Below are positions 1-64,000 of a stretch of DNA of 64,000 nucleotides, one piece after another. The stretch is from NCBI GenBank assembly GCA_034189135.1, contig JAXHVO010000062.1:1-64000 (forward strand), given 5' to 3'. Position numbers and translations under genes: made by a program. Below the pieces are notes generated by a model that saw nothing but the letters and a program-made list of their open reading frames with translations, did not search any database and had not been told where the DNA came from. Origin of the DNA: Thermodesulfobacteriota bacterium (lineage in GTDB: Bacteria > Desulfobacterota > Desulfobacteria > Desulfobacterales > JAUWMJ01). Every line of letters starts with the position of its first letter. The stretch's first letter is position 1.

Positions 1-105
1 ATAACTGTTTTTGAACAAAGGCTTATTTCACAGGCCATTACGCCAATTGATTACAAAAATAAAATTACTAGTGGCCATATCCAGCTGAATTTATTCGATT
101 CTTAA
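1..105 (+). CDS. C-terminal end of an unidentified protein (partial)
   Basis: The first frame is open from the window edge to a TAA at 103-105 and encodes 34 residues ending in QLNLFDS. The piece is too short to assign to a family. It is read in the same direction as the next gene, which starts 30 bases later, so the two could be co-transcribed. Chance openness over 34 codons cannot be excluded. Confidence 0.35.
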   Translation: MTVFEQRLISQAITPIDYKNKITSGHIQLNLFDS

Positions 106-135
106 CCGGACACTAATGATATTTGATCGTTATAT

Positions 136-2202
136 ATGGAAACAGGTCCCCGATTTATTTCAAATAACTTCACCCGTCTTTTTTTTCTGTTTTTCATCGT
201 GTTGCTTATCGGTTATGGAAATACGTTCCATGCTTCCTGGCATCTTGATGATAAACCCAATATCCTAAACAACTCTCGTATCCAGATAACTGAAATATCG
301 TTAGATCAGCTCTGGCAAAGCATGAATGCCATGCCCGGAACAGGGGGCTTCTACCGTCCTGTTGCATGTGCAACATTTGCATTGAACTGGTTTGTAGGAA
401 AAAAAGATGTCTTTGGGTACCATATGGTCAATTTCGCTATACATTTAGGAACTACCTGGTTTCTCTTTCTCACTATCATTGCTCTTTTTTCAACTCCTCG
501 GCTCACAGATCAATATCCAAGTCATCAAATCGTATTTATCGCCAGCCTTTCATCATTACTTTGGGCACTGAATCCTGTTCAGACTCAGGCTGTCACCTAT
601 ATTGTACAGCGCATGGCATCCCTGGCAGGGATGTTCTCTGTCCTGGCCATCTTATTTTATCTTAGAGCAAGACTAAATAAGTCGCTTAGATACCGGTTTT
701 TGTTCTTTTTTGCCTCGGCGATTTTCTATCTGTTAGGACTGCTCTCAAAAGAAAATGTTGTAATTTTGCCTTTGTCCATACCTGTAGTGGAATTTCTCTT
801 CTTCCATGACCACAGCAAACCGGTGCCGTTAAAGAAAACCCTTGCCTATGTCGGACTCATTATATGTTTTTGCCTTACTGTCATATATTTAATGAAGCCC
901 AATGCAACCGATTTTATTCTAAACTACTACGTGAACCGGCCATTTACACTCAAAGAAAGAATCCTTACCGAACCACGCATTGTGCTGTTTTACCTTAGCC
1001 AAATTTTTTTCCCGGCGCCCAGTCGATTGTCCGTTGAGCATGATATCACCCTTTCTTCCACCCTTATATCTCCATGGACAACCATCCCAGCTATCGTTGC
1101 TCACATATTTCTGCTATTTATTTCAATTAAGCTTTGGCGTAAACAGCCGCTGGTTTCTCTTTCCATTCTTTTTTTCTATCTGAATCATATGATAGAATCT
1201 ACAATCGTTCCCCTGGAACTTCTTTTTGAACATCGAAATTATTTACCGTCGGTCTTTCTCTTCCTTCCTATTGCTCAGGTGCTGAATGCAGTGATTGTGA
1301 AAATTGGTAAACGGAAAAGCCTTATTGCACTTGCAACCGTATTGATTTCATTAGTATTGGGAATTGAGACATACGCAACGCATACACGGAACAAGGTCTG
1401 GCGAACTGAAAAATCATTGTGGTTGGATGCCTTGGCAAAAGCACCAGGATCTGCACGCCCCAGGGCAACACTGGCGATCATGCTGGCCTGGGGAGAGAAT
1501 CCTTCACCGTTTAAATATCGTAAGGCTCTGGAACTGACCAAGCAAACATTGTCCCTGCGAATGAATAGAAATTATGAGGCGGAACAGCTTGGTAATATTG
1601 CAAGTATTTATGATAAATTAGGTCAAAACGAAAAAGCACTGGAATACTATGACAAAGCACTGAAAATTGACCCGAACCACTCGAAAAACAGGTTCAATCT
1701 CGCCAAAACTCTTGTTCGTCACGGGGATTTTTCAAAAGCCGTTAAAGAATTGGAGGTGATCTTAAGTAAAGGTGGGTTACATGTTGACTACTATGGATTA
1801 CTGGGTTATTCATATTTGTGGCTCGGTGATTCGGACAAGGCACTGCCACTTTTATGGAAAGCGCTGAAGTTGGCACCAGGTTATCCCAAGACCTTGCTAT
1901 ACATTGGGAACTGTATGTCTTCCCTTGGTCATTATGACCGGGCTCAATGGTTTCTTAAGCTTGCTGAAAAAAAGGGGGGACATGAGGTAATTGTTTCACT
2001 AAACTTGATCCAAAATGCACTGCTAAACAATGATTTACCTATGGCAAAAAAAACACTAAAAAGAATGCTTGAATCGTTTCCGCTTCCATTGATTTTAAAA
2101 AATCTTAAGATGTCAGAAGAAAGATATAAAAACGTGCCTATTGATCATTTCAATTTAACCATTTTTTTGGCTTCCGAAATCAAACAGTTGAATTCATTCT
2201 AG
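136..2202 (+). CDS. Multi-pass membrane protein with C-terminal TPR repeats (TMTC/GT39-like)
   Basis: This 688-residue protein has about ten hydrophobic segments in residues 15-430. TPR-like helices follow from about 480 to 640, for example the stretch reading GQNEKALEYYDKALKIDPN. The first periplasmic loop carries WHLDDKPNILNN, and a second conserved block reads GFYRPVACATFALNW. These match the layout of TPR-containing membrane proteins related to PMT/TMTC glycosyltransferases, which use lipid-linked sugars. The substrate is unknown. It is the most divergent of three paralogues in the window (others at 2561 and 7592). The ATG at 136 is the first in the frame. No typical ribosome binding site is obvious. 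Confidence 0.75.
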   Translation: METGPRFISNNFTRLFFLFFIVLLIGYGNTFHASWHLDDKPNILNNSRIQITEISLDQLWQSMNAMPGTGGFYRPVACATFALNWFVGKKDVFGYHMVNFAIHLGTTWFLFLTIIALFSTPRLTDQYPSHQIVFIASLSSLLWALNPVQTQAVTYIVQRMASLAGMFSVLAILFYLRARLNKSLRYRFLFFFASAIFYLLGLLSKENVVILPLSIPVVEFLFFHDHSKPVPLKKTLAYVGLIICFCLTVIYLMKPNATDFILNYYVNRPFTLKERILTEPRIVLFYLSQIFFPAPSRLSVEHDITLSSTLISPWTTIPAIVAHIFLLFISIKLWRKQPLVSLSILFFYLNHMIESTIVPLELLFEHRNYLPSVFLFLPIAQVLNAVIVKIGKRKSLIALATVLISLVLGIETYATHTRNKVWRTEKSLWLDALAKAPGSARPRATLAIMLAWGENPSPFKYRKALELTKQTLSLRMNRNYEAEQLGNIASIYDKLGQNEKALEYYDKALKIDPNHSKNRFNLAKTLVRHGDFSKAVKELEVILSKGGLHVDYYGLLGYSYLWLGDSDKALPLLWKALKLAPGYPKTLLYIGNCMSSLGHYDRAQWFLKLAEKKGGHEVIVSLNLIQNALLNNDLPMAKKTLKRMLESFPLPLILKNLKMSEERYKNVPIDHFNLTIFLASEIKQLNSF

Positions 2203-2281
2203 GCATAATGAGTCGGTACAATAATCTGCTTCTGCCATATAAAACTTACTGTCTGAGGGTGTTACCTGTTTTTTGGCCAGT

Positions 2282-2422
2282 TTTGTAGATTTACTGTGCA
2301 TAATTTATTCTCATAATCAAAATCACGTAAATTTTACTTGTCTGAGTTTGTGTGCCGTTACCAGATCAATTAATTGTGATACGGTTTCACAAAATATCCA
2401 TCCTGTGCGAGACAACCCCTAA
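2282..2422 (+). pseudogene. Remnant of a VKOR-type (vitamin K epoxide reductase) gene
   Basis: One frame of this otherwise non-coding stretch reads SLCAVTRSINCDTVSQN before a TAA at 2420. The intact VKOR-DsbA protein at 9491 has SFCAISRSINCDTVSQS at the same place. The DNA match is also close across about 45 bases (2351-2395 against about 9637-9681). Upstream the frame stays open to 2282 with only weak similarity. There is no start codon, second CxxC motif or DsbA domain, so this is a decayed fragment. It lies after a TPR membrane gene, just as the intact VKOR gene does after the 7592 paralogue. The rest of 2203-2560 shows nothing further that I can support. Confidence 0.7.
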
Positions 2423-2560
2423 TAGCAAGGCGCTTGCCATTAAAACGGGCAAACAGCTGTTTGGCTCAATCAGTATCTAAAAAAAACAGCCATTTTTTAT
2501 ATTGATACAACAAGATCTGATGGTATAATTTTTTTCAATCATATTTGAAATGAATAGGCT

Positions 2561-4150
2561 ATGACTGCTTATCATACTCATAATAAAAGTTTTTATAAAA
2601 AACGCACGGACATTCTGATTTGTTTTTTTCTTGTTTTAATAACATTTTGCGTCTACTCACAATTAAAAGATCATTCATTTATTACATATGATGACGATTT
2701 GTATGTTACAAAGAATTTCCATGTTCAAAACGGTTTGACAGGAGAAAGCATAGCTTGGGCGTTTAGTTTTAACGATGTTTTTTACTGGCATCCACTAACA
2801 TGGCTTTCTCACATGCTGGATTGCCAGTTATACGGACTAAATGCCGGTATGCACCATTTGACAAATCTGATTCTTCATATCATAAACTGCCTGTTATTGT
2901 TTTTTGTTTTTAAACAGGTGACAGGTGCCATCTGGCGTAGCGCATTCGTAGCAGCATTATTTGCATTACATCCCATTAATGTTGAATCAGTTGCATGGGT
3001 TGCCGAGAGGAAGAATGTTTTAAGCACATTTTTTTGGTTGCTCACCATGCTGGCTTACGTGTATTATGTTAGACGCCCTTCTATTTATAGATATCTGCTA
3101 GTATTTGTTTTCTTTATTTTAGGCCTCCTATCCAAACCAATGCTTGCAACGCTACCTTTTGTGCTTCTTTTAATCGATTACTGGCCCCTTGAACGTGTAA
3201 AATTTGGAAAAATATGTTTTAATAAGGATGGAAAGATTGGCAAGTTTATATTTTCAGTCCAAAAAGAAAGTCCTCCTTCTTCTTTAGTACTTGAGAAAAT
3301 TCCGCTTATTTTTCTTTCATCTGTTTCGATTTTAGTGACTTCTGTATCGGTTCACCGTTTTGGTATTATATTGTCCATAGATTCTAAAACTATGGTTCTT
3401 CGTATCGAAAATGCACTGGTTTCTTACATTAAGTACATTAAAAATGCATTCTGGCCAAATGATTTAACGTTTATCTATCCATATCCTGACATGATACCTG
3501 TGTGGCAGAGTGTAGGCGCAGGTTTGCTACTTTTTTTAATAACTGCTGTATCGGTTTGGAAAATAAAGACGAAACCTTATTTTTTTGTGGGTTGGCTCTG
3601 GTATTTTGTAAGCTTGATACCGGTTATTGGTCTGGTTCAGGCGGGTTTTTGGCCAGCTATGGCTGACCGCTGGGCATATATTCCTACTATCGGAATATTC
3701 ATTATTTTGGTCTGGAGTGTGGTTGATCTAATAAAAGAATGGCATTATAAAGAAATTGTGTTAGTTGCAGCAGCAGGATTGGCCCTGTTATGTTTAATGA
3801 TAACTTCATCGCAACAAATTCAATATTGGAAGAATAGTGTGACAATTTATAAGCAGGCCATTGATGCAACTGAAAGAAACTATCTTGCCCACAACAACTT
3901 GGGGAATGTTTATTATAGAGAAGGAAAGACAGCTAAAGCCGTCTATCACTATAATGAGGCCTTGCGGATAAATCCCGGTTATCCGTTTGCACATAATAAT
4001 CTAGGAGCAGCTATGATTCGTGATGGAAAAATTGAAAGAGCTATATTTCATTTCCAGGAAGCCTTAAGAATTAAGCCTGATTATATTGAAGCGAATAACA
4101 ACCTTAGAAAAACTCTGAAGTATAAAAATAATAAGTTAAAAAACCAATGA
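2561..4150 (+). CDS. Multi-pass membrane protein with C-terminal TPR repeats (TMTC-like)
   Basis: This 529-residue protein has an N-terminal membrane segment, then a loop with ITYDDDLYVTKN and the block WHPLTWLSHMLDCQLYGLN. A conserved FALHPINVESVAWVAERKN block follows. Further hydrophobic helices extend to about residue 410, and about two and a half TPR units (AHNNLGNVYYREGK, AHNNLGAAMIRDGK) close the protein. The acidic first loop and HPxNxESVAW motif are typical of TMTC-like predicted glycosyltransferases. It is closely related to the protein at 7592 and probably acts on glycoproteins or lipid-linked sugars at the inner membrane. The ATG at 2561 is adopted. The upstream base composition is very AT-rich. 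Confidence 0.78.
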   Translation: MTAYHTHNKSFYKKRTDILICFFLVLITFCVYSQLKDHSFITYDDDLYVTKNFHVQNGLTGESIAWAFSFNDVFYWHPLTWLSHMLDCQLYGLNAGMHHLTNLILHIINCLLLFFVFKQVTGAIWRSAFVAALFALHPINVESVAWVAERKNVLSTFFWLLTMLAYVYYVRRPSIYRYLLVFVFFILGLLSKPMLATLPFVLLLIDYWPLERVKFGKICFNKDGKIGKFIFSVQKESPPSSLVLEKIPLIFLSSVSILVTSVSVHRFGIILSIDSKTMVLRIENALVSYIKYIKNAFWPNDLTFIYPYPDMIPVWQSVGAGLLLFLITAVSVWKIKTKPYFFVGWLWYFVSLIPVIGLVQAGFWPAMADRWAYIPTIGIFIILVWSVVDLIKEWHYKEIVLVAAAGLALLCLMITSSQQIQYWKNSVTIYKQAIDATERNYLAHNNLGNVYYREGKTAKAVYHYNEALRINPGYPFAHNNLGAAMIRDGKIERAIFHFQEALRIKPDYIEANNNLRKTLKYKNNKLKNQ

Positions 4151-4247
4151 GTAAATTTATCTATCAGAATCTGCAGTCTTTTAAATTAAAAAGATAAACA
4201 TAAATAATTTTGACAGTCTTGCAAGAATCGAAGCACTGTCTTTTTTA

Positions 4248-4324
4248 TCATTCCGCCAAAAGCCGGATTCTTATAAATTTAAAAATTACTAAGCGCATGG
4301 ACACCGGCTTTTGCTGGAGTGACG
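4248..4324 (+). repeat. Imperfect inverted repeat, REP/MITE-like
   Basis: The left arm TCATTCCGCCAAAAGCCGG at 4248 is matched on the opposite strand by the right arm ending at 4324 (CGTCACTCCAGCAAAAGCCGG when complemented). About 35 AT-rich bases separate the arms. The rest of the 212-base gap between genes is unremarkable. Elements of this form are common dispersed repeats in bacterial genomes. No second copy was recognised in this window. Confidence 0.55.
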
Positions 4325-4362
4325 GTTTTGTGTGAATTCATCAATTTTAGCTGGATGTAAAA

Positions 4363-5817
4363 ATGATAGAAGAGAAATACATAGATCAAACCGAACAAAA
4401 CTATCGTAACAAGAGAATCAGCCATTGGAATCGAGTATCACCGAATAAGGAAAATAATAGACGTGCCGATGCTTATTACCATGAACTACTCATGCATTAT
4501 TGCAAATTCCTGATCCCCCAAGGATCGAGGATACTGGAACTCGGATGTGGCCATGGAGATCTAATTGCTTCTACAAACCCTTCTATGGGCGTTGGGGTTG
4601 ATTTTGCTGGTGATATGATAAGTTACGCTTCGGTAAAACATCCAAATTTATATTTCGTTCGGGCAGATGGACATGAAATAGTATTTAAAGAAAAATTCGA
4701 TTTTATAATTCTTTCTGATCTTGTAAATGATTTATGGGATGTCCAGGCGCTATTAGAGAACCTTAAAAGAATTTGCCATTCAAGAACACGCTTGGTTATA
4801 AATTTTTATAACAATCTATGGCGCATACCCTTATCAATAGTAAAGTTATTAGGTTTGGGCGCCGACTTTATGGAGCAAAACTGGTTTTCACCTAACGATG
4901 TGTTTAACATGCTGGAATTGACAGACTTTGAAGTCGTTAAATATAGTTCTCACATTCTATCTCCTTTGCCGGTTCCAATACTGTCAAAGTTGGCCAATAA
5001 ATATTTAGTGAATATAATACCGTTTAACTGGCTAGCTCTAACTAATTTCGTAATCGCAAGGCCAGTTGAAATCGAAAAGCAGAATCGAAAAAAAAAGAAA
5101 GCTTCTGTTTCCATAATAATTCCAGCAAGGAACGAAGCTGGAAATATTAAAAATATTGTTAGGCGGGTACCTTCATTTGGAAAAGATACAGAACTTGTGT
5201 TTGTTGAGGGGAATTCAACAGATAATACTTATATAGTTATACAAAATGTAATTAAGCAATTTTCTGAGAAAAATTGCAAACTTTTAAGGCAAAAAGGAGA
5301 GGGGAAAGGCGATGCTGTCAGGCTTGGTTTTGAAAAGGCCAAAGGAGATATCTTGATGATTCTTGATGCGGATATGACTGTTCCACCTGAAGACTTGAAC
5401 CGTTTTTATGAGGCGCTTGTTTCAGGAAAAGGGGAATTTATAAATGGAGTTCGTCTTGTTTATCCTCTGCAAGATCAATCAATGCGTTTTTTAAATATCG
5501 TTGGGAACAAGTTCTTTAGCCTCGCTTTTTCATGGTTGCTTGGACAACCTGTAAAAGATACTCTCTGTGGAACCAAGGTTTTATGGAGGCAGGATTATAG
5601 ATCGATAGAAAGTAATCGCGACTATTTCGGAAATTTCGACCCTTTTGGTGATTTCGATCTGCTTTTTGGGGCGTCAAAGCTTAATTTAAAAATTGTCGAG
5701 ATGCCGATTCGTTATAGATCTCGCACTTATGGCGAAACAAATATCGATCGATGGCGGCATGGATGGTTGTTACTAAAAATGGTAGTATTTGCTGCAAAAC
5801 GCTTGAAATTTATCTGA
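4363..5817 (+). CDS. Fused class I methyltransferase and family 2 glycosyltransferase
   Basis: The 484-residue protein joins two enzymes. Residues about 1-235 are a SAM-dependent methyltransferase with the glycine-rich motif ILELGCGHGDLI near residue 58 and an acidic GVDFAGDM strand after it. Residues from about 247 are a GT2 glycosyltransferase beginning SVSIIIPARNEAGNI. It has a DxD-type LMILDADM near 331 and a later GTKVLWRQ block, as in dolichyl-phosphate-hexose synthase-like enzymes. The likely role is to build and methylate a sugar in the surface glycan pathway. It lies directly upstream of two more methyltransferase genes in the same direction, with short gaps. The combination is plausible as one natural protein because the linker (RKKKK) is in frame without any stop. 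Confidence 0.85.
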   Translation: MIEEKYIDQTEQNYRNKRISHWNRVSPNKENNRRADAYYHELLMHYCKFLIPQGSRILELGCGHGDLIASTNPSMGVGVDFAGDMISYASVKHPNLYFVRADGHEIVFKEKFDFIILSDLVNDLWDVQALLENLKRICHSRTRLVINFYNNLWRIPLSIVKLLGLGADFMEQNWFSPNDVFNMLELTDFEVVKYSSHILSPLPVPILSKLANKYLVNIIPFNWLALTNFVIARPVEIEKQNRKKKKASVSIIIPARNEAGNIKNIVRRVPSFGKDTELVFVEGNSTDNTYIVIQNVIKQFSEKNCKLLRQKGEGKGDAVRLGFEKAKGDILMILDADMTVPPEDLNRFYEALVSGKGEFINGVRLVYPLQDQSMRFLNIVGNKFFSLAFSWLLGQPVKDTLCGTKVLWRQDYRSIESNRDYFGNFDPFGDFDLLFGASKLNLKIVEMPIRYRSRTYGETNIDRWRHGWLLLKMVVFAAKRLKFI

Positions 5818-5847
5818 CTACCTGATCGAAAATTATAAGATATCGAT

Positions 5848-6738
5848 ATGATATACCGATTTCATGCTACATTTCTACATCGAATACCACTGACACGAGT
5901 AAAATTGTTTGTTGCGAAAATATTGTATCGCGTTCTTAAAGTATTTTTTTTAGCTGACAAACAGCTTATTCAGCGCAAAGGAATTTCCTATGAAGTCGAT
6001 TTGACGGAAGGCATAGACTTGTCTTTATTTTTATTTGGAAGCTATCAGAGTAACATTTTAAAAAATAAATACTTATCCTTGCCTTCCAACGCTGTTGTTT
6101 TCGATATCGGGGCAAATATTGGAAGCATGACTTTATCACTTGCACATATTGTTACTAATGGCCTTATATACGCGTTTGAACCCACAGATTATGCTTTTAA
6201 TAAGTTAATGCGAAATATTAATCTTAATCCAGAACTTGCAAGTCGAATTACCCCTTTTCAATTATTTCTATCTGACAAATCACAGAAAAATCATAAAATT
6301 AAAGCATACTCGAGCTGGAAGATTAAAGGAACAACCTCGAACACACATCCTGTTCATGGAGGCAATATCAAGCCGGCTGAGTCAATTCAAGCAATTACGG
6401 TAGATGATTTTTGTGCTAAGAATAGAATTAATAGGCTGGATTTAATAAAAATCGACACGGATGGGCATGAAATTCAAGTTCTGGCAGGTGCCAGTAAAAC
6501 AATTAGGAAATACAAACCATATGTCATATTTGAAATAGGGCAATATATTATTGAAGAATACAATATTTCATTTGAACAGTATTTTAATTATTTTCCATCC
6601 CTTGTTTATACGTTGTATAACAGTAAAAATGGAAAAAAAATATCACTTCAAAATTTTCATGTGCAGATACCTGAACGTTACACGACAGACATTATCGCTG
6701 TTCCTTTAAAACGAATTACACCGTCTGAAACAATTTAA
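5848..6738 (+). CDS. FkbM family methyltransferase
   Basis: This 296-residue protein carries the SAM-binding motif VFDIGANIGSMTLSLA around residue 90 and the FkbM signature LDLIKIDTDGHEIQVLAGA near residue 205. FkbM enzymes O-methylate sugars or polyketides and are frequent in glycan loci, which fits the neighbours. The gene begins 30 bases after the methyltransferase-glycosyltransferase fusion and ends 8 bases before the next methyltransferase, so the three are probably one transcript. The exact substrate cannot be read from sequence. Confidence 0.85.
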   Translation: MIYRFHATFLHRIPLTRVKLFVAKILYRVLKVFFLADKQLIQRKGISYEVDLTEGIDLSLFLFGSYQSNILKNKYLSLPSNAVVFDIGANIGSMTLSLAHIVTNGLIYAFEPTDYAFNKLMRNINLNPELASRITPFQLFLSDKSQKNHKIKAYSSWKIKGTTSNTHPVHGGNIKPAESIQAITVDDFCAKNRINRLDLIKIDTDGHEIQVLAGASKTIRKYKPYVIFEIGQYIIEEYNISFEQYFNYFPSLVYTLYNSKNGKKISLQNFHVQIPERYTTDIIAVPLKRITPSETI

Positions 6739-6746
6739 ATTAAAGA

Positions 6747-7544
6747 ATGCCCATTAAATTGATAAAATTATTCATCAAACATCCGCTTGTTCAAAATTTG
6801 GATATAGATTCCCCTGAAGCTGCTGTAATACATTCAAATATTATCAAAGAAAAAGGATTTTTAAGAAAAATTTATGAGAAATGGTATGATTCAATCTCGA
6901 AATCTCTGCCTTCAAATATAACCGGACCTGTTCTTGAAATTGGTTCCGGGGGCGGTTTTCTTAAGGAATTTATTCCAGGTTTATTATCTTCAGAGATGTT
7001 TCTGATTCCAGGTATAGAAGTTGCGCTTGATGGAGAGAAACTTCCATTTAAAAATGCCTCTTTGGGTGGGATTGTGATGATTGATGTTTTTCATCATATT
7101 CCTTGTGTAAAATCATTTCTTACCGAAGCCACTCGTTGCGTAATGTCCGGCGGAGTTATAGTCATGATTGAACCATGGTACACCCCGTGGTCACGATTTG
7201 TTTATAACTATTTACATCATGAAACATTTGATTCAAATTCAAAAGATTGGGATTTCCAAAAAGGTGGACCATTATCCCGGTCAAACTCGGCTTTACCTTG
7301 GATAGTTTTTAAACGTGATCAGGAAAAGTTTAAACGAAAATTTCCTGAATGGGAAATACAGGAAATAGAGTTGCACTCGCCATTTAGTTATCTCTTGTCC
7401 GGCGGTGTGTCAATTCGAAGTTTAGTGCCTGGCTGCTTATTCGAAATTTGTCAACGAATTGAAGACCTGCTTCAGCCTTGGAAGCAAAAGTTAGCAATGT
7501 TTGCTAAAATTGTTCTTATCCAAAAAAAGAATAATAGAATTTAA
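6747..7544 (+). CDS. Class I SAM-dependent methyltransferase
   Basis: The 265-residue protein has GPVLEIGSGGGFLKEFI (motif I) around residue 62, LPFKNASLGGIVMIDVFHHI (motifs II/III) around 100, and a post-motif CVMSGGVIVMIEPW. This is the Methyltransf_11-like layout. It follows the FkbM gene by 8 bases. The C-terminal half has an amphipathic region and no membrane segment. Substrate unknown, most likely a sugar or lipid-linked intermediate of the local pathway. Confidence 0.8.
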   Translation: MPIKLIKLFIKHPLVQNLDIDSPEAAVIHSNIIKEKGFLRKIYEKWYDSISKSLPSNITGPVLEIGSGGGFLKEFIPGLLSSEMFLIPGIEVALDGEKLPFKNASLGGIVMIDVFHHIPCVKSFLTEATRCVMSGGVIVMIEPWYTPWSRFVYNYLHHETFDSNSKDWDFQKGGPLSRSNSALPWIVFKRDQEKFKRKFPEWEIQEIELHSPFSYLLSGGVSIRSLVPGCLFEICQRIEDLLQPWKQKLAMFAKIVLIQKKNNRI

Positions 7545-7591
7545 AAAAATCTGCAAAAAATTTCTGTTTGAATTAAAAACAAAACCGAATC

Positions 7592-9379
7592 ATGGACATT
7601 CAATTGGAAAATAATAAATATTCTTATTTTGGTATTCACCTTGAGGTATTGCTTAGCCTGTTTCTTGTGATTGCTACAATAGCTGTATATTGGCAAATCA
7701 CCGGGCATGATTTCATTAACTTTGACGATGATATATATGTTTTTAATAACTTAGCTGTCAGGGCTGGATTGACTTATGAAAGCATCAAATGGGCTTTTAC
7801 CTTCACAGACATTGCTTATTGGCATCCATTAACCTGGATTTCCCATATGCTGGACTGCCAATTATTCGGGTTAAATCCCGGCATGCATCATATGACCAAT
7901 TTGATTTTTCACATTTTTAATAGTCTGCTATTATTTTTTATCTTCAAGCAAATGACCGGTGCATTGTGGCAAAGTGCCTGTGTTGCAGCGCTTTTTGCAT
8001 TGCATCCCATTAATGTGGAATCAGTTGCGTGGATAGCGGAAAGAAAAAATGTTTTAAGTACCTTTTTCTGGATGTTGACCATGTTAGCATATGTCCATTA
8101 TTCAAGGCTGCAGGGGATATGGAGATATTTGCTGACATTCTTTATGTTTTTACTTGGCCTTATGTGTAAGCCGATACTTGTAACCTTACCATTTGTACTC
8201 CTTTTGCTCGACTATTGGCCACTTGGGCGTCTACGATTAAAAATTGATATGATTGATAGTAATAGTGTAAAGGCTGAATCAAAAAAGTATGGTTTTAAAG
8301 AATTCCCATTTTTTATATTGGTTTTAGAAAAAGTCCCCTTTTTTATTCTTTCAGCAGTTTCGATTTATATGTCTGTCTTATCAGTTAAACAACATGGGAT
8401 CATAGCGTCTACCGATTTAACACCGATCACGCTTCGCATTGCTAATGCGTTGGTTTCATATCTGGTTTATTTAGGAAAGATGCTCTTACCGCTAAATCTG
8501 GCTGTTTTTTACCCCTATCCTTATCAGATACCAATTTTTTTATCTGCGGGAGCTGGATTGGCACTACTGAGCATATCTTTTCTGGTTATTTGGGCTTTTA
8601 GGAAGAAACCATATATGGGAACCGGATGGTTTTGGTATATTGGGGTCCTATTACCCAACACTGGATTAATTCAAGCAGGCCTTTGGCCGGCCATGGCGGA
8701 TCGATGGACATACTTACCGTTTATAGGAATCTTCATTATTATCGTGTGGGGTGTTGCAGATCTTAAAGTGAGGTGGGACTTAAAAAAATCACATATTATA
8801 ACAGCAGCGATAGCAATTTTTTTAATTCTTATGGTCAGATCCTATTCACAGGGGCGATACTGGGCCAACAGTATTACACTATTTGAACATAATCTTATTA
8901 CGACTTCCAATAACTATGTTGCACATAATAATCTTGGTCTTGCTCTAAAAGAAAAAGGGATGATTAATGAAGCAGCAGAACACTATTTAAAGGCAATACA
9001 AATTAATTCTAAATTTGAGTTGGCTTATCTAAACCTAGGAGTTATTTTTGCTGGCGTTGGAGATCATGAAAAAGCGGTTGGTTTTTATAAAGAAGCGTTA
9101 CGCATAAAACCAGATTTTATTGCAGCCCATATCAATATGGGTAATACCCACTTAAGACAAGGGCGCATAGATGATGCTATTGGTAATTATTCTGAAGCAC
9201 TACGTTTTAAACCAGATTCTGAAGAAGCTTACAACGGTTTGGGTGCTGCGATGGTTCGGATTGGTAAGCTTACAAAAGCCATTGATTATTTTAAAAAGGC
9301 ATTGTTACTAAAACCTAACCATGAAGGTGCCAAAAGGAATCTTAAAAATACATTAGCAACCTTAGAGAGAAACAAATAA
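7592..9379 (+). CDS. Multi-pass membrane protein with C-terminal TPR repeats (TMTC-like)
   Basis: This 595-residue paralogue of the 2561 protein shares its blocks almost word for word: FINFDDDIYVFNN, WHPLTWISHMLDCQLFGLN and FALHPINVESVAWIAERKN. About ten membrane helices cover residues 20-425. Four TPR units follow (for example AHNNLGLALKEKGMINEAAE and AHINMGNTHLRQGRIDDAI), more than in the 2561 protein. TMTC-like proteins are predicted O-glycosyltransferases using polyprenyl-phosphate sugars. The VKOR-DsbA gene follows 111 bases downstream, suggesting a link between glycosylation and disulfide formation in exported proteins. Confidence 0.8.
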   Translation: MDIQLENNKYSYFGIHLEVLLSLFLVIATIAVYWQITGHDFINFDDDIYVFNNLAVRAGLTYESIKWAFTFTDIAYWHPLTWISHMLDCQLFGLNPGMHHMTNLIFHIFNSLLLFFIFKQMTGALWQSACVAALFALHPINVESVAWIAERKNVLSTFFWMLTMLAYVHYSRLQGIWRYLLTFFMFLLGLMCKPILVTLPFVLLLLDYWPLGRLRLKIDMIDSNSVKAESKKYGFKEFPFFILVLEKVPFFILSAVSIYMSVLSVKQHGIIASTDLTPITLRIANALVSYLVYLGKMLLPLNLAVFYPYPYQIPIFLSAGAGLALLSISFLVIWAFRKKPYMGTGWFWYIGVLLPNTGLIQAGLWPAMADRWTYLPFIGIFIIIVWGVADLKVRWDLKKSHIITAAIAIFLILMVRSYSQGRYWANSITLFEHNLITTSNNYVAHNNLGLALKEKGMINEAAEHYLKAIQINSKFELAYLNLGVIFAGVGDHEKAVGFYKEALRIKPDFIAAHINMGNTHLRQGRIDDAIGNYSEALRFKPDSEEAYNGLGAAMVRIGKLTKAIDYFKKALLLKPNHEGAKRNLKNTLATLERNK

Positions 9380-9490
9380 AAATTTGGAATAATAAAGAAA
9401 TAAGGATTGACGATATTGTAAAAAGGTAAAATGTTGTCGATAAAAAAGGATTGTTTGAAAATACCTGACAATCCAGAGTGTTGAGCCGCC

Positions 9491-10657
9491 ATGAGAAAGA
9501 AAAAGGAAATAATTCCACTTCCATTCCCGGTTTATTTTTGGACAGTAGCAGCACTTGCCATGGCAGGTGTTTTAGATTCTATTTACCTGTCTATATCCCA
9601 CTATAGGGTTTATACTGATATAGCTTACGAGAGCTTCTGTGCTATTTCCAGGTCAATTAATTGCGATACGGTTTCACAGAGTCCATATTCAATATTTATC
9701 GGGATACCGGTTCCGATCTGGGGGGTCATTGGATATTCATTTTTTATGCTCTTTATACCTTTTGCCTGGAGCAAAGAAGCTCAAAAACAAATAATTTGGT
9801 CCATTCTTCTTTTTATATCATTAGCATTTAGTATTTACAGCGTAATTCTTGCTTATATTTCCACATTTTATATTCATAGCTATTGCATGATGTGCATTGC
9901 CAGTTTTGGAATCAATTTTCTACTTTTGTATTTTACTTGGCTTGTTAAAAAGAGATTCGGTAAGTCAGGCATAATAGAAGGACTAATGATAGATATAGGT
10001 TTTTTGTGGAATAAGAAGAAAAAGACAATACCCATTTTTCTTTCAATTTTCTGTATTGTATTTTTTTTATTAATGTTTTTTCCTCCTTATTGGGATTTTT
10101 CTCCGCCGGTTCTGTCCAAAAATATTCCTAACGGGATTACTGACGATGGGTACCCCTGGATAGGTGCAGAAAATCCGGAACTTGAAATAACAGAATTTAC
10201 GGATTACCAGTGTTTCCAATGCAAAAAAATGCACTTTTATCTTCGAAAGCTTGTGGAAAAAAACCCTGATAAAATCAGGCTGATTCATCGTCACTTTCCC
10301 ATGGACCATAAATACAATCCAATTGTCAATGAGCCGTTTCATGTGGGATCAGGTAAAATGGCGTTTTTGGCAGAATATGCGCAAGCCAAGGAAAAGTTCT
10401 GGGAGATGAATGACCTGCTTTTTAACCTGGCCGGGACGACAAATGTTCTCAATACTAAAAAACTGGCGGGGAAAGTAGGGCTGGATTACAGAGAGCTTTT
10501 ATATTCAACAAGAAACCGGGCAATCAGATATAGAGTAAAGCACGATATAGCTGTTGGGATCAACCTGGGAATTAATGGTACACCAGGGTACGTGATAGAT
10601 GGAAAAGTATATTTAGGGCAGATACCGCTGGAGGTATTTAGCATAGTTTTAGATTGA
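9491..10657 (+). CDS. VKOR-DsbA fusion, disulfide bond formation protein
   Basis: The 388-residue protein begins with a VKOR domain of about five membrane helices. It has the loop cysteines in SFCAISRSINCDTVSQS (residues 54-70) and the quinone-proximal CxxC in HSYCMMCIASF near 135. After a further membrane helix around residue 185 comes a thioredoxin-like DsbA domain with the active site FTDYQCFQCKKMHF near 240 and the cis-proline loop GINGTPGYVIDGKVYLG near 360. VKOR passes electrons from DsbA to quinone, making disulfides in exported proteins. The fusion puts the oxidase and its regenerating partner in one chain. The ATG at 9491 lies shortly after a TTGAGCCGCC sequence, with no strong ribosome binding site. 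Confidence 0.88.
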   Translation: MRKKKEIIPLPFPVYFWTVAALAMAGVLDSIYLSISHYRVYTDIAYESFCAISRSINCDTVSQSPYSIFIGIPVPIWGVIGYSFFMLFIPFAWSKEAQKQIIWSILLFISLAFSIYSVILAYISTFYIHSYCMMCIASFGINFLLLYFTWLVKKRFGKSGIIEGLMIDIGFLWNKKKKTIPIFLSIFCIVFFLLMFFPPYWDFSPPVLSKNIPNGITDDGYPWIGAENPELEITEFTDYQCFQCKKMHFYLRKLVEKNPDKIRLIHRHFPMDHKYNPIVNEPFHVGSGKMAFLAEYAQAKEKFWEMNDLLFNLAGTTNVLNTKKLAGKVGLDYRELLYSTRNRAIRYRVKHDIAVGINLGINGTPGYVIDGKVYLGQIPLEVFSIVLD

Positions 10658-10775
10658 TTGGATTAAGAAATAATATTTCTTACAAAGACAAAAAGGCGTA
10701 AAGGAAAGTAAATATAACAAATTAAAAAACATGAGCAATCTGTATTAATCCATGTTACCTTTTGAATAGGTTAAA

Positions 10776-12491
10776 ATGCTATCATTTTCAAAATATTTTA
10801 AAATATTGCTCATCGGACTTTTAATCTCCCTTAGCATCTCTATTATTATCCTTTCCTATGTTCCACCAGTAAGCAGGGATGCCCTGACTCATCACCTTGC
10901 AGTTCCCAAGCTTTATCTGAAACATGGGGGTATCTATGAAGTTCCAGAATTAGAATTTTCTTATTACCCTATGAACCTTGATCTTTTGTATTTAATTCCA
11001 CTCTCTTTTGGAAATGATATTATTCCAAAGTTCATTCATTTTTCATTTGCTCTGATGACTGCGTGGCTAATCTTTAATTATATGAAAAAGAGGATTGATA
11101 CCTGTCATGCACTTTTCGGCGTAATTTTATTTCTTTCTCTTCCTTTAATAATAAAGCTTTCAATTACAGTTTACGTTGATCATGGGTTAATTTTCTTTTC
11201 AACGGCTTCTATTATTTGCCTGTTGAAATGGATTGAAAAAGACTTCAGTGTTAAGTATTTGATATATTCTGCAATTTGGTGCGGACTTGCTCTTGGAACA
11301 AAATACAACGGCTTAATCGTATTTTTTTTACTCACTCTTTTTGTACCTTTTTTATATCTTCGGTGTACTCATGATAAAACATCAAGACAGTTAAAAGCTA
11401 TTGGTTATGGGGCTACTTTTTTATTTATCTCACTTCTAATCTTTTCACCCTGGATGATAAGGAATACTATTTGGACTGGGAATCCAATATATCCGCTTTA
11501 TGATAACTTGATTTATCAGGACGAAGAATCTTTAAATGAAAGAGATGGTTCATGTTCAACGAATAGCACAAAAAGTACTTCTATAACTTATCGGAAAAAG
11601 CCCAACGAACGATTGGGGCCATTCGGAATAAGAAGATTAGTTTATGACGAAAAATGGTGGGAAACGGCAGCAATCCCTGCCAGGATATTCTTTCAAGGCA
11701 AAGATAATCACCCGAAATATTTTGATGGGAGATTGAATCCTTATTTATTTATATTGCCGTTTTTTGCATTTATAAAAATTAGATGGCAATTTAACAAGTT
11801 TAAAACTGAAAAGAAAATACTTCTTACATTTGCGCTATTGTTTTTATTATATACTTTTATGAAAACAGATATGAGGATAAGGTATATTTCTCCTATACTT
11901 CCGTCTTTAGTCATACTATCCGTGTTCGGTCTAAATGAAATAGTCGCTTTTATAAATGATAAATACCCAGGAACTACCGGAAAGAAAATAAAAGGGATTT
12001 TTTTTGCTTTTATGGCTTTCCTGCTGAGCTTAAATATTGCTTATATTATTAGTCAATTCAGAATTGTTGAACCGATAAGTTATATAAGTGGAAGAGTGGA
12101 GAGAAATAAATACATTGAAAAGTATCGCCCGGAATATGCGACTATTAACTATGCAAACTTAAACTTACCGGTTAATGCAAAAATATTATGTTTGTTCCTA
12201 GGGCATCGTGGCTATTATTTCGATAGGAAAATTGCTTTTAGTTTCGATTTGGTTTCAAAAGAAATATTACGAGAGCATTCGTCAGAGAAGATATTGATTG
12301 AACTTGAAGGTAAAGGTATAACCCACGTTCTTGCCAGGTATGATCTTTTCAGTAAATGGTTGCAGGACAGTTATAGCGACAAAGAAAAGGAAGTCGTCAA
12401 AATATTTTTTAAAACTTACACCAGTCTGATTTTTTCTAAAAATGGACATGGGCTATATCAATTGAAAAAACAAATGGTTGAAGATGGTTAA
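10776..12491 (+). CDS. GT39-like multi-pass membrane glycosyltransferase
   Basis: This 571-residue protein has about eleven hydrophobic segments. The first periplasmic loop contains SRDALTHHLAVPKLYLKHGG, with the acidic residue and HL-P-LY pattern seen in ArnT/PMT-related GT39 enzymes that use polyprenyl-phosphate sugars. A soluble C-terminal part starts around residue 440. It sits between the VKOR-DsbA gene and a dolichyl-phosphate-mannose-synthase-like GT2 that could make its lipid-linked donor. Donor and acceptor are unknown. Confidence 0.7.
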   Translation: MLSFSKYFKILLIGLLISLSISIIILSYVPPVSRDALTHHLAVPKLYLKHGGIYEVPELEFSYYPMNLDLLYLIPLSFGNDIIPKFIHFSFALMTAWLIFNYMKKRIDTCHALFGVILFLSLPLIIKLSITVYVDHGLIFFSTASIICLLKWIEKDFSVKYLIYSAIWCGLALGTKYNGLIVFFLLTLFVPFLYLRCTHDKTSRQLKAIGYGATFLFISLLIFSPWMIRNTIWTGNPIYPLYDNLIYQDEESLNERDGSCSTNSTKSTSITYRKKPNERLGPFGIRRLVYDEKWWETAAIPARIFFQGKDNHPKYFDGRLNPYLFILPFFAFIKIRWQFNKFKTEKKILLTFALLFLLYTFMKTDMRIRYISPILPSLVILSVFGLNEIVAFINDKYPGTTGKKIKGIFFAFMAFLLSLNIAYIISQFRIVEPISYISGRVERNKYIEKYRPEYATINYANLNLPVNAKILCLFLGHRGYYFDRKIAFSFDLVSKEILREHSSEKILIELEGKGITHVLARYDLFSKWLQDSYSDKEKEVVKIFFKTYTSLIFSKNGHGLYQLKKQMVEDG

Positions 12492-12596
12492 TTTGCTTGA
12501 CAGCATATGGTAGCTTGTTTAGAATGTTGCTACGTTATTGAATAACCGTTTAATGTTATTTTTATATGGCAGGATCAACTGGGTGAATACTGTTTA

Positions 12597-13559
12597 ATGG
12601 AATCGATGAAAATGTATAAAGGCAAATCAATTTGTGTAGTAGTCCCGGCTTATAACGAGGCAAAACAGATAAGTAAGGTGATCGAAACCATGCCGGATTA
12701 TGTTGATCGAATTGTGATTATCGATGATGTCAGCATAGATGAAACAGTGATGATAGTGAAGCGATGTCAGCAGGATAATGATAGGATCGTGCTGCTTGAA
12801 CACAAAGCAAACCAAGGCGTGGGAGGAGCTATTGCATCTGGTTATAAATGGGCAAGAGATAATGAATTTGACGTTACTGTTGTTATGGCAGGAGACGGAC
12901 AAATGGATCCTGACGATCTCGGGAAAATAATAGAACCGGTATCATCTGAAAATGTTGATTATTCAAAAGGAAACCGTTTGTTCTATGGAGATGCATGGAA
13001 TATGATACCGCATTACCGTTATATGGGAAATTCTTTCCTTTCATTAATGACGAAAATTGCATCAGGATATTGGCATATTGCAGATTCCCAAAGCGGTTAT
13101 ACAGCCATTTCACTGACTGCTTTAAACCGTATAGACCTCGATGAAATATATAAAGATTACGGGATGCCGAACGATCTTTTGATTAAATTGAACCAGTTTG
13201 ATTTTAAAGTTCGAGATGTGCATATAAAACCTGTTTATAATATTGGAGAGCAATCTGGGATAAGATTAATGAAAGTAATTCCAAAAATATCATGGCTCCT
13301 TTGGAAAGGATTTTGCAGACGTTTATTTTTCAAATATGTCATTAAAGATTTTCATCCCTTAATCTTTTTTTATGCCCTCTCTTTTCTACTTCTGAGTATC
13401 AGTATTCCCCTGATCATAAGACTTTTTTATATATGGATAATGCGAGGTGATATTCCAGATATCAATGCAATGGCTCTTGTCTTTACGCTTGTCAGCGGAT
13501 TGCAGACTTTATTTTTTGGTATGTGGTTTGATATGGAATACAATAAGAATTTAAAGTGA
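12597..13559 (+). CDS. GT2 polyprenyl-phosphate sugar synthase-like with C-terminal membrane helices
   Basis: The 320-residue protein opens with VVVPAYNEAKQISKVIETMP and has a DxD-like block VMAGDGQMDPDD around residue 98. The block YMGNSFLSLMTKIASGYWH and the DSQSGYTAIS motif place it in the DPM1/DPMS group. Two hydrophobic segments at about residues 258-280 and 292-312 anchor it in the membrane. The likely reaction is transfer of a sugar from a nucleotide to polyprenyl phosphate, feeding the GT39/TMTC-like enzymes upstream. An ATG at 12606 or 12612 is an alternative start, since the first in-frame ATG has no clear ribosome binding site. Confidence 0.8.
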   Translation: MESMKMYKGKSICVVVPAYNEAKQISKVIETMPDYVDRIVIIDDVSIDETVMIVKRCQQDNDRIVLLEHKANQGVGGAIASGYKWARDNEFDVTVVMAGDGQMDPDDLGKIIEPVSSENVDYSKGNRLFYGDAWNMIPHYRYMGNSFLSLMTKIASGYWHIADSQSGYTAISLTALNRIDLDEIYKDYGMPNDLLIKLNQFDFKVRDVHIKPVYNIGEQSGIRLMKVIPKISWLLWKGFCRRLFFKYVIKDFHPLIFFYALSFLLLSISIPLIIRLFYIWIMRGDIPDINAMALVFTLVSGLQTLFFGMWFDMEYNKNLK

Positions 13560-13653
13560 TATAATCGGTGTTTGTAAAATCAATGTTTGATATGCCAACT
13601 TATTGAACTGGTGATGTAAATATTGAATAGTAAAAGAGCTAAGAACTGCTAAT

Positions 13654-14439
13654 ATGAGCAAAAATGACTTTACCTTGAGTGTTTACCAAAATCTGCTTGA
13701 GGAAATTAGACGTTCGGGTTTTGAAGTTATTACAATCAAAGAATATTTTGTTAAGAAGGATAACGAGGAATCATTTATTATTTTACGGCATGACGTTGAC
13801 CGATGTCCTGAAAATGCTCTGAAAATGGCTGAGCTTGAATCAGCGCTTGGCATGTATGCGACCTATTATTTTCGATTTAAGAAAAAGGCTTTTGTTCCAC
13901 ATATAATTAAACAAATAAAGGACCTTGGACATGAGATTGGATATCACTATGAAGTTATGGATAAGGCGAGAGGAAATATTTTTCAGGCTGAGCAAATATT
14001 TAATTCTGAATTAACAAGTTTAAGAAAACTGGCTGAAGTAAATACTGTGTGTATGCACGGAAATCCGCTCACTAAATGGGATAACAGAAGTTTTTGGAAG
14101 CATTTCTCCTATTCTAAGTTTAGTCTGTTAGGTGAGGCATATCTCAGTATTACTGACCCTGATCTATATTATTCTACAGATACAGGAAGGGGATGGAATA
14201 GATTAAAATACAATATGAAAGATATTTTTTCATGTCATTCAATCAGCTACTTACCGACACTTACAACTACCTGGCAGTTGATTGATGTTATCCGGTCAAA
14301 AAAATACAAAAAAATCTATTTGCAGATTCATCCAAACAGGTGGAGTTGGAAGTGGCTGCAGTGGCATATCCAGATGGTGGAGGATATTGCTGCGAACCTG
14401 ACCAAAGTCTTAATTAATTTTTATCGCAGGGCAAAATAA
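13654..14439 (+). CDS. Polysaccharide deacetylase-like protein
   Basis: The 261-residue protein carries FIILRHDVDRCPENALKMAE near residue 45, the HDVD form of the NodB metal-binding motif. Further conserved positions are EIGYHYEVMD and CMHGNPLTKWDN. Such proteins occur beside sugar-modifying genes and are predicted to remove acetyl groups from sugars or act as related amidohydrolases. There is no signal peptide, so it probably works in the cytoplasm on a precursor. The radical SAM gene begins 5 bases after its stop, so the two are almost certainly one transcript. Confidence 0.72.
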   Translation: MSKNDFTLSVYQNLLEEIRRSGFEVITIKEYFVKKDNEESFIILRHDVDRCPENALKMAELESALGMYATYYFRFKKKAFVPHIIKQIKDLGHEIGYHYEVMDKARGNIFQAEQIFNSELTSLRKLAEVNTVCMHGNPLTKWDNRSFWKHFSYSKFSLLGEAYLSITDPDLYYSTDTGRGWNRLKYNMKDIFSCHSISYLPTLTTTWQLIDVIRSKKYKKIYLQIHPNRWSWKWLQWHIQMVEDIAANLTKVLINFYRRAK

Positions 14440-14444
14440 AATCT

Positions 14445-16553
14445 ATGAATGTATTATTAATAAATCCGCCTTATAGTTCTGAAGAAAGATATGGTAGGGA
14501 CTTGGGTAAGTTTGGCCCCCTTAATGAGCCACTTGGCTTGGCATATATTGGAGCAAACCTTGAAAGAAATGGACATAAGGTGACAATTATTGATGCACCA
14601 GCACTGGAATTCAAAGCAGAGGATATTTGCGGCCATATGGAAAAGGAGAAATATGATATGGTCGGTGTTACCATGCTGACACCTATGTATGCCAGAAGTG
14701 TTGAGGTCGCTAGAGCTGTATACAATGCATTCCCTAACATTAAAATTGTCGTTGGAGGCCCACATCCGACTATTCTGCCTGAAGAAACCCTTAATGAAAA
14801 TAAAGAGATAGATTTTGTAGTTATTGGCGAAGGAGAGGTAATATTGTTAAACCTGGTCAATGCTATTGAAAAAGGTAGGAGTATAGATGATATCCCAGGT
14901 ATAGCCTTTCGAAAAGAGAGTTCAGTATTTGTGAATCCGCCACCTACTATGGTTATAGACCTTGACGAACTGCCGCTTCCTGCCAGACATTTACTTCCGA
15001 TGGACAAATATCATATAACAAAGAGCAGAACCAAAACCAGTCATGCATTTACAGTAAGTGTAGCCAGGGGATGTCCGTTTAACTGTGCGTTTTGTTGCAG
15101 GATATTCGGGCGTAAAGTAAGGCACCACTCTGTTAAAAGAATAATAGAAGAGATTAAAATACTGATAGATGATTATGGAGCAAAAGAAATCAACCTGGAA
15201 GCAGATACGCTAACAGTAAATAGGAAGTTTCTGTTTTCACTATGTGACGGACTTATTAGCTCAGGTCTTTCCAACAAGATATCATGGACTTGTGAGAGCC
15301 GGATAGATACGGTCGATGAGAATGTGCTAAGAAAAATGAAGGAAGCAGGTTGCTGGCAGACTAGCTATGGAGTTGAAACAGGTTCCCAGCGTTTGCTTGA
15401 TATTATCCATAAGGATATAACTCTTGAACAGATAGAAAATACTTTTGCTTTCACCAAGAAAGTTGGAATTAGCATTCGTGCATTTTACATGCTTGGTATT
15501 CCAACTGAAACAAGAAAGGAGAGCTTACGAACTATTGCCTTTGCAAAAAAACTGGATGCGAGGTGGTCTCAATTTACAGTTTTTACGCCCTTCCCTGGAA
15601 CAGAACTCTATGACATGGTAGTGAAAGAGGGGGGACTAAGATCAAAAAACTGGTCGAATTATAAAACCCATGGTGGATGGACCAAAGGAGACCTGGCATA
15701 CGTCCCTAGAGGCCGAACAATTGAGGAAATGAAAATACTTCAGAAAAAAGCTTATCGGGCTGTGTATATTCGCCCAAAGGTTATTTTTAGGCTCTTAAAG
15801 GAAATTGATTCGATTGGCAAGTTAAAAGAATATGTCATCGGATTTTGGGTTTTGTTAAAAACGGCTTTGCCATCGCGTGGGGGAAAAAACAGTGTAGTCA
15901 AAATTAGTCGAAATGATCTGGAAAATTTTGCAAAAGGCGTTTATGTAGATTCTCCTGTATATTTTAGCGCAAACAGCCTTATTAGATATATTAACTGGAA
16001 AAAGCTTGATTTTGCCTTAACATTATTTAAATCGAAAAATAATCATGTCATTCTTGATTTTGCTTGTGGAAACGGTGTGATGTTCCCAACGTTATCGGGG
16101 CTGTTTAATTTTGTTATTGGTATTGACCTGCATACTACAGCTGCAGCTAGATTAAAAAAAAGGTTCGAGTTAAAAAATGTTTTTCCTGTAACCGCCAATG
16201 GGTTGAAACTTCCTTTTAAAGATAAATCCTTTTCCACAATTCTAACTGCGTCGACATTGGAACATTTCAAAGAATTGGATGAAGTTGTACGAGAATTAGC
16301 CCGTATTATGGAGCCAGATGGATATTTACTGTTGCTGGTTCCAACAGAAAACATGTTTTATAAAGTTGGACGTATTTTATTTGGGTATAAAAAACCTGAG
16401 GATCATTACTATTCAGCCAGTGAAATAGAGAAAGCTGTTGAGCAGCATTTTAAATCTGAAATTAAGAAGTATTTCCCAATAAATATTCTTCCTTTTATAT
16501 CTGTATATCGGCTTGGCAGGTTCAGAAAGGCTGAAGACTGCTCATCTCACTGA
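14445..16553 (+). CDS. B12-binding radical SAM protein fused to a C-terminal methyltransferase
   Basis: Residues 1-150 of this 702-residue protein form a cobalamin-binding domain (MNVLLINPPYSSEERYG; VVGGPHPTILPEE; VVIGEGE). The radical SAM core has the [4Fe-4S] motif CPFNCAFC near residue 209 and GVETGSQRLLDIIHKDI downstream. From about residue 500 a second domain begins. It contains ILDFACGNGVMFPTL (motif I, about 537) and LKLPFKDKSFSTILTASTLEHF, a class I methyltransferase. B12-radical SAM enzymes typically methylate unreactive carbons or rearrange substrates. The fused conventional methyltransferase suggests two successive modifications of one glycan or lipid. No internal stop or frameshift separates the parts. 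Confidence 0.85.
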   Translation: MNVLLINPPYSSEERYGRDLGKFGPLNEPLGLAYIGANLERNGHKVTIIDAPALEFKAEDICGHMEKEKYDMVGVTMLTPMYARSVEVARAVYNAFPNIKIVVGGPHPTILPEETLNENKEIDFVVIGEGEVILLNLVNAIEKGRSIDDIPGIAFRKESSVFVNPPPTMVIDLDELPLPARHLLPMDKYHITKSRTKTSHAFTVSVARGCPFNCAFCCRIFGRKVRHHSVKRIIEEIKILIDDYGAKEINLEADTLTVNRKFLFSLCDGLISSGLSNKISWTCESRIDTVDENVLRKMKEAGCWQTSYGVETGSQRLLDIIHKDITLEQIENTFAFTKKVGISIRAFYMLGIPTETRKESLRTIAFAKKLDARWSQFTVFTPFPGTELYDMVVKEGGLRSKNWSNYKTHGGWTKGDLAYVPRGRTIEEMKILQKKAYRAVYIRPKVIFRLLKEIDSIGKLKEYVIGFWVLLKTALPSRGGKNSVVKISRNDLENFAKGVYVDSPVYFSANSLIRYINWKKLDFALTLFKSKNNHVILDFACGNGVMFPTLSGLFNFVIGIDLHTTAAARLKKRFELKNVFPVTANGLKLPFKDKSFSTILTASTLEHFKELDEVVRELARIMEPDGYLLLLVPTENMFYKVGRILFGYKKPEDHYYSASEIEKAVEQHFKSEIKKYFPINILPFISVYRLGRFRKAEDCSSH

Positions 16554-16584
16554 GACATCTTAATTCTGTAGAGGAGACAATATC

Positions 16585-17628
16585 TTGCTTCGCAGATTAA
16601 TGGATATTTTAGCCTGTCCGATATGCGCCCAACCCTTTAAATTAAAAATAATTAAGAAAAAAAACACAAATTGGCATTGCAACGATATTCCTGGTTGTAA
16701 TCATTATTGTGAATTTATTTCCAGTAATATCACATCTAAAGATCAAGTGGAAACACATTCTCTTTGCAATAAATGTTACAAAGAAGAAATAATTCAGGGA
16801 GAGTTATTATGCCCCAACGGACACGTATTTCCTATTGTTGATGCGGTCCCGAGACTACATGATCTTGATATTGGTAGGTTAAGAACAAAAAAGACTTTTG
16901 ATGTTGAATGGAAAGTATTTAATTACGATGAAAAGATATATGGTCATTCGCAGGAAGAGGAGCTGAAGGATTTATTCCGCCGAATGGTTGTAAATGAGCG
17001 ATTTTTCAATGGCAAGACAGTTCTTGACGCTGGGTGTGGGATAGGCAGAGTTACCCAAAGTATCAGCAAATTGGCTAAAGAAGTAATTGGGATTGATTTT
17101 AGTTTAGGGGTAGATGAAGCATATATACTGAATGAAAAGAATCTAAACGTTCACATCCTTCAGGCTGATATTATGAACCTTCCATTTAGGTTGTCATATT
17201 TTGATTATATTTACAGCAAGGGAGTACTCCATTATGTTTCTGATGTCCAACAATGTCTATCCAGCCTGGCTGAAAATGTCATGCCTGGAGGGGCCTTATC
17301 TATTACAATATATCCAAAAATGAGACCACTCTTTGAAAAGGTTAATCGACTGCTGAGAAAGATTACGGTAATATTACCAATTAAAGCGGTATATGTTATG
17401 AGTTTTCTTTTAATACCTTTCATTACTCTGGCTTGGAAATTGAGCGGCACAAAAGGGCGTTATATCGGCTGGAATGAGCGTGCTCATATGATTTTTAACT
17501 GGCTTGCTTCAGAGTTTCAAAATAAAGCTTCAAATAAAGAAGTAGTCGGATGGTTTAAAAAACTTGGATTCAATGAAATAAGATTGTCAGATATACCTGT
17601 CGGAATTACAGGTATAAAAAAAGAATAA
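16585..17628 (+). CDS. Methyltransferase with N-terminal Trm112-like zinc-binding region
   Basis: The 347-residue protein starts with LMDILACPICAQPFKL and further cysteines (GCNHYC, CNKCYK, LLCPNGHVFPIVDAVPRL), a Trm112-like zinc ribbon that is interrupted by extra Cys pairs. The methyltransferase core has TVLDAGCGIGRVTQSIS near residue 148 and LPFRLSYFDYIYSKGVLHYV near 200. A hydrophobic stretch around residue 265 may associate with the membrane. The chosen start is TTG at 16585, supported by GAGGAG at 16571-16576, eight bases upstream. Many glycan-locus methyltransferases share this arrangement. Substrate unknown. Confidence 0.78.
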   Translation: MLRRLMDILACPICAQPFKLKIIKKKNTNWHCNDIPGCNHYCEFISSNITSKDQVETHSLCNKCYKEEIIQGELLCPNGHVFPIVDAVPRLHDLDIGRLRTKKTFDVEWKVFNYDEKIYGHSQEEELKDLFRRMVVNERFFNGKTVLDAGCGIGRVTQSISKLAKEVIGIDFSLGVDEAYILNEKNLNVHILQADIMNLPFRLSYFDYIYSKGVLHYVSDVQQCLSSLAENVMPGGALSITIYPKMRPLFEKVNRLLRKITVILPIKAVYVMSFLLIPFITLAWKLSGTKGRYIGWNERAHMIFNWLASEFQNKASNKEVVGWFKKLGFNEIRLSDIPVGITGIKKE

Positions 17629-17660
17629 GCAGAAATGCGTCAAGAGGTGTCAGGTTTATT

Positions 17661-18623
17661 TTGAACTATTTTAGAGAAAAAGTTGATATTAGCTTTAAAA
17701 AGACAATAAAGAACTTAATAAAATATGTTTTTTTGGCAATTATTTTTTATTATTTTTTTTTCTATGTTTATGAAAACTGGAACAAAATTGATGAATACAA
17801 ATATGAAACCGATTGGTTTTATTTAAGCATTTCACTGCTGTTGCTGTTGCTGTCCTTTTCATTGCTTCCCTTATCTCTTAGAAATATTGTTAAAATATTT
17901 AAATGCAAGATTTCCTTCAAAAAAGTATGTTTAATTTTATTCTATTCGCAATTTGCAAAATATTTGCCGGGGGGAGTCTGGGGATATGTGGGGCGAGTAT
18001 ATCTTTATAAAAAAGAAGGAATGAGCACAGGTGATGCATCAAAAAGCGTATTGTTGGAAACGTTATTAGTCTTAGTAAGTGGTATCTTTATTTCATTTGG
18101 TTCCTTGTTCTTTATTGATAAACTCTCTTCTCTTGAATGGTTAGACAATATATATATACGGAGTGTGGGGATATTAATATCAATTATACTGATATTATTT
18201 ATGCATCCTAAAATTCTTAACAGTTTATTGGATTTAATGCCAGCTATCATAAATAAAAATAAAGTCCGGTTTAAGTATGAATTTTTATCTTTATTAAAAC
18301 CGATGTTATACCTGGTTATTTTCTGGCTGGGAGTTGGTATTAGTTTCTGGTTTTTAATTAGAAGTTTTATATATATAGATTCAGTATTATTGCCGATGAC
18401 CACATGCGCTTTTATCATATCATGGGTAATCGGTCTTTTCGTTTTTTTTACACCAGGTGGGATAGGGACTAGAGAAGCCGTCCTTATAGTAGTGCTTAAT
18501 TTACATTTACCAGTTTATATTTCAGCCTTCATTGCATTAATGGCACGAATTTGGTGGGTATTAGGAGAATTAATCTGGCTATTTCTTTCTTATCTATTGA
18601 ACAGGTTCGATAGTAAAGCATAA
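17661..18623 (+). CDS. Flippase-like membrane protein (LPG synthase TM/AglD/YbhN family)
   Basis: This 320-residue protein has about eight membrane helices and the family signatures FAKYLPGGVWGYVGRVYLYK and FFTPGGIGTREA. The family covers the transmembrane part of lysylphosphatidylglycerol synthase and related UPF0104 proteins, thought to move or modify membrane lipids. Here it would fit as a lipid-linked sugar handler for the glycan locus. The start is a TTG at 17661 with AGAGGTG upstream. The first helix is extremely AT-rich. The gene ends 18 bases from a gene on the opposite strand. Confidence 0.75.
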   Translation: MNYFREKVDISFKKTIKNLIKYVFLAIIFYYFFFYVYENWNKIDEYKYETDWFYLSISLLLLLLSFSLLPLSLRNIVKIFKCKISFKKVCLILFYSQFAKYLPGGVWGYVGRVYLYKKEGMSTGDASKSVLLETLLVLVSGIFISFGSLFFIDKLSSLEWLDNIYIRSVGILISIILILFMHPKILNSLLDLMPAIINKNKVRFKYEFLSLLKPMLYLVIFWLGVGISFWFLIRSFIYIDSVLLPMTTCAFIISWVIGLFVFFTPGGIGTREAVLIVVLNLHLPVYISAFIALMARIWWVLGELIWLFLSYLLNRFDSKA

Positions 18624-18640
18624 AAAATCAAATTGCAAAA

Positions 18641-20062
18641 TCAATAACGCAAAACTCTTAATAGCGCAGAAAGATAATCCTTAATAGTAAATCTAATGTT
18701 AAATATTTTTCTTCTTTTACAGTAACTGTCCCAAAGCCTGTGAAACAACCTGAAAAGTTTATTAGGAGGTAAAGATACTAGTAATTTTATTAATGGTAAA
18801 AATGATGGATGATTAACAGCAAATCCAAAGAATTTGTGCAGATTTTCAATCTTTTTTTTATCTTTATTAGAAAAACAGTTGAGTCGGGATCCTTGAAAAT
18901 AGCTTTCACTTAACAGATCAAAATTTCCATCGAAATACCCTTTTTCAATTGTGTATTCACCTAATTTTGTTTTTGGGTAAGGTTGAAATACGGTAGAGAT
19001 TGCATTATCGACTTTGCACCTAATGTTTAATTTTAATGTTTCCATATCAGTTTCAAAAGAACCTTCAGGCAACCCTAAAATATTTTCAGCTCCGATTGGA
19101 ATATTATATTTATGAACAAGATTAAAAGCATTAATTATTTCTTCTTTGGTCATATTTCTTTCAAGAAGTTCTGTTCTGATCTTATCGTTCCCTGATTCAA
19201 TTGCCATATATACAGACATACAGCCTGCTTCTTTTATTAGTCTGATTTTTTCATCGGTCACCAGTTTTACCTGAAGGTTACAGACAAAGGGTAGATTAAT
19301 TTCCTGTTTATATAGATTTTTAAATTCTTTAAGCCAGCTTATAGGAGGAAGGATGAATATATCATCTATAAATCTAACAATCTCAAGAGGATATCTGTTC
19401 TTTACTTCTCGTATTTCATCAATAACATTTTGAACGCTTCGCCAGCGTATTATTTTATTTCCCTTATATAAGTTTTTATAAGCCCTGTTAAAACAGTATG
19501 TGCAGTTAAAAGGACATCCACTATTGCTCATAAAGCGTTTTATTTTATTTTCACGGAGATACTTATCTTTCATGTACACCATGTCGCGGTCGGGAAAGGG
19601 TAGTTCATCAAGATCTTCAAGCAAGGGCCGAATCGGATTTTTAATAACAGCCCCGGCTTTTTTAATCCAAAGATTGTTGATGCCAGAGATGTCGGAACCT
19701 TGCTCGATGTTGTCGGCAAGTTCCAGCATGGCATACCCACCTTCTCCAATACATATTGCGTCAACATTTTCTTGATATACAGTTTCAGGGAAAAATGTTG
19801 TATGGGGACCACCGAGAATTGAGAAGGTTTTAATTTCTGTTTTGACTTGGTCATTGATTTTTAAATACTCAGCATGGCTTCCGGAAATAACAGAGTATCC
19901 GACTATATCGGGCGAATAGTTTTTTAAACAATGGAGCCAGTTTTTTTTTGAAGCTATAAAAAGAGCAATGCTATGCCCTTTGGTCCTTAGAAGGCTGGAA
20001 ATGTACATTATTCCCAGTGGCTCCGCAATTTCATGGTTTTTAATTATAAAGGCTATTTTCAT
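18641..20062 (-). CDS. B12-binding domain radical SAM protein
   Basis: The 473-residue protein has an N-terminal cobalamin-binding-like domain (MKIAFIIKNHEIAEPLGIMY; ILGGPHTTFFPE; ICIGEGG) and a radical SAM core with CPFNCTYC near residue 187. The following AIESGNDKIRTELLERNMT block is typical of the B12-radical SAM group. It is convergent with the flippase-like gene, with only 17 bases between the stops. Together with the 14445 protein this makes two such enzymes in the locus. The target is unknown. Confidence 0.83.
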   Translation of the reverse strand: MKIAFIIKNHEIAEPLGIMYISSLLRTKGHSIALFIASKKNWLHCLKNYSPDIVGYSVISGSHAEYLKINDQVKTEIKTFSILGGPHTTFFPETVYQENVDAICIGEGGYAMLELADNIEQGSDISGINNLWIKKAGAVIKNPIRPLLEDLDELPFPDRDMVYMKDKYLRENKIKRFMSNSGCPFNCTYCFNRAYKNLYKGNKIIRWRSVQNVIDEIREVKNRYPLEIVRFIDDIFILPPISWLKEFKNLYKQEINLPFVCNLQVKLVTDEKIRLIKEAGCMSVYMAIESGNDKIRTELLERNMTKEEIINAFNLVHKYNIPIGAENILGLPEGSFETDMETLKLNIRCKVDNAISTVFQPYPKTKLGEYTIEKGYFDGNFDLLSESYFQGSRLNCFSNKDKKKIENLHKFFGFAVNHPSFLPLIKLLVSLPPNKLFRLFHRLWDSYCKRRKIFNIRFTIKDYLSALLRVLRY

Positions 20063-20117
20063 TTGCTGGCTTCTTTCTGATTTATCCTAAAAACAATTAG
20101 GATATAGTTTTATAAAA

Positions 20118-20789
20118 CTATTCAGGCCTGAGAAAATTCATTAGACTGTTTAGCTGCTTTTCATTTAGTAAAAGATATGCAAGCCGTGCTTGGAGCTCAT
20201 ATCGAAGGAACCTCAGATAAGTCCAGTTGGACTTCCAGCTTTTTTTTGTTTCCCATTCAACAGGAGCAGGATATATTTTAAATCTATTTTTATGAAAAAG
20301 ATCAGCAGCCCTTTTAATGTGGAAATCGTGGGTTACTAGAATAAGACTGTCCCAACCCTTTTTTTTGATCATTAGTGAAGTGTTATGGACATTATTATAA
20401 GTATCTTTAGATCCAGATTCAATAAGTATTCTTTGTTCAGGAATACCTAGCCTTAAAGCCTCAGCAGCCATTCTGTTTGAGCCAGGTAGTCCGGTTCCTC
20501 TTTTATCGGCACATCCCCCAGAAAATAAAATATTCGGTGATAGTTCTTTTTTCCATATTTGTATCGCTTTTTGAATACGGTGAAGTGAATATTTGTCAAG
20601 GTGGTTTCTTTCAGTAATTCCATAGCCGCTGTAAAGAACAACAATTACCGGTGAAGCCTGGATATTTTCTTCATAGATAAATGGTCTGGAAATGATCCAT
20701 GGTAATTCACTAAACCCAAGAAGAAGTACAATTAATATTATGCAAAAAGAGAATGCGGAAAATAGAATTTTGGGATTTCTAATTTTCAT
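20118..20789 (-). CDS. YdcF/SanA-like (DUF218) envelope protein
   Basis: The 223-residue protein has one N-terminal membrane helix (residues 9-30) followed by a DUF218 domain. Its conserved stretches are VLYSGYGITERN, ILFSGGCADKRG, RILIESGSKDTYNN and LILVTHDFHIKRAADLF. DUF218 proteins are linked to envelope integrity and glycan or lipid-carrier metabolism, and their chemistry is unsettled. The gene lies 55 bases upstream of the B12-radical SAM gene and is read in the same direction. Confidence 0.78.
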   Translation of the reverse strand: MKIRNPKILFSAFSFCIILIVLLLGFSELPWIISRPFIYEENIQASPVIVVLYSGYGITERNHLDKYSLHRIQKAIQIWKKELSPNILFSGGCADKRGTGLPGSNRMAAEALRLGIPEQRILIESGSKDTYNNVHNTSLMIKKKGWDSLILVTHDFHIKRAADLFHKNRFKIYPAPVEWETKKSWKSNWTYLRFLRYELQARLAYLLLNEKQLNSLMNFLRPE

Positions 20790-20895
20790 AAAACAAATAT
20801 TATCATCAGTATCCAGTTTAAATCCTAATGGATTCAGTTGATTTAATTACTTAAAAGCTTGGTTTACATATGTTTTATACAAGGGCTATCAGTTA

Positions 20896-22494
20896 TTAAA
20901 GTGCTTTAATACTCTTTTCAGTCTGCTGATATTTAGCTCCACAGGAAGTACATTCCAGATTGTCTGATAGCCTCTCTCCACATTTACACATCCAGCCGAC
21001 ATGTTTTGCGGGATTACCAAATACCAGGGCGTGATTGGGAACACTTTTTGTTACGACAGAACCCGCGCCAATAAAAGAATAAGAACCAAGCGTGACACCA
21101 CATATAATTGTGGCATTGGCACCGATTGTAGTACCTTTTTTCACCAGAGTCGGCAGGGCTCTATCCATTTTAGGGATTTCAGCTCTGGGGTTATAGACAT
21201 TGGTAAAGACCATGGAAGGGCCGCAGAAAACACCGTCTTCAAGAGTTGTGCCTTTATAAATGCTCACATTGTTTTGTATCTTGCATTTATCGCCTATGTT
21301 TACATCGGGTCCGATAACTACGTTTTGACCAATGTTACAACTATTACCAATTTTCGATCCAGACAGCACATGGGAAAAATGCCATATTTTAGAGTTTGAT
21401 CCAATCATGCAACCTTCATCAATGATGGCAGTTTGGTGGACAAAATGGGCTTTATCAGAAATTGGTAAATGTTCAGATTCAACTGATAAGCGTTTATCAT
21501 CAAAAGAAAACGAGACTTTGCAGCCATGATTATCTAAAGAGCGCTGACCGGCCTTTAGTATTTTAAGCACCTTTAAACCTTCACTGCCGTTTGTTTGAGG
21601 TTTTGTTCCATGGGAAATACAGGAAAGGAAATGTACACATTCTGCACGCAGGGGTTCGTTTTCCGGGATATCGAATCTTTCTGCATCGGCTTTGGTCGGC
21701 ACAGGCATGCTATTTTGCCATTTGATCTCATGGGGATAGAGAAGAAGTTTGTCAGGCCAGTTGCGGGTGTCATCGAAAACCGCCATTTTTTTATCACCCA
21801 CCACGACCAGTTTTTGTTCTTTGAAGGGGTGAAGCCAGGAAACGAAGATATGGGCCCTAAGGCCGGATGGAAATTCAAGATGAGTGGTGGTCACATCAGC
21901 AATTTTTTTGTGAAGATAGTTTCCTCCGGTAGCAAAAACACTTTCAGGGTCTTCCCCTGCCAGTGAAAGAATCATGGAAATGTCGTGAGGGGCAAATGAC
22001 CAGAGGATGTTTTCTTCTCGCCTGATTTTTCCTAGATTAAGCCTATGGGAATAAATATAATTAATACGGCCAAGTTCGCCACTTACAGCTAATTCTTTGA
22101 GGCGGACAAAAACAGGGTGATATTGGAGAAGGTGTCCAACCATAAGAATCAGATTCTTTTTTTCGGCCAGCAAAATAAGTTCCTCACCTTCTTTTTCTTG
22201 AAGTACCAGAGGCTTTTCCACATAGACGTGCTTTCCTGCCAGGAGTGCTTCACGTGCAAGGGTGAAGTGAGTTTCCGCCGGTGTGGCAATGACCACACCT
22301 TGAATATCCTCTTTGGACAATGCTTCATTTAATGCAAAACAAATGTCAACATTAGGGTATTGCTTTTTAAACTGTGAAAGGAGGGTTTCATCCTTATCAC
22401 AGATCAGTTTCAGTGCTCCAAGTTTATGGTAGTTGCGGACAAGGTTTTTTCCCCAGTAACCTGAACCGATGATTGCGACTGATGGGTTGATCAT
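20896..22494 (-). CDS. Fused Gfo/Idh/MocA oxidoreductase and left-handed beta-helix acetyltransferase
   Basis: Residues 1-330 of this 532-residue protein are an NAD-dependent sugar oxidoreductase, with the Rossmann motif AIIGSGYWGKN at 7-17 and the EKP motif (VEKPLVL) near 94. From about residue 355 a hexapeptide-repeat acetyltransferase begins (TAIIDEGCMIGSNSKIWHF, NIGQNVVIGPDVNIGDKC). Its C-terminal tail carries four cysteines (MCKCGERL and CTSCGAKY), possibly a zinc ribbon. The two activities match WbpB-like dehydrogenation and WbpD-like N-acetylation of a 3-amino-uronic acid. An aminotransferase of the WbpE type would act between them, but none is visible in the window. Confidence 0.85.
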   Translation of the reverse strand: MINPSVAIIGSGYWGKNLVRNYHKLGALKLICDKDETLLSQFKKQYPNVDICFALNEALSKEDIQGVVIATPAETHFTLAREALLAGKHVYVEKPLVLQEKEGEELILLAEKKNLILMVGHLLQYHPVFVRLKELAVSGELGRINYIYSHRLNLGKIRREENILWSFAPHDISMILSLAGEDPESVFATGGNYLHKKIADVTTTHLEFPSGLRAHIFVSWLHPFKEQKLVVVGDKKMAVFDDTRNWPDKLLLYPHEIKWQNSMPVPTKADAERFDIPENEPLRAECVHFLSCISHGTKPQTNGSEGLKVLKILKAGQRSLDNHGCKVSFSFDDKRLSVESEHLPISDKAHFVHQTAIIDEGCMIGSNSKIWHFSHVLSGSKIGNSCNIGQNVVIGPDVNIGDKCKIQNNVSIYKGTTLEDGVFCGPSMVFTNVYNPRAEIPKMDRALPTLVKKGTTIGANATIICGVTLGSYSFIGAGSVVTKSVPNHALVFGNPAKHVGWMCKCGERLSDNLECTSCGAKYQQTEKSIKAL

Positions 22495-22702
22495 AAAATC
22501 TGTTCCTTTTTACACTACTTTTAGGAAGGATTTATAGAACTAAACTTAAAGGTTTCGGCCTAATGAAGAATATTGAAGTTGTGCAATATTGTCGACATAA
22601 AATTTATAACTCTTTGCATCTATATGAAATTATATTAAAAATTTCTAAGAATGTCAAAGATAAATCGCAAAACATCGGTGATAAATAACGGTACTTTAGC
22701 AT

Positions 22703-24070
22703 TTAAAAAAAATAGGCAAGACGCAAATAAGCGCTGTTTGGGGCTTGATATAGGTAGTCGGTTCCTGGCAGGTGAAAACCGCCGAATTCGGTTTCTGAAG
22801 AACCATAATATATATTTCCTCCCAATGTACATTGGAAGTCTTCAGTAACATCCCAGACAATACGAGGTTGAATGATTCCGGAAGGGTCGGCTGTATTGCA
22901 TATCACCGTTAAATTGGCCTTGATCAGAGTATGTAATTCCATTTCGATTCCACCAGAAAGGTACTTCTTGCCTAAAACAAAGAGATCTCCGCGGGACAGG
23001 CGCTCGGTGATGCCCGGATCAGAAATGGCCCTTGAATAATTCTTGTCGCCGATGCCATTAAAATAAAACTCCATGAACCCGTAAAAGTTTTTTCCCCACC
23101 ATACCCAGGAGTAATCCATGTTGGCGACAAGGGATAAGAAGTCATCCCTGCCTGTGTCATCATCCACAAACGTCCAAGTGGCATCCAGGCGCCAGGCTGC
23201 GTCCAGTAAATAACCGTTGCTGCCGATTCCGGCAACAACATCCTCATAATGATAGGCAGCCATAATGTCGAATTCAGCAGTTCTGACTGAAAAGTGCAGT
23301 TTTCCGCCAAAGGAGGACTCAGCCCCTTTGACATTTTGCGTGTCCTGATCTCGACGTGGCACCCAGAGCATCTGGATTTCACCGATTTTTTCGGGCGAAA
23401 ACAGGGCAGTTAGCATATCGTCTCCAACTTTATAGTCGCGCTCAATATCGGTGGGAGCAAAGGGGTTAAACAGATCCATTGGATTAAAAATAAGGCCGTT
23501 ACTCCAGGTCAAGGCCTGCCTGCCGATACGAATAGTGGCCCAGTCAGGTTGTAAGGTCAGGGAGAATCGATCCAGACGGTGATAAAGAATATATTTGTCA
23601 TCTTCATCAATGATTTTGGTAAGGTCAAAGAAGCGGCGATCATCGTTTATGCCGCTGCCAGGTATCAAGCTGTGTTCCAACAGGTTTGGAAACAGTTCCG
23701 CAAGCTTATTTTGGGTGCGCATGGTATCGCCGCCATACAGAACGGCTTCATAATGGATGGTTGAATATAGCCAATCAGTTAAATACGTTTTGTTTTTTAG
23801 CCGGAAATCAGAGCTGCCGTCATAGTATGGGCCCGAGTTCGCCAAATAATAAATAGAATCATTATCCGGCCATGAGGCACTTCCAGCTATTTTGAACTGG
23901 CCACCCCACCGGGAGTCTATGTTTTCATACCATGATGTTAACTCAGGCGGAGAAGTTTCTGTTTTTTCAGGTGTGTATTGATTAAAAGAGTTCGCTGAAT
24001 CTGCTGAGGCACCAATAGCTATATTCAACAGAGAAAACATAAGCAACCATCCGATCAGATGCATTTTCAT
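22703..24070 (-). CDS. Outer-membrane beta-barrel protein of the export module
   Basis: The 455-residue product starts with a signal peptide (hydrophobic core GWLLMFSLLNIAIGASA). It then shows alternating beta-strand patterns rich in Trp, Tyr and Phe and ends in LRLAYFF, a C-terminal aromatic as in outer-membrane barrels. It resembles DUF1302/alginate-export-like proteins, though I cannot fix the family without a search. ATG codons at 24106, 24070 and 24064 are all possible, and I chose 24070 because it gives a normal signal peptide. It lies downstream of the ATPase and permease genes on the same strand, separated by a 480-base stretch with an inserted repeat element. It is the probable outer-membrane partner. 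Confidence 0.7.
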   Translation of the reverse strand: MKMHLIGWLLMFSLLNIAIGASADSANSFNQYTPEKTETSPPELTSWYENIDSRWGGQFKIAGSASWPDNDSIYYLANSGPYYDGSSDFRLKNKTYLTDWLYSTIHYEAVLYGGDTMRTQNKLAELFPNLLEHSLIPGSGINDDRRFFDLTKIIDEDDKYILYHRLDRFSLTLQPDWATIRIGRQALTWSNGLIFNPMDLFNPFAPTDIERDYKVGDDMLTALFSPEKIGEIQMLWVPRRDQDTQNVKGAESSFGGKLHFSVRTAEFDIMAAYHYEDVVAGIGSNGYLLDAAWRLDATWTFVDDDTGRDDFLSLVANMDYSWVWWGKNFYGFMEFYFNGIGDKNYSRAISDPGITERLSRGDLFVLGKKYLSGGIEMELHTLIKANLTVICNTADPSGIIQPRIVWDVTEDFQCTLGGNIYYGSSETEFGGFHLPGTDYLYQAPNSAYLRLAYFF

Positions 24071-24315
24071 GAATTTATTACACACTAATGTTATACCAAA
24101 TGCCAAATGAATAATATTGGGGAAAATATAGGATCAATCACCAAAACACCACAGAGGGAAAGCGCCAAAGCCTACGATTAATCCGTACATTTTTGGAAAA
24201 AATCAGTGGGAAAGTATCACCACCTGATATAAATTACGGTGCTATTTAATTGATCGGGGGAGTTCCTTATCAATGGCCTTTTTGGTGAACCGTTTGAGAT
24301 TTTATGATTGTTAGT

Positions 24316-24559
24316 AGTTCGTCCGGAGAAGCGCCCATTTGCCCGTATCAGCCTTAACAACAGTTTCGAGAAACCGGCGTTCGGTCCGCCTAGGCGGACT
24401 GAGATTGGATTTGAACCAGCCCCAAGGGACAGAATCCCACGGCAGCGTTAATCGTCTCTGCCTGTATGGATTTAACTGAGAAGATAGGGGGCGTGCACAG
24501 AGTGCCGGACTTATTTGTTAAGGCTGATACGGGCAAATGGGCGCTTCTCCGGACGAACT
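24316..24559. mobile_element. Short element with 44-bp inverted ends (MITE-like)
   Basis: The left end at 24316-24359 (starting AGTTCGTCCGGAGAAGCGCC) is repeated in inverted orientation at 24517-24559 with a single-base length difference. Between the arms lies a perfect 16-bp palindrome, GTCCGCCTAGGCGGAC, at 24384-24399. No transposase gene fits in the 245 bases. The element lies between the ATPase and barrel genes of the export operon. A 51-bp stretch reaching beyond its right end recurs at 32639. The remaining bases of 24107-24315 show nothing that I can assign. Confidence 0.6.
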
Positions 24560-24590
24560 GAGTAGAGATTGAAAAACTCCCCGACCCCTC
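24540..24590. repeat. 51-bp dispersed repeat, copy 1
   Basis: The stretch starting GGCGCTTCTCCGGACGAACT and ending in CCCCGACCCCTC recurs at 32639 with one mismatch. On the minus strand both copies read GSGSFSISTQFVRRSA, but only in unsupported frames. The copy overlaps the right arm of the inverted-end element and stops at the end of the ATPase gene. Confidence 0.75.
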
Positions 24591-25271
24591 ATTTAATTTT
24601 ATCATCAACAATGCAACCGTCGCGGATAAGCACCAGCCGATGGGCATAATCCATGACCATCTTATCGTGAGTAGAGAATATAAATGTGATCTTTTTTTCT
24701 TGGTTCATTGTTTTCATCATTTCCAGCAGGCCGTTTCCTGTTTTTGAATCGAGGTTGGCAGTGGGTTCATCTGCCAGAACAATAGACGGGTTGGACACAA
24801 TTGCGCGGGCCACAGCCACACGCTGCTGCTGTCCGCCGGAAAGCTCTGCCGGGCGACGGTTGTATTTGCCTTCCAGGCCGACATCATCCAAAATAGCCCT
24901 GGCACGTTTTCTTCTTTGGGTTGCCTGTATGCCCTGCAGCAACATTACAAACTCAACGTTTTCTATGGCGGAAAGGACCGGGATTAAATTATAAGACTGG
25001 AAGATAAATCCAACCTTGTGTAAACGAAGAAGCGCCAGTTGGGATTGGGTCATTTTCTCAAAAATATTTCCATCCACTTTTATATTGCCGCTGTCAGGTT
25101 GATCAAGGCCTCCGATTATATTCAGCAGGGTTGTCTTGCCGAACCTGAAGGTCCTGCAAGTGCCACAAAGTTTCCCTCATCAATGGAAAGGGTGACGCTT
25201 TTTAGCGCATGGACCTCAATTTTTCCCTGACGGTATGTTTTGAAAATATCTTTGCATTCTACAATACCCAT
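24589..25271 (-). pseudogene. LolD/MacB-type ABC transporter ATPase with a frameshift in Walker A
   Basis: Reading from ATG at 25271 gives MGIVECKDIFKTYRQGK and reaches the Walker A sequence GPSGS. There the frame is lost, and a stop follows at once. In the next frame the expected KTTLLNIIGGLDQPDSG continues and runs to the natural end at 24589. The second part has the Q-loop region [10 protein letters not shown], signature [15 protein letters not shown], Walker [14 protein letters not shown] and switch histidine FSTHD. Restoring one base gives about 227 residues, normal for a LolD-like ATPase. The missing base is a C on the plus strand around 25138-25141. Either the gene is inactivated or this is a sequencing or assembly error. 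It follows the permease gene on the same strand. Confidence 0.88.
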
Positions 25272-25358
25272 AATGTTCCTTCCGTGTGATAATTACCCCT
25301 TGTGAGTTTTATGTTGCCCGTTGAAAAAGACATATATGGGCAACGGCCAGTATGTTCG

Positions 25359-26582
25359 TCATGTTTGCGCCAAAGCTTCCACCGGTGTAAACTTGGCTGC
25401 TTTGAATGCCGGATAAAGGCTGACCAGAAGACCAAGTATAACGACTACCAGGTTGGATAAGAGTACATCTTTTAGATGAACCGAAGGAAAAATTATTTTG
25501 GAAATTCCGGCAAATTCCGCACCCTCTGCAAAGGCAGAAAGATCTATGCCGCTTTCTGACAAGGCAAACACACATAAAAGGGCCATCAGGTTTCCAATGA
25601 TCATGCCCATGATAAGAAGGATAAATGATTCTGAGAGCACATCTCTAATAATCCACCATGGCTTCATTCCAAGTGCCTTGAGCAGGCCGAATTCCCTCAT
25701 CCTCTCAAATACCGCCATTAAAGTGGTGTTAACAATACCGAAACCCATGGCGATAAAAACAACCAAAGACCAAATGAAGATGAATCCGTCAAAAATGACC
25801 AGATAGGCGTTGATGATGGGGAGAAGTTCCTGCCAGGTCTGTATTTGATACCCATCTGTTCCCAGTTCAGCTTTAAGCCCGGCCGTTATTTGAGCAGCAT
25901 CTATGTGATCAGGCAAAGTAATAGACACCTCTGAAATACCTTTTTTTAATTTTAGCATCTGTCTGGCGGTATCGATATTAACAAAAGCGAACTGTTTTTC
26001 TGTGGCCTGTAACTGAGATTGGTAGGTTCCGATGATACGAAATGCTTTTGAAGCAATGTTGCCGTCCTTATCCTGGGACATAACAATAAGTTTACGACCG
26101 AGTTTTGTTTCAAATTTAACCAAAAGGGCTTGTCCCACAATAATGCCTTGTTTGTCTTCAGCTTCTAGATAGCGGTCCTGGTTTATTGCGTGTCCGATAA
26201 AAGAGGTTTTGGCTTCTGCCGCAGGATTGATCCCGACCAGGGTGATACCACCCGTATGTCTGGCATTCCCCACAATGGCATTAACCCGTATTCTGGCGGC
26301 CCGGTTGGCACCGGTTGGAAGAACTTTGTTGAGCGCCGTTTCAAGGGTTTGGGTATCATACATACTGTTTTCGATCACCGGGTCGTTCCGATAATCTTTA
26401 TGATGGATTTGAAGATGCCCGGTAAGCGTGGAGATGGAGTTTTTGATCATATCAACTTCCATCCCTCGCATGAGCGTGTTTAAAAAAACCATGCTCCAGA
26501 CACCGATAATAATGGCAGTCATGATGACTGCTGTCCGTCTTGGGTTGCGCCATATATTTCGCCAGGCTAGCTGGAAATACAT
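25359..26582 (-). CDS. FtsX/LolC-type ABC transporter permease
   Basis: This 407-residue protein has the MacB/FtsX layout. There is one N-terminal helix (residues 15-37, after LAWRNIWRNPRRTAV), a large periplasmic domain to about residue 260, and three C-terminal helices. The cytoplasmic coupling segment MAVFERMREFGLLKALGMKP and the ending LYPAFKAAKFTPVEALAQ are diagnostic. It is a paralogue of the next gene (26701), and the pair would form a LolCE-like heterodimer that lifts a lipid or lipoprotein from the inner membrane using the ATPase encoded downstream. Confidence 0.85.
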   Translation of the reverse strand: MYFQLAWRNIWRNPRRTAVIMTAIIIGVWSMVFLNTLMRGMEVDMIKNSISTLTGHLQIHHKDYRNDPVIENSMYDTQTLETALNKVLPTGANRAARIRVNAIVGNARHTGGITLVGINPAAEAKTSFIGHAINQDRYLEAEDKQGIIVGQALLVKFETKLGRKLIVMSQDKDGNIASKAFRIIGTYQSQLQATEKQFAFVNIDTARQMLKLKKGISEVSITLPDHIDAAQITAGLKAELGTDGYQIQTWQELLPIINAYLVIFDGFIFIWSLVVFIAMGFGIVNTTLMAVFERMREFGLLKALGMKPWWIIRDVLSESFILLIMGMIIGNLMALLCVFALSESGIDLSAFAEGAEFAGISKIIFPSVHLKDVLLSNLVVVILGLLVSLYPAFKAAKFTPVEALAQT

Positions 26583-26700
26583 AAACCACCTTCAATTTTA
26601 TTAAGTTTAAAGTGATCCAATATTTTCTATATAAAACAGTAAATTATATTTAATTTGAACGAACCACACTTTCTAAAAGTTGTGAAAAAAGTTATCGTAC

Positions 26701-27939
26701 TTACACATGAGTCATGGCTTCAACCGGACGAAGGCTTCGAATCTTGAAAGCCGGGTACAGGGCAGCCAGAAATGTAATCATAAATACGATGGCTGGACCG
26801 CTGAGTGCTGAAAGCAGGGACAATCTGGGAAAGATTCGCCCTGAAATGCCATACTGAACTAAAATGTCCGATGCACCGGAAATATCGATTCCGTGCCCCT
26901 GGAAATATAAGGTGATGAGACACCCGCCGAAGATGCCTGCCATGATGCCGATCATGGTCATGCTCATCGATTCTAGCAAAAGGAGTTTGGTCAGCCTGCC
27001 GGGGGTTATCCCGATCGCTTTGAGCACGCCGAACTCTCTGGTTCGTTCAAATATAACCATCAGGAAAGTGTTCAGGATGCTAAATGCCACCACCAGGATC
27101 AATAAAAAATAAAAAATAATTCCACTGACAAGATCAAGTTGTATGCTTTGAACCAAACCTGGTGTAAGTTCTTTCCAATCAAGCACGACCAGAGGAGATT
27201 TCGGGCTAATTTTGTTTATTTCCTTATTAACAAAGGATTTAATTTCATCGACCGTTTTTAAGGAGTTTGCTGTCACAATCACTTCATGTACAGCGCCATG
27301 CATGCCATATACATCCTGAAAGTATTTCAACGGCATATGAATGGAACTGCGATCAAGATCGTCTATTCCGGAAGAGTAAATACCCTTTACCTTAGCCACA
27401 GTGGCTGCAACAGAGCCATCGAGTCCCTGACCGAGCAAGGTGACTTCATCCTGAATATCAATTTTTAAATTTTCTGCCAGCAGATGTCCCAATAATACCT
27501 GATCCGTGTCATCTTTGCTCAGATACCTTCCCTTTCGTATCAAGGACTTTAAGGTGGATACTTTTGCCTCCTTATCCGGGTCGATTCCGCTGACGATGCC
27601 GCCATAGGTTCGTTTTTTGGAGGATACCAGGGAGAAGGCATTGGCTCGGTGAGTATACGCTTCCACACTTTGTATTTGATCCAATATTTTAGCCACTGCA
27701 TCCGGATCCGGCACGACCAGACGAATACTTTTTTTTTCATGGTACCCCATAGATTGAACCTGCAGATGGCCGGTGTGTATTTTTACCGATGAATTGATCA
27801 TGGTTTCATAGGAACCGAACTGAAAGGAGAGCATAAAAACCAGAAGCAGGCAGGCAAATGCAATGGCAGCTATGGTCAGAACAGTGCGTCGGGGATTGCG
27901 CCAGATATTGCGCCAGGCCATTTTTACATCTATGGACAT
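26701..27939 (-). CDS. FtsX/LolC-type ABC transporter permease
   Basis: The 412-residue protein shares the start KMAWRNIWRNPRRTVLTIAA, a periplasmic domain, and the coupling stretch MVIFERTREFGVLKAIGITP with the 25359 permease. It ends in LYPAFKIRSLRPVEAMTHV. It begins 6 bases after the stop of the LolA-like gene, so both are one transcript. The periplasmic part has no detectable hook specific to LolC, so cargo remains open. The 118-base gap to the next permease is AT-rich and may hold a processing or weak promoter site, though none is clear. Confidence 0.85.
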   Translation of the reverse strand: MSIDVKMAWRNIWRNPRRTVLTIAAIAFACLLLVFMLSFQFGSYETMINSSVKIHTGHLQVQSMGYHEKKSIRLVVPDPDAVAKILDQIQSVEAYTHRANAFSLVSSKKRTYGGIVSGIDPDKEAKVSTLKSLIRKGRYLSKDDTDQVLLGHLLAENLKIDIQDEVTLLGQGLDGSVAATVAKVKGIYSSGIDDLDRSSIHMPLKYFQDVYGMHGAVHEVIVTANSLKTVDEIKSFVNKEINKISPKSPLVVLDWKELTPGLVQSIQLDLVSGIIFYFLLILVVAFSILNTFLMVIFERTREFGVLKAIGITPGRLTKLLLLESMSMTMIGIMAGIFGGCLITLYFQGHGIDISGASDILVQYGISGRIFPRLSLLSALSGPAIVFMITFLAALYPAFKIRSLRPVEAMTHV

Positions 27940-27945
27940 TGCTTT

Positions 27946-28707
27946 CTATCTCCTGGGGTTTTTCAGGTTGGATATGGTAAAAAGGGTGTTCTTTAGATTT
28001 TCTTTAAAAGAGAGTTTTTTATAGTTCAATTCGGTATACTCATCTGTGACTTCGGCTTTTTGCATCCGCCATACCTTGGGAAACATTTTCCCACCCAGCA
28101 TCTGTATCTGTAAGGTGGTCATGTGCTTAACCAGTTTTAAGTCTTCGTCATAAAACTCCTGGGCGAGAAACACATGATCCTCTCTAATCTTAAGTTTTTG
28201 CATCCCCCATACCACCGGTGCGTCGGGCTTGGGTACCGATTTAATAAGGTAGACCGTTTTCCCGTCATGAATCTGTGTGCCGGTAATGGTATGGTTGTAA
28301 TCATCGATGAGGCTATCGGTTTTGGAAAGATCATTATTGGAAAAGTCCGATCCCATCCAGGGCTGGGACATCATTGACGGGGGAAGTTTGATGACACGGT
28401 TAACCTTGGGATTATACATCCACATTTCTTTTCCCCTTTTAAGCGTGCCGTTGTCCTTATCTTTTGCCGGAGCAACTATTCGGAAAAGGCTGTTTTTGAG
28501 TCCCTTTGTCCATGCTTCAATGGTCATTTTTCTTTCCCAATTGGGGCGATGAATGGTCATATCTACCACGGAAATTGAAGATTTGCCCCGCATATAATCA
28601 AAACCTTGTTTAACTATAGTGCGGGCATCCTTAGCAGGCGAGTCTATGCACAGACAAACAACAATAAATAATGCTAACGCTATGGTTAAAATTACCTTGT
28701 TAATCAT
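27946..28707 (-). CDS. LolA-like outer-membrane lipoprotein-sorting family protein
   Basis: The 253-residue product has a signal peptide (MINKVILTIALALFIVVCL) and the family pattern GFDYMRGKSSISVVDMTIHR, EAWTKGLKNSLFRIVAPAKD, KRGKEMWMYNPKVNRVIKLP and SQPWMGSDFSNNDL. These proteins share the LolA/LolB half-barrel fold, which carries a lipid or acylated protein across the periplasm. I chose ATG 28707 because AAGGAG sits seven bases upstream and the signal peptide starts there. The open frame extends to 28800 without such support. It is the first gene of the export operon and would pass cargo from the permeases to the outer-membrane barrel. Confidence 0.85.
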   Translation of the reverse strand: MINKVILTIALALFIVVCLCIDSPAKDARTIVKQGFDYMRGKSSISVVDMTIHRPNWERKMTIEAWTKGLKNSLFRIVAPAKDKDNGTLKRGKEMWMYNPKVNRVIKLPPSMMSQPWMGSDFSNNDLSKTDSLIDDYNHTITGTQIHDGKTVYLIKSVPKPDAPVVWGMQKLKIREDHVFLAQEFYDEDLKLVKHMTTLQIQMLGGKMFPKVWRMQKAEVTDEYTELNYKKLSFKENLKNTLFTISNLKNPRR

Positions 28708-28810
28708 AACAGACTCCTTGGGGTATTCGACTGGTTTACCATATTTATGAGAAAAAGTATTTCTAATACAACGGTGCCAAAGCGACAGCCAACAGAGCAC
28801 TTTTTAATCA

Positions 28811-29266
28811 TTACAACTGAATCATTCTGATTATGGCTTCAAGCGCCATGTTGTAGCCATATGCCCCGAAGCCTGCAATGATAGAGGTTGAAACATCGGA
28901 GATCATGGATGTGTGCCGAAACGGTTCTCTGTTATAAATATTGGATAGGTGAACTTCGATGATCGGTATGTCGAGCAATAAAAGTGCGTCACGGATGGCT
29001 ATGCTAGTGTGGGTAAAGGCCGCTGGGTTAATGATCAGACCGCTATTTTTTCCGGCTGCCTGCTGTATTTTTTCAACAATCGCCCCTTCATGATTCGATT
29101 GAAAAGTTTCCACCACAATGCCGGAGGTTTCTCCCAGTTTTTCTAAATCCGCGTTAATCTCTTTAAGTGTTGATTTTCCGTATATATCCGTTTCCCTTAT
29201 CCCCAGCATATTCAAATTGGGGCCATGGACCACCAGGACTTTGGGTCGGCCTTTGGCTTTATCCAT
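28811..29266 (-). CDS. aroQ: Type II 3-dehydroquinate dehydratase
   Basis: This 151-residue enzyme removes water from 3-dehydroquinate in the shikimate pathway for aromatic amino acids. Its length is normal for the dodecameric type II family. The motifs VLVVHGPNLNMLGIRE (flexible loop with catalytic Arg), FQSNHEGAIVEKI, IINPAAFTHTSIAIRDAL and VHLSNIYNREPFRHTSMIS hold the catalytic His and substrate-binding residues. It is transcribed with rpe upstream (73-base gap) and precedes the export operon on the same strand. Confidence 0.95.
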   Translation of the reverse strand: MDKAKGRPKVLVVHGPNLNMLGIRETDIYGKSTLKEINADLEKLGETSGIVVETFQSNHEGAIVEKIQQAAGKNSGLIINPAAFTHTSIAIRDALLLLDIPIIEVHLSNIYNREPFRHTSMISDVSTSIIAGFGAYGYNMALEAIIRMIQL

Positions 29267-29339
29267 TTTAATGACTTCTCCATCTTTATTTATTTACTTC
29301 TGCCTTCTGCCTTTCATTTGCGCTTTCGGCTTATTATAT

Positions 29340-29996
29340 TTACTTCCCTATTTTATTTCGATAACTGTCTATGGTCTTTTTGTAGTCCGGGCTACCGAAA
29401 ATAGCCGATCCTGACACAAACACATCGACACCGGCTTCAGAAATTGCAGCGATTGTATTTTCATTTACTCCTCCGTCAATCTGGATAAGGGTGGAAAGTC
29501 CTCTTTGCTGAATCAGCTTACGAAGGGCTCTTATTTTATCAAGACTGTTTTCAATAAAAGTCTGCCCGCCGAATCCGGGATTTACACTCATAATAACCAC
29601 GTAGTCCAAATATTCCAGCACCCATTCTATGGAAGAAAGAGGCGTGGAGGGATTTAAAACCGCACCTGCCAGTGCTTTGAATTCCTTAATAAATTGAATA
29701 GACCGGTTTAAATGCTTGCCGGATTCTACCTGGACTGCAATATATGTTGCTCCTGCTTTGGCAAAATCCGGTATGTAGTTATCCGGATTTTCAATCATAA
29801 GGTGAACGTCGATGGGAAGAGAGGTCACCGTTTTGACGGCTTTAACCACAATGGGTCCCATGGTAATATTTGGCACAAAATGTCCGTCCATTACATCCAC
29901 ATGTATCCAGTCGGCGCCTGCATTTTCAACGGCTTTTACCTCTTCACCGAGCTTTGAAAAGTCAGCAGACAAAATTGATGGTGCAATAAGTTTCAT
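29340..29996 (-). CDS. rpe: Ribulose-phosphate 3-epimerase
   Basis: The 218-residue TIM-barrel enzyme interconverts ribulose 5-phosphate and xylulose 5-phosphate in the pentose phosphate pathway. It begins MKLIAPSILSADFSKLGEEV and has the metal-binding HVDVMDGHFVPNITMGP and DVHLMI, the loop VMSVNPGFGGQTFI, and the acidic IQIDGGVNENT. AGGAG precedes the ATG at 29996. The order rsmB, PASTA protein, rpe is kept here on one strand. Confidence 0.96.
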   Translation of the reverse strand: MKLIAPSILSADFSKLGEEVKAVENAGADWIHVDVMDGHFVPNITMGPIVVKAVKTVTSLPIDVHLMIENPDNYIPDFAKAGATYIAVQVESGKHLNRSIQFIKEFKALAGAVLNPSTPLSSIEWVLEYLDYVVIMSVNPGFGGQTFIENSLDKIRALRKLIQQRGLSTLIQIDGGVNENTIAAISEAGVDVFVSGSAIFGSPDYKKTIDSYRNKIGK

Positions 29997-30138
29997 GGTC
30001 GTATCTCCTGTTCATTTCGTTTTTTGGTAACTGTTTACAGCTGTCGGTTCACAGTTTATACAACGATTGAAAAGTTTTGGATATTGTACTGATTTTTTAT
30101 ATTAATTTTTTCAAACCGCAAACGGTTAGCAATAATGT

Positions 30139-31113
30139 TTATTCAATGACTTGGATTTTTACCAGTTCATCGTCTTCATAAACCAGGAGTGTTGCGCCCC
30201 TTTTATTTGGCACAGGGAGCCAGATTTCTTCACCCGGTTTTACAAATTCATTAAAAAGATCATCTGAAAAGGTAGATCCTTTCAAAAATACACGAATATG
30301 TCTTTTTAAAAAACCATTGGTGGTTCTGTATCGAAAAAAATTTCCATTTGTGGTATCGGCTAAATACGCTGAAGTTTGTTTACCCGGGATTCTGTTTAAT
30401 ACAAAATTAACCAAGCGACCTTCAAGCACCAGAGATCCTGCCAGAGGATCCTGTTCGGCAATCGTATCTTTCGGTTTATCTTCAAAAAACAAATATTTTA
30501 TTTCTCCCACAATCAAATTTCTTTTTTCAATCAAACGGATGGCATGATCAAGAGTCATGCCATTTAAGACCGGCATTTTATATGCTCTGGGCCGAATTCC
30601 AAGACTGAGCAGGAGGTTTACCGATCCGTTCCTGGCGATTTGAACACCAGGTGATGGAACCTGGGCGATAATATAGTCTTTGTCAAACCTACTGCTGTAA
30701 GTCACCGCCTGTTCACCAAGGCTTAATCCGTTTTCTTCGATAATTATTCGTGCCTGGCGAAAAGAGAGGCTCTGAAGGTTGGGCATTAAAATATTTTTAG
30801 TTCCTTTGGAAATGACTATTTTAATATCGCGTCCTTTTTTTATTTCTACGCTTGGTTCAGGCTGCTGAAAAATGATGTGATTTTTTGGGATATCTTCGCT
30901 GTATTCAAATCCCTTAACTTTGGTGTTTAGTCCCAGGTCGGTTAATATTTCAAGAACGTGGACAACTTCTTTTCCCATTAGATCAGGCACCACCACAATA
31001 TCCTCACTTTTAATCAATAGTGTCAGGGTTAGATATGCGCTAATCCCGGCAAATAAAATAAAGGATAGTACCAAGGCTGCTATTTTTCCGATTGTTAACG
31101 CCTGATTTTTCAT
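30139..31113 (-). CDS. PASTA-domain membrane protein
   Basis: The 324-residue protein has one N-terminal membrane helix (residues 9-31) and then three PASTA repeats at about residues 40-105, 108-175 and 178-243. Examples are VVPDLMGKEVVHVLEILTDL and QPEPSVEIKKGRDIKIVIS. There is no kinase domain, unlike Stk-type PASTA proteins. A C-terminal unmatched segment follows from 250. PASTA repeats bind muropeptides or stabilise envelope complexes. It lies between rpe and rsmB, and function in this place is unproven. Confidence 0.85.
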   Translation of the reverse strand: MKNQALTIGKIAALVLSFILFAGISAYLTLTLLIKSEDIVVVPDLMGKEVVHVLEILTDLGLNTKVKGFEYSEDIPKNHIIFQQPEPSVEIKKGRDIKIVISKGTKNILMPNLQSLSFRQARIIIEENGLSLGEQAVTYSSRFDKDYIIAQVPSPGVQIARNGSVNLLLSLGIRPRAYKMPVLNGMTLDHAIRLIEKRNLIVGEIKYLFFEDKPKDTIAEQDPLAGSLVLEGRLVNFVLNRIPGKQTSAYLADTTNGNFFRYRTTNGFLKRHIRVFLKGSTFSDDLFNEFVKPGEEIWLPVPNKRGATLLVYEDDELVKIQVIE

Positions 31114-31166
31114 TAATTTTTACCGAATGTTAAAAGAATGTTCCTTTGGCCTGTTGAAAAGTATCA

Positions 31167-32618
31167 CTAAACAGCTTTTTTCTGAAAACAGACTGCAAAA
31201 AAACCATCCATATTATTTTTATGCGGCAGGGTTTTCAGATACATGTCTTTTGATACTCCAAGATCATGACCATAAGATAGCATCGTGGAAATATTTTTAA
31301 TATCAAATTCAGCATAGCTGCTTAAAAATTCTTCTACAACCTCTTCGTTTTCTTCGGGTTCCAAACTGCATACGGTGTATACCAGAATACCCGATGGTTT
31401 AACAAGGCTGGCGATGTTTTTAAGAAATATTAACTGTTTTTTTTTATAGCGGCTTAAATTTATTTTTGATGTTGCCCATTTGATATCCGGATTTCTTCTG
31501 ATAACACCCATACCTGAACACGGAGCATCTAAAAGGATGCGGTCAAACAACTTAACCCCTTTTATGTCTAAAGGTTTTTCAAGATTACCGGTAAGGGGGG
31601 TCACAATAGAAATCCTCAGCCGTTTCATCTCGGGAACAAGTCGGGATAGTTTTCTTTCATCTTTATCAAGGGCAAAGATCGTGCCCTGATTTTTCATTAT
31701 CTGGGCAATGTGCCCGGTTTTTCCCCCAAGACCGGCACATGCATCCAGAACCGTATCCCCCGGGTGGACGCCCAGTAAAAGGGTGACAAGCTGGGCGGCT
31801 TCATCCTGAACAACGAACCAGCCATCCTTAAAGCTTTTCATTTCAGGGATAGAGGAGTTCGGCTTAACAAGAGAAATACCATCAGGTGAATAGGCCGTGC
31901 GTTTAATTGTTACAACTTCTTTTTTAAGAGAGGCCAACAAATTACCTCGGGTCGTTTTGAGAGTGTTTGTTCGTATGGTAATGGGGGGAATGACATTGAT
32001 CGCTTCACAAAGCTTGGCGGTCTCTTTGTCTCCGTAGCGAAGGATCCACCTTTTTATCAGCCATTTGGGAAATGAGTTATGAACGGCTATGGCAGATACA
32101 GGATCTTTTTCGGGGTCAGGGAAGGGGACCGTTTCAAATTTATTAACGGCATTTCGTAACATCGCATTTACAAATCCGATCACCCAGGGTGGAGCAAAAG
32201 ATTTTGCCAGTTCAACAGATGTATTTACTGCAGCAGATACAGGTATCCTGGATAAATAAATAATCTGAAAAAGACCCATCCTGATAATATTTAATGCCTT
32301 TGGTTCGATTCTGGCTATCGGTATATTGGAAAGACAGTCTATGATATGATCCAACCTGCCTCGCCATCTGATCACACCGTAAACCAGGGCGTTTAAAAGT
32401 GACCGATCCTTTTTTGAAAGCAAATCCATCCGGTCGGAGAAAGCCTGCAGAATACTGTCCAGGGTTTTATTACCATGATCCAGGTCGTTTAAGATGTATA
32501 GAGCGGTTTTACGCGCATCAGGCAGATTTTTTTTATGTGGATGGCGAATACTGGACGACGGGTTTTGCTTCCTGGTTCTTCGGGGATGCTTAATATATGT
32601 TTTAAATTCATTTGTCAT
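31167..32618 (-). CDS. rsmB: 16S rRNA m5C967 methyltransferase
   Basis: This 483-residue protein has an N-terminal NusB-like RNA-binding domain (residues 35-170) and a Rossmann methyltransferase domain. The SAM motif is VLDACAGLGGKTGHIAQIM. The catalytic cysteines sit in LLDAPCSGMGVIRRNPDIKW and VYTVCSLEPEENEEV. RsmB methylates C967 of 16S rRNA. The first 30 residues are basic and longer than usual, so the true start could be a little downstream. In other bacteria it neighbours fmt, but here two plus-strand genes lie between. Confidence 0.93.
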   Translation of the reverse strand: MTNEFKTYIKHPRRTRKQNPSSSIRHPHKKNLPDARKTALYILNDLDHGNKTLDSILQAFSDRMDLLSKKDRSLLNALVYGVIRWRGRLDHIIDCLSNIPIARIEPKALNIIRMGLFQIIYLSRIPVSAAVNTSVELAKSFAPPWVIGFVNAMLRNAVNKFETVPFPDPEKDPVSAIAVHNSFPKWLIKRWILRYGDKETAKLCEAINVIPPITIRTNTLKTTRGNLLASLKKEVVTIKRTAYSPDGISLVKPNSSIPEMKSFKDGWFVVQDEAAQLVTLLLGVHPGDTVLDACAGLGGKTGHIAQIMKNQGTIFALDKDERKLSRLVPEMKRLRISIVTPLTGNLEKPLDIKGVKLFDRILLDAPCSGMGVIRRNPDIKWATSKINLSRYKKKQLIFLKNIASLVKPSGILVYTVCSLEPEENEEVVEEFLSSYAEFDIKNISTMLSYGHDLGVSKDMYLKTLPHKNNMDGFFAVCFQKKAV

Positions 32619-32638
32619 TGGATGATTAAATAATCGGG

Positions 32639-32689
32639 GCGCTTCTCCGAACGAACTGAGTAGAGATTGAAAAACTCCCCGACCCCTCG
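32639..32689. repeat. 51-bp dispersed repeat, copy 2
   Basis: This copy differs by one base from the stretch at 24540-24590. It lies just upstream of rsmB, at the boundary of the segment that separates rsmB from fmt. Beyond it, to 33089, I see only a short hairpin with 7-bp arms (ACGGCCG / CGGCCGT) at 32844-32864 and no gene. Confidence 0.75.
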
Positions 32690-33089
32690 ATTAAATAAAG
32701 GGGTTTTATGTTGTTTGTTCTAAAAATATTTCGTTTTAAACGATTAAAAAAATTCGCATATAACAGATGGTAAAGGAAAAACAGACTGATCGTATCATAG
32801 TTGCTTATGGCATTTATACGGCTTGGGTTCAAGATTTAATTAAACGGCCGGAGATAACGGCCGTAATTGATCCGAGGTGATTTCTGTACCATAAAAACAA
32901 TTGGGATTAGAATACCGCATACCTGATTTTCACCAGGGGCGCATTTGGCTTAAAATCCGATAAAAACTGAAGAGATTAGATATAGTATGCCTGTCCACCG
33001 GTTATGAGGTTGCCTTTTTTAGTAAAACGGCTTAGGGTGGAAATGAATCAAAAAAATTATCAGGATATTTGAGGGTGAAAGGAGAGAGT

Positions 33090-34490
33090 ATGAAAAAAGT
33101 CATATATGGTCTAGGTGCGGCCATGCTGCTTTTAATGGGATTCGCTATCTACTATCTGAACGGGGCGATGCCGATAGGAAGCGGCTATTCAGCCAAATAT
33201 GTCTGCTCACAGGTGTTTTTGGCAGGGAGGGACCCGGATCATGTTTTTGAAAACGATGTGCAACCCACCAACCCTTTGTTTCTGTTATTTTCCAATGAAG
33301 TTGATTACAGTAAGAAAACAGTTACTTCCAAGGGCCTGGGGTTTTGGCATCCGAGGACAGCGGTATACCGGGAGGGGTTTGGCTGCACACTCGAGATTGA
33401 TGTCAGCCGGGAAGAATTGATGAAACAGGCGAAAGGAGCTATCCCGCAATCGAAACCGGATATGAAACAAAACTGGCCTACAGGTGAACGAGTGGATTTG
33501 TCTTCTCTGCCGCCGGAGGTGGATCGCAAACAGTTATATCGGGTTGTTGAAGAGGCTTTTACCGAGCCGTCCGAAACCAGTCAACGAAATACGCAGGCCG
33601 TTGTTATTGTATATAAGGATCGTATCATTGCAGAAAAATATGAAAAACAATTTTCCCCTTTCATACCCATGCTGGGTTGGTCGATGTCTAAAAGTGTGAC
33701 CAGTGCTTTGGTGGGACTATTGGTTAAAGAGGGAAAACTCAATATCAAAGAACCTGCCCCGGTGGCTTTATGGCAGCGTGGGGATGATCCCCGCAGTAAA
33801 ATCACCTTGGATCAGTTGTTAAGGATGTCCAGTGGCTTGGAATTTGAAGAGGTATATGAACCGTTCAAAGATGTCACCTATATGCTTTATGACAGTAAAA
33901 GCATGGCAGATTATGCGGCCGCCAAACCATTGGAATGTGAACCTGATGAAAAATGGAACTATTCCGGCGGATCGGCCAATATCATTGCCCGTATCGTGAA
34001 AGACACGGTTGGCGGCACGCTGGTATCATTTAACAATTTTGCCAGGCAAAACCTGTTTGACCGCATCAACATGTATTCTGCTGTTATCGAGCCGGATGCC
34101 TCGGGATCGTTTGTGGGTTCAAGTTATATGTTTGCCACGGCACGGGACTGGGCACGCATCGGTCTGCTATATATAAACGATGGTGTCTGGGGCGATGATA
34201 GAATATTGCCGCAGGGATGGGTAACATACTCCACCACCCCCACGCCCAAGGCCCCCATGGGAGGATACGGGGCCCAGATCTGGTTGAATGCCGGTGAAAG
34301 GGGAAATCCCGCCAATAGAAAATATCCGCTGCTGCCGACCGACCTGTTTTATTTTGGCGGATTCAATGATCAGATCGTGGCAATTATTCCCTCGCGAGAC
34401 GTTGTGGTCGTAAGGCTGGGAGTAACCCATGACGAGGAATCCTGGGATGTGGAAGTCTTCATCCGGGATGTGTTGAATTGTATTGGGTAA
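33090..34490 (+). CDS. Class C beta-lactamase-like serine hydrolase
   Basis: The 466-residue protein has an N-terminal membrane anchor or signal (residues 4-24). The SxxK nucleophile motif lies in GWSMSKSVTSALVG near residue 205, and a Tyr-containing YSGGSAN at about 295 corresponds to the YxN-type second motif. A later FGGFNDQ matches the position of the third motif. Such penicillin-recognising hydrolases include esterases and peptidases, so lactam cleavage is not implied. I chose ATG 33090, preceded by AAAGGAGAG, over an in-frame TTG at 33069. A hairpin follows the stop. Confidence 0.8.
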   Translation: MKKVIYGLGAAMLLLMGFAIYYLNGAMPIGSGYSAKYVCSQVFLAGRDPDHVFENDVQPTNPLFLLFSNEVDYSKKTVTSKGLGFWHPRTAVYREGFGCTLEIDVSREELMKQAKGAIPQSKPDMKQNWPTGERVDLSSLPPEVDRKQLYRVVEEAFTEPSETSQRNTQAVVIVYKDRIIAEKYEKQFSPFIPMLGWSMSKSVTSALVGLLVKEGKLNIKEPAPVALWQRGDDPRSKITLDQLLRMSSGLEFEEVYEPFKDVTYMLYDSKSMADYAAAKPLECEPDEKWNYSGGSANIIARIVKDTVGGTLVSFNNFARQNLFDRINMYSAVIEPDASGSFVGSSYMFATARDWARIGLLYINDGVWGDDRILPQGWVTYSTTPTPKAPMGGYGAQIWLNAGERGNPANRKYPLLPTDLFYFGGFNDQIVAIIPSRDVVVVRLGVTHDEESWDVEVFIRDVLNCIG

Positions 34491-34516
34491 ATATCCAGAC
34501 TCTGCAGACTGGGATA
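34490..34516 (+). terminator. Possible hairpin after the serine hydrolase gene
   Basis: Arms AATATCCAG and CTGGGATATT pair over 9-10 positions with one bulge around an eight-to-ten-base loop. There is no downstream T-run, so an intrinsic terminator is only possible. Confidence 0.3.
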
Positions 34517-34877
34517 TTCATTCAATACTTAAGTGCGTGCTTTAATTTGTCCAGAGCCTCAAACGCTAATGGTGCAAAATAAGATTCCCCGACAGAATAT
34601 ACTGCGATGAAAACTCATATACTTGTCTGCCTCTGATAATCCTTTCTATAAGTGTTGGCTTTTTTCGTCCGGTTTGAGCAGGTATCCTCCTAATATGATG
34701 AGTCTTTACAACGGGCTTATAGTAGTTATCATATGAACAGGTTTAATTTTCAGGAATCAACCATGTTTTCGTTATGTCGCCAATGAACTTAAAAGAAAAC
34801 AATCAGGTCCTGAATAGTTACAAAGGCTTTTATTCATTGAATCGTTCTCAAGCAATACCAGACAAAGGAGGTTTACC
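34517..34877. other. Intergenic region before the universal stress gene
   Basis: About 360 bases contain no convincing gene on either strand. A strong ribosome binding site (AAAGGAGG) lies just before ATG 34878. No confident promoter hexamers were found. Confidence 0.6.
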
Positions 34878-35339
34878 ATGGATACCAACCAAACTGAAAT
34901 AGAACTAAAAAAAGTACTTTGGCCCACAGATTTTTCAAGTAGTGCACAAAAGGCTTTGCCATATATTTCATCGCTGACCACGAAATACGGGGCGGAAATT
35001 CATGTACTGTATGTGATCGACGACGTCGCTCATCACCGATCATGGTATGGAGAATTTGACGAAGATCACATCAACAAATTAATGCAACGGACAAATGAAT
35101 CGGCTAAAAGCCGCTTAGATCAGATTTGCGAAAAATATTTGCAAAGTTGCCCCCTGTACATTAAACACGTTGCTGTCGGTGACCCGGCGCAAGAGATTTT
35201 AAAAATGATTGAAAAAGAAGAGATCGACATGGTGGTGATGGCAAGCCGGGGAGAAAGAGGGCATTTTCGTTTTGGAAGTGTTTTTGAGAAAGTTTTAAAA
35301 AATTCAACGATACCAATTACGACGATTCCGGTAGGATAG
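34878..35339 (+). CDS. Universal stress protein (UspA family)
   Basis: The 153-residue protein has the USP fold markers KVLWPTDFSSSAQKALPYIS at the N-terminus and VVMASRGERGHFRFGSV near the C-terminus. The latter is the GxxGx(8-9)G(S/T)-type nucleotide-binding motif seen in ATP-binding members. It probably acts in the cytoplasm under stress. AAAGGAGG is placed eight bases before the ATG. It sits within the plus-strand pair that splits rsmB from fmt. Confidence 0.9.
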   Translation: MDTNQTEIELKKVLWPTDFSSSAQKALPYISSLTTKYGAEIHVLYVIDDVAHHRSWYGEFDEDHINKLMQRTNESAKSRLDQICEKYLQSCPLYIKHVAVGDPAQEILKMIEKEEIDMVVMASRGERGHFRFGSVFEKVLKNSTIPITTIPVG

Positions 35340-35457
35340 GAAAAACCACTGGTTTCTAAAAAGCTGGATATTTGGTTTCATGTGGTCATGTCCGAGATGA
35401 GTTATGCCATCTTTAGCGGCCTAAAAAAGATCGTATGCGGGGAGCCTTTTCCCAATG

Positions 35458-36399
35458 CTAATGTAGAACAGTTCCGGGAGGCATTTGGCTTCCCATCAGA
35501 AAATCTTTAATTAAAAGACGCTTTCCTGAAGCCCCCTGGATTTCAATGACGGACAGTGCACCTTTTCCGGTTGCAATGCGCAGTTCATCAGGAAACCCTT
35601 TCAAAACAGTGCCCGGGGCTTCATTGACCTCAACGAAAATGGGTTTGGCAGAAAATATTTTAAGACGTTTGTCATCCTGAAAGGTAAATGCACCCGGCCA
35701 TGGGGTCACCCCGCGGATAAAACAAGCGATCTGTTCGGCATTTTTTTTCCAGTCGATGCGGCCATCGCCTTTTGTTAGCAGGGGAGCATAAGTGGCGTCG
35801 GCATGGTCCTGGGCGGCGGGGTTGAGATTATTCATTTCAAAAGATTTTAAGGTCTTTAATAAAAGGTCGGCCCCTAAGACCGCAAGGCGGTCATGCAGGC
35901 TGGCGGACGTATCCAGTTTAGTAATTTTTTCTTTTGATGAAAGCAGAATGTCCCCGGTATCCATGCCTTCATCCATCAGCATGGTGGTGACGCCGGTTTC
36001 TTTTTCTTGGTTTATGATTGCCCATTGGATAGGCGCCGGCCCTCGATATTTAGGAAGAAGTGATGCGTGCAGGTTGATTGCCCCTGTTAGCGGAATCCCG
36101 AGAATATTTTTTGAGAGAATATGACCAAAAGCCACCACGATAAACATATCGGGTTTAAGCCCGGAAAGGGTATCAAAGAAGTCTTTATTTTTTAGCGAAA
36201 TCGGCTGGATGACATCATATCCAAAGCGCTGTGCGGCTTCTTTGACCGGAGGAGAAACAACCTTTCGTCCCCGTCCTTTCGGCCTGTCCGGCTGGGAGAC
36301 AACCAGGGATACATTGTAATCGTTTTTATGCAGAGCGGTTAGTGAGGGCACGGCAAAATCCGGTGTGCCCATAAATATCAGTTTGGGTTTATGCGTCAC
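35458..36399 (-). CDS. fmt: Methionyl-tRNA formyltransferase
   Basis: This 313-residue enzyme formylates initiator Met-tRNA. It starts KLIFMGTPDFAVPSL and has the folate-site motif GAINLHASLLPKYRGPAPI and GMDTGDILL, followed by a C-terminal OB-like domain. Length is normal for the family. Its start overlaps the stop of def by four bases, the usual def-fmt coupling. Downstream, the gene is convergent with the universal stress gene (118 bases between stops). Confidence 0.96.
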   Translation of the reverse strand: MTHKPKLIFMGTPDFAVPSLTALHKNDYNVSLVVSQPDRPKGRGRKVVSPPVKEAAQRFGYDVIQPISLKNKDFFDTLSGLKPDMFIVVAFGHILSKNILGIPLTGAINLHASLLPKYRGPAPIQWAIINQEKETGVTTMLMDEGMDTGDILLSSKEKITKLDTSASLHDRLAVLGADLLLKTLKSFEMNNLNPAAQDHADATYAPLLTKGDGRIDWKKNAEQIACFIRGVTPWPGAFTFQDDKRLKIFSAKPIFVEVNEAPGTVLKGFPDELRIATGKGALSVIEIQGASGKRLLIKDFLMGSQMPPGTVLH

Positions 36400-36905
36400 T
36401 TTTTTCTTAATTGTTTTTTTATACGTCTTTTATAAAGTTGCCTTTTCAGCGAGCTGATGCGCTCAATAAACAACATGCCGTTTAAATGATCTATTTCGTG
36501 TTGTAAAACGATTGCCAGGTATCCTTCGGCTTCAAATCGCAAAGGTTTTCCGTCACGATCAAAGCCTTCAACCAGGACTAAGGAAGAGCGCTTAACGTCC
36601 GATCTGAAATCAGGGACACTCAGACATCCTTCATTTTCTGAAATGATTTCCCCCTCTTGTTCGATAATTTTCGGATTTAACAGAACCTGAAGCGATTGCT
36701 TTACTTCTCCGGGAAGCCCATCATACACGATAATGCTTTTATCAAACCCAATCTGTATTGAAGCCAGACCGGCGCCTGGTGCGCTATACATGGTTTCAGC
36801 CATGTTATCGATGGTTTGCTGAATTTTGTCGTCAATATTTTCCACAGTTTTAGTGGGCTGACTCAAAAATTTGTCCGGATAGGTTAATACTTCAAGAATC
36901 GACAT
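36396..36905 (-). CDS. def: Peptide deformylase
   Basis: The 169-residue metallo-enzyme removes the formyl group from nascent proteins. All three motifs are present: GAGLASIQIG, EGCLSVP (metal Cys) and QHEIDHLNG (two metal His and the catalytic Glu). It overlaps fmt by four bases, so both are translated together. Confidence 0.96.
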   Translation of the reverse strand: MSILEVLTYPDKFLSQPTKTVENIDDKIQQTIDNMAETMYSAPGAGLASIQIGFDKSIIVYDGLPGEVKQSLQVLLNPKIIEQEGEIISENEGCLSVPDFRSDVKRSSLVLVEGFDRDGKPLRFEAEGYLAIVLQHEIDHLNGMLFIERISSLKRQLYKRRIKKQLRKK

Positions 36906-36928
36906 GGGGTATTTCCTTTTAATTTAAT

Positions 36929-38032
36929 TCAATAGGTACGGTTTCTTTGCCTGTTATATGAAACACGGCGTATATCAACTCCGGTAATAAAGGCGGATAT
37001 CAAACCCATCACAATAACGGGAAACATCTGAATGGCGTGATTGGCCAAAGTAAAACCTGCGGCCTCCTTTTCGGGGACACCAAAAAGAAGCATGGCAAAA
37101 ACACCTCCTGCCTCCCAGAGCCCCCAGAAACCCGGGGCAGATGGAAGGGCAATGAAAAAGCAGACGATCAGCATGACAGAGGTTATTTGGGCAAATGATA
37201 AATTTATACCGGGACAACCGAGAGAAAATATATAATAGGTAAATGCAGCCAGCAGCCAGATTATTACAGAGAAAACAACACAGGTTAAGATTAACTTGGG
37301 GGATTTTATAATAGAAAAGCCGGAAGCAAAATTTTCTATGATGTTTACCACCGGTGCACAAACTTTATGTTGTATTTTCTTTTTAACAGAGGAGCTGAAA
37401 AAAAATAAAACAAAAGGTATCCCCATGGTAATCCGGTTGATGATTTTTCGCGTGGGGTCAAAACCGATAACTATAATCCCGACAAAAAGAAGAACACTTA
37501 ACTTTATCATTCCCCTAAACACAGCTTCAAGAGTTTTGCTGTCTAAATTGTAATCGCCAAACTTAATGCTAAGATCGGGGTCTATGTTTGCTGTTGACAG
37601 AAAAAAAATAAAAAGAATGATAAGCACAAAAAGGTCGAATATTCGTTCCGCCAAGACCGTGGCAAGCCCGGTGGAAAAGGGAACATCGTGCTTTTTTTTT
37701 AAGATAACAGGCCTGGCCACTTCACCCACCCTTCCGGGAAGAAGACAATTGATCATGAACCCGATAATAAGAGGGTGATATGCGCTTAACAAACCAATTT
37801 TTTGGTTTGAGCTGAGAATAAGCTGCCATCTAACCGCCCGTAAAATAAAACCTGCAAACACAATCAAAGTCGACGGTAATACCCATAGATAGTTAATCGA
37901 TTTCAAATAGGCCATCAGGTCGGCAAAGGGTACATTTCTAAAGGCAAAATAAAGCGCAATTAATGATAGTATTATTCCTAAAAAGAAGGAGACGCCGGTT
38001 TTTTTATTCATATTACGGGTTTGATGGTTCAA
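36929..38032 (-). CDS. Flippase-like membrane protein (LPG synthase TM/UPF0104 family)
   Basis: The 367-residue protein has about eight membrane helices and the family stretches RAVRWQLILSSNQKIGLLSA, GFMINCLLPGRVGEVARPV and LAERIFDLFVLIILF. PSAPGFWGLWEAGG is the counterpart of the GGIGTREA loop. The related protein at 17661 belongs to the glycan locus, whereas this one is 23 bases upstream of def and likely co-transcribed. The lipid handled is unknown. Confidence 0.8.
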   Translation of the reverse strand: MNHQTRNMNKKTGVSFFLGIILSLIALYFAFRNVPFADLMAYLKSINYLWVLPSTLIVFAGFILRAVRWQLILSSNQKIGLLSAYHPLIIGFMINCLLPGRVGEVARPVILKKKHDVPFSTGLATVLAERIFDLFVLIILFIFFLSTANIDPDLSIKFGDYNLDSKTLEAVFRGMIKLSVLLFVGIIVIGFDPTRKIINRITMGIPFVLFFFSSSVKKKIQHKVCAPVVNIIENFASGFSIIKSPKLILTCVVFSVIIWLLAAFTYYIFSLGCPGINLSFAQITSVMLIVCFFIALPSAPGFWGLWEAGGVFAMLLFGVPEKEAAGFTLANHAIQMFPVIVMGLISAFITGVDIRRVSYNRQRNRTY

Positions 38033-38122
38033 GGTTCACGATTACAGTTTGAGATTCAACAAAATAGAAACAACTCTGAATCTTGCCTGCCGTTCCAATG
38101 GCAGGCCTGAGTCTGTGAATGA

Positions 38123-39055
38123 TTACGATAAAATTTTACGTGCTTTCTCAATATCCTGTCTGATTTGTGCTGAAAGCTCATTAATATTTTCAAATTTTAT
38201 TTCATCTCTTATATGTGAGATGAAATTCACGCGGATATTTTGACCATATATATTTTCATCAAAACCTAAAATATGGACTTCAACTGTAAAGACATGGTCG
38301 TCAAATGTGGGGCTGTACCCAATATTGGCCACACCATGGTAGACAATATCTCTAAACTCGACGGTTACCGCATATACACCGGTTTTGGGACATAGTTCAT
38401 CGTGCAGGTTGATGTTTGCAGTGGGAAATCCGAGAAGTCTGCCCCCCCGGTTGCGTCCGGTGGCAACCACTCCACGTATTTGATAGTAACGGCCCAGAAG
38501 TTTGGGAACCTCTTCCAGATGACCGGAAATGACAAGCTCGCGTATTTTAGTGCTGCTGATTCGGCCGGACGAGCCATTGGGTTCCTGAATCCAGTCTGCC
38601 AGGATGACCTGAAAATCAAAAAGTTCGGCAAAGGTTCTTAGATAATCAATATTTCCCTCCCGGTTTTTACCAAAGCCATAATCCTCACCAACCACAATGA
38701 TGGTCATTCCAATCTGCCTGATTAGAATATCTTCCACAAATTCTCTTGCAGATAACGCGGCAAATTCAAGGGTAAATGGGACGCAAATTAAAACATCCAG
38801 GCCTGATTTTTCAATAAGCTCAACTTTCTGTTCATAAAGGGTAATAAGGGGTGGATGACTGTTTTTTTTAAGCACCTTGATTGGATGCGGTTCAAAAGTC
38901 ATGGCAATGGACGTTCCGCCTATGATATCCGCTTTTTCAATGACTTCATGAAAAAGCGCCTGATGTCCGATGTGAACCCCATCGAAATTGCCGATGGTGA
39001 TTACCGCTTTTTTAAAAGGCATTTTTATATCATCAAGGTTTTCAATAATTTTCAT
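38123..39055 (-). CDS. ribF: Bifunctional riboflavin kinase/FAD synthetase
   Basis: The 310-residue enzyme makes FMN and FAD. The N-terminal nucleotidyl-transferase domain has ITIGNFDGVHIGHQALFHEV and, near residue 150, SGRISSTKIRELV. The C-terminal flavokinase domain has GRNRGGRLLGFPTANINL with the Mg-ATP-binding Pro-Thr-Ala-Asn. Length is typical. It lies 90 bases upstream of the flippase-like gene on the same strand. Confidence 0.96.
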   Translation of the reverse strand: MKIIENLDDIKMPFKKAVITIGNFDGVHIGHQALFHEVIEKADIIGGTSIAMTFEPHPIKVLKKNSHPPLITLYEQKVELIEKSGLDVLICVPFTLEFAALSAREFVEDILIRQIGMTIIVVGEDYGFGKNREGNIDYLRTFAELFDFQVILADWIQEPNGSSGRISSTKIRELVISGHLEEVPKLLGRYYQIRGVVATGRNRGGRLLGFPTANINLHDELCPKTGVYAVTVEFRDIVYHGVANIGYSPTFDDHVFTVEVHILGFDENIYGQNIRVNFISHIRDEIKFENINELSAQIRQDIEKARKILS

Positions 39056-39111
39056 TTTTGTTTACTATATTCAACATAATAGCGAGATAAGACCATGCGA
39101 CGATTAAATAC

Positions 39112-39138
39112 TTGACATAAAAAACAAAAGAATATACT
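39112..39138 (+). promoter_or_regulatory. Sigma-70-type promoter of tRNA-Leu
   Basis: TTGACA at 39112-39117 and TATACT at 39133-39138, with a slightly short 15-base spacer, lie about 50 bases before the tRNA gene. Only inferred from consensus. Confidence 0.6.
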
Positions 39139-39188
39139 TAAATCATCCGTTTTAGTAAATCAATCTTTTTTAAAAGATTGACTGGTGT

Positions 39189-39275
39189 GCCGAAGTGGCG
39201 GAATTGGTAGACGCGCTAGGTTCAGGGTCTAGTGGGCGTATGCCTGTGCGAGTTCGAGTCTCGCCTTCGGCACCA
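39189..39275 (+). tRNA. tRNA-Leu (anticodon CAG)
   Basis: The acceptor arms GCCGAAG (39189-39195) and CTTCGGC (39265-39271) pair perfectly and are followed by an encoded ACCA. The anticodon loop TTCAGGG, closed by a CTAGG/TCTAG stem, presents CAG at 39223-39225. An extended variable arm follows it, and GTTCGAGTC marks the T-arm, all as expected for a class II leucine tRNA reading CUG. It stands alone with its own promoter and terminator. Confidence 0.97.
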
Positions 39276-39289
39276 AAAAAGATAAGCAT

Positions 39290-39321
39290 AAAAAGCGCAA
39301 TTTCAACATTGCGCTTTTTTT
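39290..39321 (+). terminator. Rho-independent terminator of tRNA-Leu
   Basis: Arms AAAAAGCGCAAT and ATTGCGCTTTTT pair perfectly around a six-base loop (TTCAAC) and end in a T-run. Confidence 0.88.
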
Positions 39322-39434
39322 ATGCGTCAAATCGGCATTGTTTTAAAAACGGTAATGTTTTAAATTGATTTTTGTAGATGAATTTACCATTATGATGAAA
39401 CCGTTTTAACCATAGATGAAATAAGGAGATTCAA

Positions 39435-40190
39435 ATGGGTTGGCTGGGAAAAATTGTTGGAGGCACCATAGGGTTTGCTTTGGGAGGGCCACTCGGCGCA
39501 ATTGCAGGCGCTGCCTTTGGTCATACATTTGATAGAAAAAATGAAGGGCTGTACATCGGTGAGCAGACCCGTCTTTCAACAGGTGAAGAAGCACAGTTTA
39601 CTTTTTTTATCGCTGCGTTTTCAATGCTGGCAAAGCTCGCCAAAGCAGATGGACATGTATCAGAAGAGGAAGTTGATACGGTGAATAAATTTATGCTGTA
39701 TGATTTGAACCTTGATCCTGAAAGTAGAATGGCTGCAATGAATATTTTTAATGCGGCGATCGAATCTTCAGAGAGTTTTGATGATTTTGCCGCCCAGTTT
39801 TACAGTCAGTTTAGTGTTCAACCTCAGATGCTTGAACTCATGATAGATATTTTACTAAGAGTATCTATTGCGGATGGGACGATGAGTGAAAGTGAGGAGA
39901 GACAAATACGCTCTGCGGCGAGGATATTTCATTTCAGTGACGAAAGATATAACAAGCTGAAATCAAAATATGTTCAGGAGTTTGAAAAGTATTATGCCGT
40001 CCTGGGATGCGGGGAAAATGATACCGATGAACGTATAAAGAGCCGGTACAGAAAACTGGTCATGGAATATCATCCTGATAAAATCGTATCAAAGGGTCTA
40101 CCGGAGGAGTTTACCAAGTTTGCCGAAGATAAATTTCGTGAAATTCAGGATGCATACGACCGTATTAGGAAAGAAAGGGGTATTAAGTAG
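39435..40190 (+). CDS. DjlA-like TerB/J-domain co-chaperone
   Basis: The 251-residue protein has a glycine/alanine-rich hydrophobic N-terminus (residues 1-30), a helical TerB-like domain (about 50-165), and a C-terminal J-domain. The J-domain carries [14 protein letters not shown], the HPD motif in MEYHPDKIV and [17 protein letters not shown]-domains stimulate DnaK ATPase. DjlA proteins do this at the inner membrane. The ATG at 39435 follows AAGGAGA. The gene stands alone between the tRNA and the radical SAM gene. Confidence 0.9.
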
Positions 40191-40217
40191 CGACGGTCTC
40201 ATAAAAAGTTATGTTTC

Positions 40218-40297
40218 ACCACTGACTTCACAGAGAACACATAGAATAGCCTGTTTTATTAATTAGTTGTCTTTGTGAACTCTGTGCCCTCCGTGGT
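40218..40297. repeat. Imperfect inverted repeat, dispersed-repeat type
   Basis: ACCACTGACTTCACAGAG at 40218 pairs imperfectly with CTCTGTGCCCTCCGTGGT at the other end (40280-40297). The wording resembles a repeat widespread in bacterial intergenic DNA. It lies in the 140-base gap upstream of the radical SAM gene. Confidence 0.5.
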
Positions 40298-40332
40298 AAA
40301 TTCGACTTTTTCCGAAACCATCCATTGGCAAA

Positions 40333-42198
40333 ATGAATTCAACCCGACCATTAAAACGCGTGGTTCTCTTATCCACACCATGGTCTTTTTTCAGCAGACC
40401 ATCCATTCAGCTGGGAACCCTCAAGTCCTATTTAAGGGTACAGTTTCCCAAACTCAAAGTAATCACCCATCACTTTTATTTACAGGTTGCGGAACGCATA
40501 GGATATAAACTGTATCACGCCATATCTGAAAGGACCTGGCTGGCCGAAACCGTTTATGCCGCTTTATTATACCCAGAACGATTCGAATCGATTGAAAAGC
40601 TTTTTATCAAAGAGGCCAAAGGCAAACCTTTATTACATGATGTTGATTTTAAGACTTTAACGAAGCGGGTGGCCAAAGTTACAGATGACTTTATTGATCA
40701 GGAAGACTGGGATAGGTTTGGGCTTGCAGGTTTTTCGGTTTGTCTATGCCAGCTTACGTCTGCTATTTATTTTATACGCCGCATAAAGAAAAGGTCTTCC
40801 AGTCTTCCAGTGGTGGTCGGCGGATCGATGTTCAGCGGAGTTTCAGCTAAAAATTTTGTAAAATTGTTTCCTGAAATAGATTTTATGGTTATTGGCGAAG
40901 GTGAACTTCCTTTGAGCCGGCTGGTGGGAAATTTAAAAAATTGGCAGAAGACAGGAGATTTCCCGCCCATACCCGGTACCATATCGGCCAAAGAACCGGA
41001 CATGATAGAATCGCTCGGTTTCAGCCAGATAGAAGATTTGGCAAATCTCCCGGTTCCCGATTATGATGATTACTTTAACCTGCTCAAATCGTTCAAGCCG
41101 GACAAAACATTTTTTCCCACCCTATCAGCCGAGATTTCGCGCGGGTGCTGGTGGAAGGGGAAATCTGTCCACCGAGGAAGAAATTCGGGTTGTGCTTTTT
41201 GCAATCTCAACCTCCAATGGAAAGGATACCGGTCCAAAAATCCGGATCAGGTGGTTGCTGAGATTGATTACCTGACTGCAAAATATCAGAATTTATCAGT
41301 GGCATTTATGGATAACCTGGTTCCGGTGAACTCATCCTCAGAGATTTTTAACAAACTTGGCAAATTAAAAAAGGATTTTCATCTATTTTGTGAAATTCGA
41401 GCAACCACTCCCAGGCGTGTGCTGGAAAGCATGCAAAGGGCAGGGGTGCGGGAAGTTCAGGTGGGGATTGAGGCGCTTAGTACCCGGTTGCTTAAAAAAA
41501 TAAATAAAGGAACTTCTGCCATACAGAACCTGGAGATCATGAAACACTGTGAAGAGCTCGGGATAGCCAATCATTCAAACCTGATACTGCATTTTCCGGG
41601 CAGTGACAGGGAGGATGTAAAAGAGACCCTGAAAAATCTGGAATTTGCCATCTATTTTCGCCCCATGAGGTTTGTTCACTTCTGGCTCGGGCTTAAAAGT
41701 CCGGTATGGCAAAATCCCAAAGATTTCGCCATAAAAGCGGTTTTCAATCATCCCAACTATACCACACTTTTTCCGCCTGATATATGCCGGCAGATGGTTT
41801 TTATGGTGCAGGCTTATCGAGGTGATCTTGGATATCAGAGAAGGCTATGGCAGCCGGTAAAACAGAGAATCCGAAAATGGAAAAAAGAGTACACTGAGAT
41901 TCAAAAAGGCCCGGTGAAATCCCCCATCTTAAGCTACCGGGACGGAAAGGATTTTTTGATCATTCGTCAAAAACGTGTTTCAGCCGATCCGTTCACTCAC
42001 CGCCTTGAAGGTCTGTCCAGAGATATTTATCTGTTTTGTGGGCATCATCGCTCCTTTAAAAGGATCTTACAACAATTTTCCCAATTATCCGAAGACAGAC
42101 TTATCCCTTTCCTGAAAATGATGACAGACAAAAAATTGATGTTTGAGGAAAATGGAAAATACCTTAGTTTGGCTATTTCAGCATATAAAAAAAGTTAA
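40333..42198 (+). CDS. Radical SAM protein of the RiPP-maturation C-methyltransferase type
   Basis: This 621-residue protein has a B12-binding-like N-terminal domain (residues 10-240, with VVVGGSMFSGVSAKNFVKLF and FMVIGEGE), the hinge NLPVPDYDDYF, and a radical SAM core. The [4Fe-4S] cysteines are in RGCWW (about 273) and GCAFCNLN (about 287-294). The CWW plus CxFC pattern is typical of the rSAM-ocin family that modifies ribosomal peptides. Between the first and second Cys there are fourteen residues, more than is usual in the members I recall. A winged-helix-like C-terminal part follows residue 520. No precursor peptide is certain, and a candidate lies just downstream. Confidence 0.8.
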   Translation: MNSTRPLKRVVLLSTPWSFFSRPSIQLGTLKSYLRVQFPKLKVITHHFYLQVAERIGYKLYHAISERTWLAETVYAALLYPERFESIEKLFIKEAKGKPLLHDVDFKTLTKRVAKVTDDFIDQEDWDRFGLAGFSVCLCQLTSAIYFIRRIKKRSSSLPVVVGGSMFSGVSAKNFVKLFPEIDFMVIGEGELPLSRLVGNLKNWQKTGDFPPIPGTISAKEPDMIESLGFSQIEDLANLPVPDYDDYFNLLKSFKPDKTFFPTLSAEISRGCWWKGKSVHRGRNSGCAFCNLNLQWKGYRSKNPDQVVAEIDYLTAKYQNLSVAFMDNLVPVNSSSEIFNKLGKLKKDFHLFCEIRATTPRRVLESMQRAGVREVQVGIEALSTRLLKKINKGTSAIQNLEIMKHCEELGIANHSNLILHFPGSDREDVKETLKNLEFAIYFRPMRFVHFWLGLKSPVWQNPKDFAIKAVFNHPNYTTLFPPDICRQMVFMVQAYRGDLGYQRRLWQPVKQRIRKWKKEYTEIQKGPVKSPILSYRDGKDFLIIRQKRVSADPFTHRLEGLSRDIYLFCGHHRSFKRILQQFSQLSEDRLIPFLKMMTDKKLMFEENGKYLSLAISAYKKS

Positions 42199-42223
42199 AG
42201 CTTTAGGGGAGGCAAACTTTTTA

Positions 42224-42325
42224 ATGGGCTTAACAACTTTTGATACAGCTTTTGTACTGAAAGCAAGATCACTTTTAAGGATATTTAATCTAGAACAGGA
42301 ATTTGGCTTTTTAACAGTTTGGTAA
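42224..42325 (+). CDS. Possible 33-residue peptide downstream of the radical SAM gene
   Basis: An ATG at 42224 begins a 33-residue frame ending in EFGFLTVW. A purine-rich AGGGGAGG lies 11 bases upstream, and the gene starts 25 bases after the radical SAM stop. Placement and size suit a RiPP precursor, and the C-terminal aromatic stretch would be a plausible core. There is no GG or other recognised leader-cleavage site, and openness by chance is possible. Confidence 0.3.
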   Translation: MGLTTFDTAFVLKARSLLRIFNLEQEFGFLTVW

Positions 42326-42371
42326 CTTTATCCTGTCAATTTCATATTTTCAAGGTGCGGAGGCCAAAACG

Positions 42372-43214
42372 ATGAATGTACGTCTGACCACTCTATGCGA
42401 TAACCTGGTTGGTTCTATTGGCTTTATTGGTGAATGGGGCTTTAGTATCCTGGTGGAGTGTGGAGAGGAAAAAATCCTGTTGGATACCGGCATGACGGGT
42501 TCCGTGGTGTACAATGCGGTTAATAACGGGATCGACCTGAACCAAATTACCCGTATCGTCATTAGTCACGGGCATTTAGATCATACCGGCGGGTTGAGGA
42601 ATCTGCTTCAGGTTATGAGGAAAAATGTGGAAATTATCATTCATCCCGAAGCCTGGGCGAAAAAATATGCAACTCGACCCGAAACCACCGGCAGTCAGGT
42701 ACATTTTATCGGCATTCCCTTTGTGAAAGCTGAATTGGAAAACCTGGGCGCTTCATTTACTCTGAGCCGGGAACCTGTATGGATCAATGACCACATCGTA
42801 ACAACCGGTGAAGTGCCCATGAAGACCTCATTTGAATCCATTGATAATAATTTGTTTGTTAAGACTGAGGAAAAACTTAAACAGGACAAAGTCCTGGACG
42901 ATCAAGCATTAATTATTAACACACTTAAAGGATTGATCGTAGTATTGGGGTGTGGCCATCATGGCATGATTAACACACTCATGCACGCCCAAGAAATTAC
43001 CGGAGTAAAGAAAATTCTTGCGGTCCTGGGTGGAACACATCTCTTTCGATCCGATTCATACCAGATAAACCAAAGCATAGCAAAACTTCAAGAATTCAAA
43101 GTTGAGAAAATCGGTGTGTCTCATTGCACTGGAATGCCTGCGGCAATGGCTTTGATGAATCATTTCGGAAATCGTTTCTTTTTTAATCATGTCGGAAAAG
43201 TAACTGAGTTTTGA
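42372..43214 (+). CDS. MBL-fold metallo-hydrolase (RFAP-synthase-like subgroup)
   Basis: The 280-residue protein has the metal-binding motif VISHGHLDHTGGLRNLL near residue 62 and CGHHGMINTLMHAQEI near 195. The late VLGGTHLFRSD and IGVSHCTGMPAAM blocks are typical of the subgroup that includes archaeal dihydropterin-related phosphate synthases. The exact substrate is unknown. CGGAGG precedes the ATG by eleven bases. It follows the radical SAM gene and may be co-transcribed with it. A similar, Tat-exported protein is encoded at 46525. Confidence 0.85.
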   Translation: MNVRLTTLCDNLVGSIGFIGEWGFSILVECGEEKILLDTGMTGSVVYNAVNNGIDLNQITRIVISHGHLDHTGGLRNLLQVMRKNVEIIIHPEAWAKKYATRPETTGSQVHFIGIPFVKAELENLGASFTLSREPVWINDHIVTTGEVPMKTSFESIDNNLFVKTEEKLKQDKVLDDQALIINTLKGLIVVLGCGHHGMINTLMHAQEITGVKKILAVLGGTHLFRSDSYQINQSIAKLQEFKVEKIGVSHCTGMPAAMALMNHFGNRFFFNHVGKVTEF

Positions 43215-43261
43215 CATGATAGTTGTTCCACTGTTGTCATTTCTTTCTTTACTCCGCACAA

Positions 43262-43312
43262 TTTCACTTTTTCCCCGGGGGTAAACATTCTGGTTGTGCC
43301 TTTTGCAATCTC
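43262..43312 (+). pseudogene. Remnant of a radical SAM gene cysteine motif
   Basis: Within an otherwise non-coding 307-base gap one frame reads FFPGGKHSGCAFCNLN. The DNA around GGTTGTGCCTTTTGCAATCT is nearly identical to the same motif in the intact gene at about 41187 (27 of 30 bases). A stop follows in frame about 100 bases on, and no full domain remains. The KHSG spacing resembles ordinary family members rather than the extended loop of the intact gene. The remaining parts of 43215-43521 show nothing else. Confidence 0.6.
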
Positions 43313-43521
43313 AATCCCCTATACCTAGGTACATTCTTCCATTCTCTGCTATTTGAATTATCCCTACTTGATTATTGGATGATTTTATGTTAATAATCTA
43401 TAAAAATTACAGGAATTACAGTTAAATAAAAAAAATATAGGTGGAGAAAAGGGGAATACAACAAGGGTTTTGCTTCATTTGCAGTATTGGATTTCAGGAC
43501 CAATAGGGGTTTTTAATAATA

Positions 43522-44850
43522 ATGGAAGAAATACACGAATCGATACCGAAGGGAATTATTACCGAAGAGGAATTGTTTAACTTTGTGGAGGATTTTCCTG
43601 CTCTTTTGTGGCGTATCGATATCATTAAAAACAAGATAGAGTATTTAAACGGCTATAAGATTAAGGGGTTGGGGTCCAAATCGGGTCTCATTCTCCAGAA
43701 TATTGATTTCAGCAAAAAAATTATACTTAAAGAAGATTTTCATCTTCTTGAAGGATTTATGCGAGCAGTGAGAAATGGAGAGACGGCTGTAACCATATTT
43801 CGAATTAAAAATCAGGATGACGCCATTACTTGGATCAAGGTGACCGGGACAGTCAATAAAAAAAATCCACGTTTTTATCTGGGGTTTATGCTGGACGTTT
43901 CCAATACCGTCGATATCGTTCAGGATACCTTAAAAAAAGAAGCAGATGCAGAAGCCATGATAGAGCTGGTAAATAATCCGGTCATTCTTATTGATCCCTA
44001 TGATAAAAAGATATTGGCGCACAACATAGCTGCAAGAGATCTTTTTGGCTATCGGGCCGGTGAATTTTTAAAACTCAAATTTTCCGATCTTTATCATCAC
44101 AGTATTGAATCGCGCATCAACAAGATTTATGAAGAAGTCATTTTTGATAAAAAATGGGAAGGCAAATTAACCCTTAAGCGCAAGAACAAATCCCCTTTCA
44201 TTGGTGAGGTCGTTATGCGCAGCCTGTTTTTCCGGGGTTTTCGTGTATTTCGAGTGTCCGTAGACAACGTAAGCGTTGATGATGAGGCGAATAGAATGTT
44301 TAGTTTTACGTTGGGAAATGAGGTTAACTCCTCAGATACGGCTAAGCAAAGTTATATTAATCAACTGATGGGAAAAATTAGAGATGAAAGCGATATGTCC
44401 GTTATTCTGCAAATTATGTTAGATAACCAGTATGGACATATGAATTTTGATTCTATTATATATTCAGATATTTATGCAAGGAAAAACAGGGTGGTTGTTT
44501 ATACCGCAGGCAAGGCTTTGTCTCCCATGAAGCAGGGGGAGGTCTTCCCCTATGAAGGGACCATTGCAGAGAATATCGATCGCTATAAACTGGACTATTT
44601 AATCGTGGAAGATACCTTTTCCAGCATCAAGGCCATTGACTGGGCCCTATTCATTCCCCATGGCCTGCGGTCCTATTTTGCCAAGCCTTTTTTTGATCGC
44701 AAGGTCATGCGAACGGTCCTTATACTTTGTTCGGAGCAACGTCATATGTTTTTCGATCAAAATGTGGCCGATTATGCGTTGTTGTATAAACCGTTTCTAC
44801 TCGGATTGACCAATTGGCGAAAAGCAAAAAAAAACAAGAAATCTTCATAA
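43522..44850 (+). CDS. PAS-domain sensor protein without a recognised output domain
   Basis: This 442-residue protein has an N-terminal PAS-like domain (about 25-125, FVEDFPALLWRIDIIKNKIE), a second PAS domain at about 145-260 (VNNPVILIDPYDKKILAHN, LFGYRAGEF), and a C-terminal alpha/beta part from about 290 that may be GAF-like. No histidine kinase, GGDEF or HTH motif is visible. It probably senses a ligand or redox state and acts through a partner. The next gene is a FadR-type regulator 363 bases away. Confidence 0.72.
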   Translation: MEEIHESIPKGIITEEELFNFVEDFPALLWRIDIIKNKIEYLNGYKIKGLGSKSGLILQNIDFSKKIILKEDFHLLEGFMRAVRNGETAVTIFRIKNQDDAITWIKVTGTVNKKNPRFYLGFMLDVSNTVDIVQDTLKKEADAEAMIELVNNPVILIDPYDKKILAHNIAARDLFGYRAGEFLKLKFSDLYHHSIESRINKIYEEVIFDKKWEGKLTLKRKNKSPFIGEVVMRSLFFRGFRVFRVSVDNVSVDDEANRMFSFTLGNEVNSSDTAKQSYINQLMGKIRDESDMSVILQIMLDNQYGHMNFDSIIYSDIYARKNRVVVYTAGKALSPMKQGEVFPYEGTIAENIDRYKLDYLIVEDTFSSIKAIDWALFIPHGLRSYFAKPFFDRKVMRTVLILCSEQRHMFFDQNVADYALLYKPFLLGLTNWRKAKKNKKSS

Positions 44851-44939
44851 TTGTTTAAAAAGCCATCTTTCCTTTCTTCGTTATCCGTTCTGAACATAAA
44901 ATCCATTAAATTTCATGAATGTCTAAAAACTTTCCATTT

Positions 44940-45011
44940 CGTCACTACGGCGCAAGTCGGAGCCAAAACCTTTTTAAATCATTGAATTCCGACCCTTTCG
45001 GCCATGACGTA
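44940..45011. repeat. Imperfect inverted repeat downstream of the PAS gene
   Basis: CGTCACTACGGCGCAAGTCGGA at the left is matched in inverted form by TCCGAC...CATGACG on the right, with several mismatches. The element is the only structure seen in 44851-45076. It may help end transcription of the PAS gene, but no T-run follows. Confidence 0.4.
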
Positions 45012-45076
45012 AAGGGTTGTTTCCTCTATTTTCCTCGATTCATTAAATTTAACCAAAAGAAATATATTTTTTAAAA

Positions 45077-45096
45077 TTGGTACTTCCAAAACAGAA
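45077..45096 (+). promoter_or_regulatory. Upstream operator-like site of the FadR-type regulator gene
   Basis: TTGGTACTTCCAAAACAGAA matches the second site at 45161 in 18 of 20 bases. It lies 54 bases upstream of the -35 element. Confidence 0.6.
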
Positions 45097-45130
45097 GATT
45101 AAAAAAAATAAATTATATTTATTTTTTTAC

Positions 45131-45160
45131 TTGACATCAATATCTCGATTAATCTATTAA
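45131..45160 (+). promoter_or_regulatory. Sigma-70-type promoter of the FadR-type regulator gene
   Basis: TTGACA at 45131-45136 and TATTAA at 45155-45160, 18 bases apart, form a good consensus promoter. The operator follows directly after the -10 element. Confidence 0.7.
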
Positions 45161-45180
45161 TTGGTACTACCAAACCAGAA
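45161..45180 (+). promoter_or_regulatory. Operator-like palindrome at the transcription start
   Basis: TTGGTACTACCAA is a perfect 13-bp palindrome and is followed by ACCAGAA. It fits the TGGT-N3-ACCA type of operator bound by FCD-domain GntR regulators. Its place just after the -10 element suggests that the regulator represses its own gene. Confidence 0.68.
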
Positions 45181-45213
45181 TGAGATAGTCGCCTAAACTT
45201 GGTAATTTAACTT

Positions 45214-45966
45214 ATGACCAAGGAACTTGAAACTATAAGAGGAATCATTGCTATTATCAACAGTGATGATTTCAAAAACGGCTTTCCTCTTCCCTCTGAG
45301 CGGAAACTGTCCAGCAAATTTAACGTCAGTCGCAATACTGTGAGAAACGCCCTGCGCAAACTCGAAGCACGGGGTATGGTGGATATTCGTAAAGGAAGCG
45401 GTTGCTTCGTACTGTGCAAAAACGGTTATTGTCAGGACTGGCTGGAAGACAAAGATGCGGATTCATCTGAGGAACTACAAAATTTGCTTGAAACCCGATA
45501 TTTATTCGAACCTTTGACATTCTTTCTGTCAGCAAAAAGAATTACAAAAAAAAATATAGAAGAACTTGAAAAATGTCTGATCCGTTTGAGCCGGGCGATT
45601 ATCGGGAGAGAAAAGGAAAACATCGCAGATGTAGACGCGGAATTTCGCAGAATTATTTTTTGCAGCAGTAAAAACAGGTTTTTAATTTTCACCATGAACC
45701 AGCTCAACAGCAATAATCACCTGTTTTTCAATAACTTTGATCAGTTAAGCGAATTTGAAAGAGATTCAATTTTTGCCGACTATGTTGATATTTTAAATGG
45801 ATTAAAAAAAGAAGATGCGTTCTTTGTCAAAGAGAAGGTTGAAAAAAATATTCTTCGAATGTGTGAGCTGCTTGTTAAGTATGAAGATATTAAAATGCCG
45901 GAACTGATTGCCGATGCCATCAAAATGAATGAAAGCAACAGTGGACAGATCCTACTTTCTGGATAG
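45214..45966 (+). CDS. GntR-family transcriptional regulator, FadR (FCD) type
   Basis: The 250-residue protein has an N-terminal winged helix-turn-helix (FPLPSERKLSSKFNVSRNTV, then RKLEARGMVDIRKGSGCFV) and an all-helical C-terminal FCD-like domain (LLETRYLFEPLTFFLSAKRI; DAEFRRIIFCSSKN). FCD-type regulators sense organic acids or fatty-acid derivatives. Two TTGGTA sites lie upstream of the gene, so self-repression is likely. The regulator precedes the cytochrome/MBL/membrane-protein genes, which are the probable targets, although no matching site was seen just before 46140. Confidence 0.85.
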   Translation: MTKELETIRGIIAIINSDDFKNGFPLPSERKLSSKFNVSRNTVRNALRKLEARGMVDIRKGSGCFVLCKNGYCQDWLEDKDADSSEELQNLLETRYLFEPLTFFLSAKRITKKNIEELEKCLIRLSRAIIGREKENIADVDAEFRRIIFCSSKNRFLIFTMNQLNSNNHLFFNNFDQLSEFERDSIFADYVDILNGLKKEDAFFVKEKVEKNILRMCELLVKYEDIKMPELIADAIKMNESNSGQILLSG

Positions 45967-46139
45967 AATCCGGTTTGCATGTCAACTTGACGCCAAATCA
46001 AAAGACATTGGTGCGCAAGCAGTAATGAGAGAAGATAAAGTCAAAAGTAGGTGTTGCGTTAAACATTGAACTTTTAGCGAAAGGAGGGAAAATTTTTAAC
46101 AAGAGAAGGAAAAATTTATAAGAAAGGGGGAAAAATAAA

Positions 46140-46481
46140 ATGAAGCGAAATATTTATTGGAGACTCATTCTTATCGGAGTTGTTTGCAGTGCCTTTTTAC
46201 TGGGGGGTATATTGCTGCAGGGGTCGGACACAATCGCTGGGGAAAAAAAATCTGTCAAAAAGGAAAACCAGTTAAAAGCGTTCAAGGTTTTCAAGAAAAA
46301 GTGTCTCGGTTGTCATAATTCGGTTGCTGATCCGGAAAAACCGGGCCGGACCCGGGATGACTGGCACATGATCGTCAATATTATGCATGATTACGGGATG
46401 GATTTATCCGAGGCACAAAGTGAGCTGATCATCGATCTTCTCTATGACCTTCGCCGGGGCATTGAAAGAGAAGCCGGTTAA
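46140..46481 (+). CDS. Small monohaem c-type cytochrome
   Basis: The 113-residue protein has an N-terminal signal or anchor helix (residues 10-28) and one CxxCH haem motif (CLGCH) near residue 57. TRDDWHMIVNIMHDYGMDLS follows, a pattern with possible axial Met residues found in small quinoprotein-type cytochromes. It would act in the periplasm. AAGAAAGGGGG precedes the ATG. A Tat-exported MBL-fold protein is encoded 43 bases downstream. Confidence 0.8.
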   Translation: MKRNIYWRLILIGVVCSAFLLGGILLQGSDTIAGEKKSVKKENQLKAFKVFKKKCLGCHNSVADPEKPGRTRDDWHMIVNIMHDYGMDLSEAQSELIIDLLYDLRRGIEREAG

Positions 46482-46524
46482 ACGGTTTATTTGATAAACT
46501 TTAATTGGGAAAGGAGATTTTGCT

Positions 46525-47622
46525 ATGAAAAGAAGAACCTTTTTAAAATCAATGGCTGCAACGGGGGTTGCCGCATCAATGACAGGAACAGGTGTTTTGA
46601 CCCGTGAGGCCGAAGCACGCAAGAAGATCGATATCGGAGAAATTAAGGAACTTAAGATCGATGTGCTTACCGAAACGAGCTGGTTTGACAACGATCAGTT
46701 TAAAAAAGACATCATGGATTACGGCGGGGCAATGACCAACCAGTACACCATTCCCTGGAAGTGGGACAATGCCGGAGGGTATTCTGTTTTAATGACGGTG
46801 ACCACACTTGAAGGAAAAAAAAGAAAATTTTTACTGGATACAGGCTGGAACAACGAATGGATGGACTATATCAATGAAAAGAACAACATCCCTCCCATGC
46901 TGAAAAGCGGTGAGATTGAATTCATGGTACTGTCCCACTGGCATCTGGATCACTACTGGGGGATTGAATCGACGTTGAAACATAAACCGGACATTCCTTT
47001 TTATGTTCCCAAGACCTATTATCCTGAAGATATGGCACTTTTAAAAGATAAGGCCCATCATAAAGCCAAGGATAAGGTGACCGGAAAAATGATGCATATT
47101 TGCAAGAATGATGTTCCCCATACCGGCAAACTGATCCTGTGCGATCCAAAAGGAGAAAAAGGGGAAGGTATTTACCGGCTGATGGATGGTGTGGCCATAA
47201 GGAATTTTGATGTGCCCATCCTGCTCAGGGTCAGGGGTGAAAATGTGCTTTATTTTAACGTCAAGGACAAAGGAATTGTCACGGTCACCGGCTGCTGCCA
47301 TCCCGGCATTCTGTCCCTGTTTTCCTACGCCAGAAAGAATTTTAAGGGATATAAACCTTATGGTTGCTATGGTGGCTTGCATATCAGCCTGTTTGAAACC
47401 TGGGATCCAAAGTTTGACGATATCATTAAGGGTGTTAAAGCATTCAAGATTAAAAAGCTGGGATGCAACCACTGTACCGGGTGGATCTGGGCTGAAAAAG
47501 CCGCTCAGGCAGGTGTGCCGGTGGTTAAAGGAACCAATAAGTATAAAACCTATAAAAAGTATTCCACGGTTGCAAAGGCGAGCAATGTCTTTTTAACCAA
47601 TGGAGATACGGTTACATTTTAA
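46525..47622 (+). CDS. Tat-exported MBL-fold metallo-hydrolase
   Basis: The 365-residue protein begins MKRRTFLKSMAATGVAASM, a twin-arginine signal, so it is folded before export. The metal-binding motif VLSHWHLDHYWGIE lies near residue 139, and a later ITVTGCCHPGILSLFSYA and LGCNHCTGWIWAEKAA hold further His and Cys residues. It resembles the cytoplasmic RFAP-like protein at 42372 in layout, but is exported. With the monohaem cytochrome in front it may carry out a redox-linked hydrolase reaction in the periplasm. The substrate is unknown. AAAGGAG lies before the ATG at 46525. Confidence 0.85.
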   Translation: MKRRTFLKSMAATGVAASMTGTGVLTREAEARKKIDIGEIKELKIDVLTETSWFDNDQFKKDIMDYGGAMTNQYTIPWKWDNAGGYSVLMTVTTLEGKKRKFLLDTGWNNEWMDYINEKNNIPPMLKSGEIEFMVLSHWHLDHYWGIESTLKHKPDIPFYVPKTYYPEDMALLKDKAHHKAKDKVTGKMMHICKNDVPHTGKLILCDPKGEKGEGIYRLMDGVAIRNFDVPILLRVRGENVLYFNVKDKGIVTVTGCCHPGILSLFSYARKNFKGYKPYGCYGGLHISLFETWDPKFDDIIKGVKAFKIKKLGCNHCTGWIWAEKAAQAGVPVVKGTNKYKTYKKYSTVAKASNVFLTNGDTVTF

Positions 47623-47624
47623 GA

Positions 47625-47650
47625 ATCACTTCAAAAAAGGTTGAAGTGAT
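47625..47650. terminator. Hairpin after the Tat-MBL gene
   Basis: Arms ATCACTTCAA and TTGAAGTGAT pair over ten bases around a six-base loop. There is no T-run on either strand, so it may stabilise the message rather than terminate it. Confidence 0.45.
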
Positions 47651-47765
47651 CTTAAGGGGCCAAGGAGTCATGGATTCAAGGGAGATCGAGTGAAAATGAT
47701 CGAAAAAGAAATGCATATAGACAATTTCCTGATCCTTGGAACCATTTTTTATAAAGACACACTTT

Positions 47766-47863
47766 GAGGATATCAAGGGTTAAGGGCAGGGAAAGCGTAG
47801 GTGCTTATGCAAACTGTATCTAGTCATTTGCATTCACCTGACCCCTTAATCCCTTGAATCCTC
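47766..47863. repeat. Imperfect inverted repeat in the 377-base gap
   Basis: GAGGATATCAAGGGTTAAGG at 47766 is matched in reverse by CCTTAATCCCTTGAATCCTC ending at 47863. A third short GGATTCAAGG at 47672 belongs to the same theme. The gap 47651-47980 holds no gene. GGAGG before ATG 48000 serves the next gene. Confidence 0.5.
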
Positions 47864-47999
47864 GAATCCTCTTTTCCAATTAAATTGGAGAAGAACCCAT
47901 TTTAATAATTGAAAGGGGAGGCAAAGGAATATAAGGGAAAAGAATACGCGGCAAATGATTTCTTTTCCCTTTTTTTAATAAACTGGAGGGTTCGATATT

Positions 48000-49223
48000 A
48001 TGGATGCAAGCACAGACACGGAAAAAAATTTTAATTATTTCTTTGGGCTGTTAAACCTAGCGGCAGTATTCTGTATTGTCTGGTTCCTGTGGTATATTTT
48101 TATGAATCCGAACACGGTGATGAAACTTTACACTCCGATGTATGGGTTTTCCCTGGTGGTGGTTTTTCTGTCCGGTATTATATTGATGACAAAGGTCATC
48201 GACTATTCTGTTTTTAAGGATCATCTTCCTGCACAGGATAACCTTATCTTAAGGGGAATTATATTGACCGTTGTTTCTTTTATTTTAATGCTTTTCATAA
48301 ATTACTTTGTTTTCTGGGGGTTTTTAGGGAAATTCGGCATCGCCTATTTCAGTCCTGATTCCATCGTGGCGGGAGGAGGTATAGGGGCCGAACCTTTTTC
48401 AGCACGGGAAAACGCCTCTACCGCAGTCGTCTATTTCTTTACCGCTTTTTTATGGATCGCTTTGTTCTGGAGTGTGGGTTTTGGACGCTGGCCCTGGCAA
48501 AAAACAAGTTCAGGGGTGGTGGCATGGTCCAGGGTTTTCGGCATATCCTTTCTGGTCAGCATTATTTATGTGGTATTGTTCCACCCTCATATCTGTTATC
48601 TTTTCTATCCTGCGCAATCCAAAGCAGGAGTAGATCCGTGGTGGGCAGAGCTTGCCGGAACCGGAAGCGCCTTTTTCGGCCTGGGACTGGTGCTGTGTAT
48701 CCTGTTCTGGATTATTGTCTCTGATCTGCATTGGGAAGGGTATCCCTGGAAGTTCCTGGAAAAAGATGGCGAGGGAACATTCGGAAAAGGATTTGTTACT
48801 TTTGTGACCACATTTCTTTTTGGAATGATCCTGCTTTTTATACTGATAAAAGTCATGAATGTCGTTTGGGATGAGGCTTTTGTGGGTGGTCAGTATACGG
48901 ATGGTCCGGATTTTCGTTATATTCATGCAGGAGAAATCGCCGGCTTTTTTATTTTGGCTGTATTTATCCTGAAAAATTATTTTAACAATTTTCCCAATGC
49001 CGGCCCGCTCTGGCTAAAGGCTATTATTCGAACCATACTCGCTTTGGTGCTGGGATTGCTGATTTACTGGTTTTACTACTCTCCATTGGCAACCTTTTTT
49101 CTGGCAAAAGTGGAGGGTTTTGCCCAACCCGGTGACACCCCGCTGGTGTGGGGACTCTTATTCCTGAGCATCATCCTGGTACAGTTCGAATTTTTCGAAG
49201 GATGGCCATTAAAAAAAAGGTAA
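48000..49223 (+). CDS. Multi-pass membrane protein of unknown function
   Basis: This 407-residue protein has about ten to eleven hydrophobic helices and is unusually rich in Trp, Phe and Tyr. Distinct stretches are FSPDSIVAGGGIGAEPFSAR and VLFHPHICYLFYPAQSKAGV, and the C-terminus ends FFEGWPLKKR. I recognise no transporter signature. Conserved His (FHPH, DLHWEG) in helices or loops could bind haem or a metal. Its position after a cytochrome and an exported hydrolase suggests a membrane partner for that pair. The next gene begins 15 bases after the stop. Confidence 0.75.
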   Translation: MDASTDTEKNFNYFFGLLNLAAVFCIVWFLWYIFMNPNTVMKLYTPMYGFSLVVVFLSGIILMTKVIDYSVFKDHLPAQDNLILRGIILTVVSFILMLFINYFVFWGFLGKFGIAYFSPDSIVAGGGIGAEPFSARENASTAVVYFFTAFLWIALFWSVGFGRWPWQKTSSGVVAWSRVFGISFLVSIIYVVLFHPHICYLFYPAQSKAGVDPWWAELAGTGSAFFGLGLVLCILFWIIVSDLHWEGYPWKFLEKDGEGTFGKGFVTFVTTFLFGMILLFILIKVMNVVWDEAFVGGQYTDGPDFRYIHAGEIAGFFILAVFILKNYFNNFPNAGPLWLKAIIRTILALVLGLLIYWFYYSPLATFFLAKVEGFAQPGDTPLVWGLLFLSIILVQFEFFEGWPLKKR

Positions 49224-49238
49224 GAGCTAAAGAAAATA

Positions 49239-49511
49239 ATGGTGGATAAAAGCAAGAGAGATTTCTGCACCCGGTATTTTCTTCGGCAAATCGGTGAAAT
49301 TATCGAAGGATTTGAAGCCGGGGTTGAGGAAGCTAAGCAAAAGGAGGACTTTGACAATTTTTTTAAGTCGTATGAATCGAGCTACGCCTTGACCCTGGCT
49401 TATCCGGATGAAATTTTGCTGGAAACAGCCAAGAGCTATGGAATTGAAACCGAAGGACGGGGGAAAAATGAGATCGTAAAGGAACTGCTTAAAAAAAAGG
49501 GGGGATATTAA
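49239..49511 (+). CDS. Small helical protein of unknown function
   Basis: The 90-residue product is mostly charged and helical (RQIGEIIEGFEAGVEEAKQ; EIVKELLKKKGGY), with no membrane segment. It follows the 407-residue membrane protein by 15 bases. The 3' end crosses a run of eight A and six G at 49491-49504. The next frame opens across this run, so a fused product by slippage or an indel is possible. Confidence 0.6.
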   Translation: MVDKSKRDFCTRYFLRQIGEIIEGFEAGVEEAKQKEDFDNFFKSYESSYALTLAYPDEILLETAKSYGIETEGRGKNEIVKELLKKKGGY

Positions 49512-49551
49512 AATAGATTTTGAGAGCTTTTTTCGCAATAAAATAGACAAT

Positions 49552-50475
49552 ATGCTGGTCACCACTTCCTGGGTTGAAAAAGTCAAAGACTTGATCGGTC
49601 TTGAAGCGGTGAGCCAGGTCTGGGGAGATAAACCGGCATGGTATTTCTGGATTTCTCAAGCACCCGGCGTCTATTATATTCAACTGGAGGAAGGGTTTGA
49701 TGATGATTGGGAAAGCGATGATCTGGCAACAGGAGTTTTTTCAATCAAATGCTATCCTTACACCCATGAAAAAGTTTTTCAGTCATTTTCTTTTGAAGAG
49801 CAGTCTTTTATCCAAAGTGATTTTTTTGATCATACCCACACACCTCTGTTTGAATACAAAGAAAACATACCCAAAACACTTTTTAATGTGGCCACTTTAG
49901 AATTGACGATGGATTCTAAAGACAATCTGGCACTCTTTACATTTGAAGGCCTTGATTCCATGCGTATCTGTTATAAGCAGGAAACGCTACAATCATATCC
50001 TGAAATCAAAAAGGAGAAGAAATATAAAGCAGGTGAGAAAGGCAGAGATGTTCCTGGATATGAACTCGGCTATCCGCTTTTTGACCGGCTTCTTTCTCTG
50101 TATTCTTTTTACAGTAAAATAAAGCCGGAAAGAGTGCTTCTAACACGCAGCCCGGGATTTGAATATATATATGGTTCAAACCATACATTTCAATGTGTGG
50201 ATACGGACGATATCAGCATTAATATGCTAAATGTTCTATTTGCTGACAATAACGGCAAAAAGACAGTCAAGGGTGATAAAATAATTGAAAAACGACTCAA
50301 AGAGGGGCATCATAAAGCTGTTTTTGATCAAAAATTTCAATGCGGGCATCTTCACCATAATCAGAACCCTTTTGTGTTGACCCCTCCTTTAAATGATCAG
50401 TGGTGGGCTCTGGCTGATTCCGATTATAAATCGGAACTGGCATCCAGCTGTGGTTGTACACATGACCACCATTAA
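49552..50475 (+). CDS. Unknown protein with a His/Cys-rich C-terminus
   Basis: This 307-residue protein has no family that I recognise. The N-terminal half is rich in Trp and aromatic residues. The C-terminus holds CGHLHHNQNP and SSCGCTHDHH, which could bind a metal. There is no signal peptide. ATG 49552 has no ribosome binding site, while the same frame is open upstream to 49480, across the A8G6 run of the preceding gene. The start may therefore be wrong, or the protein may be an extension of the 49239 product. It ends 8 bases from the convergent acyl-CoA dehydrogenase gene. Confidence 0.7.
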   Translation: MLVTTSWVEKVKDLIGLEAVSQVWGDKPAWYFWISQAPGVYYIQLEEGFDDDWESDDLATGVFSIKCYPYTHEKVFQSFSFEEQSFIQSDFFDHTHTPLFEYKENIPKTLFNVATLELTMDSKDNLALFTFEGLDSMRICYKQETLQSYPEIKKEKKYKAGEKGRDVPGYELGYPLFDRLLSLYSFYSKIKPERVLLTRSPGFEYIYGSNHTFQCVDTDDISINMLNVLFADNNGKKTVKGDKIIEKRLKEGHHKAVFDQKFQCGHLHHNQNPFVLTPPLNDQWWALADSDYKSELASSCGCTHDHH

Positions 50476-50483
50476 AACTATAA

Positions 50484-51728
50484 CTACTCATACACCTTTT
50501 CGTCCAAGGCTCCCGCTTCCTGTGCGTCCGATTCCCAGTCTCTTGAAAATCCATCTTGCTTATTTTTAAAATATTCACGATACCATTCATTGGCGATGAT
50601 CATGGACATGACCTCGTTGGTACCTGTCCATATGGAGGCTAGTCTAAGGTCCCGAACAATCCGTTCTATGGGAAAAATATTGGTATAACCGATGCCCCCC
50701 ATGACCTGCATGGAGTGATGGGCGATTTTCTGACATGCTTCGGTGACAAATTTTTTAGTTTCAGAAACCATCCTTCTAATACGTTTGGGCTCTATACCGG
50801 CGTCCACCCCTCGGGCGGTGGTATAAATCATGGCGCGGGTGGCATCAAGCAGCATGGCGGCCTCGGCAATCTGGAAACTGACCCCCTGAAACTGATTAAT
50901 TGTTTGGCCGAAAGCCTTTCGCCGGGTAGTGTAGGCGGTGGCAATCTCCAGGGCGGGTCTTGCCGCGCCGATGGTCATGGCTGCTGTTCCCAGGCGTTCC
51001 GGTATCATCATGGTATTAAACACGGCATAGGCCCTGTTGATTTGCCCCACCACATTTTTTTTCGGTACTTTGACATCTTTAAATACAATGCGGCCTGCGC
51101 TACCCCCCCGGCAGCCCATCAGGCCGTATAAATATTTGGTTTCCACCCCGGGGCCGCGATCCACAATAAAACAGGTGAGAGCCTTGTGAGGCTGGGCGTG
51201 GGGATCGGTTTTGGCATAAACAAGGAAGTAGTCCGCCCCTTCAGCGCCTACAATAAATCTTTTTTGACCGTTTAATAAGAAATAATCTCCCTTATTTTCA
51301 GCAAAAGTGGTGGTTCCGAAAAAATCAGAACCGCCCCTGGGTTCGGTGAGACATTCAGCAGCAAAGAGATCACCTTTTAAAAGGGGTTTGACATACTTTT
51401 CCTTCTGGACGTCGGTTCCGTGAAGAATAATTGCATCACAAACCAGTTCGGCACCCACGCCAAAAACACAGGCAAAAATATAACCCAGGGTGCCGACTTC
51501 TTCCATAACCATGCAGGTGGTTACCCAGTCCATATCTCTACCACCCCATTTTTGGGGGAAACGGCATCCCATCAGGTTTCTTTTTCCGGCTTCTTTTAGA
51601 AACTCTTTGGGAAACCGGATCAGGTCTTGGTCCATATCCAGAATCATCTTTTTTGGGACCCATTTGACGAGGTCCCTGACTTCTTCCCTTAATTTTAATT
51701 CTTTTTTGGATAGAAGGTAATCAAACAT
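50484..51728 (-). CDS. Acyl-CoA dehydrogenase
   Basis: The 414-residue flavoenzyme introduces a double bond into an acyl-CoA. Typical blocks are CLTEPRGGSDFFGTTTFAEN, FGQTINQFQGVSFQIAEAAM, MQVMGGIGYTNIFPIERI and LASIWTGTNEVMSMIIANEW. The glutamate in GTNE is at a position used as catalytic base in several family members. Length is normal. No electron-transfer flavoprotein gene lies nearby. The chain-length specificity cannot be read from sequence. Confidence 0.9.
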   Translation of the reverse strand: MFDYLLSKKELKLREEVRDLVKWVPKKMILDMDQDLIRFPKEFLKEAGKRNLMGCRFPQKWGGRDMDWVTTCMVMEEVGTLGYIFACVFGVGAELVCDAIILHGTDVQKEKYVKPLLKGDLFAAECLTEPRGGSDFFGTTTFAENKGDYFLLNGQKRFIVGAEGADYFLVYAKTDPHAQPHKALTCFIVDRGPGVETKYLYGLMGCRGGSAGRIVFKDVKVPKKNVVGQINRAYAVFNTMMIPERLGTAAMTIGAARPALEIATAYTTRRKAFGQTINQFQGVSFQIAEAAMLLDATRAMIYTTARGVDAGIEPKRIRRMVSETKKFVTEACQKIAHHSMQVMGGIGYTNIFPIERIVRDLRLASIWTGTNEVMSMIIANEWYREYFKNKQDGFSRDWESDAQEAGALDEKVYE

Positions 51729-51798
51729 TATTTTCCCCCTTATTTCTCTAATTCGTTAATTCGATGACGTATTTTATATAGATTTCTTTGAACGTCCG

Positions 51799-51831
51799 GC
51801 CTTTCCCGCTAAGCGGGGCTTAACGGAAAGT
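51799..51831. repeat. Small inverted repeat upstream of the dehydrogenase gene
   Basis: CTTTCCCG at 51799 pairs with CGGAAAG ending at 51831. An inner CCCGC-TAA-GCGGG hairpin lies inside. A sequence of the TTAGCGTTCTTTGCGTC type, a common dispersed bacterial repeat, follows at 51848. Confidence 0.4.
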
Positions 51832-51940
51832 AATAAAAAAATGATTCTTAGCGTTCTTTGCGTCTTGCGGTGAAAATAAAACATTATACGTAATCGTATT
51901 TAAAAATATATGTACTCAGTAAGTAATAAATCCGCTATAT

Positions 51941-53263
51941 TTATCTATCAATTGTGCCAAACACTTGATTGCTGTCATTGACTTCGTCAATGGTAACATT
52001 AGCCATTGTATTTTTCAGTTTATCCTTACCATTAACCAATACCGGAATATAATTGGACGTGATTCCCTTTAAGAGGTTTTTCGATTTTTTCTGTTTACCC
52101 TCTATCAGGATATCAAGGGTTTGGCCTATAAATTTATGATAGAAAACATTCCTTTTAAGCTTTCCCAGCGTTCTCATCTCTTGACATCGTTCCTTGATAA
52201 CGTTTGAGTCGACCCGGTCAGGATAAGAATAGGCGGGAGTCCCTTTTCGAGGGGAAAATGGAAATACATGAAGGTAGGAGACCGGCAACTGTTCAATTAA
52301 AGAGTAGGTATTCTCAAATGCCCGGTTTGATTCACCTGGAAAACCGATGAGCGTATCCACACCGATTGCACTGTCCGGCAACAGCTTATGAATTTTTTCC
52401 ACCAGGTCAATGAAAAATGATCTCGAATAGGGCCGGTGCATTCTTTTTAAAATGAAATCATCGCCGCTTTGCAACGGGATATGAAAATGATGGCAGATTT
52501 TTCCCGGGCCTGTGCCGGATTGAGCGACAAGTTTGATGATATCCTCTGTGAGCTCAAAAGGTTCTATGGAGCTGAGCCGAATACGATCAATGGTGCATGA
52601 GTTGCGAATACGGTATAAAAGGTCAAGGAGACCCAATTTCCGTTGGCCGAGGTCCAAGCCATAATGACCGAGGTGAATGCCGGTAAGAACAACTTCGTGA
52701 TAACCGGCCTGATGAATTTTTTTGATATTATCCAGTACCTGTTTTGGTTCAAGACTCCGGCTGGCTCCCCTTGCATAGGGAACGATGCAGTAGGTACAAA
52801 AGTCACTGCAGCCATCCTGTATTTTTAAGAAAGGTCTGGTGCGGTATCCTAAGCCGACCGATGGCATGGGATTAAAATGGTGTATTGTCTGTTTTAAATC
52901 AGGGGAGGGGAGAATATTTTCTTTTCCGCTAAGGATCATATCGGGAAGTTTGTGTTTGTCAAAATGGCCAATGACATGGTGGACTCCTTTGATTTTTTTA
53001 ATTTCTTCAGGTTCGGTTTGAGCATAGCATCCTGTAACAATGATGCGTGCCCTGGGATGAGAGCGTATGGCCTGTCGTATGGCCTGTCTGGACTGCATGG
53101 ATGCTTTCTGCGTGACGGTGCAGGTATTGATAATGCACAGATCCGCTATTTCTTTATCATGCAATATCACCCACTGTCCATCATCAGACAGCCTTTGGGC
53201 GATGGTTTCTGATTCGTACTGGTTGACCTTGCATCCCAATGTGGTGATGGTAAATTTAGGCAT
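51941..53263 (-). CDS. mtaB: tRNA t6A37 methylthiotransferase
   Basis: The 440-residue radical SAM enzyme adds a methylthio group to t6A at position 37 of tRNA. The N-terminal UPF0004 domain has TTLGCKVNQYESE and three cluster-binding cysteines. The radical SAM motif is CSDFCTYCIVPYARG near residue 150. Blocks RIRLSSIEPFEL and HIPLQSGDDFIL follow, as in MiaB-like enzymes. LGCKVNQYES in place of LGCxxNxxDS favours MtaB over MiaB and RimO. A C-terminal TRAM domain is present. It overlaps mnmA by eight bases. Confidence 0.92.
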   Translation of the reverse strand: MPKFTITTLGCKVNQYESETIAQRLSDDGQWVILHDKEIADLCIINTCTVTQKASMQSRQAIRQAIRSHPRARIIVTGCYAQTEPEEIKKIKGVHHVIGHFDKHKLPDMILSGKENILPSPDLKQTIHHFNPMPSVGLGYRTRPFLKIQDGCSDFCTYCIVPYARGASRSLEPKQVLDNIKKIHQAGYHEVVLTGIHLGHYGLDLGQRKLGLLDLLYRIRNSCTIDRIRLSSIEPFELTEDIIKLVAQSGTGPGKICHHFHIPLQSGDDFILKRMHRPYSRSFFIDLVEKIHKLLPDSAIGVDTLIGFPGESNRAFENTYSLIEQLPVSYLHVFPFSPRKGTPAYSYPDRVDSNVIKERCQEMRTLGKLKRNVFYHKFIGQTLDILIEGKQKKSKNLLKGITSNYIPVLVNGKDKLKNTMANVTIDEVNDSNQVFGTIDR

Positions 53264-54299
53264 CTATCCATCCACCTCCAATCACCTCATCATCTTTATA
53301 AAATACAGCCCCCTGCCCGGGTGTCACTGCTGACTGGGGAATTTCAAAATTGATGGTAGCTGAAGTGCTACCATCAGGAATAAGTCTGGACCGGACTGCC
53401 TTATGACGGTATCTTAAACGGATATCTACATCTAATGGTGCGGGTGGTTTATCTGTAATCCAGTTGATTTTGCTGACCCGGCAACTTGATGAAAGGAGGT
53501 CTTTTTTTAATCCGACCACAAGCCGGTTATCATTTATATCCAATCTAACCACATAATAAGGTTCGGCAGCAGGACAGTTGATACCACGCCTCTGACCGAT
53601 GGTAAAAAGATGAAGTCCATTATGCTTGCCCAGAATGTGGCCTTTCATATCTACAATATCCCCGGGTTTGGCTTTGAAGTTCTGTTGCTGCAAAAGAAAG
53701 TTTCCGTATTTATTATCTTTGATAAAGCATATGTCCTGGCTTTCTTTTTTTATTTGCGGACGAAGCCCTTTTTCCTGTGCCAGTTTTTTTACAGCTGATT
53801 TTGTCATTTTTCCCAATGGAAAGCATGCACGGGCCAGCTGCTTTTGAGTCATAAAAGCCAGAAAATAAGACTGATCTTTTTTTCTATCCATACCGCGAAA
53901 CAGATGAAATTTGCCTTCACTGTCAGCCGATGTCCTGGCATAATGGCCGGTAGCAAGGCGAGATGCTCCCAGCTTACGGGCAAAGGTAAATAACGTGCCG
54001 AATTTTATGGAAGGATTACACACCAGGCATGGATTAGGGGTTTTCCCGGAAAGGTAAGTTTGGGTGAAATAATCAACAACCTTTAGTTTGAAGTCCGCAC
54101 TTATATCTATGATTTTTACTGCAATTCCAAGCTGGTTTGCAATATCGGTAAACTTGTTATTATAAGAAGGAAAAGCTTTGGTTTCAAACCCGGAAAGAAA
54201 ATGGATACCGATGACAGGGTGCCCCTGCTGTTTTAAAAGGTATGCTGCTGCAAGAGAATCGATGCCGCCGCTTAAGGCAATGGCTGTTATCTGCTTCAT
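53256..54299 (-). CDS. mnmA: tRNA 2-thiouridine(34) synthase
   Basis: The 347-residue enzyme thiolates U34 in glutamate, glutamine and lysine tRNAs. The PP-loop is IALSGGIDSLAAAYLL at the N-terminus. The catalytic cysteines are in TPNPCLVCNPSIKFG near 95 and ESQDICFI near 190. Length is normal for MnmA. It overlaps the ferredoxin gene by four bases and mtaB by eight. The three are therefore one operon of tRNA sulfuration with an iron-sulfur partner. Confidence 0.96.
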   Translation of the reverse strand: MKQITAIALSGGIDSLAAAYLLKQQGHPVIGIHFLSGFETKAFPSYNNKFTDIANQLGIAVKIIDISADFKLKVVDYFTQTYLSGKTPNPCLVCNPSIKFGTLFTFARKLGASRLATGHYARTSADSEGKFHLFRGMDRKKDQSYFLAFMTQKQLARACFPLGKMTKSAVKKLAQEKGLRPQIKKESQDICFIKDNKYGNFLLQQQNFKAKPGDIVDMKGHILGKHNGLHLFTIGQRRGINCPAAEPYYVVRLDINDNRLVVGLKKDLLSSSCRVSKINWITDKPPAPLDVDIRLRYRHKAVRSRLIPDGSTSATINFEIPQSAVTPGQGAVFYKDDEVIGGGWIDA

Positions 54300-54724
54300 T
54301 CAAAAAAAGTCTGGGTTATCTGGCGAATTTCCATAGCCCGTGTGGGGCAGGCAGTTACGCAAAGTTCACATATACTGCATTTTTCTTGTTCGAACTTAAC
54401 AGACATTTCCGGCCGTTCCACAGAAAGGGCACCTGTTGGACAAACAGCGGTACATGCGCCGCAATGGGTGCATTTTTTCTTGTCACGGCTGATTTCCTGG
54501 GACGCATTTTCAACATGTACACCCTTGTTCTTTAGATATTTTACTCCCTCTTTGAAGTTTTTTTTAGAGCCCGAGAGCTCTAGAACCATGACACCTTCTT
54601 TTCTTGGAAAAACCGTCGCGTTGAGAATATTAAAAATCAGGTCGTAATCTCTGGTCAGATAGCAAACGATCGGTTCCTGGACCTTTGTTTTGTCAAAGCG
54701 AAGAATAAGTATCTTTGAATACAA
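54296..54724 (-). CDS. NIL-domain ferredoxin with two [4Fe-4S] clusters
   Basis: The 142-residue protein has an N-terminal NIL-like domain (residues 1-75) and two cluster-binding motifs, CTHCGACTAVCP near 86 and CSICELCVTACP near 117. NIL ferredoxins occur in methionine and sulfur metabolism. Here its overlap with mnmA suggests a role as electron donor or sulfur-transfer partner in tRNA thiolation. It is the first gene of this operon. Confidence 0.87.
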   Translation of the reverse strand: MYSKILILRFDKTKVQEPIVCYLTRDYDLIFNILNATVFPRKEGVMVLELSGSKKNFKEGVKYLKNKGVHVENASQEISRDKKKCTHCGACTAVCPTGALSVERPEMSVKFEQEKCSICELCVTACPTRAMEIRQITQTFFE

Positions 54725-54865
54725 GGTAAACCTCCAGAAAATCCTTTATTTTTTATCATTAAAATATTATCATAAAGACAATTGAAAACACTGTCAACAT
54801 TAACATGTACCCGATCAAGGGTAAATGCAATTTATAACTGTGAACCTGGCCACCTGTGAATTTTC

Positions 54866-55013
54866 TGTGTCTACTCATGTAGTCAGGCTGAAGCTATTTA
54901 GACTGAAGGCTGAAGAGGTCAGGGGTATGATTGCCGTACTTTGATGAATTATTTTTGTACCAAACATACCCTCTAAATGCGTTTTCCCCTGACAATCTTC
55001 AGCCTATCCGCCT
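54866..55013 (+). repeat. Palindromic-ended ~150-bp repeat, copy 1
   Basis: The copy shares ATGATTGCCGTACTTT (54927-54942) and long stretches on both sides with the inverted copy at 59066-59215, such as GTAGTCAGG and TTTAGACTGAAGGCTGAAG. Within the copy, GGCTGAAG and CTTCAGCC are inverted arms. It lies in the 325-base gap between divergent genes. The left part of that gap (54725-54865) shows nothing further. Confidence 0.85.
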
Positions 55014-55049
55014 CAATAGCTACAAGTTTCCAGCGGGGATGGTTTCAAC

Positions 55050-57200
55050 ATGAACCGTTTTGCCTATCGAACCACAGGACTTGCCATAAAAGCGCTCGCC
55101 GGCCTTTCAAAGGCAAAAATAAATGTGCATGGGACGGATCATATTCCCCACGGCTCCGTCATTTTTGTTATCAATCATTTTACCCGAATTGAAACCCTGC
55201 TGATGCCGTATTACATCTTTAAATTAACCAAAACCCCGGTATGGTCTCTGGCCGATTATGGGCTGTTTAAGGGCACGCTGGGCACCCTTCTTGATATGGT
55301 GGGTGCAGTTTCCACTAAAGATCCGGACAGGGATTTGCTGATCGTAAAAAGCCTCCTTACCGGAGAGTCTTCCTGGATCATTTTCCCCGAAGGCCGGATG
55401 GTGAAAAATAAAAAAATAGTAGAAAAGGGGCAATTTATGATCTCATATGCCGGTGGAAAGCACCCTCCCCATACCGGTGCCGCCACTCTGGCGCTGAGAA
55501 CGGAATTTTACCGGCAGCGTCTGGCAACAATGAATGAAAAAGTTCCCGAGGAAGCAAAATATATAATGGAACTTTTTCAAATTGATTCCATTGAGCCGGT
55601 ACTAGAAAAAAGTACCTATATTGTTCCCGTGAATTTGACTTATTACCCGATCCGAGTCCGGGAAAATATTTTGAGCAATCTTGCCGTTCAGTTGGTTGAA
55701 GATATCCCGGAAAGAGCGGTGGAAGAAATTATGGCTGAAGGCACCATGCTGCTTTCCGGGGTGGATGTGGACATACGATTCGGTAAACCTATTTCGATAA
55801 AAGAATGCGTTCAATCCAAAGCGATAAGCAGGGATATTTCAAAAAAACAAAGAATAAAATTTGATGATAAACTTCCTTCATTGCTGAGAATGCGGAAGGA
55901 AGCTTTAAGGATTATGCAGCGATATATGTCGTCGATTTACTCTTTAACCACAGTCAATCACGACCATCTTTTTGCTTCAATGCTCAGAATGACTCCCCGG
56001 AAAAAAATTAACCCGAAGAATTTGATGAGAAGAGTATTTCTTGCAGCATTATTTCTAAGAGACCAGACCGAATTCTATCTCCATAAAAGCTTGGAAGGGA
56101 ATCAAACACATCTGCTTACAGACGATCGGTTGAACAAATTTTCCGATTTTCTCGAAATCGCCCTGGAAAAGAATATCGTGAAGAAAAAAGGAGATATTTT
56201 ATTGAAGGACCGGTCGAGATTCTCTTCTCCTTACGATTTTCATCGTGCAAGAATAGACAACCCCATAGAAGTGATGGCCAATGCGGTCGAGCCGCTCATC
56301 ATACTGCAACGCAAAGTTCGAAAGCTTGCCCGCCAGCCCGGATTCTGGATAAAACGCAAAGTGGCCGGGTATCTGATTAAAAAGGCAATCGATGAATATG
56401 AAACAGACTACAATGAATTTTATATAGAGGGGGAATCTAAAAATAAAGAGGTGGGAATGCCCCGTCTGGTTAAAGGGAGATCGAAGGATACGGGAGTTGT
56501 TCTCATCCATGGGTATATGGCCGCTCCACCCGAGGTAATAGGGCTTGCAGACTATCTTGGCCGAAAGGGATTATGGGTATATGTACCAAGGGTGAAAGGT
56601 CACGGGACTTCTCCTGAAGACCTGGCTGTTCGATCATATAAGAACTGGATTGAATCAGTTGATGACGGATATGCCATAATAGACAGCCTTTGTAAGCGTG
56701 TGGTGGTGGGGGGATTTTCCAACGGTGCCGGTTTGGCCCTTGAACTGGCGGCCAGAGTTAAAAATATTGAAGGTGTTTTTGCCGTTTGCCCCCCACTAAG
56801 GCTTCAAGATTTCTCATCAAAGTTCGCATCTGCGGTAGATGTGTGGAACAAGTTGATGAACAGGGTTCACCTGGATGACGCCAAAATGGAATTTGTGGAA
56901 AATAACCCGGAAAACCCTCATATAAATTATTTGCGCAATCCCATTTCCGGTGTAAGAGAACTTGTGCGTTTGATGGATTCAGTTGAGCCAAAATTGGCCG
57001 ACATAAAAGTGCCTGCACTTATCGCACAATCCCAGGGAGATCCTGTGGTAGACCCGAAAGGCTCAAAGAGAATTTTTGAGCTTTTAGGTTCAAAAGACAA
57101 GGAATACATCCTTTTTAATTTTGAACGCCACGGCATATTATTGGGGGATGGGTCAAAAAGAGTGCATAAAGCCATATGGGACTTTATCAGGCACCTGTAA
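55050..57200 (+). CDS. PlsC-like acyltransferase fused to an alpha/beta hydrolase
   Basis: The 716-residue protein joins a lysophospholipid acyltransferase-like domain (about 25-260) and an alpha/beta hydrolase domain (about 470-716). The first has VINHFTRIETLLM, an HX4E version of the usual HX4D, and IIFPEGRMVKN. The second has VVLIHGYMAAPPEVIG, the nucleophile elbow VVVGGFSNGAGLALE near 555, and a likely acid and His (ERHGIL) at the end. The middle region (260-470) is helical and unassigned. The two enzymes could edit membrane lipids by transfer and release of acyl groups. It is the first gene of the segment bracketed by the inverted repeats. Confidence 0.82.
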   Translation: MNRFAYRTTGLAIKALAGLSKAKINVHGTDHIPHGSVIFVINHFTRIETLLMPYYIFKLTKTPVWSLADYGLFKGTLGTLLDMVGAVSTKDPDRDLLIVKSLLTGESSWIIFPEGRMVKNKKIVEKGQFMISYAGGKHPPHTGAATLALRTEFYRQRLATMNEKVPEEAKYIMELFQIDSIEPVLEKSTYIVPVNLTYYPIRVRENILSNLAVQLVEDIPERAVEEIMAEGTMLLSGVDVDIRFGKPISIKECVQSKAISRDISKKQRIKFDDKLPSLLRMRKEALRIMQRYMSSIYSLTTVNHDHLFASMLRMTPRKKINPKNLMRRVFLAALFLRDQTEFYLHKSLEGNQTHLLTDDRLNKFSDFLEIALEKNIVKKKGDILLKDRSRFSSPYDFHRARIDNPIEVMANAVEPLIILQRKVRKLARQPGFWIKRKVAGYLIKKAIDEYETDYNEFYIEGESKNKEVGMPRLVKGRSKDTGVVLIHGYMAAPPEVIGLADYLGRKGLWVYVPRVKGHGTSPEDLAVRSYKNWIESVDDGYAIIDSLCKRVVVGGFSNGAGLALELAARVKNIEGVFAVCPPLRLQDFSSKFASAVDVWNKLMNRVHLDDAKMEFVENNPENPHINYLRNPISGVRELVRLMDSVEPKLADIKVPALIAQSQGDPVVDPKGSKRIFELLGSKDKEYILFNFERHGILLGDGSKRVHKAIWDFIRHL

Positions 57201-57347
57201 CATATCAATTGCATTTGGGTTTGTGTTTTTTTATTGATTTACGGGTAGGATGCGGGTTAGGGGATACTGAGTGAGAGCTGCTCAATGTTGGGACATTTAT
57301 TATGGATTATCCATAGTGAATACCAATGATAACAGTTGGAGGAATAT

Positions 57348-57761
57348 ATGTTTTATAATTCTCAGGAAAGAAAAATTAATTTTGGCCTGCTGGTGATGCG
57401 CGTGGGTTTGGCTGTCATTCTTTTAATCCATTCCATGCCCGGATTGATTGGCGGAGCTGCCTACTGGAAAAAAATAGGGACTGGCCTAAGCTTTATAAAT
57501 ATCGGCCTTCCTCCGGAAGCAATCGGCTTTATTATGATGCTTTTGGAGTCACTTGGTGCACTGAGTCTGTTGTTCGGCTATTTATTCAGGCCATTTTCCA
57601 TTGTGCTGGCGATATTGTATTGTCTCTATTTCTTTAATTATTATAACATCGGTTACCGAACATTGATGTTGTATTCCTTAAGCCTGGCTTCGGTCTTTAT
57701 CGGTTTTGTAAACACAGGGCCGGGGCGATATGCCATAGCGGTCAAACTGGAAAAAAAGTAA
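57348..57761 (+). CDS. DoxX family membrane protein
   Basis: The 137-residue protein has four membrane helices and the DoxX-like pattern LLVMRVGLAVILLIHSMPGL and MLLESLGALSLLFGYLF. DoxX relatives link to quinone or redox-related membrane processes, but roles vary. I prefer ATG 57348, with TTGGAGG in front, over the in-frame TTG at 57336. The M48 gene follows 25 bases later. Confidence 0.8.
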   Translation: MFYNSQERKINFGLLVMRVGLAVILLIHSMPGLIGGAAYWKKIGTGLSFINIGLPPEAIGFIMMLLESLGALSLLFGYLFRPFSIVLAILYCLYFFNYYNIGYRTLMLYSLSLASVFIGFVNTGPGRYAIAVKLEKK

Positions 57762-57786
57762 TATAAAAAGGCCAAACTGAAATAGT

Positions 57787-59040
57787 ATGAACTTTATCGC
57801 CGTGATCATTCTGGTAGTCATCTTTGCCGAATTTATATTAAATTTCATTGCTGAATTATTAAACCTGAGGATGTTGCGAAGCGAAATTCCCCATGCCTTT
57901 CAAGGCTGGTATGATGCCAATCGTTACAGTCAATCACAGGAATATCTTAAAACAAATACGCGATTTGGCTGGGTCGTTTCAGCCTTTGATTTGGTTGTTT
58001 TTCTTCTCTTCTGGTTTTTAAAAGGGTTTCCCCTGGTGGATGGTTGGGTACAGGCATATCATCAGGGGCCTGTGATCAGCGGAATGATTTTTATCGGTGC
58101 CCTGGTATTAATAAAGGCTGTTTTATCCCTGCCCTTTAGCATTTATTCGACATTTGTTATTGAAGAGCGCTTTGGTTTTAATAAAACCACCGGATCCACC
58201 TTTGTAAAGGACTTGGTAAAAGGATTGTTTTTGGCAGTCATTCTGGGAGGGCCTCTTGTTGCAGGGATTCTGGCCTTTTTTGAATATGCCGGTACAGGTG
58301 CCTGGCTGTATTGCTGGATAGCTGTTGCCCTGTACATGCTTGCAGTTCAGTATATTTCACCTACCTGGATTATGCCTCTTTTTAATAAATTCACTTTACT
58401 GGAAGAAGGCGAGCTCAAAAAGGCAATTTTCTCCTATGCGCGTTCGATAGACTTTCCTTTAGAAAATGTTTTTGTGATGGACGGGTCAAAACGTTCGGAA
58501 AAATCAAACGCTTTTTTTACCGGGTTTGGTAAACACAGGCGTATTGTTTTATTCGACACGCTGATAAAACAGCACAAAGTTTCAGAACTGGTAGCTGTTC
58601 TGGCCCATGAAATGGGACATTACAAGAAAAAACACATACAAAAGACGCTCATCATAGGGGTGGCGCAGATGGGAGTCATGTTTTTCCTGCTGTCGATGTT
58701 TATTTCTTATCAGGGACTGTTCGATGCTTTTTATATGGATAAAAAATCAATTTATGCCGGTTTGATCTTTTTTGGCTTATTATACTCTCCGGTGGAATTA
58801 TTTACCGGTCTTTTGATGCAGATGTTTTCTCGGAAGAATGAATATGAGGCGGATAAGTTTTCAGTGGAAACCACCAAAGATCATACTTCAATGGTGAGTG
58901 CATTGAAAAAGCTTTCCGTTCACAACCTGTCGAATCTTTTGCCTCACTGGCTGTATGTATTTTTAAATTATTCCCACCCACCGGTTTTAAAACGGGTGGA
59001 AGCGATTGAGAATATAGCACCCACTATAGTCGAAACGTAA
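57787..59040 (+). CDS. M48 family (Ste24/CAAX-type) membrane metallopeptidase
   Basis: The 417-residue protein has about seven membrane helices and the zinc-binding HExxH in VLAHEMGHYKKKH near residue 277. The third ligand is in NEYEADKFSVE near 354. It also has the conserved MDGSKRSEKSNAFFTGFGKH. The Ste24 layout indicates cleavage of membrane or prenyl-like substrates, or quality control of envelope proteins in bacteria. It is the last gene of the bracketed segment. Confidence 0.92.
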   Translation: MNFIAVIILVVIFAEFILNFIAELLNLRMLRSEIPHAFQGWYDANRYSQSQEYLKTNTRFGWVVSAFDLVVFLLFWFLKGFPLVDGWVQAYHQGPVISGMIFIGALVLIKAVLSLPFSIYSTFVIEERFGFNKTTGSTFVKDLVKGLFLAVILGGPLVAGILAFFEYAGTGAWLYCWIAVALYMLAVQYISPTWIMPLFNKFTLLEEGELKKAIFSYARSIDFPLENVFVMDGSKRSEKSNAFFTGFGKHRRIVLFDTLIKQHKVSELVAVLAHEMGHYKKKHIQKTLIIGVAQMGVMFFLLSMFISYQGLFDAFYMDKKSIYAGLIFFGLLYSPVELFTGLLMQMFSRKNEYEADKFSVETTKDHTSMVSALKKLSVHNLSNLLPHWLYVFLNYSHPPVLKRVEAIENIAPTIVET

Positions 59041-59065
59041 TATCAAGAAAGATCGTGAATACTCA

Positions 59066-59215
59066 GGTGGATAGGCTGAAGACTGTTAGGAAAAAACGCA
59101 TTTTGATACCACGCTTGGTGTAAAAATCACATTCCACCAAAGTACGGCAATCATACTCTTTTGATCCCTTCAGCCTTCAGTCTAAACATCTTCAACCTGA
59201 CTACACGAGTAGTCA
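59066..59215 (-). repeat. Palindromic-ended ~150-bp repeat, copy 2 (inverted)
   Basis: The complement of this stretch aligns with 54866-55013 for most of its length, with several indels in the middle. The shared core is AAAGTACGGCAATCAT at 59139-59154. It fills the gap between two convergent genes, and its end reaches the stop codon of the GTPase gene. Inverted arms GGCTGAAG/CTTCAGCC could act as a shared hairpin there. Confidence 0.85.
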
Positions 59216-60586
59216 CGAATACATTTCCTTTTCGATTTCTTTCACACAATACTTAAAAAGATCAATCAGGGAAACTTCAAAACGATTATTTGTCTGCGCA
59301 TTCTCTATCAGGCGGGCAACACGATCTTTGAGCATCGGCCATATTTTATTAACGGCTTCTGATAAAAATATTGCCGGTTCTTCAAGTACCAGGATTCCTT
59401 TTCCCCGACCATGGTGTTCGGCCAAAAGATAAAGGGCCAGCAGCCGTTTAAAGATTTCCACCAGGGCATCATTTTTCCAGGAAACATCATCTTTGAATAG
59501 ACGGTCAATCAGCTTTTTAACTGAGAAACCGCCAAGTCCTCCGATAAGACCGCCGAGCAGGGCGCCTCCGCCAAGGGAAAGCCCGCCGGCCATAATGTCA
59601 GCAGCCAGTCCAGAAAGGACACCTGAAAGAAATCCCGCCAGGAACCCAACCTCCTTTTCCGTGTAGGTGTTTCCAGTCAGGCCTGAAACTTGCTTAATAT
59701 CGGCTTCGAACTGTGCCCGGCCTTCAGCCTCAATAAGCCAATGTTGTACCAGATGTGTAACATATGCATCGATTTGATTCTGCAGTTCGGATTCGAGTTT
59801 TCTAAAAACCTCTTCTGGCTCCTGGTTGTCGTCTAAAGAAAAACGCTGGTGAGAAGTATGAAGTACTACTTGGGCAGCAGCTCGGGCGCATGCCTCTAAA
59901 ACCGTATCCTGTTGCTGCTGAAAAATATGAATCAGCCTTGACAGGCCTTTGGCCTTTTCCGGTTCGAGCAGAGGCAGAATCATGTTTAACAGTCGTAACT
60001 CCTGGTGCCAGCTTCGGGAGAAAGCATCCAGTACCGTTATATCCTTAAGGCATTTAAAATGACCAAATTGAGAAAAGTAGGCTTTTTCAAGGTTTTTAAG
60101 ATCGATGACCGAAAATTGCAAAGAGGTATCGATCCTGTTTAAAACCATCACAACAGGCTTTTTTAAAGCATCAAGCAGTTTTAATTCATCATTGATATAA
60201 CCGGCATCTTCAGGTTTTTCCTGGGCATTTACCTGATAGAGGACAACATCGCTTTGGGCACGGACATTTCTGGCAGCAGAAAAAGAGCAATACAGCGCCC
60301 GGTTAAATAGCTTGTCCACCACTTCATTCATGATCCATCCGATCCTGCCGTTTTCACGTTCAAGACGGGTCAATAACTTCCCTACATGTCCGAAACCTGG
60401 TGTATCCCAGAGCCATATGACATCATCTTTCCCCTCGAGATATACATGCCGTTCCGGTTCCACAGTCACATGGGGAGCGTCATCTATTTCTCCAATGTCT
60501 TGTCGAAGCAGCGTCCGGGCTAAAGTCGTTTTTCCGATATTGGTATGCGAAATGATGCTGATCAAAATTTCGGTTTTTTTACTCAA
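59213..60586 (-). CDS. DUF3482-type GTPase
   Basis: The 457-residue protein has a P-loop SIISHTNIGKTTLARTLL (weak GxxxxGKT form), a G3 motif WLWDTPGF, and a G4-like MVLNRID. A glycine-rich hydrophobic hairpin (GLSLGGGALLGGLIGGLGGF) lies near residue 350 and may insert in membrane. I chose TTG 60586, which overlaps the DUF2868 stop and has TGGAGA upstream. A longer frame from 60625 or 60754 exists. DUF2868/DUF3482 pairs are known as neighbours. Their task is unknown. Confidence 0.8.
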   Translation of the reverse strand: MSKKTEILISIISHTNIGKTTLARTLLRQDIGEIDDAPHVTVEPERHVYLEGKDDVIWLWDTPGFGHVGKLLTRLERENGRIGWIMNEVVDKLFNRALYCSFSAARNVRAQSDVVLYQVNAQEKPEDAGYINDELKLLDALKKPVVMVLNRIDTSLQFSVIDLKNLEKAYFSQFGHFKCLKDITVLDAFSRSWHQELRLLNMILPLLEPEKAKGLSRLIHIFQQQQDTVLEACARAAAQVVLHTSHQRFSLDDNQEPEEVFRKLESELQNQIDAYVTHLVQHWLIEAEGRAQFEADIKQVSGLTGNTYTEKEVGFLAGFLSGVLSGLAADIMAGGLSLGGGALLGGLIGGLGGFSVKKLIDRLFKDDVSWKNDALVEIFKRLLALYLLAEHHGRGKGILVLEEPAIFLSEAVNKIWPMLKDRVARLIENAQTNNRFEVSLIDLFKYCVKEIEKEMYS

Positions 60587-61949
60587 CGATTTTTCTCCAT
60601 AATGCGGCGGTAAGTTCTGAATCATTTTTACGGCCTGTTTTTTCCAGGTTGGCCCAAAAAAAGCGATCCAATCCGACATAATCATCAAGCAGGGTCTTCC
60701 AGAGCAAGAAACGGGAGTTTTGTTGTTTCCTGGTAAGTCTTGAATAATCCACAATCACGATGCAGGAGTTTAAACGCTGAAGAACCTTGTTTAAAAATTC
60801 GCCATGGACTTCGTTTTCAGGGGTTTGTGCGGCGTTAAAGCAAAACACCGGAATATTCTCCTGATTGAGTGATTGGGGAAGATTTCCTCCCCATGGGATA
60901 TTTTCAACCACAAGTTTTTGCTGATATCCGTAAACCCTTTCAAGCGCTTCGTTTAACAGGTGTAGATTTTTATCATCCAGAGAATAACTGTACGTATAAA
61001 GGGCAAGTTTTGTTGGGCCTAAACGCCATTTATTATAGTAAGACTGGGTCAGGTCCGGTTCAACAGATCTGGATAGTTTCCTTATTGTAAGACCTGTATA
61101 AAAAAGGAGCAGAAACCTGGGAAGAAGAATATAAAAAACAGCCGATGCGGCGAAAAGATGTATCCATGCCGCGCCCATCGTTTCTTTTGGCAGGGTTTGT
61201 TGAGTGAATAGCAGGACAGGTGCAAAAATAACTTTACCAATGCTCATGACAATTGATTTGTCGAAGGTTGAAAACCAGGCAAACTGATATTGCTGAAAGA
61301 GGCCTCTTAAATAAAGGCCGGCCACCACACCACCTGAAAGGGAAATGGCCATACCATGTAGAATTAAGGAAAGTCGGGCAGTTGACAATACATAGGCCTG
61401 TTGTAACCATAGTCTAATAAAATAAATCCTGGCATTTCGTAACAGGTTGGATTTATTTGATTTGTTTGGGAAAAGCAGATTAAGTTTATCCTTTGTAATT
61501 CTACCAAAATTGATCAGTTGAAATGCCATTTTTGCAGGTGGAAGGATAGATTTTCGTAAGACGGTTTTCTTAAACAGCAATGCAAGGTAGATCGCAAGAT
61601 TCCAAACAAGGAGAATCATTAAGGGGTTTAGCAGTATGTTGACCCTGTGGCCGGAACCGAGATAGTTTGCGCCTAAACCGATGAAAAAACTTACCAGCAA
61701 GATCACGCCCAACCTGCCAGGTTTGAAGTCATGGGGCATGTAATAGGAGGAGAAGTTAATATCATGGTGACGGCCGGCAATTTTTTCAAGACTGCGACTG
61801 AACCTGGTAAAGAAATCAGTATCTTTAAGGAAGGGCGCCATATTTTTTCGAACCGTTTCCAACAGGGAAGGAGAAAGGATAACATCTTTATGATCTGTTT
61901 CCCCAAGTGCCCTGAAAAATAATATTCTTCGTGCGTCCTTTTCCAGCAT
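60579..61949 (-). CDS. DUF2868 membrane protein
   Basis: The 456-residue protein has about four or five hydrophobic segments between residues 85 and 270 (for example LGVILLVSFFIGLGANYLG) and a soluble C-terminal part. It precedes and overlaps the GTPase gene, which supports a membrane receptor and GTPase pair. Identification is by recalled association and layout. The N-terminal KDARRILFFRALGETDHKD is characteristic for the family as I remember it. Confidence 0.75.
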   Translation of the reverse strand: MLEKDARRILFFRALGETDHKDVILSPSLLETVRKNMAPFLKDTDFFTRFSRSLEKIAGRHHDINFSSYYMPHDFKPGRLGVILLVSFFIGLGANYLGSGHRVNILLNPLMILLVWNLAIYLALLFKKTVLRKSILPPAKMAFQLINFGRITKDKLNLLFPNKSNKSNLLRNARIYFIRLWLQQAYVLSTARLSLILHGMAISLSGGVVAGLYLRGLFQQYQFAWFSTFDKSIVMSIGKVIFAPVLLFTQQTLPKETMGAAWIHLFAASAVFYILLPRFLLLFYTGLTIRKLSRSVEPDLTQSYYNKWRLGPTKLALYTYSYSLDDKNLHLLNEALERVYGYQQKLVVENIPWGGNLPQSLNQENIPVFCFNAAQTPENEVHGEFLNKVLQRLNSCIVIVDYSRLTRKQQNSRFLLWKTLLDDYVGLDRFFWANLEKTGRKNDSELTAALWRKIVE

Positions 61950-61955
61950 TGATCG

Positions 61956-62192
61956 CTATCCCGCCTTTGGTTCGCCTGTTAAAATCTGTTTAAAGCCTTT
62001 TAATGTACCTTTCCACCCAGTATCATCGCCTGCCATGATGGAGATAATAACGTTATCTTCCACACTGACTTCAAAAACAATCTCCTCTTCTCCAATCTTG
62101 AATACGGCTTCTCCCCATCTTTCAGCGGGAAAGCCGATTGCTTCACAATCATAATCCGTACGAATTTCTCCGGTCATACGTATTTCACTCAT
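61956..62192 (-). CDS. Small conserved-looking protein upstream of the DUF2868/GTPase pair
   Basis: The 78-residue product is acidic and strand-rich (AERWGEAVFKIGEEEIVFEV) with no membrane segment. Its stop is six bases before the DUF2868 start, so it is transcribed and probably translated with that pair. AGGAA lies shortly before its start. I do not recognise a family. Confidence 0.65.
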   Translation of the reverse strand: MSEIRMTGEIRTDYDCEAIGFPAERWGEAVFKIGEEEIVFEVSVEDNVIISIMAGDDTGWKGTLKGFKQILTGEPKAG

Positions 62193-62469
62193 GGCGTTCC
62201 TCCAATTATTGTTCAGTTTCCATGTCTTGTTGCGTAACGTTTTGCAAAAGCCTCAATCCATTATGCAATATGTATACTCTGTATCAGAGAAGAGATTGGA
62301 TTTGCAACCATCTGTTTTTAAATAGCAACTTAATCCTTGACGCATTGCATTAAACCACATATGCTGCAAAATGTCTATGATGTTGAAATCACTTAATATC
62401 ATTGCTATCTATGGACGGGCTTTTTGCAGAGGTCTCTAAATATTTCATAATTTTTTCCATTATAATATT

Positions 62470-63894
62470 GTGAAACATACTGCTATTACTAAAAAAAAGT
62501 GGGTTATATTTTCACTTGTTGCTGTGGCGGTTTTTATGTCGACGCTTGATAGCAGCATTGTAAATATTGCTCTGCCTGCCATCATGAAAGATTTAAAGGT
62601 TCCGCTTACAACCGTTGAATGGATACCCATGATTTATTTGTTAACTGTATCGTCACTGCTGCTTTCTTTCGGACGGCTAAGCGATATAAAGGGACGTAGA
62701 TGGGTGTATTGCCGGGGTTTTTTTATTTTTTCCATTGCATCTTTATTATGTGGTGTATCACCGGATGCCAAATGGCTGATTGCTGCTCGAGCCTTGCAGG
62801 GTATTGCTGCTGCAATGCTCATGGCTTGTTCCCCCGCGCTTGTCGTTGATGCCTTTCCGGCCTCTGAAAGGGGACGGGCACTGGGAATGGTGGGAACAGC
62901 AGTTGCTGCAGGATTAACTGCCGGTCCGCTACTTGGCGGCCTGATTATTGAATTTTTTTCATGGCGGGCAATATTTTTTATTAATATTCCCATTGGTATC
63001 GTATCTGCGATTTTAGCTTTTCAAATTCTTAGAGGGACAAAAGGTGAAATTGTTAGAAGAGAACCTTTTGACTGGAAAGGCGCAGGATTGCTGGCGTTCG
63101 GATTTAGCCTGTTTATTTATGTAATATATAGGGCGTATGACTGGGGATTTGTTTCTGCACCAACAGTTTTACTTTTATTGGCTTCAATTATTTCTCTGGT
63201 GTGGTTTTTCAAGATTGAAAAAGAATCGAATTATCCTATATTTCAAACGTCTCTGTTAAGCATTCGTATCTTTATTTTGCCGGTTATCTCAGCGGCCGTA
63301 CTATTTATCAGTCTTTTTACTGTGGTCTTCCTGATGCCTTTTTATCTTGTTTATCCCTATGGGTTTTCTATTGATAAAGCAGGATATACCATGGTGATCC
63401 CTTTTGCATTTCTTTTTTTTATAAGTCCTTTGTCCGGTTACGTTTCAGACAGTATCGGATCACGCATACTTTGCACATTGGGGATGCTGCTGATGTCCAT
63501 CGCGATGTTTATGTTGTCTAATCTAACACCCTCACATGCATTTATTTCGGTTGCCTTGCCCCTTGCCTTGGTGGGTATCGGTACCGGAATTTTTATATCA
63601 CCAAACAATGCACTCATTATGAGTGCCACCGGTCAGGCTTACCGGGGGGTGGCATCCGGTAGTGTGGCCACATCGCGGAATATTGGTATGGTATTAGGAG
63701 TAGCGATGTCAGGGCTCATTTTTAACAGTATCTTTCATTCACTTAGCGGGGGACTTACCTTAAAGGTTTATAAACCGGAAATGGAAATGTTTTTTATGAC
63801 TGCCTTTAAATGGGCAATGCGTGCCGGAGGAATAGTTGCCGCAATGGGTGTGATTGTTGCCTTTTTACGCGGGCCTGGGACAGGGCATAACTAG
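62470..63894 (+). CDS. MFS drug:H+ antiporter, DHA2 (14-helix) type
   Basis: The 474-residue protein starts with a short basic N-terminus and has about fourteen helices. It shows the family motifs STLDSSIVNIALPAI (motif D1), LSFGRLSDIKGRRWVY (motif A), ALQGIAAAMLMACSPAL (motif B-like) and GTAVAAGLTAGPLLGGLI (motif C). It most likely exports drugs or small toxic compounds. The start is GTG 62470. A TATAAT lies immediately upstream and no ribosome binding site is seen, so either the message is leaderless or the start is uncertain. Confidence 0.88.
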   Translation: MKHTAITKKKWVIFSLVAVAVFMSTLDSSIVNIALPAIMKDLKVPLTTVEWIPMIYLLTVSSLLLSFGRLSDIKGRRWVYCRGFFIFSIASLLCGVSPDAKWLIAARALQGIAAAMLMACSPALVVDAFPASERGRALGMVGTAVAAGLTAGPLLGGLIIEFFSWRAIFFINIPIGIVSAILAFQILRGTKGEIVRREPFDWKGAGLLAFGFSLFIYVIYRAYDWGFVSAPTVLLLLASIISLVWFFKIEKESNYPIFQTSLLSIRIFILPVISAAVLFISLFTVVFLMPFYLVYPYGFSIDKAGYTMVIPFAFLFFISPLSGYVSDSIGSRILCTLGMLLMSIAMFMLSNLTPSHAFISVALPLALVGIGTGIFISPNNALIMSATGQAYRGVASGSVATSRNIGMVLGVAMSGLIFNSIFHSLSGGLTLKVYKPEMEMFFMTAFKWAMRAGGIVAAMGVIVAFLRGPGTGHN

Positions 63895-63939
63895 TATATG
63901 AGCTTTTCAAGTTGATTTTTCTTGAAGGATATATCGAAT

Positions 63940-64000
63940 ATGGTTTCTCATGTGATTTTTAACATCTTTATCTGTTTGTTGAGCATCGTTTTAATGTGGA
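63940..64000 (+). CDS. Start of a probable membrane protein (partial)
   Basis: ATG 63940 follows GAAGGA by ten bases and opens a frame that reads MVSHVIFNIFICLLSIVLMW to the window edge. The hydrophobic stretch suggests a signal or membrane helix. Too short to identify. Confidence 0.4.
   Translation, partial: MVSHVIFNIFICLLSIVLMW

Follow-up and report, generated by a model that had tools for sequence, protein, structure and literature searches.

A conserved cell-envelope gene module linking a predicted Tat-exported hydrolase to a ten-helix membrane protein and a Cys/His-tailed protein

Results

A five-gene row stands behind a regulatory pair

The window analyzed here is a stretch of 64,000 nucleotides (64 kb) from contig C62 of the 4.6 Mb draft genome of a Thermodesulfobacteriota bacterium. 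Between positions 46140 and 50475 it holds five intact, co-directed open reading frames, encoding in order a cytochrome, a metallo-beta-lactamase-fold hydrolase with a Tat signal (MBL), a membrane protein (TM), a protein of 90 residues (sm90) and a protein of 307 residues (HC307). All five were found in the position and order that an earlier sequence-only reading had claimed for them. A GntR/FCD regulator and a partner PAS gene stand 5' of the row, and an acyl-CoA dehydrogenase gene lies 3' of it on the opposite strand, converging on the row. Searched against Rfam at E ≤ 1, the window region gave no match, and there was no riboswitch or other match at gathering scores in eight module loci.

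The first gene (46140..46481, + strand) encodes an exported monohaem c-type cytochrome of 113 residues, with an N-terminal hydrophobic, signal-like start and one CLGCH motif. The CxxCH pattern is found in 13 of its 14 homologues, and its match to Pfam Cytochrome_CBB3 (E 0.0097) lies below the cut-off.

The 365-residue MBL (46525..47622, + strand) starts with MKRRTFLK and belongs to the metallo-beta-lactamase superfamily by its match to Pfam Lactamase_B (3.9e-06, 27.4 bits versus a cut-off of 22.7). All 20 aligned MBLs have the ligand motif HxHxDH, and R3, R4, H138, H140, D142, H143, H259, H286 and H316 are likewise invariant among them, as are the cysteines at 257, 258, 314 and 317. The Tat substrate motif, RRxF followed by a hydrophobic residue, is present in all 43 of the 43 MBL homologues, and Pfam TAT_signal scores 0.0011 on the window protein, below cut-off. 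We predict that the protein is a Tat-exported metallo-hydrolase, and hydrolysis at the membrane is plausible. Its nearest solved relatives by sequence are the superfamily II hydrolases PDB 2p4z and 7dck, whose HxHxDH, GCCHPG, GGLH and NHCTG blocks align with the window MBL; unlike them, the module MBL has a Tat signal and extra segments and is tied to TM and HC.

The TM protein has a predicted outward-facing conserved site

TM (48000..49223, + strand) is an inner-membrane protein of 407 residues and about ten helices. The sequence-only reading saw no known signature in it, and our searches agree: Pfam and NCBIfam return nothing at E ≤ 1, and no meaningful PDB family match was obtained. With a pLDDT of 56.7, the predicted model is too poor for fold searching (best Foldseek E 0.2), and the topology derived from it is provisional. 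Model helices and charge bias agree on a provisional arrangement of ten helices with both ends cytosolic, and the loops contain 0.150 K/R per residue where called cytosolic versus 0.070 where called periplasmic (53 rows, duplicate loci included).

Conserved TM positions were defined as polar or Trp residues kept in at least 95% of MBL-linked rows. By the predicted topology, 16 of these 18 positions fall in periplasmic loops or outer helix halves, among them Y44, T45, Y116, E137, H195, Q206, T221, S223, R306, H309 and Y359, and the remaining two are Trp residues at the cytosolic edge. The invariant H195 and H309 are both predicted to lie in the outer leaflet. In a clade of TM relatives that lack an MBL, E137, H195, Q206 and R306 are replaced and H309 is kept, and many more His residues are conserved, on both sides of the membrane. 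The outward placement of the conserved polar residues, together with the replacement of these four in the MBL-less clade, points to a specific outward-facing site in the MBL-linked TMs. In the model this site would face the compartment expected to contain the Tat-exported MBL and the cytochrome.

Two further proteins of families without a known match complete the row

sm90 (49239..49511, + strand; 90 residues) has a twin-arginine-like start, with [RK]RxF in 27 of 27 homologues, and no hydrophobic region. It has no meaningful Pfam or NCBIfam match, its homologues occur in 32 of the 43 linked loci defined below, and we consider it a probable partner of the Tat substrate in the cytosol.

HC307 (49552..50475, + strand; 307 residues) consists of a presumably cytosolic HC domain and a C-terminal Cys/His tail, CGCTHDHH (50449..50472, + strand), presumed from its C(x)C and His pattern to bind metal. 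It carries no export signal and has no meaningful match in Pfam, NCBIfam or PDB. A C-terminal C(x)C followed by His is found in 26 of 26 stand-alone HC proteins. Selenocysteine encoded by TGA was considered for the HC matches and rejected once their ends had been read, TGA being an ordinary stop right after the Cys/His tail. The predicted HC model, made from 10 sequences, has a mean pLDDT of 83.8; compared with solved structures it gave no significant fold, the best Foldseek E being 0.083 and the best VIA-align Z, at background level, 5.1, which is no proof of a new fold. Bet v 1-like rows, mostly at Z 3.5 to 4.7, lie inside the same background.

MBL and TM genes are nearly inseparable

Whole-genome profile searches covered 389 genomes of the class. 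The TM profile matched in 76 genomes (90 matches, the MBL-less branch included), the MBL profile, at a threshold of E ≤ 1e-60, in 59 (65 matches) and the HC profile in 53 (56 matches). A TM was called linked when an MBL match lay on the same strand within 500 bp. All 55 of the 55 TM matches of at least 440 bits have an MBL alongside, compared with 2 of the 35 weaker ones, the 440-bit line having been chosen after the scores were seen. Conversely, 57 of the 65 MBL matches have a TM gene, and the eight that do not comprise one contig fragment and seven from genomes without a TM match. HC lies near a linked TM in 51 of its 56 matches, and an HC match accompanies 51 of the 57 linked TMs; two of the six loci missed by the HC profile (L100 and L102) carry a fused HC detected by another profile. 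Among the genomes searched, MBL and TM genes are nearly inseparable, with HC accompanying them. In a phylum draw that partly overlaps the class set, TM was found in 34 of 395 genomes, and viral contigs held no TM relatives.

The sequence-only reading had called the genes a coherent set, a view that stands or falls with their repeated co-occurrence in other genomes. Gene-neighborhood and co-occurrence checks across genomes showed the five-gene set to recur. In the 18 loci of the nearest TM relatives (L010-L017 and L026-L035, with some genomes entering twice), MBL and sm90 are present in 18 of 18. HC is present in 17, the last being cut by a contig edge, while 12 have the cytochrome and some of the remainder are truncated by contig ends. 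The class-wide counts above are less biased than these.

Dropping 10 duplicate loci left 43 linked loci. With presence thresholds of our own, HC or a fusion of HC to CobW is present in 42 of them (the exception is a short contig) and CobW in 16. A quick maximum-likelihood tree built from 61 TM proteins places 18 MBL-less and 43 MBL-linked sequences on opposite sides of a fully supported branch, subject to a long-branch warning. We distinguish three types by labels of our own: type I, seen in the window, has the order cytochrome-MBL-TM-sm90-HC; type II is TM-MBL-HC-CobW, and its MBL has a longer insert in the alignment of 20; type III is MBL-TM-HC-sm90, in some cases with an SDR gene. Two types coexist in several genomes, for example I with III in G357 and G218, and II with III in G070. 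The five genes in the window thus represent a conserved cell-envelope module in its type I form.

In type II loci HC is fused to a COG0523 GTPase

In type II loci HC is joined to a COG0523/CobW G3E GTPase with complete CobW (PF02492) and CobW_C (PF07683) domains, as identified by a Pfam scan of two proteins. The GTPase part could be aligned in 16 fusion proteins, and the motif GCVCC is invariant in 16 of 16. Comparison of the HC and HC-CobW profiles with hhalign (16 versus 16 sequences) gave a probability of 99.6 and an E of 9.3e-24. HC positions 1-288 match the fusion segment just before the GTPase, and the homology ends just before the tail; thus, the Cys/His tail occupies the place that the GTPase takes in the fusion. 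HC307 itself contains neither PF02492 nor PF07683, and because the defining G3E GTPase with CxCC and CobW_C is possessed by type II homologues only, we do not file it as COG0523. The HC part ahead of CobW matches no Pfam family. The host genome holds no recognizable COG0523 protein, its best PF02492 match resembling HypB, and CobW_C gave no match in 10 of 16 type I genomes, some of which are incomplete; the GTPase is therefore dispensable. On balance, we think some role of HC in metal handling more probable than its absence.

In 6 of the 16 CobW-type loci, genes for ExbB, ExbD and TonB lie 3' of HC-CobW in the same orientation, versus 0 of 45 other loci, the window included. They follow the fusion directly or one gene past it, with a chemotaxis-receptor gene between in L101. 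Four of the six loci had supplied the profiles and match by construction, and L119 and L120 were found with those profiles. Pfam confirmed all three genes in L101, and ExbB and TonB in L118. The window locus has no ExbB-ExbD-TonB genes by which it would be assigned to TonB-dependent uptake, and inspection of six module loci by eye recognized no TonB-dependent receptor.

The main rival to an uptake function is maturation of the MBL. HC, with or without CobW, may act as a cytosolic metal-insertion chaperone for MBL or TM before Tat export, with MBL-TM forming an ordinary envelope hydrolase for an organic substrate. Because Tat carries folded proteins across the membrane, metal would have to be loaded in the cytosol. 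This agrees with the signal-less HC encoded in the same row, with the invariant metal ligands of the MBL and with the Tat-like [RK]RxF shared by all sm90 homologues. COG0523 proteins assist in assembling metallocentres, and they require their CxCC motif to handle metal (PMC7689651). However, maturation has no need for the ExbB-ExbD-TonB genes found in 6 of 16 type II loci. More distant MBL homologues, moreover, occur without HC or TM (L132-L137), indicating that the MBL fold needs no HC in general. We consider this explanation unlikely.

The cytochrome is among the least constant parts

A cytochrome homologue lies near TM in 14 of the 43 MBL-linked loci; the loci of types II and III yielded none, and neither did part of the type I loci. 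The sequence-only reading had proposed a redox or hydrolysis system at the membrane. Its hydrolysis half is plausible, given the invariant MBL ligands and the polar TM residues on the predicted periplasmic side. The redox half stays conjectural. The cytochrome is inconstant, and the COG0523 fusion, the Cys/His tails and TonB/ExbBD point to metal handling.

A redox function would make TM a haem- or quinone-binding partner of the periplasmic cytochrome, and the MBL an oxidoreductase-like non-haem iron enzyme or a structural subunit. Besides the monohaem cytochrome in those 14 loci, it could draw on the invariant TM residues H195 and H309, on the richer His conservation of the MBL-less clade, and on two distant MBL homologues without Tat signal or TM that adjoin dsrMKJOP-like genes (L135 and L136). 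Against this, the core has no Fe-S, flavin or molybdenum subunit, no cytochrome was found in types II and III or in some type I loci, and the dsr-linked MBL is a distant member devoid of a Tat signal. We judge a redox function to be quite unlikely.

Regulators differ between relatives of the module

The 442-residue PAS-domain protein (43522..44850, + strand) matches Pfam PAS_9 and PAS_3 above cut-off. The GntR/FCD regulator (45214..45966, + strand) has both the GntR winged helix-turn-helix (9.5e-17) and the FCD domain (2.5e-10) above the Pfam cut-offs, which confirms the FadR-type membership previously thought probable. All 13 of the MBL-linked loci that bear GntR also have PAS, and the PAS gene is therefore regarded as part of a regulatory pair. 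An operator-like palindrome of FadR type, TGGTACTACCA (45162..45172), lies 42 to 52 bp 5' of the GntR start. The motif TGGTNNNACCA, which we take to be the FadR-type operator consensus, has a single occurrence in the 64 kb window, where 0.78 is expected by chance for the whole window; the same motif occurs at most 250 bp before the GntR gene in 10 of 13 loci.

Among the 43 linked loci, a sigma54-type activator is present in 17, GntR in 13 and PAS in 13, and GntR and the activator are mutually exclusive. As read from gene content, the putative regulation is by PAS and GntR in the window and by a sigma54-type activator in other relatives. Candidate sigma54 -24/-12 sites were rejected: matches were present in 6 of the 17 activator-bearing loci at scattered positions, and in none of the other 11. 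No metal-responsive regulator was recognized in the module loci. A NifX-like gene accompanies 14 of the 43 linked loci; it was set aside as independent evidence for a metal, because pairs of NifX and a sigma54-type activator also occur elsewhere in the host genome.

FCD regulators usually sense organic acids, and the module could accordingly serve organic-acid uptake and catabolism, with TM as a carboxylate permease, the MBL as an esterase or lactonase, GntR/FCD as the acid sensor and HC in a non-metal role. Neighboring genes fit this function: acyl-CoA ligases adjoin 9 of 19 MBL-less TM loci, an SDR gene lies near type III in 3 of the 43 linked loci at the threshold used, and TRAP-like genes, named by reading, lie near L073, L075 and L091. 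However, few loci hold SDR or TRAP genes, and the HC-CobW fusion and the Cys/His tail are left unexplained. We regard this function as very unlikely.

Discussion

The module perhaps couples an exported metallo-hydrolase to TM and to a probably metal-handling HC, so that a metal-bound compound can be processed or imported. The whole chain, a system for metal-chelate capture and processing, is our tentative reading, which we place below an even chance. The MBL would fold and acquire its metal in the cytosol and leave through Tat, to work on the periplasmic side of TM. There the conserved E, H, Q, R, H and Y residues of TM would form the outward-facing site. MBL and TM would act together on a metal-bound (or metal-requiring) substrate, the MBL hydrolyzing a metal-bound or bulky ligand, which in some type II lineages may cross the outer membrane with TonB-ExbBD energy. 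In type I, the cytochrome might donate or take electrons. TM would pass the metal or the product inward, and on the cytosolic side HC would accept the metal, using its Cys/His tail in types I and III and the GTP-driven CobW in type II.

Several observations speak for metal-chelate capture. These are the pairing of TM with MBL (55/55) and of MBL with TM (57/65), the position of HC beside TM (51/56), the HC-CobW fusion with its GCVCC (16/16), the Cys/His tail (26/26), ExbB-ExbD-TonB in type II (6/16) and the predicted periplasmic placement of the TM polar residues (16/18). Others speak against it: neither a TonB receptor nor a metal regulator was recognized in the loci inspected, Rfam gave no riboswitch in the loci scanned, the GTPase is dispensable, and distant TM homologues stand by acyl-CoA ligases and have neither MBL nor HC nearby.

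Zinc and other metal uptake clusters, e.g. the Zur regulons, share a COG0523 GTPase and TonB with some type II loci (PMC4176598, PMC2770081). Unlike these clusters, the module has no recognized Zur/Fur, ABC transporter or TonB receptor, and it contains an exported MBL and a ten-helix TM of a family without a known match. The 2009 COG0523 survey (PMC2770081) nowhere contains the terms fusion, fused, lactamase or Desulfo. A search of open-licence full texts found no paper on the MBL-TM-HC combination, in keeping with the earlier description of the system as undescribed. The parts are of known kinds except for the TM and HC families, and the arrangement is new to us.

In a bolder version that we find rather doubtful, the module would represent a new class of envelope metal-capture machine. 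TM would be a new permease or metal-site family whose polar site faces outward, the MBL, dedicated to it, would free the metal from its ligand and HC would be a new cytosolic acceptor; in one lineage HC would have gained a COG0523 GTPase in place of the Cys/His tail, and part of that lineage TonB power, with coexisting versions possibly serving different metals or ligands. TM and HC are widespread in sulfate reducers and their relatives, matching no Pfam or NCBIfam family meaningfully. Through its fusion to CobW, the orphan HC domain is connected with metal delivery, and the predicted client is the adjacent exported hydrolase or TM, which makes client choice by a COG0523 GTPase a testable question. 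It also bears on metal acquisition or insertion by anaerobes in metal-sulfide-rich settings.

The gap between the MBL and TM genes is locally enlarged: close relatives have about 105 bp there, the window 377 bp. The idea that this gap harbors a conserved attenuator hairpin was rejected, as z < -3 was reached in 7 of 26 gaps only and the window value of -0.6 is not significant. The window gap contains a weak terminator-like hairpin with a T run (47928..47976, + strand; arms 47928-47944 and 47960-47976). It also contains an interspersed repeat (47625..47910), inserted between the two genes and outside the module, with inverted arms at 47663-47683 and 47850-47870 and 15 further matches in the host genome.

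The small protein and the membrane protein homologues

The 90-residue protein sm90 (window 49239-49511) begins with a twin-arginine-like [RK]RxF motif, which is present in all of its homologues (27/27), and despite this start it lacks a hydrophobic region. Read from sequence, sm90 may be a Tat-signal mimic or a chaperone of Tat substrates.

Homologues of the ten-helix membrane protein (TM) encoded without the exported metallo-beta-lactamase-fold hydrolase (MBL), at loci L063-L072, L115 and L123-L130, constitute another undescribed membrane family. Many His and Glu residues are kept on both predicted membrane sides of these proteins, and acyl-CoA ligase genes flank them in 9 of the 19 loci.

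The MBL-TM gap and related genes elsewhere

The gap between the MBL and TM genes holds a palindromic interspersed repeat (window 47625-47910), with 15 further matching places in the same genome at 73-91% identity; judged by its inverted arms, it is MITE-like.

A second MBL gene in the window (42372-43214), encoding no signal, shares about 23% identity with the exported MBL over part of its length. It is preceded by a radical SAM/B12-binding-like gene (40333-42198) and directly followed by the PAS gene.

MBL homologues without a Tat signal (L135:6732-7667 and L136:459-1394) have as neighbours an RsbRD_N gene together with a cluster resembling dsrMKJOP, the dsr label being our own naming; by Pfam, the L135 cluster comprises NarI-like, Fe-S/CCG, Fe-S and NrfD genes.

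Two further places in the window's own genome pair a NifX-like gene (L146:1489-1836 and L147:1498-1878) with a sigma54-type activator. At L147 the pair lies next to an additional NifX-like gene as well as an MRP-like ATPase.
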